From contig MNHO01000011.1 of assembly GCA_001919285.1 (NCBI GenBank), positions 1-38,515 on the forward strand: 38,515 bases of DNA, read 5' to 3'. Shown here in pieces: positions 1 to 38,515 of this stretch; position 1 is the first letter of the stretch; every line of letters starts with the position of its first letter. The position numbers and the translations under genes were made by a program. Below the pieces are notes generated by a model. It ran no database searches. It was given only the letters and a program-made list of their open reading frames with translations, and was not told where the DNA came from. This DNA is from an archaeon 13_1_40CM_2_52_13. GTDB lineage: Archaea > Thermoproteota > Bathyarchaeia > 40CM-2-53-6.

Positions 1-250
1 CGAGTGAGTAGAAGGGATGTTCCGGGGTTGTCTCCACCGAGTAGCCGTTTCGAAGGGTTACTTTGACGAGCTTGTCGCTGTGAAGTTTCCAGACTTGGGA
101 GACGTTCCGATCCTCGATCATCATAGTGTTGGGATTGAAGGAGTCTACTTGGAGTGGGGCCGGCCCTGTTCTCTTCAGTTTCGAGTAGACCTGGGCGATC
201 TCCTCGATCTGACCGTCGGATAGGGTTACCAGACTGTCTCCGCTTACGCA
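1..250 (-). other. N-terminal part of an intein (splicing domain) inserted after HVDHGK of aEF-2
   Basis: CVSGDSLVTLSDGQIEEIAQVYSKLKRTGPAPLQVDSFNPNTMMIEDRNVSQVWKLHSDKLVKVTLRNGYSVETTPEHPFYSL: block A-like Cys1 start (CVSGDSLVTL) and block B-like TxxH (TTPEHPF). The open frame runs off the window. Confidence 0.9.
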
Positions 251-349
251 CTTTCCATGGTCTACGTGTGCGATGATGCCGATGTTGCGGACTTGGTCCT
301 TGTTGGAGACGATTTTGAGAATGTCTGCTGAGCTTTTGAATCGGGGCAA
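1..349 (-). CDS. fusA: Archaeal elongation factor 2 (aEF-2), N-terminal extein of 33 aa, TTG start, interrupted by an intein and truncated by the window edge
   Basis: Reverse-strand translation from TTG at 349: MPRFKSSADILKIVSNKDQVRNIGIIAHVDHGK, a canonical aEF-2 N-terminus and GTPase P-loop. It continues in frame into CVSGDSLVTLSDG... An in-frame stop lies just upstream. Confidence 0.9.
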   Translation of the reverse strand, partial: MPRFKSSADILKIVSNKDQVRNIGIIAHVDHGKCVSGDSLVTLSDGQIEEIAQVYSKLKRTGPAPLQVDSFNPNTMMIEDRNVSQVWKLHSDKLVKVTLRNGYSVETTPEHPFYSL

Positions 350-438
350 CGGTCTTACCTATCTTCTCGAAGAGATAGCTCGAACTCCCGGATTCTCTAT
401 TATAGGTTTCCCGGAATGGTTCTGTAAAGTCTCCGGTT

Positions 439-690
439 TCAATTGTTGGTTTCCTCGCTTGTAAATTTCCGATTGCTGAGACTTGCGTTCTGAATCAGTG
501 TTTCCCACTTGTTTTCGCCTTCAATCTGAATTCCGCAGGCTTCGGCTGGGGTCCGTCCGTCTAGTCCTTCATGCGGTCTGATGTAGTTGTGGAATATCTG
601 ATAGCCTCGAAGAATTGGAGTATCTCATTCTTCAAGCTCCGCATGACCTTCTCGCGGTCCCGCGACTGCTACGAAAATTGAATGGCTTTC
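439..690 (-). pseudogene. Transposase (DDE/rve-type) C-terminal remnant with a frameshift
   Basis: Minus strand reads RDREKVMRSLKNE [frameshift] TPILRGYQIFHNYIRPHEGLDGRTPAEACGIQIEGENKWETLIQNASLSNRKFTSEETNN*. NYIRPHEGLxGxTPAE is a hallmark of transposase C-termini. Confidence 0.8.
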
Positions 691-903
691 TGAAAAGTTG
701 ACTTGCCATCTATTCAATCAGCTATATCTTCAGGTACTTTCCGTCAACTGCCTCTCTCTTTGGCTTGGCCAAATCAATTCGATGAGGGCTTTGCCAAAGA
801 AGCCACCACCTCTTTAACCGCATAAGTAGCCCGATTGGCTTGATTTCCGTAATGACAGCAATCAGTATCCTACAATGCCCGATGTGATTGCGTTCTCTCG
901 GAA

Positions 904-1395
904 TTACCCACTGCCATTTTTCATCAAATTCACCCCGGCGATTGAGCGTTCCATTTCCATAGAAACCCGAAGTGTCTTATCATCGTAGATTGGTAAAATG
1001 TCCCCGTTTGAGAATGTTGCTTGAGCGGCCCGATAACCATGTCGAAGGGTTCCCCTAAAGCGAATACGGAACCAAAGACTCTCTCCAAGATGAAAGATTT
1101 GTTTGTCAGGCTCTATCCCACACTCTAATAACTCGACTGTCTTACTTGTTGAAGTCGCGACCTCTGGTAAGGGTAGCGATTTCATGTCAGCCGGAACCTG
1201 CTCTGATTTTTCCGTGATAGCCTTCCAAATTATGCCTCCCGCGGCCCCAAACATGAGCAATGACGATCCTGAAATCATCAGAACTGCGAAATCTACCACG
1301 TTTAGTAGGAACCCTTCTCGAAAAGCACCGTAAGGCATGATGACAGCAGCGAGAGTAAGCACCAATGCGATGACAAATCGTGAGCGCTTACGCAT
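904..1395 (-). CDS. Hypothetical membrane protein
   Basis: 163-aa ORF with two N-terminal hydrophobic segments; no recognised family. Confidence 0.5.
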   Translation of the reverse strand: MRKRSRFVIALVLTLAAVIMPYGAFREGFLLNVVDFAVLMISGSSLLMFGAAGGIIWKAITEKSEQVPADMKSLPLPEVATSTSKTVELLECGIEPDKQIFHLGESLWFRIRFRGTLRHGYRAAQATFSNGDILPIYDDKTLRVSMEMERSIAGVNLMKNGSG

Positions 1396-1556
1396 TTGAC
1401 GTATCCACTAGCAACAGCATTTTTTACAGCTTTGTTCGAGCGAACAATCTACTGCAGACTTTCCGGAACCCCCGGAACAAGTCCAATAACCAATACTAAC
1501 CGGCAACCATTATCACCTTAGAGTGTCAAGGGCTGTGGTTCGAGGGCGAGAACAGG

Positions 1557-2222
1557 TTGGAGATAGATCATTGCGTTTTCCCCGACGATCTTCTATACGA
1601 TTTGGACAACAACACGTGGTTGCGCATTGAAGAGAATGGGAATGTCACCGTGGGAGTCACCACTGTGCTGCCAGCGATAGCTGGCAAGCTAACTCTAGCG
1701 AGACTGAAATTGGGCGAAGTTGAAATTCGTCGTGGTCAGAGTCTTGGAACTCTTGAGAGCCAGAAGTTTGTGGGTCCGATCCCATCGCCCATCTCCGGGA
1801 CCCTGCTAAAGACGAACGGTTTGGTCTCCGATCAGCCAAGGATCATCAACGATTCGCCGTATGAGGAAGGTTGGATTGCGAGACTCAAGCCAGCTCATCT
1901 CCCCCTAGAACGGATTCTTCTATCAAAGACTACGGAGTCAAGGATTCCGCTAGCGCAGAAGATCGCGCAATTCCACGTGCGCTGCTTCAAGGCGTTTCCG
2001 GATCATGAAATGTCCGAGATCGGCACCGAGTGTTCTGCAGTCTTGGTCCGATTGAACGATTTGCTCGCCACCATACCGCTTGGTGAGGTAGTCCATTTGA
2101 TATCTGACGATCCAACCTCCTATGTTGAAATGGTGGCCTGGTCGGAGAGGACAGAGCAGAGCCTCGTCGATTGGAGGAAGGAAGGAAACCTGTTCCATTT
2201 CATCGTTAAGAAGGTGCACTAG
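1557..2222 (+). CDS. Lipoyl-domain (GcvH/LbpA-like) protein fused to a C-terminal TusA-like domain
   Basis: LGTLESQKFVGPIPSPISGTLL (lipoyl-lysine ESxK motif) and SPYEEGWIARLKP (GcvH-like). C-term TECSAVLVRLNDLLATIPLGEVVHLISDDPTSYVEMVAWSERTEQSL...FHFIVKK is TusA/SirA-like. Confidence 0.8.
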   Translation: MEIDHCVFPDDLLYDLDNNTWLRIEENGNVTVGVTTVLPAIAGKLTLARLKLGEVEIRRGQSLGTLESQKFVGPIPSPISGTLLKTNGLVSDQPRIINDSPYEEGWIARLKPAHLPLERILLSKTTESRIPLAQKIAQFHVRCFKAFPDHEMSEIGTECSAVLVRLNDLLATIPLGEVVHLISDDPTSYVEMVAWSERTEQSLVDWRKEGNLFHFIVKKVH

Positions 2223-2230
2223 AAAAAAGC

Positions 2231-2253
2231 CCCGCCGGGAAAGAGACGGCGGG
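2231..2253. terminator. GC-rich hairpin between convergent genes
   Basis: CCCGCCG (2231-2237) / CGGCGGG (2247-2253), a perfect 7-bp stem located between the two stop codons. Confidence 0.5.
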
Positions 2254-2270
2254 ATGAGAAGATTGTTCGT

Positions 2271-3146
2271 CTATGCAGGGAGGGTCTGTGGGATTGCTGG
2301 TGCGGGTTTCTCTATCGGGTTGCGGACTAGGTTGCCCCATTCTGTCCATGAGCCGTCGTAGTTCCGGACTCTCGGGTAGCCTAGCAGATATTTGAGGACG
2401 AACCAGCTGAAGCTAGATCGTTCTCCGATGCGGCAGTAGGCTACGATGTCCTTGTCGCCGGTCACGCCTTGAGCTTCGTAGAGTTTCTTGATATCCTCGT
2501 AGGGTTTGAAGGTGCCATCCTCTTTGACAGCTTGGCTCCAAGGTATGTTGACTGCGCCGGGTATATGCCCGCCACGCTGAGCATGTTCGGTTGGATATTC
2601 TGGGGGTGCCAATACTTCGCCGCTGAACTCCTTGGGGCTTCTGACATCGACGAACTTGACGTTAGGCTTGTTGTGTAGATCGAGTGCTTGTCGGAGATAG
2701 ACTCTGATGTTCTCTTCGGGATTGGATGCGTGGAAATTGGTTGGGGCGTGTTTGGGGATGTCTCTGGTTAGGGGTTTGTCCTCGTCGATCCACTTCTTAC
2801 GTCCGCCATTGATGAGTACTGCGTTTTTGACGCCGTAGTATTGGAGGTCCCAGTAGGCGTAGGCTGCGAACCAGTTGTTGAAGTCGCCGTAGAGGGCTAT
2901 CTTGGTATCGTTGCTGATTCCGGACTTGCTGAAGAGTTGCTCGAGCTGTTCTTTGGATAAGATGTCTCTTTGTAGTGGGTCGTTGAGGTCTTTGCGCCAG
3001 TCGAAAAGGACTGCGCCCGGGATGTGTCCTAGTTGGTAGTTTACCGTCGGATCGTAGTCCACTTCAACAATTCGTACTTTGGGGTCGTTGAGGTGCTCTT
3101 CTGCCCATTCGGTGCTGACTAGTACTTCGGGATGTGCATATGACAT
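2271..3146 (-). CDS. sseA: Thiosulfate/3-mercaptopyruvate sulfurtransferase (two rhodanese domains)
   Basis: GHIPGAVLFDW, INGGRKKW, FVDVRSPKEFSGE, GGHIPGAVNIPW, active-site loop YCRIGERSS. Confidence 0.93.
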   Translation of the reverse strand: MSYAHPEVLVSTEWAEEHLNDPKVRIVEVDYDPTVNYQLGHIPGAVLFDWRKDLNDPLQRDILSKEQLEQLFSKSGISNDTKIALYGDFNNWFAAYAYWDLQYYGVKNAVLINGGRKKWIDEDKPLTRDIPKHAPTNFHASNPEENIRVYLRQALDLHNKPNVKFVDVRSPKEFSGEVLAPPEYPTEHAQRGGHIPGAVNIPWSQAVKEDGTFKPYEDIKKLYEAQGVTGDKDIVAYCRIGERSSFSWFVLKYLLGYPRVRNYDGSWTEWGNLVRNPIEKPAPAIPQTLPA

Positions 3147-3182
3147 ATGTTATATCCGGTCGTGGGACATAACATACGTCAT
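3140..3182. promoter_or_regulatory. Operator-like inverted repeat over the rhodanese start codon and promoter
   Basis: ATGACATATGTTAT (3140-3153) N15 ATAACATACGTCAT (3169-3182): 13 of 14 complementary positions. Each arm is itself near-palindromic (ACATATGT / ACATACGT). Confidence 0.6.
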
Positions 3183-3296
3183 ATTTATGCTTCACTTTTA
3201 TTCCATCCGGAATAGTCCGCGACATCCATATCAGCGAAAGTATCCAGACATGAACGTTAAATCGTCGAGCAAAGGCGGAACCAACTTAGACCTAAT

Positions 3297-3767
3297 TTGA
3301 TTCAAGTTCCGCCATGGATTCGCGAAACCTTCGACAGCTACCTAGTCTGCGAATTTACGACTGTAAAGTCTGGCAAGCCCGTGACATTACCTCTGTTGCC
3401 GTTTTACCTTCCAGACTCTGGAAAATTTGTAGTAACCTCCAGCATCCTCTTCTCGAAGAAGGCCGAGAATGTGAAACAGAATCCAAAGGTCTCGCTTCTA
3501 TTCTCAAACCCCGAAGGGTCGAAGGCCGGAAAACACGCTGTGCTGGTTCAAGGAGTCGCCGACGCTGACGATTCTGACCTCGACCATGGATGGGAGAAGT
3601 ATCTCTCCTACTGGCGCAAGAAGGAACCTTACATTGACGCTTACTTGACGGAGCGAGAAAAGTTCGGATGGTTCTGGAAACGGATCGTCGTCCAAGTCGA
3701 GCCCAAGAAGATCCTCGCATGGAAGAACGGTGATACTTCGCGGCCGCCCGAAGTGTTCGGAGCCTAG
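3297..3767 (+). CDS. PPOX/FMN-binding split-barrel family protein
   Basis: LVCEFTTVKSGKPVTLPLLPFYLPDSGKFVVTSSILFSKKAENVKQNPKVSLLFSNPEG resembles pyridoxamine-5'-phosphate-oxidase-like proteins. Confidence 0.75.
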   Translation: MIQVPPWIRETFDSYLVCEFTTVKSGKPVTLPLLPFYLPDSGKFVVTSSILFSKKAENVKQNPKVSLLFSNPEGSKAGKHAVLVQGVADADDSDLDHGWEKYLSYWRKKEPYIDAYLTEREKFGWFWKRIVVQVEPKKILAWKNGDTSRPPEVFGA

Positions 3768-3771
3768 AAAG

Positions 3772-4170
3772 ATGAAAAGTCTGGACTATCAACGGCTCGG
3801 CAATTTCCGCTATGCAGTCATAACACTCGTCGGGGATGATGGATTCCCGTTTAGCGTCGCGACCGATTTCAAGATACTGCCTGACAAGAAGATAGTATTG
3901 CAAAAGCCGGCTCTACCATCGAAGCTCGACGGCAAGCGAGTAAATGTGCTCTTCAATCATATCAGAGGCTTGCCGGGAGGTGGGTACGGCGATCGGAGAT
4001 ACATGCTGGTCTGGGGAACTACCCATGAGGATCATGGAACGCTGAGGTTCGAGCCTGAGACAGTATCAGAGTGGGACGAGAAGATTCTGCCCTTTGACCA
4101 GTACTGCGCCAAGTCTGCGCCGCAGGGAGCCAAATACTTGGGAAAGCTTCAGGCGTCTGTCGAAGCCTGA
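3772..4170 (+). CDS. Second PPOX-like split-barrel protein, partner of the preceding gene
   Basis: AVITLVGDDGFPFSVATDFKIL...LDGKRVNVLFNHIRG...RYMLVWGTTHE; starts 5 bp after the previous stop. Confidence 0.6.
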   Translation: MKSLDYQRLGNFRYAVITLVGDDGFPFSVATDFKILPDKKIVLQKPALPSKLDGKRVNVLFNHIRGLPGGGYGDRRYMLVWGTTHEDHGTLRFEPETVSEWDEKILPFDQYCAKSAPQGAKYLGKLQASVEA

Positions 4171-4748
4171 TCCTCTTCGAGGTCCGCGCCCGCGACGTCC
4201 CTTGGAGCCTCTTCCGGGGGAGATACTTCCGTTGCCTCGGCGAACTCCTGGTCGATAACTCCCTTGGGCTTTGATTCAGCGATAAGCATCATCAGACTCT
4301 GAAGGTCGAGCTCAGCTCTCGTGCGCCAGCCAAGCTTGACTAGTCCTTCTTCGTCCTCTTCTAAGTAGCCAGAACGTAGGAAAGCGTCGGTTAGGGTGAG
4401 CGCTCTCCAGCGTCCCACCTTCTGTCCGATCACCTCTTCAAGCTCCTTCCTCTCGCTCTTCCCCTGCTTGGAGACGATCAGTGACAGGCAGGCTGCCAGC
4501 GCCGCTAGGTTATCGATTCTCCACCCTGTCATCCTCGCCTCTCTAGGTGTCAGGGTCCCTTTCAGCCTAACGAAGTATCTCGACTCTTCCTCTCCATCAG
4601 GTCCTGGCTTGTAGTCGCTGAGAACCTGCGACTCTACCTTCTTGACCTCCAGGTCGAGATCCTTCAAGCTCACGTCAAGTTGCGTCAATACTTTCAGATA
4701 CTCTTTGCCAAGGCCTGTCTTCAGCTCCCACGATCTGGCACCAGGCAC
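4149..4748 (-). CDS. Winged-helix protein of SMC-partner (Kite/Nse1-Nse3/ScpB-like) appearance
   Basis: Third gene of the SMC operon. WH-like segment NLAALAACLSLIVSKQGKSERKELEEVIGQKVGRWRALTLTDAFLRSGYLEEDEEGLVKLGWRTRAEL. The frame stays open and looks coding upstream (...EVKQEQTYYPERVKRAAHLLFFKRGR), so the true start is probably earlier. Confidence 0.55.
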   Translation of the reverse strand: MPGARSWELKTGLGKEYLKVLTQLDVSLKDLDLEVKKVESQVLSDYKPGPDGEEESRYFVRLKGTLTPREARMTGWRIDNLAALAACLSLIVSKQGKSERKELEEVIGQKVGRWRALTLTDAFLRSGYLEEDEEGLVKLGWRTRAELDLQSLMMLIAESKPKGVIDQEFAEATEVSPPEEAPRDVAGADLEEDQASTDA

Positions 4749-4819
4749 TCTTCCTCTCTTGAAGAAGAGAAGGTGTGCGGCTCGTTTGACCCGCTCTGGA
4801 TAGTAGGTTTGTTCCTGTT

Positions 4820-5512
4820 TTACTTCGCCCGTGACGTAACAACCTCCTTGGTAATCGGTATGGGATAGCTGAGCGGTGATCCCTGCCGGGACGCGAATGG
4901 TGGGTCACGTGGTATCAAGAACATCTTCTCTCTCTTCCTCTCTAGCACAGCCATCCCGTAACTGATAAGAAAGCTGACCATCTGAGCCCGGAGAACCGTC
5001 TGCGGAAAATTGCTGGTTCTGACGAAGCTCCAGTATTCAATCCGCTCTTCCTCTCCAGCTTTCTCCTTCATCTCTATCCGTAATTCGTCTAAGCGCTTCG
5101 TGAACGCCTTCTCTTCAAGGACCCTCATCCTGGCGAGCTCCGGCGAATCCATTGGGCCGGGGGTTTCGAAGGGTCCAGTCGCAAGTCTCTTGCGTCTTTC
5201 GAAGAAGGATAGCATGTGCTGCCAATAATCTAGGGCTTCCTTGGTAGACGCGTCCGTCAACTGTTCCAGCTCAACAACCGGATGCCATGATAGTAGAAGG
5301 AGTTCGGCTAGTTGTTCTCTTGACATTGATCCAATCTTTTGCTTGACCATGCCCGGATCGACGAACAGCGAGCTGGATTGGAATCTGAGGTTGGCGCTCT
5401 GGAGACCTACTACTCTCGCCAGGCTGGTGATGGCTCTCATGTCTAGAAGGTTGTCCTGTAGGGTCTTCCAGTTCTCGGCGTGCCGTCTGATGACTCTGAG
5501 CGCCTCAGACAC
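4820..5512 (-). CDS. SMC-associated protein (candidate kleisin-like/winged-helix subunit)
   Basis: Immediately downstream of the SMC gene and ahead of the Kite-like gene. The reading frame extends upstream of the ORF-track start as VEIDSAQRTSKASGRKELEELIQTCNSIENRQFNPFLLDV. Confidence 0.5.
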   Translation of the reverse strand: MSEALRVIRRHAENWKTLQDNLLDMRAITSLARVVGLQSANLRFQSSSLFVDPGMVKQKIGSMSREQLAELLLLSWHPVVELEQLTDASTKEALDYWQHMLSFFERRKRLATGPFETPGPMDSPELARMRVLEEKAFTKRLDELRIEMKEKAGEEERIEYWSFVRTSNFPQTVLRAQMVSFLISYGMAVLERKREKMFLIPRDPPFASRQGSPLSYPIPITKEVVTSRAK

Positions 5513-5619
5513 ATCGAGGAGGAAGGGATTGAACTGACGGTTCTCGATAGAGTTGCAGGTCTGGATTAGCTCTTCCAGCTCCTTCCGTCCAGACGCCTTG
5601 CTGGTTCTTTGCGCCGAGT

Positions 5620-7530
5620 CTATTTCAACTCCTTGACGATCGAGCTGCCTTCGACATTCTGCACAACGACAACGTGGACTTGGTCTTCGCTGGGCAGGGA
5701 TAACTGTCCCGGAGTTATGGCAATGTACTGGCTCGTGTCCGTCGTCTTTGAGGCCGCGTGGATGAGTCGAGAAACAGTCTCTCGGTTCTTAGGGTCCATG
5801 TGAACGTCGAACTCATCAATTGCCCGGAAGGGCGATGAGATGAACTGTTGGAGTGACAGGAGGAACGCGATCAGAGCGACGGTACGTTCTCCGCCACTAG
5901 GGGCGAGGCTGTCTAGGGACACCGGTTCATTTCCCTTGAAGCCCGCGTAGAGTTCGAGGCCCGCTTTCTCGATGTTCTTCGAGGACTTGAGGTCGATTCT
6001 TCCCCTGGCTCCAACTTCTTCGAGCAGGTTGCTGTACCGGGCTGAGAGGTCTTCGAGAAGTTTTCCCATGACGGTTTTCCAACGGTCAAACCGTCCTAGC
6101 AGCTCTCCCAAGACCTCGGATCTGTTTTGCTCTACGACCTCGGCCTTCTTCCTTAGATCTTCATACACGTCGCCGTATGTCTTGAACATCTTCTCCACAT
6201 CGGCTGAGAGGTGCGCGAGCGGACGAATCCTTTCCTGAACTGCGGCCGTCTCTAAGGTCACATCGTGCAGGTCTCTTGGATTCTCGAAGACTGGTCCGAG
6301 CTGGAGCGCCTGGGTTCTTATTGGTGCTAGTTCTTCTTCGCCGAGTCCTAGTTGGACTTGGAGCTCTTGAACTTCTTGAGCCATCATTGAAAGCTTGAAG
6401 CTGTTGACTTCGGACTTGACCTTCGATTCAACAAGTAGATCCGTGCTCTTCGTAAGATGTCCTGACAGTTCGGCGATCTTTGAGCGCACCCGGGCGTATT
6501 CTGTCTCGTCCAGTTGTGCGGTATTGGATATTTTCTCATGCTCTTGATTCAGCTCCGCCAGTGTCTGTCTTAGTTGATCATTCTGCTCAGCCCCGGGTGT
6601 GACTAGATCTCTGAATCTTGCTATCCATTCAAGCGAGCCTGAGCGGAATCCGCGACTATGCTCGAGTTTCAGGTGTTCTTCGCGGAATGTTTCAAGTTCT
6701 TGGCTTACTCGATCAAGTTCGCTGGAGAGTTTGAGGTGTTCCTTTTGGGCCGAGTCTAGTTCTTCCTTAGCGTCTTCCGATTTTCTCTGGAGAGAGGATA
6801 TTCTGTCCTGGAGCCGCTTCTGGGACGCTTCTTTTCTAAGGATTCTGCGCCAAGTTAGTTCTCTCTGGAGATCCTTGAGCTGTTGTTCGAGTTTCTTCTT
6901 CGTCTCATATTTTTCGTATTCTCTCTGCCAGTGGAGGTAGGTCTCTCTCGTCCCTTCGATGACAGAGGACATTGTTTCTCGTTCAGTCGTGAGCTTCTGT
7001 AGTCGGTCGCTTGCCTCTAGGACTTCTTTGCGGTACGCGCCGAATCCGACCGCGTCTTCGAGGAGCAGAAGCTTTTCGATTGGGCTCACCGTTCCGAAGC
7101 GTCCAACCATTAGCTGGTGCATTATCACAAGCATATTGTCAGGGTTGAGTCCGATCTTGGAGAGTCCTTCCATTAGGCTAGTCCTAGAGACGGGTTTGTT
7201 GTTGAGAAGATAGTGGTAGTCACCCGACCGTTTGAGGATGCGGGTGAGTAGAATCTTATCGCTCCGCGCTTGTGGGAAGGGTCTTGGACCTTTTTCTGAT
7301 TCGTTGTCGAGCAGGACGGAGATTCGCGCCTGGTCTTCGCCCCAGCGGATTAGTTCGCTGAGCTTTCTGGATCTCTCCGTGTATGCTTGTCCAAGTACTA
7401 CTGATATTCCGAGGAGGATGGAGGATTTTCCTGCGCCGTTGGGTCCGACGATAAGATTTAGGCCGGGTTCTAGTGGAATGCTTGCGTTCTTGTAGCTCAT
7501 GAAGTTGGTGAGCTGTACTTCGCGGATCAA
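5620..7530 (-). CDS. Compact SMC5/6-like (SMC/Rad50 superfamily) ATPase, 636 aa
   Basis: Walker A LNLIVGPNGAGKSSILLGISVVLG; coiled-coil middle; signature and Walker B LAPSGGERTVALIAFLLSLQQFISSPFRAIDEFDVHMDPKNRETVSRLI; TSQYIAITPGQL resembles SMC5 TSQYFLITPKLL. Confidence 0.85.
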   Translation of the reverse strand: MIREVQLTNFMSYKNASIPLEPGLNLIVGPNGAGKSSILLGISVVLGQAYTERSRKLSELIRWGEDQARISVLLDNESEKGPRPFPQARSDKILLTRILKRSGDYHYLLNNKPVSRTSLMEGLSKIGLNPDNMLVIMHQLMVGRFGTVSPIEKLLLLEDAVGFGAYRKEVLEASDRLQKLTTERETMSSVIEGTRETYLHWQREYEKYETKKKLEQQLKDLQRELTWRRILRKEASQKRLQDRISSLQRKSEDAKEELDSAQKEHLKLSSELDRVSQELETFREEHLKLEHSRGFRSGSLEWIARFRDLVTPGAEQNDQLRQTLAELNQEHEKISNTAQLDETEYARVRSKIAELSGHLTKSTDLLVESKVKSEVNSFKLSMMAQEVQELQVQLGLGEEELAPIRTQALQLGPVFENPRDLHDVTLETAAVQERIRPLAHLSADVEKMFKTYGDVYEDLRKKAEVVEQNRSEVLGELLGRFDRWKTVMGKLLEDLSARYSNLLEEVGARGRIDLKSSKNIEKAGLELYAGFKGNEPVSLDSLAPSGGERTVALIAFLLSLQQFISSPFRAIDEFDVHMDPKNRETVSRLIHAASKTTDTSQYIAITPGQLSLPSEDQVHVVVVQNVEGSSIVKELK

Positions 7531-7638
7531 TTCTCCACTAGCCCTGGTTCTCTATTCTCTAGTTGCAGGGATGATTAGAACACTTCGTGATTTATCAATG
7601 TTTAAATAGCCGATCGGGAGTTTATCGCGTTCCGGAGT

Positions 7639-7890
7639 GTGCCAGGTGCGGGATTGAGGCGGCTTGGCAAAGTACTGCACCTGTCAAAGAGTGGCAATCT
7701 TCTCCTTCGACTCGAACAATATCCAGTCCCAATAATCGGCGCACAAGTCTGCGACTACAAACTTCGGAGTGTCGGTGTGGTCAACAATATTCTGGGTCCA
7801 GCGAAGGCTCCATACGTCTCGGTGAAGCCAGTCGCGAATGTTGATGGTGCACTCGTCGGCCGGGTTCTCTACCAGGTCGAGAAGGATTAG
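7639..7890 (+). CDS. gar1: H/ACA RNP component GAR1
   Basis: RLGKVLHLSKSGNLLLRL...PIIGAQVCDYKLRSVGVVNNILGPAKAPYVSVKP; GTG start; TATA-like TTTAAATA upstream (about 7601). Confidence 0.88.
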   Translation: MPGAGLRRLGKVLHLSKSGNLLLRLEQYPVPIIGAQVCDYKLRSVGVVNNILGPAKAPYVSVKPVANVDGALVGRVLYQVEKD

Positions 7891-7908
7891 GAGCATCAAA
7901 AAGAAAAC

Positions 7909-8862
7909 TTGACTGAGACACTGGAACAGGTACCGAGAATTCCGACGGGCCCTCGCTCTGCTCGATTATGTCCTGAGTGTAAGGGTTCGAAGCTCATCCG
8001 CGACTATGATACGGCCGAAGTCGTCTGCATGACCTGCGGTTTCGTGGTTACTGACAAGATTGCTGATTCTCGGCCTGAATGGCGCGCGTTTGATGATGAG
8101 CAGCGGGCTAAACGGGCTCGTACAGGCGCCCCAATGACGTTCACCATTCATGATAAGGGTCTATCAACTATCATTGACTGGAGGGATCGCCCCTCTGGGA
8201 CGAAGAGCGTCAGCGCTGACCAGCGCATCGAGCTCTACAAGCTACGGAAATGGCAGCGCCGGGTCCGAGTCTCCGACGCGACAGAGAGGAATCTTGCGGT
8301 TGCACTCTCCGAGCTGAGTAAGCTTTCGGCGGCTCTAACGTTGCCGAAGAATATTCTAGAGACAGCCTCTGTGATTTACCGACGCGCGATCAAGAAGAGA
8401 CTGATTCGGGGCCGATCAATCCACAACGTGACCGCTGCGGCCATCTACATGTCCTGTCGGCAGTGCGGTGTTCCGAGGACGCTAGACGAGATTGCGTCCG
8501 TGTCGACGTTGAACAAGAAGGATATTGGCCGGAGCTACAGGTTCATGCTTCGCGAGCTCGGCATGTTCGTGCCTCCTTCAGCTAACCGGAGCTACGCTGC
8601 CCGGTTCTCCAACCGACTAGTGATCTCAGGCAAAGCAGAGGGGATCGCAATCCGGATTCTGGAGATTGCGCGTCAGATGAAACTGACTAGTGGTCGGGGT
8701 CCAGCGGGCATTGCCGCGGCATCCACCTATATTGCGACAGTGTTGACGAATGAGCGAAAGACTCAGCGGGAGATCGCGGAGATCGCCAATGTGACTGAAG
8801 TTACGATCCGGAACCGGTACAAGGAATTGTTGGAGAAGCTTATGATCGAAGTCCCGCTCTAA
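7909..8862 (+). CDS. tfb: Transcription initiation factor B (TFB)
   Basis: N-terminal zinc ribbon CPEC...CMTC, B-finger DSRPEWRAFDDEQRAKRARTGAPM, two cyclin-like repeats. TTG start. Archetypal gar1-tfb adjacency. Confidence 0.97.
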   Translation: MTETLEQVPRIPTGPRSARLCPECKGSKLIRDYDTAEVVCMTCGFVVTDKIADSRPEWRAFDDEQRAKRARTGAPMTFTIHDKGLSTIIDWRDRPSGTKSVSADQRIELYKLRKWQRRVRVSDATERNLAVALSELSKLSAALTLPKNILETASVIYRRAIKKRLIRGRSIHNVTAAAIYMSCRQCGVPRTLDEIASVSTLNKKDIGRSYRFMLRELGMFVPPSANRSYAARFSNRLVISGKAEGIAIRILEIARQMKLTSGRGPAGIAAASTYIATVLTNERKTQREIAEIANVTEVTIRNRYKELLEKLMIEVPL

Positions 8863-8868
8863 CCAGGC

Positions 8869-9120
8869 CTAGGTTGTTCTGCTCGTCATACGCGGCCTGT
8901 ATTCACGGAACCTGCAGATGGGCCGTGGCCGTGACAGATATGGACCCGGGTCTGAGCTTTCATTTTCCATCCAGTCTGGGATGATTACCGCCCTAAGGAG
9001 TTCCTGAGTCGTGATTCCTCTTTCCCGAGCTAGCCTTCTGAGCTTAGAGAATGAGTCCGAATCGAGTGATTGGATGAACTTGGTCGTTCTCGATCTCAGT
9101 CGGATCTCTCTCGACTGCAA
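8869..9120 (-). CDS. Small ribbon-helix-helix-like hypothetical protein
   Basis: REIRLRSRTTKFIQSLDSDSFSKLRRLARERGITTQELLRAVI resembles an RHH fold. Confidence 0.4.
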   Translation of the reverse strand: MQSREIRLRSRTTKFIQSLDSDSFSKLRRLARERGITTQELLRAVIIPDWMENESSDPGPYLSRPRPICRFREYRPRMTSRTT

Positions 9121-9285
9121 CGCTGGCTATACTCTTGGCGGTGCAAAAATAAGGTGGACGTGTAGGATGTCGCACAGTAGACGTGTTTTGCGTCACGTGT
9201 AAACCAGCCTCAGATAGTCATGTGGCTAGCGCTGAGGGCTCTATGCGTAAGAAATGCGGTGCTTCCCACGCGAGAAGGCTGTGAT

Positions 9286-10419
9286 TTACTTGCCGCGGGT
9301 TCTCTTAGTAGATTCGCTTGCTGCTTCCTTCAGCAGTCGATTCGTGTTCTCGGTGCCCCCTCCAAGCCGTAGCGTCTGTTCATGCTGCTCTGACAATCGT
9401 TTCGTGGACTCGATGATGTCTGCACGTCGGGTCTGTCCTGCGTTAGAAGATAGTTGCGTCATTGTCTTCGTAGCCTCCTTGAACTTTCCGGCGGAGAGCT
9501 GCTTGTAGTACTCTTCAAGTCCCTGGTAGTAGGCGAACTCTGCCATGAGACTGTTGCGTATTCCCTGAGTGTACTCTTCATCATTTTTTGCCGGTCGAAT
9601 GTTTGCAGATGAGTTGATGGTTTGCTTGGACCCGTCGACCGCGTCGCCGTAGGAGACCTGGACGTTTAGTAGCTGACCCTTGAAGCCCTCTGGCATAGTT
9701 ACTTGGCCCCAGATTTTGGCAATGTTTTCTAGGGCGTTGATCTTGACTGGGGGGCCAGGATAGTTGAGGATCCGAACGTCCGAGGGTTCAAAGTCTACCG
9801 TAATGTTTCTTCCAGCGACTTGAGCTACGGCGTTCTCCTGCATAACAACGGGTAGCTTGTCGGCGTCGGTGACGTGGTAGAGGACTCCTCCGGAGGCGTC
9901 AGCTAGGGCTTTGAGAATGTCTTCGCGATAGTCCTCTCCGATGCCGAACTCGATCATCTTGAATCCTTGTGGAGTTTTCAATGCCGAGTAGGGTTCCGGT
10001 TTCGTCACGTCTGTCGGGTGGCCGTCGGTGAGGAGGAGGATCCAGCCTGAGTCGCCGCTCTTCGCCGCCATGTCGAACGCGGTTGTGAGTGCAGAGTAGA
10101 GTGCTGTCATGCCTGTTGCCTTGATTCCTGGGAGGGTGGTGGAGAGGTTGGTGTCCGGGTATGTGTGGACGGAGTCGGAGAATGTGATGAATGAGACCTT
10201 GTTCCCGGTGGGGATTCTGCTCCAGTATTCCTGAGCGCCTTTCTTGGCGAGTTCGAGTTTCTTTCCTGCCATTGAGTGGCTTGTGTCGAGTACGATGATG
10301 TGCTGGAAGCCTTTTGCTTCGGCCTGTTTCTCTGCGACGAGTGTGATCTTGAAGACAGCGTCGACCTTGGAGTCGTAGGAGTAACTGTGGCTTAGTTCGG
10401 TTCTGACTGATAGTGTCAT
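9286..10419 (-). CDS. von Willebrand factor A domain protein
   Basis: MIDAS-type IIVLDTSHSMAGKKLELAK..., SGWILLLTDGHPTD. Confidence 0.92.
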   Translation of the reverse strand: MTLSVRTELSHSYSYDSKVDAVFKITLVAEKQAEAKGFQHIIVLDTSHSMAGKKLELAKKGAQEYWSRIPTGNKVSFITFSDSVHTYPDTNLSTTLPGIKATGMTALYSALTTAFDMAAKSGDSGWILLLTDGHPTDVTKPEPYSALKTPQGFKMIEFGIGEDYREDILKALADASGGVLYHVTDADKLPVVMQENAVAQVAGRNITVDFEPSDVRILNYPGPPVKINALENIAKIWGQVTMPEGFKGQLLNVQVSYGDAVDGSKQTINSSANIRPAKNDEEYTQGIRNSLMAEFAYYQGLEEYYKQLSAGKFKEATKTMTQLSSNAGQTRRADIIESTKRLSEQHEQTLRLGGGTENTNRLLKEAASESTKRTRGK

Positions 10420-11201
10420 ACTGTTATTCTCTCCATCTTGCCCTTGTCAAGGATGAGGACCCCAGCCTTGCCACCATGGTATCTGCTGGAAAATACGGTT
10501 ATGACTCTGCCACCCATGTCTTCTCTGAATCCGTCGACGACTTCGTGTCCGCGGATGATTCCTTTGAGTGAGTTGTTTTCCAGGAATGTCTTTGTCGCTT
10601 CTGTGCCGTAGTAGTAGGCTCCTTTTCCTCGGACGCTAGGAACGAACTCATCGATCACGTCTCTCGGATCATTCCATAAGAGCTGGAAGGCTGTCGGATC
10701 GTCAGGGTTCAAGTCCGGCCAGGGGAGCGAGGCGATCTCGGATACGTGCTCCATGCCCTTCGCAATTCCACCATGGAGACATAGGTAGTCGTTTACGACG
10801 ACTGCGTAGGGCATTGCTTGGAAGAATTCTTTGAATTTTTCGTAGCTGCCCTCGCCAAGTTTCTCTGTCACCTCATTGGTGAACCCGTAGTAGGGATTTG
10901 TCAGCGGGCTCTCGTGGTTTCCTCGGAGCATTATCGTGCGGTGGGGATCTTCTAGGAGGGTTGATGCGATGAGTCCAAGGTTCTCTAGGCTCTTGCTTCC
11001 CCTGTCGACATAGTCGCCTAGGAATACGATGAGGTCTGCGTCGTCAAAGAATTTGTCAATAACCGTCTGTGTCACGTCTATTGCCCCGTGTGTGTCTCCG
11101 ACGAAGATTACTCTGTCCTCATATCTCGGGTTTAGTAGGGGTCCGGCGAGTTCTGCCTGGGCTTCACCGATCACCCGGAGCGCCTCCGCGGCTTCAATCA
11201 T
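10416..11201 (-). CDS. PPP-family Ser/Thr protein phosphatase (metallophosphoesterase)
   Basis: GDTHGA, GDYVDRG, RGNHE, LHGG motifs; 4-bp overlap with the VWA gene. Confidence 0.93.
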   Translation of the reverse strand: MIEAAEALRVIGEAQAELAGPLLNPRYEDRVIFVGDTHGAIDVTQTVIDKFFDDADLIVFLGDYVDRGSKSLENLGLIASTLLEDPHRTIMLRGNHESPLTNPYYGFTNEVTEKLGEGSYEKFKEFFQAMPYAVVVNDYLCLHGGIAKGMEHVSEIASLPWPDLNPDDPTAFQLLWNDPRDVIDEFVPSVRGKGAYYYGTEATKTFLENNSLKGIIRGHEVVDGFREDMGGRVITVFSSRYHGGKAGVLILDKGKMERITV

Positions 11202-12106
11202 TCACTCACGAGCTTCACGATAGTGCCTGTGCCGAACTTCAAAACGTTATTCGGCTTGACTTCGACACTATCGCTGACTCGCTGGAACTCTTTGCCATCG
11301 TAGAGGAAGGTGCCGTTGAGGCTTCCGAGGTCCTTCAGCATGAGCTTGTTGCCGCTGAAGCTGAGCGAGGCGTGTTTCCTCGATACTTCCTGGTCGGGAA
11401 TTACCACCACGTTCTCGGGGCTTCTACCGATGGTGATGGTGGGAAAGTCGTCGAAGTCGATGCCGACCTTGGTCTTGATGAGGGATGAGGCTGGGGTGTT
11501 GACGAAGACCAGGTAATAGTGCGATCCAGATGGGGCTGGGCTTGACGGGGGTGTCTGCTGGAAGCTCGACTGGAAGCTGGATGGAAAGCTTGGCGGTGAT
11601 GGTGCAGCTGTCTGGCTGTCATCAGGTTCAGGCTCTGCCGATGGCCCTGTTAATACGAACGAGGGCTTTTGGGATCCGAAATCGTCGCTCGGTGTCATAC
11701 TCTCTGGCGGTTCGATCTTTTCCGGCTCGAGAGGTTCTGCTTTGAGCGGTTCGGCCTCTTCGTCGTCTTCATCTTTCGCTTTCTTGTTCTTCTTACTCTT
11801 CTTGCCTTTCTCCTTCTTGGGCGAATCTTCCCAGCTGGAGGATGTGTCGTCTTTGGACGTTGTGTCGGGGGATGATTCTGAGGAGCCGAGTAGGCTGGCC
11901 ATGTCGATGCCTTTCGATGCGACTTTGGCTCCAGGTCTCTTGTCTCCGCAGCCGTCGCAGAACGTCCGGTAATCCTCGTTTTCAGCACCGCACGATGGGC
12001 ACTTCCAGTTCCCGGTTGCAGCTGTCTGAGGGGTGGATGTCTCAGTACTGGTTCCGGTCTCTATTTCGTCCTCATCGGTGGCGGGCTTGGAATGACGGAG
12101 TTTCAT
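11198..12106 (-). CDS. Zinc-ribbon plus C-terminal FHA domain protein
   Basis: WKCPSCGAENEDYRTFCDGCGDKRPG; FHA: ITIGRSPENVVVIPDQEVSRKHASLSFSGNKLMLKDLGSLNGTFL. Start set at MKLRHS. 4-bp overlap with the phosphatase gene. Confidence 0.9.
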   Translation of the reverse strand: MKLRHSKPATDEDEIETGTSTETSTPQTAATGNWKCPSCGAENEDYRTFCDGCGDKRPGAKVASKGIDMASLLGSSESSPDTTSKDDTSSSWEDSPKKEKGKKSKKNKKAKDEDDEEAEPLKAEPLEPEKIEPPESMTPSDDFGSQKPSFVLTGPSAEPEPDDSQTAAPSPPSFPSSFQSSFQQTPPSSPAPSGSHYYLVFVNTPASSLIKTKVGIDFDDFPTITIGRSPENVVVIPDQEVSRKHASLSFSGNKLMLKDLGSLNGTFLYDGKEFQRVSDSVEVKPNNVLKFGTGTIVKLVSE

Positions 12107-12272
12107 GGACCAACTGGTCATTGGTTGATGGACGCGGTTTAATCTCTGACAGTACCGAGGGTCACTGTCACTGGAGACATTTTCGTTTTGGGTGGCGGTT
12201 CGCCCCTCTCGTCGAGAGACGATAGAGAGGATTCTCTGACAGCTATTGCCGGATGCATAATGGTGGATTACG

Positions 12273-14594
12273 GTGGGAGGAAAACAGCCCCAGGCGTCCG
12301 TCCTAGCTAAACCGCACCACGGTCTTCCAGCGCCTACGGGCTTCTTCGCGCCATCACTTGTCACAGTCCTCTCACTTCCCCTAGGATTCCTATTCGCGCT
12401 CGGATTTCAGGGGGATACTCTGACCTATGCCATGACCGTCATCAGCTTCGGCCTGCTTACAGCTCTGGATCTCAAGACTGGATTGATGCGGTCCATTCTC
12501 GGTTTCGCAGCCACACTCCTGACGCTGTCCTACATTCTCCAGAACTCAGCCTTCTCCTCCCAGATCTCATCATCGGGACAATTCACTTTCCTCTTCGTTG
12601 CAATGCCACCCGCTGCAGGGGTCTTCCTGTCGACGATTCTCTTCTCGAGGAAGGAACGCTACAGGGTTCCGAAGCAGATGGTCCTGGCGACCCTTGCGAC
12701 AGGCATAGGGCTGGTTGTTGGAGCCTCGAAAAGCACTGGCTCGAACCTGATTGGGTCCTCCCTCTTCTCTGCGTCGTTCTTCATCGGGCTCGGCCTCGCG
12801 GCAAACTCCCTCCAGATGGGTCTTCTATTCTTTCTGGACAAGTTCTGGCAGACCAAGAGATTCTCGATGGCCGTAATGCCTCCAGCGTTCTTCTCGTACA
12901 ATGCAGTGATCGGCTATCTCTACATCACATCTCCTAGTCCAGAACTCGCGTACATCTTCTTCTCTTCCCTAGGGTTCCTGCCAATCCTGGCAGTAGCTGG
13001 GATGGTCGCGTCTGGGTTAGCGGTCAGAATGCTCGGTGCACCTGCGCCCGCGAAAATGTCCCTAGGACCCGCGAAGACCTCCACTCCATCCGTCGCTCCG
13101 CCAAAGATCAGGGTCTCAGGAGACCACTCCATCCGGTTAGGCCATGTCGAGACGATCAAGATAGCGACCGAGTCTGAGGGTAAACCGCGAGACATGGCCA
13201 CGATCGACGCGTCCATTCAGACGCCTGCTGGTAAACGTGACCAGTTGCGGCTCTCCCATGTTTCGGCTGGAAGATACAACGCGGCGTACGCGCCCGGAAG
13301 GCCGGGAAACTACAATGCCCACATTGTTGCAACGAGTAAGACGCATCAGACTTCTAAAGAATCCTTCTCGTTCAGCGTACAGCCCCAACCAGTCACCCAT
13401 CCACCTTCACCGCCAGCCGTACGTCCAGCTCTTCAAGTGTCGCATCCTCTTCCCGTCTCACGTCCAGCTCCTCCGCCAGTCCCCGTTCAGCGTCCTAGTC
13501 CTCCGCCTGTAGTGTCGCTTCCTCCCCCTCCGTCTATTCCATTGCCGAAGACTGGGTTGCCGAGCCTCGACAAGTGGGATCCGAGAGTCTGGGTGAACCA
13601 GGAGATCCACGGCTACAAGGTGGTCGAGCATGTTGCGACGGGTGCGACTGGCTACGTTCTCCGTGCAACTTTTGGGCAGGCGGCGACTGAGATGGCGTTG
13701 AAGATTCCGATCCTGAAGACGACCAGTAGGGTGAGAGGCGTGAATGAGCCGACTACCGGGACGACGACGTTGAACGAGACAATGTCCGAGGCTACGCGGT
13801 TGCTGGAGTTGTCTGGCCAGTCCAAGTACGTGGTCCAGATACGAGGTGTGCTGGTGGATCGATTGAACGTTCAGGAGATCGTCAAAGGGAATATCGCGCT
13901 CTACTATCGGAGCCCACCTGCGATTGTGATGGACTTCATGAAAGGCGGGACGGCGAAGAAGCTGATCGAGGATCCAGCGTATGAGCCGTTGTACTATTCG
14001 GAGAAGTGGGGCGGGATTGTTGTGATGCTGGGCCAGATGATGGCCCAGGCGTTGGACATGGTCCACAAAGCCGGATTCGTCCATCTTGATGTCAAACCGC
14101 AGAATGTTCTGTTCACTTCGAAGCCTCCATTGACTGGACAGGATATGCTTGAACAGATGGTCGCCGGGTCGCTCGTGCCCAAGCTGGCTGACCTAGGCTC
14201 AGCGGTCAAGAGTGGTGGAAAAGTGGTTCAGTTCACTTCGGAGTACGCGCCGGGAGAGCAGGTGCTGGGAGATGAGGCGGCTCCGAGTATGGACGTCTAC
14301 GCTCTCGGAGCAACTTTGTACACTATGCTGACGCGGACGCCAGTCCACTCCAATGCCCTCATCGAGGCGATGAATAATCTGTCGAACAATCCCAGCTCCA
14401 ACAAGGCCGCAAACGATCTCGAGTCCACATGGGAGTCTTTCAGCCCGGACCTGTCGAAGATTGATCAGAAGTTCTCAGCGATAATTCCTACTTTGAAGGA
14501 CATGCTGAACAAGGATCCTGAGCGCAGGCCGGATGCGGAGAAGGTTGCGAACTCGCTTCAGAAGCTCGTGGATAAACATGGCCGCCTAGGATAG
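12273..14594 (+). CDS. Membrane Ser/Thr protein kinase (multi-TM N-term, Ig-like domain, Pro-rich linker, kinase)
   Basis: VATGATGYVLRATF...MALKIP...FVHLDVKPQNVLF...LADLGSAVKSGG...YAPGEQ...DVYALGATLYTMLT...DPERRP. Confidence 0.92.
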   Translation: MGGKQPQASVLAKPHHGLPAPTGFFAPSLVTVLSLPLGFLFALGFQGDTLTYAMTVISFGLLTALDLKTGLMRSILGFAATLLTLSYILQNSAFSSQISSSGQFTFLFVAMPPAAGVFLSTILFSRKERYRVPKQMVLATLATGIGLVVGASKSTGSNLIGSSLFSASFFIGLGLAANSLQMGLLFFLDKFWQTKRFSMAVMPPAFFSYNAVIGYLYITSPSPELAYIFFSSLGFLPILAVAGMVASGLAVRMLGAPAPAKMSLGPAKTSTPSVAPPKIRVSGDHSIRLGHVETIKIATESEGKPRDMATIDASIQTPAGKRDQLRLSHVSAGRYNAAYAPGRPGNYNAHIVATSKTHQTSKESFSFSVQPQPVTHPPSPPAVRPALQVSHPLPVSRPAPPPVPVQRPSPPPVVSLPPPPSIPLPKTGLPSLDKWDPRVWVNQEIHGYKVVEHVATGATGYVLRATFGQAATEMALKIPILKTTSRVRGVNEPTTGTTTLNETMSEATRLLELSGQSKYVVQIRGVLVDRLNVQEIVKGNIALYYRSPPAIVMDFMKGGTAKKLIEDPAYEPLYYSEKWGGIVVMLGQMMAQALDMVHKAGFVHLDVKPQNVLFTSKPPLTGQDMLEQMVAGSLVPKLADLGSAVKSGGKVVQFTSEYAPGEQVLGDEAAPSMDVYALGATLYTMLTRTPVHSNALIEAMNNLSNNPSSNKAANDLESTWESFSPDLSKIDQKFSAIIPTLKDMLNKDPERRPDAEKVANSLQKLVDKHGRLG

Positions 14595-14672
14595 CATTCT
14601 GAGAAAAAAGGATGTGGCTCCCGGCGTTGCGTCGAGTGTTAAATCCGAGAGTCACTACCATACTTTTCCATA

Positions 14673-14695
14673 GACGAATAGTTCGTCTATTCGTC
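14673..14695. repeat. Inverted repeat/hairpin in the intergenic region
   Basis: GACGAATAG TTCGT CTATTCGTC (perfect 9-bp arms), plus an overlapping alternative dyad AGACGAA-TAG-TTCGTCT. Confidence 0.55.
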
Positions 14696-14880
14696 AGGTT
14701 TGAGGGTTCCGGTTTTTACGCAGCTGACTTGGCTGTTCACCTCTCCGCTACTATCCCTCATGGGACAAATAGCATGGGGGACAGCTGACGGGTAGTATGG
14801 CAATGGTCGCATATGAGAATCACGTATACAACTGAACATACACAGAATGAGTACACACACGTGACGCTATCGAATTTGGG

Positions 14881-15261
14881 CTAGGGTTTGAGCGATTGGC
14901 CACACTCATGGCAGTAGTTCTTTCCCCATGAAAGTGTCCCGCATGAAGGACAGTGTAGCCGGATTCCACATTGGCTGCAATACTTTCCACCTGTAGGCTG
15001 GCGGTTCCCACAGGACGGACACGTGTCAAAGAATACTTGCTGAGGGGGGACGAGTAGCAGGAGGCCGCCCGTCGTCATGAAGCCCACAGCCTGACCTGAG
15101 GTCGCCTGCTGTGCTTGAGTCTGGGCGAAAGCGTGACCGTGCAATAGTATCCATTCACCATTTCGTTCTGGACGCTGAAATAGATTTCTGTCCAAGAGTC
15201 GTTGGCCCGAGACGTTTGTACTGTAGCTAGGCAGTTGCTTATTGATCAAATCATTGATCAT
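14881..15261 (-). CDS. Double zinc-ribbon protein
   Basis: CPSCGNRQPTGGKYCSQCGIRLHCPSCGTLSWGKNYCHECGQSLKP; start MINDL overlaps the upstream stop (ATGA). Confidence 0.65.
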   Translation of the reverse strand: MINDLINKQLPSYSTNVSGQRLLDRNLFQRPERNGEWILLHGHAFAQTQAQQATSGQAVGFMTTGGLLLLVPPQQVFFDTCPSCGNRQPTGGKYCSQCGIRLHCPSCGTLSWGKNYCHECGQSLKP

Positions 15262-15689
15262 GCGCGGGCTATGACTGCGCGGCCGTGCTCTCTTGAGTAC
15301 TGCCGCACGGCCGAGAAACCAAGAATGCCTCCGAAGATGATGAGCACTGGTCCACTGATTAGAGTTAAGATCGCTGCAAGACTCGGCGCGTTGGACGCAG
15401 AGAATATGGGAGAGGTTTGGCCATAGTAGGATAGTATGATGGTCGACAGGCTTGCGATTCCAAGTCCGAGTATTATAGACGGCCATGTTATGCGGCCCTT
15501 CCATTCCTCAAGAATATGGCTAGCGCTCCAGATTACAATGAAACTGGTGAAGAATAGGCTCTCGTATCCGAGATTATAGGTGAAGAACGACGTGCTGCGA
15601 TCGACTACGACAGCCAGGAAGAGCGATGTCATCTGATAGGCTCCTCCTATAACAGAGAATACGAAAGCCGCTGTTGCTCTGTTCGTCAT
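15258..15689 (-). CDS. Multi-TM membrane protein
   Basis: 143-aa hydrophobic ORF, translationally coupled to the zinc-ribbon gene. Confidence 0.6.
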   Translation of the reverse strand: MTNRATAAFVFSVIGGAYQMTSLFLAVVVDRSTSFFTYNLGYESLFFTSFIVIWSASHILEEWKGRITWPSIILGLGIASLSTIILSYYGQTSPIFSASNAPSLAAILTLISGPVLIIFGGILGFSAVRQYSREHGRAVIARA

Positions 15690-15755
15690 GCTGGCGTTGT
15701 ACGAGTGAAGACTAGTTAACGCTTGACGACCAGATGACTACACCGCCAGGTGGTG

Positions 15756-16142
15756 TCACTTTCTATTGCCCTGTAACCTCTTCGGGGGTGGCTGTCCCTG
15801 CCACTCGACCATATCGGACGGTTTGACTGGGTGAGGGAGGAGGCTCGACGGTTCCCAGTAAGGCATTGTTGGGCTTAGGGTCTCGTGCCGCTCTGTCTGC
15901 TTCTCTTCCGGCTTGATTTGTAGTATCTCGAAGTTTCCGGCTGTGTCGAGGACCCCGTAGCCAGTTAGATGCCTTGAGTAGAGAAATTTGCGGAGTAGGA
16001 ACTTGATTTTCTTGTTGGTGAGTCCAGAGACTTGGAGGATTTTCTTATGCTGGATTATTTGGCCGCTGGACGTGGCAGTCATGAACTCCACTAGGGAGGA
16101 GACTTCGTCGTCTTGAAGGTCGTCAGCTACAACTCTGGTCAT
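15756..16142 (-). CDS. Hypothetical, HTH-like
   Basis: GQIIQHKKILQVSGLTNKKIKFLLRKFLYSRHLTGYGVL resembles a winged helix. Confidence 0.45.
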   Translation of the reverse strand: MTRVVADDLQDDEVSSLVEFMTATSSGQIIQHKKILQVSGLTNKKIKFLLRKFLYSRHLTGYGVLDTAGNFEILQIKPEEKQTERHETLSPTMPYWEPSSLLPHPVKPSDMVEWQGQPPPKRLQGNRK

Positions 16143-16254
16143 CTAAATCACTCTGTTTGGCCTATCTGGACCGCCCTATTGCAGATACGTTTTACTGTTG
16201 GAGGCTTTCTATAATAGATTCCGCAGAACCACGCGCACTCCTAGGTGTTGAGAA

Positions 16255-16536
16255 ATGTGCAGAAACATTCGACCTTTATTCAACTTTGATCCGCCTGCCA
16301 CCGACGAAGAGATTCGAGCTGCTTCACTGCAGTTCGTAAGAAAAATTAGTGGCTTCAACCAACCGTCAAAGACAAACGAACGCTCATTTACGGCTGCAGT
16401 GGACGAGATCGCACACGCGTCGGCCAGTTTTCTCCGTTCGCTAGAAACGAACGCTAAGCCGAAGAATCGGGAACGAGAAGCCGCCCTACGTAAGGCTCGC
16501 GGCGCCGAGAGATTTCCTTCACGCGCCGGATTCTGA
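16255..16536 (+). CDS. DUF2277 family protein
   Basis: MCRNIRPLFNFDPPATDEEIRAASLQFVRKISGFNQPSKTNERSF is family-typical. Confidence 0.85.
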   Translation: MCRNIRPLFNFDPPATDEEIRAASLQFVRKISGFNQPSKTNERSFTAAVDEIAHASASFLRSLETNAKPKNREREAALRKARGAERFPSRAGF

Positions 16537-17547
16537 GCCGAGAATCTTCTCCATCATTACCCACCCTACCTGTCGCTTGAACCCGAGCTTCGTGTTCACA
16601 GCAAGCATCGGAGCATTGCTCGAATCGTTCCACGTCCTCAAAGTCCTGTAACCGTTCTTCTTTCCGAAATTGATGACCTTCAGCTTCAGCGCGGTTGCAA
16701 TGCCACGCCCCCGATATTCACGTCTGACTCCGGTATCGTCCTGGTTGAGGAGACCGAGTTCCGTGTCGATTCGATGCACGTTGCTCATTCCTACGTAGTT
16801 CGGTCCGTCTTTGGCGATGAAGTAGCCTTCGGGGATCAGTTGCGGGTTCTTGAGCGAGAACGTTTCCCATTGCTCGTATGTTAGAGGCGTGAAATCCGTT
16901 TCGCGAGGCATGTCCGCTTGGATAAGCTGGACGAGTTCGTGGATCTTCCTCAAAGAGTCTTGACCGTCAGGCTGTTCTTCAGCCAGGGTTGTGAAGCTGA
17001 TTCCTGCCTTCAACGCTTTTTCAACGTATCCAGCAAATCTTCCTGTGTCGGCAGTTGTCAGGTCTAAGCGAGACTCCCAGTTCTTGCTCTTCTCGACGAA
17101 TCCTCTTCTCCGAAAGAACTCTATCCGTCGCGGGAGATCCTCTTTACTCATAGTCCAGACGAGTACCGCGTTCAGATGAACGAGTTCATCGTTTAGTCGG
17201 TTGTAGATTGCTCGTCCAATGCCTCTGCACTGCTGCTCAGGCTCTACGAGGATGCCGGCCATGAACTTTCGAGGATGAAACATGTCGGGTAGGTTGAGGA
17301 CTTCGCCGAAGCCGAGTATACGGTCTTGTTCTAGGTCGAGGCACTCGAATCGTCTTAGGATATACTTTGTCCTGTCGAGACTCTCATCGCGGCTACGCCG
17401 TTCGGCAATGCTGATAGGATAATCAGGATAATTCGCATTATAGATCTCAACCAGCCTCGCGTAGTTGCTAGGCTGAAACTCCCTGAACTCGAGGGAGAGA
17501 GTTCTCTGGACGCTCACATCGTGAATAACTTGTAGCTGGTATGTCAA
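16519..17547 (-). CDS. Tandem GNAT-family N-acetyltransferase
   Basis: GILVEPEQQCRGIGRAIYNRL and DDTGVRREYRGRGIATALKLKVINFGKKNGYRTLRTWNDSSNAPMLAVNTKLGFKRQ. Confidence 0.88.
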   Translation of the reverse strand: MTYQLQVIHDVSVQRTLSLEFREFQPSNYARLVEIYNANYPDYPISIAERRSRDESLDRTKYILRRFECLDLEQDRILGFGEVLNLPDMFHPRKFMAGILVEPEQQCRGIGRAIYNRLNDELVHLNAVLVWTMSKEDLPRRIEFFRRRGFVEKSKNWESRLDLTTADTGRFAGYVEKALKAGISFTTLAEEQPDGQDSLRKIHELVQLIQADMPRETDFTPLTYEQWETFSLKNPQLIPEGYFIAKDGPNYVGMSNVHRIDTELGLLNQDDTGVRREYRGRGIATALKLKVINFGKKNGYRTLRTWNDSSNAPMLAVNTKLGFKRQVGWVMMEKILGSESGA

Positions 17548-17675
17548 GCTTCGCGGATGTCTCCAAAGGGGCGACGGGGTGGGCTGCGAGCGAAACCTCG
17601 TTAAGGTCCACTTGACAACGCGGAGGCATGTCTAATCCGCTACGGGGATCGGGTAGTGAGGCGAGGCTCAGAGGT

Positions 17676-18230
17676 ATGATCAAGAATCGGACACTGATCG
17701 GAGCTCTGGTCGTCTTGGCGGTCGTGGTCGCCGGAGTTGCAGGCTATAGTCTGGGCCACGCTGGTGGTTACGCTTCAGGCTACTCTGATGGATATTCCAA
17801 CGGGAACCCTGACTACAACAAGATACAGGAGAGCATCAAGAGCACGGAGGTCAACTACTATGGCTATCTCCAACTAGTGCTCAGCAAGCTGGCTGTTGAT
17901 TCGCAGAACAAGTCAGCAAAATCGCCTACGGCAGGCTTCGACTCTCTCTACTCGGTGTTCAAGGCAGCTAATGCTTCGTCGAGTGTGTTTGGCCAGAATC
18001 TGACCCTCTGCACTCCCACAGCTAGAGGATACTTCCAGGCGACAGCGACGAATACTGGAAACTCGAATTTTACGAGTCTCTACCAAACGATCTGCTTGTA
18101 CTATCTGAAGCTGGCAAACGACTACACAGGTCCACTGACCTCCTTCACTCTGCAGAATCTAAGCAACGACTTCACGCTCTTGTCCATCAATCTTCTAAAG
18201 ATAGACGATGTCATTCAGAAATATCCCTGA
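17676..18230 (+). CDS. Secreted or membrane-anchored hypothetical protein
   Basis: N-terminal TM/signal (MIKNRTLIGALVVLAVVVAGVAGYSLG) and Gly/Tyr-rich linker. Confidence 0.6.
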   Translation: MIKNRTLIGALVVLAVVVAGVAGYSLGHAGGYASGYSDGYSNGNPDYNKIQESIKSTEVNYYGYLQLVLSKLAVDSQNKSAKSPTAGFDSLYSVFKAANASSSVFGQNLTLCTPTARGYFQATATNTGNSNFTSLYQTICLYYLKLANDYTGPLTSFTLQNLSNDFTLLSINLLKIDDVIQKYP

Positions 18231-18499
18231 GAGGCAGGGTGCTGGTCTCTGATGGAGTCGGGGTGAGAGCCATCGCGGTAGAGCTCATCTCTAGGGGCGA
18301 GGTTGACCTTGGCCTCTCGGCTCAAATGCCGAGGGCTCGGGCGAGGATTCGATGATTTTCTCCAAGAATCTCCGGCCGTGCCATCTATCGCCAGTTAGTG
18401 AGGCCTTAGGAATGAGGATAAGAACTGACTGGCATGATTTGCTTCCCACGGAAAAGTAATCATAACTATGGACGCTAATTCTGACTGGTTGACTGCATC

Positions 18500-18868
18500 A
18501 TGGAAGACGTGAAAATAATTCTCTCAGTGTCATGGATAGCTGTAATGCTGACCTATCTGTTAGGTGACGTCCTCCGAATTTACCCTGGTGACTTCAAACC
18601 CGGCGAAATAGGAGGCAGACCAGTCACCCAGAATCTGTTGCTGGGAATTGCAATACTGATGGCGGTTCCGATCGTCATGGTCTTTCTCTCCTTGACACTG
18701 AGCTATCAGTTGAATCGCTGGGCAAACATAATCGCAGCCATAGTATTTCTTGGCTTCAATCTCATCGGACTGCCAACGTATCCTTCAGCCTATGACACAT
18801 TTTTCATATTTGTAGGACTCGGGTTAAACGTACCGACTGTCTGGTATGCGTGGCAGTGGCAAGGTTAG
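18500..18868 (+). CDS. Membrane protein, about 4 TM
   Basis: Hydrophobic 122-aa ORF. Confidence 0.55.
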   Translation: MEDVKIILSVSWIAVMLTYLLGDVLRIYPGDFKPGEIGGRPVTQNLLLGIAILMAVPIVMVFLSLTLSYQLNRWANIIAAIVFLGFNLIGLPTYPSAYDTFFIFVGLGLNVPTVWYAWQWQG

Positions 18869-18910
18869 CGTGCAAAGCATCCTTTCGCCAGAAATTAGCT
18901 AAGACTGAAA

Positions 18911-19885
18911 ATGAAAGCGATCGTATGCACAAGATACGGGCCTCCAGAAGTTCTCCAGCTCAGAGATGTCGAGAAACCTATTCCCAAAGACAATGAAGTA
19001 CTCATACGGGTCCACGCAGCAACAGTGACAAAAGGAGACTGTGAACTCCGAAGCCTCGAACTACCACTATTGTGGAAGCTCTTTCTGCGAATCGGATTCG
19101 GGATCCGAGCGCCGAGAAAGAAAATACTGGGACAAGAGCTGGCGGGGGAAATAGAATCAGTAGGCAGCGCTGTTACGCTGTTCAAGAAAGGAGACCAGGT
19201 ATTTGCAAATACCGGCCTTCGTCTCGGTGCTTATGCTGAGTACGATTGTCTGCCTGAGAAAGGGCTGGTCGCGATCAAACCTGCCAACATGAGCTATGAA
19301 GAGGCCGCGGCTGTTCCTGTCGGTGGACTTCACGCACTGCAATATCTTAGAAAAGCGAACGTTCAGACCGGACACAAAGTTCTGATCAATGGGGCCGGTG
19401 GAAGCATAGGCACCGTTGCCGTGCAGCTCGCCAAATATTACGGGGCAGAAGTAACTGGCGTAGACAGTATAGAGAAATTGGACACGCTGAGCTCGATTGG
19501 CGCGGACCATGCGATTGATTATACGCGAGAAGATTTCACTGAGAACGGAGAGAAGTATGATGTTATTTTTGACACGGTAGGGAAGAGTCCCTACTCACGC
19601 AGCATTAGATCCCTGAAGGAGAAAGGAATCTATCTCCTGGGTAACCCTGGGCTGTCGCAGATGATTCGAGCGCCATGGACCTCGAGAAGGAGCAGCAAGA
19701 AAGTAATTGGCCGAATGGAGCCGTACAGGACCGAGGATCTGACTTTCCTCAAAGAGCTCATTGAGGCTGGAGAGATAAGATCTGTAATCGACCGACGCTA
19801 TCCGCTAGAAGAAACTATCGAGGCTCATAGGTACGTTGACACAGGGCAAAAGAGAGGAAATGTGGTCATCACCGTGGGAACGTAA
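18911..19885 (+). CDS. Zinc-type/quinone-type MDR oxidoreductase
   Basis: MKAIVCTRYGPPEVLQLRDVEKP, GQELAGEIESVG, VLINGAGGSIGTVAVQLAKYYGAEVTGV. Confidence 0.93.
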   Translation: MKAIVCTRYGPPEVLQLRDVEKPIPKDNEVLIRVHAATVTKGDCELRSLELPLLWKLFLRIGFGIRAPRKKILGQELAGEIESVGSAVTLFKKGDQVFANTGLRLGAYAEYDCLPEKGLVAIKPANMSYEEAAAVPVGGLHALQYLRKANVQTGHKVLINGAGGSIGTVAVQLAKYYGAEVTGVDSIEKLDTLSSIGADHAIDYTREDFTENGEKYDVIFDTVGKSPYSRSIRSLKEKGIYLLGNPGLSQMIRAPWTSRRSSKKVIGRMEPYRTEDLTFLKELIEAGEIRSVIDRRYPLEETIEAHRYVDTGQKRGNVVITVGT

Positions 19886-19982
19886 TACCGACAATTCGTA
19901 GCTAAGGAACCAGTCCAAGCAATTACCGGGAAATGCCGGGTCACTGTTTTCTTAAGTATCTGCGGAGATTGGTAGATGTCTC

Positions 19983-20399
19983 ATGGTCGGTTGGGGTTTT
20001 GCGTTCGGCAGAGGAGTCGTCATACTTCTCTGGACGATTGTCTGGGCGATCGTCGCTGGAATCATAGCGGTACTAATCACCGGTGGGACTCTTGCCGCAG
20101 TCATTCGTGATCCGACCGCTGTGGCGTCGAATCCTATAGGCATCCTTGCCGCGTTTTCCCTCGGAATCTTCCTCGCCGTTTTCATCGCGACTATCGGAGT
20201 CTACGCGAGCATCGTGAAGGTGACGGTGGATGGTGCGCTTTCACAGATGGAGAAATCAGGACGAGTGCAGAGCGGGTCCTCCTCGATCGGGTCCCAACCA
20301 ACACTCGCAGCCCCCTCGCTTAGAAAATACTGCCCGAACTGCGGCACAAGCCTCCCGGGCGGGACGGTCAGGTGTCCCAACTGCGGAGCAAGCTTCTGA
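19983..20399 (+). CDS. Membrane protein with C-terminal zinc ribbon
   Basis: Two TM-like segments, then YCPNCGTSLPGGTVRCPNCGASF. Confidence 0.7.
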   Translation: MVGWGFAFGRGVVILLWTIVWAIVAGIIAVLITGGTLAAVIRDPTAVASNPIGILAAFSLGIFLAVFIATIGVYASIVKVTVDGALSQMEKSGRVQSGSSSIGSQPTLAAPSLRKYCPNCGTSLPGGTVRCPNCGASF

Positions 20400-20478
20400 G
20401 AATAGCCTGGACCAAATTCTGTGCTATTCCTCTAGTTTCCTCGCTTGCCGAGAGCCCGTGGTTAGTGATATGAGGCGG

Positions 20479-20685
20479 CTACCGCGGCTCTTCCAAAACA
20501 AGCACTGATATCGACGGAGTGACCGCTCCAATCGCAGCTAGAAAAGCTCCAAGGATGACACCTGGCCCGAAGTTTGTTGATCCCACCTGAGCGATCGTCT
20601 GCCCCGTGATGGAAATCGAGAGGTCAAAGACGGCGATAGAAACGCCCGCCATTGCTAGTGCTATTCCTCGGAACGGTTTCAACAA
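20479..20685 (-). CDS. Small membrane protein
   Basis: 68 aa with two hydrophobic segments. Confidence 0.4.
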   Translation of the reverse strand: MLKPFRGIALAMAGVSIAVFDLSISITGQTIAQVGSTNFGPGVILGAFLAAIGAVTPSISVLVLEEPR

Positions 20686-20819
20686 CTATCCCGGTCGAAA
20701 TTTTCTCGACGTTGTTGGGGATTGCTTATGTGATTTCCAGAATCGCAATTTGTCCTGCGGGTTCTCTGCACGAAACAGGGCATAATCGTAATTAGTTCAG
20801 TCCGAATGTCCGCGTATGT

Positions 20820-21677
20820 ATGGCTCAGGCGAATCATTCGAGCCTCCAACCAGAGGGACGGAGGTCCAGTCGTAGTCTCTTCTTGGCATTCCTCGCCGCG
20901 GGCGGTGGCACAATCCTACTTGCCGATAACTTGGGGGATGCCTTGGGCGTCGTTGCGCCCGTCTTCTTCGGCCTCGCATATTACCTCATGTATCGGTCGT
21001 CTCGTCTCAGACGCTTCTCAAGCATCACGTACGCCTTCTTTGTGTTTGCTCTCGTAATCTCGGTTCGACACTTGGTATTGGACAGCTCTTCCGTCAATGG
21101 TCTTCTCTCTTCCCTTAATGGCCTCGTTCTCTACCAGGTGATTGACACTTCTGTAGTGTTCGCGCCAGTGATCCTGCTAGTCCTAGCAAATGGTGGGACC
21201 CTTGGCTCGCTCTTTCTCCAGAAGGGGAATCTGCGATTGGGCCTCGGCATCGCCGTTCCAGTTTTCCTTATCTTCCTAGTTGTCTCGTTTGTCATCGAAC
21301 AAGCACTGGCGCCTTCGTTCGGGATCAAAGGCGTGGGTCTTCCCTTCGTACTTTCCCTAGCCCCATACCTCTCGATCGTTGCTCTCCTCAACGGGCCAAA
21401 GGAAGAACTACTTTATCGAGGGCTCTTCCTTCAACGGTACGACGCCTTCGTTCCGAAGCGAAGCACCAACCTCCTTTCGACGATCGTTTTCGCTCTCTCA
21501 GTCGTTGAACCCGAATACTTTGCTCAACTCGTAGGTGCGGTCCTAGTCGCCCTCGTCGGAGGCCTTCTCTTCGTGAGGCTGATGCGCGAGACGAACAGCA
21601 TTATCGGATCCGGCATCTGCGAAGGTGCCTCTACAATCCCTATCTATCTTATTGTGATTCTAACGCTCGTTCACTAG
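20820..21677 (+). CDS. CPBP-family intramembrane metalloprotease-like protein
   Basis: Multi-TM; GPKEELLYRGLFLQRYD matches the EExxxR motif. Confidence 0.75.
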   Translation: MAQANHSSLQPEGRRSSRSLFLAFLAAGGGTILLADNLGDALGVVAPVFFGLAYYLMYRSSRLRRFSSITYAFFVFALVISVRHLVLDSSSVNGLLSSLNGLVLYQVIDTSVVFAPVILLVLANGGTLGSLFLQKGNLRLGLGIAVPVFLIFLVVSFVIEQALAPSFGIKGVGLPFVLSLAPYLSIVALLNGPKEELLYRGLFLQRYDAFVPKRSTNLLSTIVFALSVVEPEYFAQLVGAVLVALVGGLLFVRLMRETNSIIGSGICEGASTIPIYLIVILTLVH

Positions 21678-21752
21678 GCAATGGAGCTCAGATTTGATTT
21701 CTACACATCTAATTGGAGCGAATTATCCATTCAACCAGGGATTCTCTGAGTG

Positions 21753-22388
21753 CTAGACGCGCACGCTGATTGAGTGCCATTCGCCGGGAACTATGTATGT
21801 CCGGAAGTGTGGAGCTCTTACGAGCCGTGTCAAATAGGACTGGATCGCCAGCTTGCCCGGCAATCTTCCGTCCCAGCGTCCAAAGAGTGGGTTGAGATTC
21901 GCGGTTACGACAATGCTACCCGGACGCGTGAGACGGCGAAGATGCGGTATGTATCGTGGATATTCCCGCCAGTCACCGTCCAGAAACACAACATCGTAGC
22001 GGCCCTTCAGCCTAGGAAGGATATTTTGTCCCCGCCCGCGTATGACAGTGATGCGCTCGGAGAGATCTCGGTCCTGGAATGCTTTCTCTGCTAGGATAGC
22101 ATGCTGCGGATTCCCTTCAATTGTGTCTACATGACAATCGGGTCCTGCCGCCGAAGCCATCACGGCTGCGGTGTACCCGTGGCCACAGCCGACCTCTAGT
22201 ATTCGTCGCGCGTGTGTCAGAGACGCGATCACTGACCACAGAGGCGCCTGCAACGGGTCGCTAGGGTACATGTCGCAATCCTGCCCGTGTTTGCGCCGGT
22301 GCTGGTTCGACAATCGGTACAGGTCAAGATGAATATCCGCGCGACCAGCGTAAATTTTCATGAGAAGTTGTTCAACGCCTTTCTTCAA
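21753..22388 (-). CDS. Class I SAM-dependent O-methyltransferase
   Basis: RRILEVGCGHGYTAAVMASAAGPDCHVDTIEGNP, YDVVFLDGDWREYPRYI. Confidence 0.85.
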   Translation of the reverse strand: MKKGVEQLLMKIYAGRADIHLDLYRLSNQHRRKHGQDCDMYPSDPLQAPLWSVIASLTHARRILEVGCGHGYTAAVMASAAGPDCHVDTIEGNPQHAILAEKAFQDRDLSERITVIRGRGQNILPRLKGRYDVVFLDGDWREYPRYIPHLRRLTRPGSIVVTANLNPLFGRWDGRLPGKLAIQSYLTRLVRAPHFRTYIVPGEWHSISVRV

Positions 22389-22540
22389 GATCTCATCCTC
22401 CCTCCCATAGCTCAGAATTTCAACGCGAACTAATCGAAGCTGTAGGATAGGCTGCGGTTAAAGGCTTGGAATGTCCCGCGGGCCCACTGACACTCCTCTC
22501 AGAAATTCTTAAACCGATGAGGGTGGCACAATAGAACAGC

Positions 22541-23014
22541 ATGCAATCTGTTACTAGCAAACCAAACCCCACTCCTCAAGACTACGGAACCGTCACACCG
22601 TACTTGATCGTAGATGGAGTACCGAGACTGATCGATTTCTTGAGAGAGACTTTCCACGCAGAAGAGAGGGCACGTATCAACGACAAGAAAGACCATGTAG
22701 GCCATGCCGAGATCAAGATTGGCAACACCATAGTCATGATGGCCGATTCCACCCCTCAATACAATCCGATACCGAGCCAGCTGTACGTCTATGTTGAGAA
22801 TGTGGACGAGACCTACAGACAAGGCTTGAAAGCTGGCGGAACCTCTGAACAAGAACCCACAACGCAGTTCTACGGCGACCGTACCGCCGCGGTGAAGGAT
22901 CCGACCGGAAACATTTGGTGGATTGCCAGCCGCGTCGAAGAGGTGTCCTCCGAAGAAATGGAGAAGCGCATGAAGGGCCGAGGCTTCACAGCCGACACTT
23001 CAACTCCCGCCTAG
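22541..23014 (+). CDS. VOC/glyoxalase (PhnB-like) protein
   Basis: VTPYLIVDGVPRLIDFLRETF...HAEIKIGNTIVMMAD...YVYVENVDETYRQGLKAGGT...YGDRTAAVKDPTGNIWWIA. Confidence 0.9.
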   Translation: MQSVTSKPNPTPQDYGTVTPYLIVDGVPRLIDFLRETFHAEERARINDKKDHVGHAEIKIGNTIVMMADSTPQYNPIPSQLYVYVENVDETYRQGLKAGGTSEQEPTTQFYGDRTAAVKDPTGNIWWIASRVEEVSSEEMEKRMKGRGFTADTSTPA

Positions 23015-23024
23015 AAGCTTGTTA

Positions 23025-23570
23025 CTAGGGTCCCTTGAGTATTCTGATAGCTTTCTTGAGTAGCTCGTCGGCTTTTTCGTAATCTGACACTCCCAATGCT
23101 TCAACAACTATCTGTTTTCTCTTTTTCGACTCCTTGACCTTGACCCGAATTTCCGGTAGCTTTGTGCTGAGGAGACCAAGTGTTTCCGCCCGGAATTCTT
23201 CTCTGGAGATGGATATTCTCTTTGTCGTTCGCAGATATCTGTAGGTTGTTTCAATAAGCTGCCGCCCCATAGAAACTGCGTCCTCTGAATCGATTGGAAG
23301 TCTGACCCAGCCATAGCCTCCGTACTCCGGATGAGGAATCGTTCCAGGCACTTCCCTGACGATGGCGTCAACATTGTTCCAGACGAATGTTTCGAGAAAG
23401 ACATGGTCTCTTGTCGGGTGAAAGTGGCAGAAGAATCTCTTCCGGAAAAAGAATGCTTCCCCACCAAACCTCGTCCCCGTCATGACACCAGGCAGCTTCA
23501 ACAGCAGCTCTCGGAGTTGGTCAGACGGCGTCTGGCTCGACCCTTGATGCGGAGCCAAGGTTTGGGTCAC
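23025..23570 (-). CDS. Hypothetical, MmcQ/YjbR- or luciferase-domain-like
   Basis: FGGEAFFFRKRFFCHFHPTRDHVFLETFVW...HPEYGGYGWVRLPIDSEDA; family assignment uncertain. Confidence 0.45.
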   Translation of the reverse strand: MTQTLAPHQGSSQTPSDQLRELLLKLPGVMTGTRFGGEAFFFRKRFFCHFHPTRDHVFLETFVWNNVDAIVREVPGTIPHPEYGGYGWVRLPIDSEDAVSMGRQLIETTYRYLRTTKRISISREEFRAETLGLLSTKLPEIRVKVKESKKRKQIVVEALGVSDYEKADELLKKAIRILKGP

Positions 23571-23720
23571 GGCTCAGTCATACTCTCGACGAAACGTAAA
23601 AGCTTCATTCGCCAGAACCCTTGCGGCTGCTTGAACTGTCATCCTGCTCAAAATAGCTGAAGTCTATCAACACGGGTTTCCGAAAAGCTAAGATATCCCG
23701 GCCACAAGTACCGACAAGGA

Positions 23721-25067
23721 ATGAATGCGAGTCTTCCTCTGAGAAATCTTGCGATCATACTCATTATCTCAGTACTCTTCTCAGCCGTAGGGCTGCCCGT
23801 CAAGACAAACGGAGCTTCCAACCCCCTCGCAGCCTTCACATACGAGTCGTGCATTGCCTGCGTCCCACCCGGCGACTTGGTCTCCTTCAACGGCAACTGG
23901 AGCACGAGCAGCACTTCTATCGTTTCGTACGTCTGGGACTTTGGCGACGGCTCGCCCCCGGTTAAGACGAGTGGCCCGATGACGAGTCATCTCTACGGAG
24001 GTGCACTGGCTAAATGGCAGGTAACTCTGACGGTGCAGGACTCGGCGGGCCTGAAAGATACGACTAGTCAGTTGGTTCTTTTTGAGACGGTCCCACGCTA
24101 TGGCTTCCAGCCGACAAGTCCAGTTGTTGGCCAGCAGATAACGTTCAACGCGTCAGACAGCATATCCTACAACTCTACTAGTCCGATCAAGAATTACGAC
24201 TGGAGCTTCGGAGACGGGACCAGCGGAACGGGAGCGATAATTACTCACTCCTACTCGACAGAGTCCAGCTACAGGATCGTCCTCACATTACTCACTTCAT
24301 ATGGCGACCCTTCCGTGTCCAAGACCCTCACGGTAGGACAGTCAAAACCGAACGTCTTCTATGGAGTGATAACTGACAAGGACACGTACGCCCCGAGCGA
24401 CACTGTGCATGCTAAGCTTAACGCGACAAACCAGGGAACTCAGCCCGCAGCATTCATCTTCACAGATGCCTGCAGCGGCTTCCAGTTCCAGATCACCGAC
24501 TCCACCGGCAGCCTAGTCTACACAAACGTGCCGCCCCCCTCCGCACTCTGCGTCCAGGTCATAACCGTCATCACTATCCAGCCCGGCCAGACGTTGACGG
24601 TCGGAAGGCTGGATTGGAAACAGGTGAATCAGCAAGGACAGCCAGTCCCGCCCGGGTCGTATATCATCACCGGAGTCATCCACTATCAGAGCACGTACCA
24701 GACCACACCCGTCGCGTCAAAGATCATCACGATCCAGGCGCCTGACTTCCAGCTCGCCGTCAGCCCAGCATCGGTCGTAATAGCCAAAGGCTCCACGATA
24801 ACACTCACGATAACAGTATCGGCCGTGAGCGCATTCACAGGCGCCGTCAACCTATCTGCAACAATCCAACCTGTCAACAAGCATCCCCCAGCACTCTCAC
24901 CTATCAACACCGTAACCTTGACAGCCGCAAGCCCTACAGGCACAGCCAGCCTAACCATTGCCACAACACGATCCACAAACAGCGGGACCTACACGCTTAC
25001 GATTACAGGAACCAGTGGAACCACAATCCACTCTAACACGGCAACCATCACGGTAACCAGCAAGTAG
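23721..25067 (+). CDS. Secreted PKD-domain protein with C-terminal Ig-like domain
   Basis: Signal peptide; VSYVWDFGDGSPPVKTSGPMTSHLY and IKNYDWSFGDGTSGTGAIITHSY (two PKD repeats). Confidence 0.85.
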   Translation: MNASLPLRNLAIILIISVLFSAVGLPVKTNGASNPLAAFTYESCIACVPPGDLVSFNGNWSTSSTSIVSYVWDFGDGSPPVKTSGPMTSHLYGGALAKWQVTLTVQDSAGLKDTTSQLVLFETVPRYGFQPTSPVVGQQITFNASDSISYNSTSPIKNYDWSFGDGTSGTGAIITHSYSTESSYRIVLTLLTSYGDPSVSKTLTVGQSKPNVFYGVITDKDTYAPSDTVHAKLNATNQGTQPAAFIFTDACSGFQFQITDSTGSLVYTNVPPPSALCVQVITVITIQPGQTLTVGRLDWKQVNQQGQPVPPGSYIITGVIHYQSTYQTTPVASKIITIQAPDFQLAVSPASVVIAKGSTITLTITVSAVSAFTGAVNLSATIQPVNKHPPALSPINTVTLTAASPTGTASLTIATTRSTNSGTYTLTITGTSGTTIHSNTATITVTSK

Positions 25068-25271
25068 CCGGCCGAAAAAAGGAGAATTCCTGAATCTTTC
25101 GTGGACGACCAACACCTCAATCCCATACGGATGGGACGGGACCTAAGAACCAAACTACAACACGAATCGATCAGCGATAGTTCGCGTAGGTGTCGCATCG
25201 GTTCGGGCTCACGCTTTCTAGCGGAACCTAGATTGTCGACCGTGGTGCTCTTTGACAGGGGCCCAGTTCTA

Positions 25272-27101
25272 TTAGTTTGAGGTACCTATCTTCTTGTCCA
25301 GAAATTCGATGATCGCTTTGTACTGGAGGACCAGGTTCCCTGTCTTCTGGAATCCGTGTCCTTCATCCCAGATGACATTCATCTCAAAGTCTTTTCCCAA
25401 TTCACGGAGTCTATCAGCGTACTTCTGGACTGGAGCCAATGGGCATCGTGAGTCGTTGCCTCTATGCCATATGAGCAATGGAGCCTTCACGTTCTGGGCG
25501 AAGTTTATCGCAGACCGGTCGTAGTAGAGTCCCGGGTTCTCTTCCGGTTTTCCAAAGTATCTCTCGATGAAACTCTTGAAGGCAGCGTCGGATAGCTCGT
25601 ACATTTCCTTCCAGTCTGTGATGCCGACAACCGCTGCGCTAGCAGCCCAGTAGTCGGGTATTTTTGTGGTGGCGAGGAATGTCATGAAGCCACCATAGCT
25701 TGCTCCTACTAGAGCGATCTTCGACGGGTCCACGTCTGCTCGGGTCTTGATGTATTTCGCGGCTTCCTCAACGTCTCTGAGATCTGCGCCCCCGCAATCA
25801 CGTATGTTGAGGTTCTGGAACTCGACGCCATAACCGGTGCTCCCGCGTATGTTTGGCGCGAAGAGCGTGTATCCTGCGACTAGGAAGGATTGGATGGCAG
25901 GGTTCCAGACGTCTGCAACTTCCCAGGCGGGGCCTCCGTGGATCCAGAGGACGCAGGGTCTCCCTCCCTCCTGTTTTACGGGTTTGAGGAACCATCCATG
26001 TATGGGTCGACCGTCGAAGGATCCGTAGACAACGGGCTCAGCTCTACCGAGTGGCAGGTCTGAGAAATGTTCGTTCAGCGTCTCCACTCTTCCACTCTTC
26101 AGATCGTATCTGGACAGGGTGGGCGGGCTGGAGAGGGAGGACCAGGAGAAGACGAAATACTCGCCTGACTTGGCTACTTTCACCGAAGTGCCGAAGAAGC
26201 CAGCGTGGTAGCCTTCCGGTAAGGGAATCTCTCTAGGGGCTTCGGATGCGTCGATCGGTTCGATGTAGAGCCGGGTTCTTCCGTTGTTCGTGGCGAGGTA
26301 GTAGATGGATCTGCCGTCGGGCATCCATGCGAAGACTGGGAAGTCGAGGCCGAGTTCTGCGCCGTTGAGGTAGCTGAGTTCGTGGGTGTCTGTTTTGTAG
26401 ACTGCGAGTTCGTATCGTCCTCTCGCGTCCGTCTTGAATAGTATCCAGGGCTCAGAAGGGTGCCATCCGCTGTTTGTGTTCTCCGAGTCCGGCTTGGGCG
26501 TGTATATTACAGGCTCATGTTCTCTTTCTGGGGATAGGAATACAAGTTCTAGCGCTGTGGGGTGTTCTGTAGTCTTGGCGCAGACACAGATTCTTGAATC
26601 ATCCTTCGACCATTCGGGGTTGAAGAGCTCCTGTCTGTTCTGGTAGATCTGCGTGTGCTGACCGTTGCTGGAGTCGATGGTCCAGACGCTGCAAGCTTCT
26701 TGGGTTGCTCCTGCGAGGGCGATCCTATCATCGGCGTTTGACCAGTTGAAGTTGAAAGCGCGGGTCGAGGGTAGCCTTGTGAGCTGTTCTTCTTCCTCGC
26801 CTTCTTCTAGGGGAACTGTGAAGAGCTGATGTTCCTCTCTTCCGCCAAAATCTCTGGAGAAGCAGACAGATTCCGAGTCGTTCGAGATGCGAGCCCAGGC
26901 TACTCGTTCCTTTCCGTGAGAGACGGGGCGTAATCGGCCTCCTCTCACATCCAAGGCTGCTAGCTGGTAGGACCCGGTCCTGTTGGAGAGCGCAAGCGCA
27001 GTCTTGCCATCCCTCGAAAGGTCGAAGAGCTCGATGTCAGGAGTCTCGATGACGCGCTGAACGTAAATCAGCTTCGGTGAGACGAGAACAGGCTCTGTCA
27101 T
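25272..27101 (-). CDS. S9-family prolyl oligopeptidase/acylaminoacyl-peptidase
   Basis: Beta-propeller N-term; WIHGGPAWE, GASYGGFMT (Ser nucleophile), RGNDSRCPLAPVQ, DEGHGF. Start set at MTEPV with TATA-like TATTTATC 27-35 bp upstream. Confidence 0.92.
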   Translation of the reverse strand: MTEPVLVSPKLIYVQRVIETPDIELFDLSRDGKTALALSNRTGSYQLAALDVRGGRLRPVSHGKERVAWARISNDSESVCFSRDFGGREEHQLFTVPLEEGEEEEQLTRLPSTRAFNFNWSNADDRIALAGATQEACSVWTIDSSNGQHTQIYQNRQELFNPEWSKDDSRICVCAKTTEHPTALELVFLSPEREHEPVIYTPKPDSENTNSGWHPSEPWILFKTDARGRYELAVYKTDTHELSYLNGAELGLDFPVFAWMPDGRSIYYLATNNGRTRLYIEPIDASEAPREIPLPEGYHAGFFGTSVKVAKSGEYFVFSWSSLSSPPTLSRYDLKSGRVETLNEHFSDLPLGRAEPVVYGSFDGRPIHGWFLKPVKQEGGRPCVLWIHGGPAWEVADVWNPAIQSFLVAGYTLFAPNIRGSTGYGVEFQNLNIRDCGGADLRDVEEAAKYIKTRADVDPSKIALVGASYGGFMTFLATTKIPDYWAASAAVVGITDWKEMYELSDAAFKSFIERYFGKPEENPGLYYDRSAINFAQNVKAPLLIWHRGNDSRCPLAPVQKYADRLRELGKDFEMNVIWDEGHGFQKTGNLVLQYKAIIEFLDKKIGTSN

Positions 27102-27450
27102 AACAAGGCCAGAAACGGCCCAGATGTTGTATTTATCGAGTGCTAACACACACGAAACCCGAAACATAGCTCATCGATGGGCGAATCATACCGCACACCC
27201 AATATCCCAAGAACCTAGGAATTCCCCGCGAAAGCAACTTGTGCATCGCGAGACTGGCACGCATACCTCTTCTTCCGGGCTCTGATTGCTAGCAGGAACT
27301 TAACAGGGTTCGGTCAACAACCCCTTCGCGTCTCTCTGCCATCCAGCAGATATCATCATCGACATAGAATCCTAGATTGTTTTCTGGCCGTTTTCCTTAG
27401 CACCCTCAGGCTAATCAGCATAAACAGCCTCGGCGGTAACGGCAGGTTGA

Positions 27451-27663
27451 AGCGTCAAAACGGAGAGGTACCGAGACTGGCAAGGATTGAGCGAGACCGT
27501 CCGTGACCTTGTGCGTCAGATGCTCAGATTGCACTTCGATGACGCCACCATAGTCTTCCACCTCAAATCGGCCAAGATTCGCAACGCCCAGAAGATCCTG
27601 GACAGTGTCCTGGAAGAGGCGCAGCGAGAAGCAATAGCACGATTAAGCTCAAGAAACCACTAG
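27451..27663 (+). pseudogene. Short open frame without a good start; possible gene remnant
   Basis: SVKTERYRDWQGLSETVRDLVRQMLRLHFDDATIVFHLKSAKIRNAQKILDSVLEEAQREAIARLSSRNH*; in-frame GTG at 27511 and ATG at 27520. Confidence 0.35.
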
Positions 27664-27671
27664 ACGTCGGG

Positions 27672-28102
27672 TCAGCTGTGTGATAGCCGGTTGAGGACAT
27701 GAAAGCCTAGGGCTCCGAAGTCTGCGTCGTAAGAGAAAATGTCAGAGATGAAATGTTTCTTCGCCAAGAAAGCAATCGTAGAATCCGTGAAGCTGAGGGC
27801 CACGTCTGATCTCTGCTTGTAGAGTTCCCAGGATCCCGTCAGCGCTTCGTCGTCGGTTTTGAGGAGGATTACTGTTTTCGATGCGAGGATGTCTGTTCCC
27901 AGTCGTACTGAGAGCTTGTGGTTTCGTGTTCTCGCCCTCAAGAGCGTGACGGCCTCGTCCATGACATAGTCTGAGGTGTAGAGGCTTCTGTAACCTGTGT
28001 CTTGTCTCGCAATTTTTCGGAAGGTATCGACGGTGGATGGATGGTCTCTGTCGCGCTTTTGTAAAACGCTGAGAGCGGTCCAGTATCGATGAAGAGCCTC
28101 AG
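27672..28102 (-). pseudogene. vapC: VapC-like PIN-domain toxin, frameshifted
   Basis: LRLFIDTGPLSAFYK(S) in one frame and RDRDHPSTVDTFRKIARQDTGYRSLYTSDYVMDEAVTLLRARTRN...FTDSTIAFLAKKHFISDIFSYDADFGALGFHVLNRL in another. The switch is at the ttttacaaaagcgcgac stretch (about 28060). There is no ATG/GTG/TTG at the expected start. Confidence 0.75.
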
Positions 28103-28109
28103 CTAGGGC

Positions 28110-28361
28110 TCACTTGTATAGTGTCTCGTCTACTTCTTTGGACGCGTTTTCTGTCCCCTTGCCCCAGTCCCTCGCCTTTCGCCTGCCCAGCGCGATGTCG
28201 AAAATGGGATCGTTGGAATCTATTCCAGATTCTTCGTGGACCCACAATCGCGCAGCCTGCCTCAGAGCCTCCTTAATGGTCAATCCTTTCTTTTCAGCCG
28301 TCTTGGCAAGCGTCTGATACTCGCTCGGCTCCAGCTCGGTCTGGGCAACCTTGCGTTCCAT
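28110..28361 (-). CDS. vapB: VapB-type antitoxin
   Basis: MERKVAQTELEPSEYQTLAKTAEKKGLTIKEALRQAARLWVHEE, RHH-like, directly upstream of the PIN remnant. Confidence 0.7.
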   Translation of the reverse strand: MERKVAQTELEPSEYQTLAKTAEKKGLTIKEALRQAARLWVHEESGIDSNDPIFDIALGRRKARDWGKGTENASKEVDETLYK

Positions 28362-28460
28362 GTTCCTCGCATGTAACAGTGCATGTAGCGTACACGTAAA
28401 GCTTCCGCAGAGATGACAACAGACCTTGAGGGAGGCGACTGAGAGCGAACCAGTCGATGG

Positions 28461-28516
28461 TGAGGAAGAGGCTGACGACCTCTTCCATTACTGACCAGTT
28501 CTTCACTGCGGGTCTT
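28461..28516 (-). repeat. Repeat R2, left copy (truncated gene fragment)
   Basis: tgaggaagaggctgacgacctcttccattactgaccagttcttcactgcgggtctt vs 38460-38515: 4 mismatches in 56 bp. Minus strand encodes ARPAVKNWSVMEEVVSLFL. Confidence 0.85.
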
Positions 28517-28599
28517 GCAGCCTCCATGGCTCCATGGATGGAGTGTTGTTGCTCTTAGTCTAGAGACGATGCTGACAATGAACGGACTGGATCGGTCAG

Positions 28600-28735
28600 G
28601 CCAGTTTCGTTCTCGTGTCTGAGCAATAGCTCTTCGATGCTCAACCCTACAGATGTCAGGTCAGCGGAGCGACTGGCGCGAACACCTACACGCCAACCCC
28701 TCACGAATGCAACAAGAACTAGCAATCAATCTACG
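28600..28735 (+). repeat. Repeat R1 copy 1
   Basis: ccagtttcgttctcgtgtctgagcaatagc...gtcaggtcagcggagcgactggcgcgaacacctacacgcc...gaactagcaatcaatctacgag. Confidence 0.8.
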
Positions 28736-28985
28736 AGAATCAAAAGCCCTAATACGTCGATCCTATGTCTTGTTACCTGAATTGGCCACCATACTGAGGA
28801 AGCAGGACGTCGAGCTCTTGGTTCACACGCGAGAGCTGTTAGACGAGATTCTTGAGACTCTCGAAGTGTCCAGCGATCCTCGCACATCAAAAGCCTTGAA
28901 GGAAGGATTGAGAGACATGAAGAGCGGTAGAGTTAGACCCTACCGGGACTTTGTGAAAGAGCTCCGTAGCTCCCATGAGCTATAG
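28653..28985 (+). CDS. RelB-like antitoxin partner with repeat-derived N-terminus
   Basis: First 26-28 codons are repeat R1 (MSGQRSDWREHLHANPSRMQQELAINLRE). The rest, IRRSYVLLPELATILRKQDVELLVHTRELLDEILETLEV..., overlaps the RelE-like ORF. Confidence 0.6.
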   Translation: MSGQRSDWREHLHANPSRMQQELAINLRESKALIRRSYVLLPELATILRKQDVELLVHTRELLDEILETLEVSSDPRTSKALKEGLRDMKSGRVRPYRDFVKELRSSHEL

Positions 28986-29247
28986 GCTAGAGACGACCCG
29001 AAGGTTCGAGAAGGGCTTCAGGAAACTGGCTTCTGACCTCAAACGGCGCGTTGACAAGGAGGTCCGGCTGCTGGAGACCCAGCCTTACTCCGGAAAAAGA
29101 CTCCGCGGAGAGTTCGAGGGGAGCTTCAGTCTTCGACTTGGCGACTATCGCGTCATTTACTGGGTAGATGAGTTCGCGAAGAGGATCATCCTGTTGACGG
29201 TGGCTCACAGACGAGAGTCTACGAGTAGCCATTCCAGGTATTCCTAG
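28975..29247 (+). CDS. RelE/ParE-family toxin
   Basis: YRLETTRRFEKGFRKLASDLKRRVDKEVRLLETQPYSGKRLRGEFEGSFSLRLGDYRVIYWVDEFAKRIILLTVAHRRE. Confidence 0.9.
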   Translation: MSYRLETTRRFEKGFRKLASDLKRRVDKEVRLLETQPYSGKRLRGEFEGSFSLRLGDYRVIYWVDEFAKRIILLTVAHRRESTSSHSRYS

Positions 29248-29252
29248 GAACG

Positions 29253-29399
29253 CTAACAGACCCGGACGCTACTCTTGAGTAGTCTTCGTAGTCTCGGATT
29301 GCTGGGGAAGGTCCAGACGATCCCGCCCTTGTCCAGGACGATCTTGTTGGAGCTTTCGAGATAGTCGAGGATACGGTTGAACGTCTGATACTGAAGCTT
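29253..29399 (-). pseudogene. Winged-helix C-terminal gene remnant
   Basis: KLQYQTFNRILDYLESSNKIVLDKGGIVWTFPSNPRLRRLLKSSVRVC*; abuts repeat R1 copy 2. Confidence 0.55.
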
Positions 29400-29410
29400 C
29401 CTAGGAAGGC

Positions 29411-29511
29411 TCTGTCAGCGGAGCGACTGGGGCGCAAATAACTAGAGGCCAACCCTCATGAATGGAACAGGAACTAGCAACCAGACTACAAGACGACTAG
29501 ATAAGATACCT
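29411..29511 (+). repeat. Repeat R1 copy 2 (reading frame broken)
   Basis: tctgtcagcggagcgactggggcgcaaataactagaggccaaccctcatgaatggaacaggaactagcaaccagactacaagacgactagataagatacc. Confidence 0.8.
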
Positions 29512-29588
29512 GAAGCCTGTAACTCTGTTCTAGATCACAATTACTGGCCCAGTTAAGAGCTACAACGACAACGCAGAAGCAGATCAAC

Positions 29589-32500
29589 TTGGCGGGCATT
29601 GCGATCTGGCCAACGGGGAGAAAATTCGCGATCCTTATGATTGCAACAATGCTTCTCAGTGTTTTTGCAACATTCAACTTACCTTCAGTTCATGCCCCGA
29701 ACCAGAATTTCAACCATCTCGTTGTCATCGCTATGGAAAATGAGCCCTACGATGCAATAATTGGCACCGGAAGCGGAACTCCCAATGACCACTTCATTTC
29801 AAGTCTGATACCGCATTCAACCGTGCTTGACTTGAACAGCTATGGGTGGCCAACCTACACAAGTGGATGTTCTGCCGAGTGCTACACAGCGTTTACTTCA
29901 GGTAATGGCTACAACGAGCAAGACTGCGGGGGTACGGTCCCATGCAGTGGAGGCTACGTCAGCCAAAACAACATTTTCAATCCGAGTCTCGCACCTACAG
30001 GTTGGCAGGGGTACTGCGAGAACAATTGTGGGAGGCAACAAGACCACTTCCCGTGCTTGCAGTATGCCAATACCTACCAGAACTCTCAATGCGCAACACT
30101 CTCAGGCGCCTTCGTTAACGGTGGAGTTCTAAACTCACAGGTTCTCAATACTTTCAACTCGGCCACCCCGCCGAAATACATCTTCCTCACCCCCGACGAC
30201 ACCAACAATATGCACAGTAGTAGCGTGAGCACGGGTGACTCATGGCTTCAGTCTTTCCTTGTGGGCTCCGGTAGCATCACTAGTCCTGCATCCGGTTCTT
30301 TGCTGTCGACAAGTCTCTTCACTACAGCGAGCGATAAGACCCTGCTGATAGTTTGGTGGGATGAATCTCTCAGTGGCTGTAGCCCGTGCGGACCCTTCAG
30401 CAATAACGACAAGGCGGAAATCTACTATGGACCGAACGCCAATGTGATACCGAACAATGTCATAACAAGTACTCAATACAACGACTTTCAAACTCTACGC
30501 ACGATCGAGAACAATCTTGGACTAGCATGTCTCTCCCAAGACTGTAGTTCCACAGACATTTCCTCAAGCATCTTCAATGGGACCCCCGATTTCAGGATCT
30601 CGGCAAGTCCACAGTCGGTCACAACACAAACAGGCGTAGCCGGATCTTCAACGATAAGTGTGACTTCTCTCAGCGGGTTTACCGGAACTGTTACTCTAGC
30701 TGTCACCACAAGCTCGCCTAACCTTGTCTGTAGCCTCAGTCCGACTAGCATCTCTGGTGGTTCTGGTACGTCCACGCTCTCCTGTAGCAGCAACATAGCC
30801 GCTAGTTACATAGCGACCGTGACCGGTACAAGTGGAACTCTGACTCATTCGACCGACGTGACGGTGGCCGTCACTTCGCCAGGGAATTTTGACACAACCA
30901 ATTGGTACATTGACAACTGCGCTGGGGCTGGAACCGGCACTGAGACCATCGTGAATGGAGTCTTGCAGTTGCGTGAACAATCGCCGGGAGGGAACGACAA
31001 CAACTACGCATACTGCACTACGCAGAGAGGTAGTTTTCCTTGGGGAGGTTCGCCCGCGGGCACTGCGCTTCCTGCCGATCTCACTTTAGTTTCAAGCCCG
31101 GTTGGTTTCCTCACCAGCACTTCAGTGACTTCCAGCTCACGCTATCACCTCCTCATCGCTCTGTACTACCAGCTGCCCTCGCTCCCACCCTCAAACTGTC
31201 CCTCCGGCGGTCTGGGCACTGACGGAAAATGCTGGCTCGACACTCAGAGCCGTGTCGAACACTACGGTGGAAACGATATCGCAGTTGGAACGACTGAGAC
31301 CTACACGTCTCAAGCGCTTGGCTGGGCGAATGTTACTGCGATCATAGACCCCGGTCAGACCGGCACCCTTACAGCCGACGTCAATCATCAATGTCAAGCC
31401 GATCTTGCAGCGTGGAGCCTGCCCACATCAACAACCTGTACTCTCAAAGGAGTAGAGATCGGAACTGAAGGATTCCAATTTGCAGAGTTAGACACAAACT
31501 GGAACGGCTATACCTTCACAACTGCATCGCAAGACTTTACGATAACCGCGAGCCCAACAGGTGTGACTGTAAATGTCAACAATGCCGGTACTTCAACCAT
31601 AACCATCGCCCCAGTGAACGGCTTCGGCGGTACGGTTTCCCTTGGAGTTACAACCAACTCGACCAATCTTTCGTGCACCGTCTCCCCAACGTCGATTACT
31701 GGCGGTTCTGGAACGTCAACTCTGTCCTGCAGTAGTGGCACAGCCGGCAATTATCTAGCAACCGTAACCGGTACGAGTGGAACGTTAGCACACTCCACCA
31801 CTGTCACGTTCGCGGTCAGTTCTTCTTGTCCAAGCCCGTGTGTCTCTCCATCCAGCCTCGTAGCGACTCCGAGCTTGAACATACAGCCCTTTGTCTATCC
31901 GTGGGACGGCAGCGGCTTCTACGCCCAAGGGAGAGACTGGGTCTTCTATCTCAGCACCGGTAGTTGCTCAGGAACTACCACCAACTGCCTCTACTATGCA
32001 ACAAGCACGAACGGTGCAAGCTGGACCTCCTACAATGTTGGTGTCGTCAGCGGAGCGACGCCCTCAGTGGTAACAAACGGGACGCATGTCTTCTATGTTC
32101 GATACAATGGTATTGATACGTCGGCTGGACAAGCCCTAATGTTTAGGGTGGGAGCACTCCATCCCGACGGTACCATCGCCTGGCAGGCTGAGACTACGGT
32201 CAAGCCCGCCACTTCCGGGGTCGTCTGGTACTCGCTGTCGTTGGGGGTAAGCACGACCGGGCAGGTCTTCGTGGCTTACCGGAACTCTACGTCGGGAGTC
32301 ACGCCTGACGGAGGATCGGCTCTCCCCTTCGTCATACACTCAAACGGTCAGGATTATTCGACATGGCAGCAAGAGACGCTTCTTACAACATCGAGGGACA
32401 ACTGGCGTTTCTCTCTCGTACCGCTTCCCTCTGGTCAGATGTACATTCTATACTGGCCCTACTGGGGAGGTCTCTCTGGTAGGATCTGGAGCAGCGGCAC

Positions 32501-33155
32501 TTGGGGGTCGCAAGTTGCCGTTACTCCCTCCGGCACTTACGTGCAGCAGTATGCTTTCGGATTCAGCACGGGTAACAGCACCGTCTACGCGATCTATCAG
32601 GAGAGGACGAGTCAGAAGCTGCAGTTTGTATCCCGAACAACCAGCTGGGGCACTCCACAGACGATTGGTATTGCTGATACCGGTACTAATACCAGATGGA
32701 CGGCCAGCTACGACTCCCTGCAGGGAAAGTGGTACGTGGTCTACTACAACTATACGACCAACCAGATCTACCAGTACTCCGGTGTGCCTGGTAGTTGGAG
32801 TGGGAAGACCCAGCTCTACACAACCCAGGCAACTTCCTCCACAGTCTATATCGGAAGCTTCCCCAAGACCGGCCAGGTCACGGCTTCCAAGTATGTTCTA
32901 GGTATCTTCTGGACTCAGAATCCGGTTGCAGGGCTCCAACTAATGTTCGGAAACGAGACAATACTCCCGGGACAGACAGCGATACTCGCAAGACCACAGG
33001 GAGAGTCTGATGGAGCGTTGTTGGCTTCGACATACGGCTTGGTGGCAGCCATTGCAATACTATCGTTGATTGTTGCTGGGACTGTCGGGAGATTTGTGAG
33101 TGCTACCCTTACCAGACCTCGTACAAGACGGGTCTCAGACCAACGTCTAGAATAG
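29589..33155 (+). CDS. Large secreted, membrane-anchored phosphoesterase (AcpA/phospholipase C-type) with two Ig-like repeats and C-terminal TM
   Basis: NFNHLVVIAMENEPYDAIIG...LTPDDTNNMHSSS...DKTLLIVWWDES; duplicated approx. 95-aa SPTSISGGSGTSTLSCSS / SPTSITGGSGTSTLSCSS modules; C-term TM followed by Arg. Confidence 0.85.
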   Translation: MAGIAIWPTGRKFAILMIATMLLSVFATFNLPSVHAPNQNFNHLVVIAMENEPYDAIIGTGSGTPNDHFISSLIPHSTVLDLNSYGWPTYTSGCSAECYTAFTSGNGYNEQDCGGTVPCSGGYVSQNNIFNPSLAPTGWQGYCENNCGRQQDHFPCLQYANTYQNSQCATLSGAFVNGGVLNSQVLNTFNSATPPKYIFLTPDDTNNMHSSSVSTGDSWLQSFLVGSGSITSPASGSLLSTSLFTTASDKTLLIVWWDESLSGCSPCGPFSNNDKAEIYYGPNANVIPNNVITSTQYNDFQTLRTIENNLGLACLSQDCSSTDISSSIFNGTPDFRISASPQSVTTQTGVAGSSTISVTSLSGFTGTVTLAVTTSSPNLVCSLSPTSISGGSGTSTLSCSSNIAASYIATVTGTSGTLTHSTDVTVAVTSPGNFDTTNWYIDNCAGAGTGTETIVNGVLQLREQSPGGNDNNYAYCTTQRGSFPWGGSPAGTALPADLTLVSSPVGFLTSTSVTSSSRYHLLIALYYQLPSLPPSNCPSGGLGTDGKCWLDTQSRVEHYGGNDIAVGTTETYTSQALGWANVTAIIDPGQTGTLTADVNHQCQADLAAWSLPTSTTCTLKGVEIGTEGFQFAELDTNWNGYTFTTASQDFTITASPTGVTVNVNNAGTSTITIAPVNGFGGTVSLGVTTNSTNLSCTVSPTSITGGSGTSTLSCSSGTAGNYLATVTGTSGTLAHSTTVTFAVSSSCPSPCVSPSSLVATPSLNIQPFVYPWDGSGFYAQGRDWVFYLSTGSCSGTTTNCLYYATSTNGASWTSYNVGVVSGATPSVVTNGTHVFYVRYNGIDTSAGQALMFRVGALHPDGTIAWQAETTVKPATSGVVWYSLSLGVSTTGQVFVAYRNSTSGVTPDGGSALPFVIHSNGQDYSTWQQETLLTTSRDNWRFSLVPLPSGQMYILYWPYWGGLSGRIWSSGTWGSQVAVTPSGTYVQQYAFGFSTGNSTVYAIYQERTSQKLQFVSRTTSWGTPQTIGIADTGTNTRWTASYDSLQGKWYVVYYNYTTNQIYQYSGVPGSWSGKTQLYTTQATSSTVYIGSFPKTGQVTASKYVLGIFWTQNPVAGLQLMFGNETILPGQTAILARPQGESDGALLASTYGLVAAIAILSLIVAGTVGRFVSATLTRPRTRRVSDQRLE

Positions 33156-33338
33156 ACTACTATACGCGCAATTATCGTCGCAACCCCGCGCTAGAGCTCT
33201 AGCGAAAACAGCGAAGATCCTCGATAGACGCATTCACGGTCGGACGCCTAGACACCTCCCACGCGGTGGCGGTTACTATTGCGAAGGGATGAATTCATCA
33301 GTTCCGAGTAGAAGGGTTCGGAAACAGGAATGCGTTCC

Positions 33339-33599
33339 TTACATTTCCATGAGCGCTTTCAGTTCGGACTGTATCTTGACGGAACCCTCGGATTCTCGAT
33401 ATTGGACGAAGCCGTGCTCTGATAAAAATAGAAGTATCGTCTTGAGTCTCGGCTCGGGCAACCTGAGTCTTGCTGACAAATCAGCGATTCTGTGCCATTC
33501 TCCGTCGCTCAGCAGTTCAAGAAGGCTGTCAAGCCGGTTCATAGGCCGCGGATCTACAGCCGAGGGGAAGCCCATAGACGTCTTGTAACCCGCAATCAC
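33339..33599 (-). CDS. Winged-helix DNA-binding protein
   Basis: LDSLLELLSDGEWHRIADLSARLRLPEPRLKTILLFLSEHGFVQYRESEGSVKI. Confidence 0.65.
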   Translation of the reverse strand: MIAGYKTSMGFPSAVDPRPMNRLDSLLELLSDGEWHRIADLSARLRLPEPRLKTILLFLSEHGFVQYRESEGSVKIQSELKALMEM

Positions 33600-33629
33600 C
33601 AGATACGCTTCTGCCCTTCTCCAATCGGT

Positions 33630-33983
33630 CTAACGCCATCCTATGGCCTTGTCCACATTTTCGTCTACATTCCGAAGTTGAACACGGTTAATTGGTGAGA
33701 GGGATGGTTGTTGGGCGACCAGAAATAGTCCGTCAAGCTCATCTTGAATCTCTCGCAGGAATCGTAGCAACCGTTCGCCCTTCGCAGTTATCATGTACCT
33801 GGTGATCCCATCGTCATCTGGGGCCAGTTTCAAATGGCCTTTCCCTGAAAGGAAAGAAATGTAATTGTCAGCCAGGGGAAAACTCAGATTCACCCCACAC
33901 ATGAGGCGGTACCTGGAGACCCCGCTCCCGGCCAGGGATAAGATCTCATAGATCAATCGTGTAGAATCTCTACGAAGTTTCAT
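33630..33983 (-). CDS. Archaeal winged-helix regulator
   Basis: RLIYEILSLAGSGVSRYRLMCGVNLSFPLADNYISFLSGKGHLKLAPDDDGITRYMITAKGERLLRFLREIQ. Confidence 0.75.
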   Translation of the reverse strand: MKLRRDSTRLIYEILSLAGSGVSRYRLMCGVNLSFPLADNYISFLSGKGHLKLAPDDDGITRYMITAKGERLLRFLREIQDELDGLFLVAQQPSLSPINRVQLRNVDENVDKAIGWR

Positions 33984-34201
33984 CAGACCCCATCAAAACT
34001 TCAGTATGCTGCAGTGTTTCGATATAAGCCCCAGGTGTACACGTGACTAGAAAAGTATGTACACAAGCGACTAGAAACGATGCTTTCCGAGACCTAGCAC
34101 TGTAGCGGAGTCTGTAAGAACCCTCGATCAGAAAGCGCTAAGAAAGTCTCGTAGAAGAGGATCTAGGACCGCTTATCTGTCCGGAGAGATGTCCAAGGAT
34201 C

Positions 34202-34363
34202 ATGAGATATCGGCCGGAGAACCATTGCATCAATGGGCTGGGCTTGCCGAGGGATGAAAGAATCGTCGAACGGCCACCCCCAATGGGAACACACGATTTC
34301 GAGGCTACAGGGGTGTGCACTCGGTGCGGGTGGTCCGAAAGCTATCCTGTGCGTGTCAGGTAG
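34202..34363 (+). CDS. Small zinc-binding protein (53 aa), below the ORF-track cutoff
   Basis: MRYRPENHCINGLGLPRDERIVERPPPMGTHDFEATGVCTRCGWSESYPVRVR; HDFxxTGVCTRCG zinc-ribbon pattern. Confidence 0.5.
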   Translation: MRYRPENHCINGLGLPRDERIVERPPPMGTHDFEATGVCTRCGWSESYPVRVR

Positions 34364-34434
34364 TCATAGCGACTAATCTGGCAAAATCATTGTTTGAGAG
34401 AAAGTGTTGGACTAGATACTAGGGTCCCGAACCA

Positions 34435-34600
34435 GCAGCTTCATTCTCGTGTGTGAGCGATAGCCGAAAGACAGCTGAAAGAAACAGATGTCGGGTCAGC
34501 GGAGCAATTGGCGCGAACGCCTACACTCCAACCCTTCAGGGATGGAACAGGAACTAGCAATCAGACTACAAGACGATCAGATAAGATACCTAACACAGGT
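34435..34600 (+). repeat. Repeat R1 copy 3 (best-preserved reading frame)
   Basis: Contains ORF 34488-34631: MSGQRSNWRERLHSNPSGMEQELAIRLQDDQIRYLTQVEIPVTTADL*. Confidence 0.85.
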
Positions 34601-34655
34601 CGAAATACCGGTCACCACAGCCGACCTCTAGTTCTGGAACCTTGACGGTTGCTGC

Positions 34656-35132
34656 CTAAGCCGTTTTCCAGCCCGCAAACTTGTCCAATACTCTTGGAGG
34701 AACAGGGTTGACGTACTGGAGACGTTTCTTTTGGCAGAGGTTTCGAAAGTCAGTGTCCGTGGTCATTATTCCCGTCGCTTGGTTTTGGAGGGCTACGGCG
34801 AGATATGTTGTGTCGAAGACGTCATGGTGGAGTTCCCGCGCTAACTCGAAGGCCATGTGGATTACATCCTTGGTGATTGGACAGTACTGGACTGTGGGAT
34901 AGTGGTCGAGGAAATGTCGGATCGCCTTCTCGCTGTCTACTCTGTCGCAGCCCCACTGTCGGGTCATGATCCAGTAGGCGCGGATGGGAACTATGTCGGG
35001 CGTCAGCGGAATGAAGCGGCCTTGAAGGCCTTGTTCGAGTTCTGGTGCGACAAATCTATTTCCGGGATGGTCTTCGACGAGGAAGATTGCGAGCGTGTTG
35101 ACGTCGATGGTTATCTTGTCTCTAGCCGCCAA
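34656..35132 (-). CDS. vapC: VapC-type PIN-domain toxin
   Basis: ITIDVNTLAIFLVEDHPGN...FDTTYLAVALQNQATGIMTTDTDFRNL. Confidence 0.9.
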   Translation of the reverse strand: MAARDKITIDVNTLAIFLVEDHPGNRFVAPELEQGLQGRFIPLTPDIVPIRAYWIMTRQWGCDRVDSEKAIRHFLDHYPTVQYCPITKDVIHMAFELARELHHDVFDTTYLAVALQNQATGIMTTDTDFRNLCQKKRLQYVNPVPPRVLDKFAGWKTA

Positions 35133-35361
35133 AGGTGGCCTCGCCGGCGTCTTGGAAAGTCTCTTTTCCCCATTTGGCGCGTGACGCTCTGACCCGGACG
35201 GGTTTCGGCGTGACGGGTCTGAGGAGGAGGCCTTGTTTCTGCTGGCTGATCTCGAGTTCTACTCCCGGCTTCAGCCCGGCCCTCGTTCTATCCTCGAGAG
35301 GAATCAGAACACGCCCCTTCTCATCCACTATAGCTGTTCCCACTTTTACCTTCCCACCCAT
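35122..35361 (-). CDS. vapB: AbrB/SpoVT-type antitoxin (VapB)
   Basis: VKVGTAIVDEKGRVLIPLEDRTRAGLKPGVELEISQQKQGLLLRPV; overlaps vapC; start at MGGKVKV with TATA-like cttttatg about 20 bp upstream. Confidence 0.88.
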   Translation of the reverse strand: MGGKVKVGTAIVDEKGRVLIPLEDRTRAGLKPGVELEISQQKQGLLLRPVTPKPVRVRASRAKWGKETFQDAGEATFGG

Positions 35362-35407
35362 GCTTTCCCACCGCGGCATAAAAGATCGATTGTACGAATC
35401 CTGAAAT

Positions 35408-35585
35408 GTGCTTGAGACGCGAAACATGGATCGTCGAAGGCGACCTGTACTGCACTGACCCCATCCCAACCCCTTGGCAGACCCGCTCCCCTAATGAGAG
35501 ACGCCTAGCTTAGTGTTCCGTGCGGCAGGTCATTCACAACCCGAACATCACGGCTAATATTCACTTTGTAGAGTTCCCCGTGGTC
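35408..35585 (-). repeat. Repeat R3 copy 1 upstream of vapBC
   Basis: gcgaaacatggatcgtcgaaggcgacc... and ttagtgttccgtgcggcaggtcattcacaacccgaacatcacggctaatattcactttgtagagtt, paralogous to 36264-36442. Confidence 0.8.
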
Positions 35586-35666
35586 GAACTTCGTACTGAA
35601 CTTGACTCGCGGTCTGGTCGTCTTGACACCAAGCTATCTCGCAAACTCCAACCTGGTCGTCTGCAT
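35505..35666 (-). pseudogene. 54-codon ORF with one in-frame TAG; 3' part lies in repeat R3
   Basis: MQTTRLEFAR*LGVKTTRPRVKFSTKFDHGELYKVNISRDVRVVNDLPHGTLS*; the second copy at 36.4 kb encodes LYQVNSSRDARVVNNLPHGTL. Confidence 0.55.
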
Positions 35667-35682
35667 TGACTTCAGTCTTAGT

Positions 35683-35765
35683 CGGTCAGTTTCTTTTCTC
35701 GTGTCCGCGCGATAGCGGAAACATAGCTCAACGATACTGGTGTAGAGTCACCGTGGCCGCTGAGT
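35683..35765 (+). repeat. Repeat R1 copy 4 (5' part only)
   Basis: ggtcagtttcttttctcgtgtccgcgcgatagcggaaacatagctcaacgatactggtgtagagtc. Confidence 0.65.
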
Positions 35766-35797
35766 TTCCCAACGTCTCTTCGTGAGCCCTATCCGGC

Positions 35798-36199
35798 TCA
35801 ATGGACAAATTCCAACTTGATTCTATCAGGGTCCTCGAAATAGACCGCATAGTAGCCCTTTCGATACTCAGGATATTCTTTCGGCCCACCGTAGAGGACC
35901 TTGATGCTCCTCGGTACAAGAAACTCGCCGTGAAGTCTGTCCACATCTGCTTTCGACTTCGCCTGGAAGGCAATGTGGTTCAATCCTACCCGTCTCCGAT
36001 GGAATCCTAACTCCTTGTAGGGCTCCAAGTAGGTCACGAAAATCTTGGCTTCGCCGTTGTCCCATCCAGCAAAATCCTTCTCATCCAGGATCCGCTTGTA
36101 GCCCAACCATTCCAGAAAATCTTGGTAGAAAGCCTTCGATTTTTGGAAGTTTGAGACATTGATTTCTATATGTTGAATGTTGCCCCGCTTCGACACCAT
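35798..36199 (-). CDS. VOC/glyoxalase family protein
   Basis: IQHIEINVSNFQKSKAFYQDFLEWLGYKRI...VGLNHIAFQAKSKADVDRLH...EYRKGYYAVYFEDPDRIKLEFVH. Confidence 0.92.
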   Translation of the reverse strand: MVSKRGNIQHIEINVSNFQKSKAFYQDFLEWLGYKRILDEKDFAGWDNGEAKIFVTYLEPYKELGFHRRRVGLNHIAFQAKSKADVDRLHGEFLVPRSIKVLYGGPKEYPEYRKGYYAVYFEDPDRIKLEFVH

Positions 36200-36263
36200 T
36201 GATTAGTCGTCACCTCTCAATGATGAGTTTACGTTAAAACATTCTGCCAAAAATATCTCGACA

Positions 36264-36442
36264 CGACACACGTGAAGCGCGAAACATGGTTCTTCGAATG
36301 CGACCCCTTATGCACACGCATCATTCCAAAGTCATGACAGTGAGCGACCATCAACGAGGTTGTCGATTAGCCTAGTGTTCCGTGTGGTAGGTTGTTCACA
36401 ACCCGAGCGTCACGGCTGCTGTTCACTTGGTAGAGTTATCCA
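36264..36442 (-). repeat. Repeat R3 copy 2 upstream of the VOC gene
   Basis: gcgaaacatggttcttcgaatgcgacc... and ctagtgttccgtgtggtaggttgttcacaacccgagcgtcacggctgctgttcacttggtagagtt. Confidence 0.8.
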
Positions 36443-36526
36443 GACAACGGGCCTAGGCGCATCGTGGTTGGCTTGCTCGATGGGAAAGTCTATACTTCAG
36501 CACGCGTGAGATTTGCTTGATCTGAC

Positions 36527-37123
36527 GTGATCGCTTCGAAGTTGCGAAAGAAGCTTGTAATCAACGCATGGCCGTTCATTGCTGTACTGTTGCTCGCCGT
36601 AATCATCCCGTCTCTTCTGTACTGGACGATTGAGAGGAACGATAAGCACGCGCGCTGGCAGACTCAGCTGCAACTGGCACGGATCTTTGCCTTCTATGGA
36701 ATGGACCAGGCCGAAGTTGTACCAATGCACCCCAATTTCACATCGGATTCGGCATTCATGGATACGGGTTGGGCGGCGTTGCAGACTGGGAGCGTTACGC
36801 TGAACACCCTGTCCGGGCTGGACTTGGACCGAACGAACCAGCTACTTAGAATCGAGTACATGCTCAATACCATGGCGAGCAGCTGGTCAGCCTACACACC
36901 TGGAATGAACCAGTCCCAGAGAGGGACCCTGGGAGAGCTGCTCCACACTATCGGGCATGATATTCTCTACGGTTATGGAAATTACATCAACTACACTGGC
37001 ACTAGTAATCTCGGAGGGTCTTTTTTCTGGTACACCGGCTCCTCGCCCCCCGACCCAAATCTAGTTCAACAAGCAGTCGACCTCGCAGTCAACCTTCCCG
37101 GACTCCCGCCGCTACCACAATGA
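36527..37123 (+). CDS. Membrane-anchored hypothetical protein
   Basis: KLVINAWPFIAVLLLAVIIPSLLYWTIE TM anchor and extracytoplasmic domain. Confidence 0.6.
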   Translation: MIASKLRKKLVINAWPFIAVLLLAVIIPSLLYWTIERNDKHARWQTQLQLARIFAFYGMDQAEVVPMHPNFTSDSAFMDTGWAALQTGSVTLNTLSGLDLDRTNQLLRIEYMLNTMASSWSAYTPGMNQSQRGTLGELLHTIGHDILYGYGNYINYTGTSNLGGSFFWYTGSSPPDPNLVQQAVDLAVNLPGLPPLPQ

Positions 37124-37133
37124 GCGCAGCCAC

Positions 37134-37245
37134 TGGCAGTTTCGTTCTCGTGTCTGAGCAATAGCCGATAGCTTTCTCAGTTTTACGGATGTAGGGTCGG
37201 CGGAGCGGCTGGCGCGAACGCCTACACACCAACTAGCAGTCAAGC
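37134..37245 (+). repeat. Repeat R1 copy 5
   Basis: ggcagtttcgttctcgtgtctgagcaatagccgat...gtagggtcggcggagcggctggcgcgaacgcctacacaccaac. Confidence 0.8.
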
Positions 37246-37683
37246 TAGTGTCCTCTCGTTGGAGATTAGCTTCTTCACGGCGCCGATGAATTCTCTGCAT
37301 TGGTTGATCGCATGGTCCGCCAGGGTTCCCGTGACTGACGTCTCCAGTCCATAGATGGCTTCGTGCCTGTCGGTGCGCATTCTGTCTAGACTGTTCACGT
37401 ATCCTTCGCTGATCAAACCTTTCTTTGAGTATTCTTGTCGTAAATACTCGGCTAGGCAGACGTGGCTCTTCTCGATTATTCCGTCTCTGAAGAGTATGGG
37501 TCGGGCGGCATGGAACATCGAAGTGTATGCTAGGACCAGACATGCGTCGTAGAGCTGGTGGCTGTATGATCTCTCGGCTTGTTCGAGTTTTGCCGCTGAG
37601 ACTTGAAGCGATCTTTCAGCCTTCGCCGCGTCCGGTCTATCTCTCCTCAGAAGTCGCCGCTCGAAGCACTCTTCGAGGTTCAA
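37240..37683 (-). CDS. HEPN-domain toxin of a HEPN-MNT module
   Basis: HEPN fold with RMRTDRHEAIYG (RxxxxH-type motif); overlaps the MNT gene by 4 bp. Confidence 0.85.
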   Translation of the reverse strand: MNLEECFERRLLRRDRPDAAKAERSLQVSAAKLEQAERSYSHQLYDACLVLAYTSMFHAARPILFRDGIIEKSHVCLAEYLRQEYSKKGLISEGYVNSLDRMRTDRHEAIYGLETSVTGTLADHAINQCREFIGAVKKLISNERTLA

Positions 37684-38240
37684 TTGACGACGACCGGCAA
37701 GGCTCCGCTTATAGCGATGCCGTCGATTATCACTCGTTCATAGAACGGCTTGTCTTCACTAGCTTTCTTCTCCCATTCTTCTGGAGTGTACTTCAAGAGT
37801 TGGACGGTTCTCTGGGTATTCTTTGAGAGCTCACCGAGCTGGCTTGGCGAAGGATCCTGATCTAGTCTCGTGATGAGGAGTAGGTCTAGGTCGCTTCCCG
37901 GTGCGTCCGTACCTGTTGCGCAGCTTCCGTAGAGTGTGAGGCTCGAGTCTGGATATTGGCTTGCTAGCTGTCTCAAGTATGTCTCATTCTTCAACAGGAA
38001 GAGGCTTATCTTCCAGAGTCGGAAACTCGCCTTGTCCAGGTTGGCTTTGAAGAGGTGGAGGTTGGCCTTCTGGGTCTCGGTTAAGAGTCCGAGTCGGGTG
38101 TATTCGTCGAGAAATCGTTTTGCTGTGCTGGGGCTGACCCGGGCTTGGGCGGCGGCTTCGCGGAGATGCACCTCGCTGTACGGGTCTTGGAAGAAGATAT
38201 TGAGAATTCTCAGGCCCGGATAGTCGAGTGTTCTGCTCAT
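37680..38240 (-). CDS. MNT nucleotidyltransferase antitoxin with N-terminal winged helix
   Basis: LYGSCATGTDAPGSDLDLLLI (GSxxxG...SDLDL), preceded by VHLREAAAQARVSPSTAKRFLDEYTRLGLLT. Confidence 0.9.
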   Translation of the reverse strand: MSRTLDYPGLRILNIFFQDPYSEVHLREAAAQARVSPSTAKRFLDEYTRLGLLTETQKANLHLFKANLDKASFRLWKISLFLLKNETYLRQLASQYPDSSLTLYGSCATGTDAPGSDLDLLLITRLDQDPSPSQLGELSKNTQRTVQLLKYTPEEWEKKASEDKPFYERVIIDGIAISGALPVVVN

Positions 38241-38280
38241 CGAACAGTCGTTCTATATGTCGAACGATTGTTCTATAAAA
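38241..38280 (-). promoter_or_regulatory. Tandem operator in the MNT-HEPN promoter
   Basis: CGAACAGTCGTTCTATA and CGAACGATTGTTCTATA, two GAAC-N4-GTTC dyads exactly 20 bp apart over the TATA region. Confidence 0.65.
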
Positions 38281-38340
38281 AGAACGCCTTGTGCTCAGTA
38301 TGTTGTCTACGCGGCTTGATTCACCGGGTCTGGTGCGATT

Positions 38341-38515
38341 CTACCTGCCTCCAGGCAAACTCTCGGCCTCGGACAGGGCTGTTGTTGCAATGGCCCCGAG
38401 TTCTCTGAATACTCTCCATGGTCGAGGATGCGCGAAGAATTGGACGAACACCAGGAGGCTGAGGAGGAGGCTGACGACCTCTTCCAATAATGACCAGTTC
38501 TGCACTGCGGGTCTT
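38341..38515 (-). CDS. Hypothetical protein C-terminal part (runs off window), repeat R2 right copy
   Basis: RPAVQNWSLLEEVVSLLLSLLVFVQFFAHPRPWRVFRELGAIATTALSEAESLPGGR*; homologous to the fragment at 28461-28516. Confidence 0.6.
   Translation of the reverse strand, partial: RPAVQNWSLLEEVVSLLLSLLVFVQFFAHPRPWRVFRELGAIATTALSEAESLPGGR

What the first reader, a model, noticed from the sequence alone, without database searches (positions are those of the whole stretch)
1..349. Intein splitting the P-loop of archaeal elongation factor 2
The minus strand reads MPRFKSSADILKIVSNKDQVRNIGIIAHVDHGK|CVSGDSLVTLSDG...GYSVETTPEHPFYSL. Insertion falls inside the G1/P-loop (GHVDHGK^TT), so unspliced EF-2 could not bind GTP and translation would depend on splicing. 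P-loop NTPases are known intein targets, and IF2 inteins exist. I cannot tell from memory whether this aEF-2 site has been catalogued.
Basis: partly seen in the sequence, partly recalled or inferred. Interest (0 to 1): 0.85.

Follow-up and report, generated by a model that had tools for sequence, protein, structure and literature searches.

The report
Intein in archaeal elongation factor 2
A soil archaeon's single, essential protein-synthesis factor EF-2 is interrupted in its GTP-binding loop by a self-removing mobile protein (an intein), and in related archaea the same few codons are instead interrupted by tiny RNA-level introns.

Summary
Window 2-349 (minus strand) encodes the start of archaeal EF-2 up to ...HVDHGK, followed in frame by the start of an intein splicing domain (Cys1, TPEH block). 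The contig then ends, so the window alone proves neither the intein's end nor EF-2 resumption. Relatives settle this. A same-genus Bathyarchaeota genome with 91% identical DNA carries the whole 539-aa intein, ending ...VVHN^TTMTDS, followed by EF-2. Eight intein-bearing relatives have one EF-2 copy each, with the intein in it, so splicing should be obligatory. The intein carries a two-motif LAGLIDADG homing endonuclease, is under purifying selection, and is present or absent among sister species at the exact K^T junction. The same site is occupied in several other archaeal lineages. It is an ordinary class of element at a site I found no record of. Unexpectedly, relatives carry 29-45-nt bulge-helix-bulge introns around the same P-loop codons, two of them within 1 nt of the intein site; one gene has both intron and intein. 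A 2020 paper names cbf5 as the only other archaeal mRNA with such an intron. Splicing and homing are inferred, not tested.

The parts
251..349 (-). N-terminal extein: first 33 codons of archaeal EF-2 (TTG start at 347-349), ending in the G1/P-loop residues AHVDHGK (251-271)
   Evidence: Translation; aEF-2 and GTP_EFTU matches; 81-83% identical N-termini in intein-free EF-2 of the same genus
2..250 (-). N-terminal 83 residues of the EF-2 intein (start of the HINT splicing domain); truncated by the contig end
   Evidence: intein_Nterm E 2.1e-16; 90% identical to the start of the complete 539-aa intein of L033/G016
212..250 (-). Splicing block A, CVSGDSLVTLSDG, with the nucleophile Cys1 (codon at 248-250)
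   Evidence: Cys1 invariant in 18 EF-2 inteins
17..28 (-). Splicing block B, TPEH (TxxH motif)
   Evidence: Thr, Glu and His of TPEH invariant, Pro at least 90%, in 18 EF-2 inteins

Best explanation
This is a class-1, homing-endonuclease-bearing intein inserted between Lys and Thr of the G1/P-loop (HVDHGK^TT) of the only EF-2 gene of a soil Bathyarchaeia archaeon. The gene is translated as one EF-2(N)-intein-EF-2(C) precursor. The intein uses Cys1, the TPEH block and the terminal His-Asn with Thr at +1 to cut itself out and ligate the two EF-2 parts, restoring the GTP-binding loop. The embedded LAGLIDADG enzyme most likely cuts empty EF-2 alleles at this very conserved DNA, so the element spreads by homing and is lost at times. 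Shown: position, motifs, single-copy host gene, intact catalytic motifs, purifying selection, empty sister alleles (the parts beyond window base 1 in relatives only). Inferred: the splicing reaction, endonuclease activity, and dependence of translation on splicing.
For: Intein and EF-2 domains either side of the junction. Complete relatives: 539-aa intein, C1...VVHN^TTMTDS, EF-2 continuing. One EF-2 body per genome, contiguous with the intein (in G012 across two contigs that overlap by exactly 126 nt). Motifs YLLGLLWGDG and FLRGEFDTDG with Asp retained within the genus. dN/dS about 0.12-0.19 in unsaturated pairs, similar in splicing and endonuclease parts. AlphaFold model of the L033 intein pLDDT 91.4; best PDB matches are the TliVMA intein (E 5e-22), intein homing endonuclease II 2cw7 and PI-PfuI. 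Precise empty site HVDHGKTTMTD in same-genus species interleaved with intein carriers on the EF-2 tree; 6 changes of state, at least 5 forced by well-supported branches.
Against: The window holds only 83 residues of the intein; the C-terminal splice junction of this organism is unseen. No expression or proteomic data. Activity of the endonuclease is inferred from motifs and selection only; in two related lineages (L040, L041) its motifs have decayed.
Confidence: 0.93

Rival explanations
1. The intein has become a regulatory switch: splicing is conditional (for example on temperature, redox or GTP state), so that EF-2 activity and translation are held back until splicing occurs, as proposed for the RadA P-loop intein of Pyrococcus horikoshii.
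For: Insertion inside the catalytic loop of a single-copy essential factor. P-loop inteins with extein-dependent splicing are documented for RadA (PMC5790916). Splicing domain under purifying selection.
Against: Sister species of the same genus lack the intein and keep ordinary EF-2. The endonuclease part is conserved about as strongly as the splicing part, as expected of a selfish element. No sequence evidence for a sensor was found.
Confidence: 0.08
2. Dead or pseudogene copy: the interrupted EF-2 is non-functional and another EF-2 does the work.
For: The own assembly is 52% complete and lacks any EF-2 body, so absence of a second copy cannot be shown in it.
Against: All eight intein-bearing relatives have exactly one EF-2 body, in frame with the intein; open frames of 1061-1332 aa without stops; low dN/dS.
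Confidence: 0.02
3. Split (trans-splicing) intein: the contig ends inside the intein because the two EF-2 halves lie apart in the genome.
For: Two genomes (own and G012) have contigs ending in nearly the same place, at TPEH.
Against: The two G012 contigs overlap by exactly 126 nt inside the intein, the mark of an assembly break; the closest relative G016 and six other genomes encode one continuous frame.
Confidence: 0.02
4. Assembly or binning chimera joining EF-2 to an unrelated intein.
For: The piece is short and at a contig end.
Against: Separately binned relatives show the same junction, the nearest at 91% DNA identity over 348 nt, and the same site is filled in several other archaeal lineages.
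Confidence: 0.01

Closest known systems
Archaeal IF2 inteins at the P-loop (GHVDHGK^T)
   Same: Same class of element, same K^T junction in a homologous translational GTPase; NCBIfam model PRK14845 (IF-2, an intein-bearing form) matches the L033 precursor over profile positions 13-372
   Different: Host gene is EF-2. On the splicing-domain tree the IF2 inteins sampled here fall in two groups, neither inside the Bathyarchaeia/Nitrososphaeria EF-2 group
A-type ATPase catalytic subunit inteins at GTGK^T (TliVMA, PhoVMA; PDB 7qss, 7qst)
   Same: Best structural match; splicing domain plus LAGLIDADG; homologous inteins in same-phylum genomes also sit between K and T of the P-loop
   Different: Unrelated host protein; 14-18% sequence identity over the structural alignment
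Pyrococcus horikoshii RadA mini-intein
   Same: Inserted in the P-loop of an important NTPase; splicing can be coupled to the host domain (PMC5790916)
   Different: Lacks the endonuclease; different host; conditional splicing not shown here
cbf5 pre-mRNA intron of Crenarchaeota (for the introns noticed in relatives)
   [quoted passage not shown])
   Different: Different gene; here three positions within 12 codons of the EF-2 P-loop, 29-45 nt long; the window's own gene has none

Membership tests
Intein (class 1) | In-frame insertion in a conserved host protein, flanks of the host on both sides | tested here: met
   N flank in the window; both flanks in L033-L036, L038, L097, L098 and others
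Intein (class 1) | N-terminal nucleophile Cys/Ser and TxxH block B | tested here: met
   Cys1 and TPEH in the window; invariant or nearly so in 18 EF-2 inteins
Intein (class 1) | C-terminal His-Asn followed by Cys/Ser/Thr | tested here: met
   HN^T in all 18 complete EF-2 inteins compared. In the window genome itself the contig ends first, so not testable there
Intein (class 1) | HINT fold of the splicing domain | tested here: met
   Predicted model of the L033 intein, pLDDT 91.4; top PDB matches are inteins
Intein (class 1) | Protein splicing occurs | not testable with these tools
   Needs expression
Homing (LAGLIDADG) intein | Two LAGLIDADG motifs with catalytic acidic residues | tested here: met
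   LAGLIDADG_3 E 8.9e-16 in L033; both motifs with Asp within the genus; beyond the window fragment
Homing (LAGLIDADG) intein | Empty allele with an intact target site in close relatives | tested here: met
   HVDHGKTTMTD uninterrupted in G002, G003, G006, G008, G011
Homing (LAGLIDADG) intein | Endonuclease cleaves the empty site | not testable with these tools
   Needs a cleavage assay
IF2 P-loop intein lineage | Common descent with IF2 inteins to the exclusion of other inteins | tested here: inconclusive
   Splicing-domain tree places EF-2 and IF2 inteins in two mixed groups with modest deep support; EF-2 inteins as one clade not rejected, p-AU 0.138
Archaeal bulge-helix-bulge intron (relatives only) | 4-bp central helix, two 3-nt bulges, cuts after bulge nt 2 restore the frame | tested here: met
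   8 of 14 loci strictly, 5 more with relaxed pairing, 1 not; shuffled-insert control 0-2 of 300 for 12 of the 13 and 9 of 300 for L082
Archaeal bulge-helix-bulge intron (relatives only) | Cleavage by splicing endonuclease and exon ligation in the cell | not testable with these tools
   Needs RNA data or an in vitro cleavage assay

The most novel reading that the evidence does not exclude
The EF-2 P-loop is a double hot spot: within 12 codons, and at one point within a single nucleotide, archaeal EF-2 genes have been invaded by two unrelated kinds of removable insert, protein-level inteins and RNA-level bulge-helix-bulge introns, in G026 both in one gene. The extremely conserved P-loop DNA may serve as the target for both, and such an EF-2 gene then depends on two different splicing systems before it can serve translation elongation.
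Probability: 0.6. Interest if true: 0.78.

Novelty: new member of a known kind. Interest (0 to 1): 0.58.

Why it matters
EF-2 is single-copy and needed for every step of translation elongation, yet it is split through its GTP-binding loop, so the cell should live or die by protein splicing; this offers a clean test of whether P-loop inteins are merely tolerated parasites or regulators. The occurrence of bulge-helix-bulge mRNA introns at the same few codons in neighbouring lineages, including one gene with both, would extend archaeal mRNA introns beyond cbf5 and make 'why the P-loop?' directly testable (target DNA for homing enzymes, or tolerance of insertions there).

Tried and rejected
A second EF-2 or the rest of the intein in the own assembly: not found; the weak hits are other intein or LAGLIDADG-like proteins. 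Split intein: rejected by the 126-nt contig overlap in G012. Long EF-2 frames in G539 and G469, suspected of a second intein site: these run through stretches of N, no intein. Halorubrum paper mentioning inteins and ef-2 (PMC3990103): ef-2 there is only a typing gene. Centring a genome search on Halorutilus: not accepted by the tool. The main intein survey paper (Novikova 2016, doi 10.1093/molbev/msv271) is not held, so cataloguing of the EF-2 site could not be excluded. Bulge-helix-bulge geometry failed for L079 under every setting and needed relaxed pairing for five others.

Full report
Observation. The minus strand of window 1-349 is one open frame that runs off the contig end. It reads LPRFKSSADILKIVSNKDQVRNIGIIAHVDHGK, the start of archaeal EF-2, then CVSGDSLVTLSDG...TPEHPFYSL, the start of an intein. 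Independent profile matches fall on each side of K33: aEF-2 on residues 4-45 and GTP_EFTU on 19-47; intein_Nterm on 34-114 at E 2.1e-16. The first codon is TTG. The window is contig C45 of a 1.5-Mb, 52%-complete MAG, and no other part of EF-2 or of this intein is in that assembly.

What the relatives show. The window fragment found the same junction in seven further genomes of the genus and in one of the same order; the named records are mostly 'Candidatus Bathyarchaeota' MAGs. The nearest, G016 = VBAW01000019 (L033), is 91% identical over 348 nt and encodes the whole element: 539 aa from CIGGDS to GNHTFIANGMVVHN, then TTMTDSLLAGAG and the EF-2 body up to its own contig end. Pfam finds Intein_splicing, LAGLIDADG_3 and the EF-2 domains. 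AlphaFold gives pLDDT 91.4; the best PDB matches are the TliVMA intein, intein homing endonuclease II (2cw7) and PI-PfuI.

Is EF-2 single copy? In all eight intein-bearing relatives, six of them at least 90% complete, the aEF-2 profile finds one body and it is continuous with the intein. In G012 the gene lies on two contigs that overlap by exactly 126 nt inside the intein, so the breaks there and at window base 1 are best read as assembly breaks, not split genes.

Function and mobility. The splicing residues are conserved across 18 EF-2 inteins from several archaeal lineages: Cys1, T, E and H of TPEH, and the terminal His-Asn are invariant. Both LAGLIDADG motifs keep their aspartates within the genus; L040 and L041 have lost theirs. 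Within the genus dN/dS is about 0.12-0.19 for the whole intein where dS is not saturated, similar in the splicing and endonuclease parts (a simple Nei-Gojobori count with domain boundaries set by me). Intein-free species (G003, G006, G008, G011) sit among intein-bearing ones on the EF-2 tree, which needs six changes of state, at least five forced by well-supported branches. Together this points to a working element with repeated gain or loss.

Distribution. A scan of 85,488 species genomes for the junction peptides found the EF-2 insertion also in Nitrososphaeria, Geothermarchaeota, Hadesarchaea, Micrarchaeota, Halobacteriales MAGs and Halorutilus salinus. Patterns were taken from one protein, so the list is a minimum. 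In 260 genomes of the window's class the intein was seen only in its own genus and in G026. On the splicing-domain tree the Bathyarchaeia-Nitrososphaeria-Geothermarchaeota EF-2 inteins form one group (97/92) and the other EF-2 inteins lie elsewhere, with IF2 inteins in both halves; one origin of EF-2 inteins is not rejected (p-AU 0.138).

Unexpected neighbours of the site. In other families of the window's order the EF-2 frame breaks at R21^N22. A pattern for this break hits 13 of 260 class genomes, all in one order, with no hits for the reversed-pattern control. The inserts read as bulge-helix-bulge introns: cutting after nucleotide 2 of each 3-nt bulge restores ...QIRNIGIIAHVDHGK. A different position, H28^V29, is used in G038 (L084), and the K33 codon itself, one nucleotide from the intein junction, in G052 (L085) and G465 (L104). 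A scripted test found the strict geometry plus restored protein in 8 of 14 loci and relaxed geometry in 5 more; shuffled inserts did so in 0-2 of 300 for all but L082 (9 of 300). G026 has the R21^N22 intron and the intein about 11 codons apart. The window's own gene has the intein only. A 2020 paper, besides its own 5'UTR case, states that cbf5 was the only other archaeal mRNA with such an intron reported (PMC7714728).

Literature. Full-text searches for EF-2 inteins, Bathyarchaeota inteins and EF-2 introns found none. Only open-licence papers were searchable, and the main intein survey was not held, so 'uncatalogued' is not proven. NCBIfam showed no model named for an intein-bearing EF-2 among the families listed.

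Verdict. The element is an ordinary homing intein at an unusual and consequential address. The pairing with RNA introns at the same codons is the more surprising part and rests on sequence evidence only.

Noticed in passing
L011/L097 (G026), L074-L083, and one search hits in 13 genomes of the window's order: 29-39-nt bulge-helix-bulge introns with in-frame stops split EF-2 at R21^N22; canonical cuts restore IRNIGIIAHVDHGK. G026 has this intron and the EF-2 intein in one gene.
   Followed up: yes
L085 (G052) and L104 (G465), EF-2 gene: 29-30-nt bulge-helix-bulge introns inside the K33 codon of HGK^TT, within 1 nt of the intein insertion point, in two families of the class where no EF-2 intein was seen.
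   Followed up: partly
L084 (G038), EF-2 gene: 45-nt bulge-helix-bulge intron at AH^VDHGK, a third position near the P-loop.
   Followed up: partly
L038 around 5926-6024 (G004): EF-2 5' end upstream of KQIRNIG does not match the family N-terminus; a different start, a degenerate intron or an assembly fault.
   Followed up: no
L090-L096 (IF2) and L099, L101 (A-type ATPase) in same-phylum genomes: Inteins at the K^T junction of P-loops in IF2 and the ATPase catalytic subunit, some IF2 ones without room for an endonuclease (156-162 aa).
   Followed up: partly
window:9286-14594: Cluster of a von Willebrand/ArnB-like protein, metallophosphoesterase, FHA protein and a divergently transcribed 773-aa protein kinase: looks like an archaeal phospho-signalling locus.
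   Followed up: no
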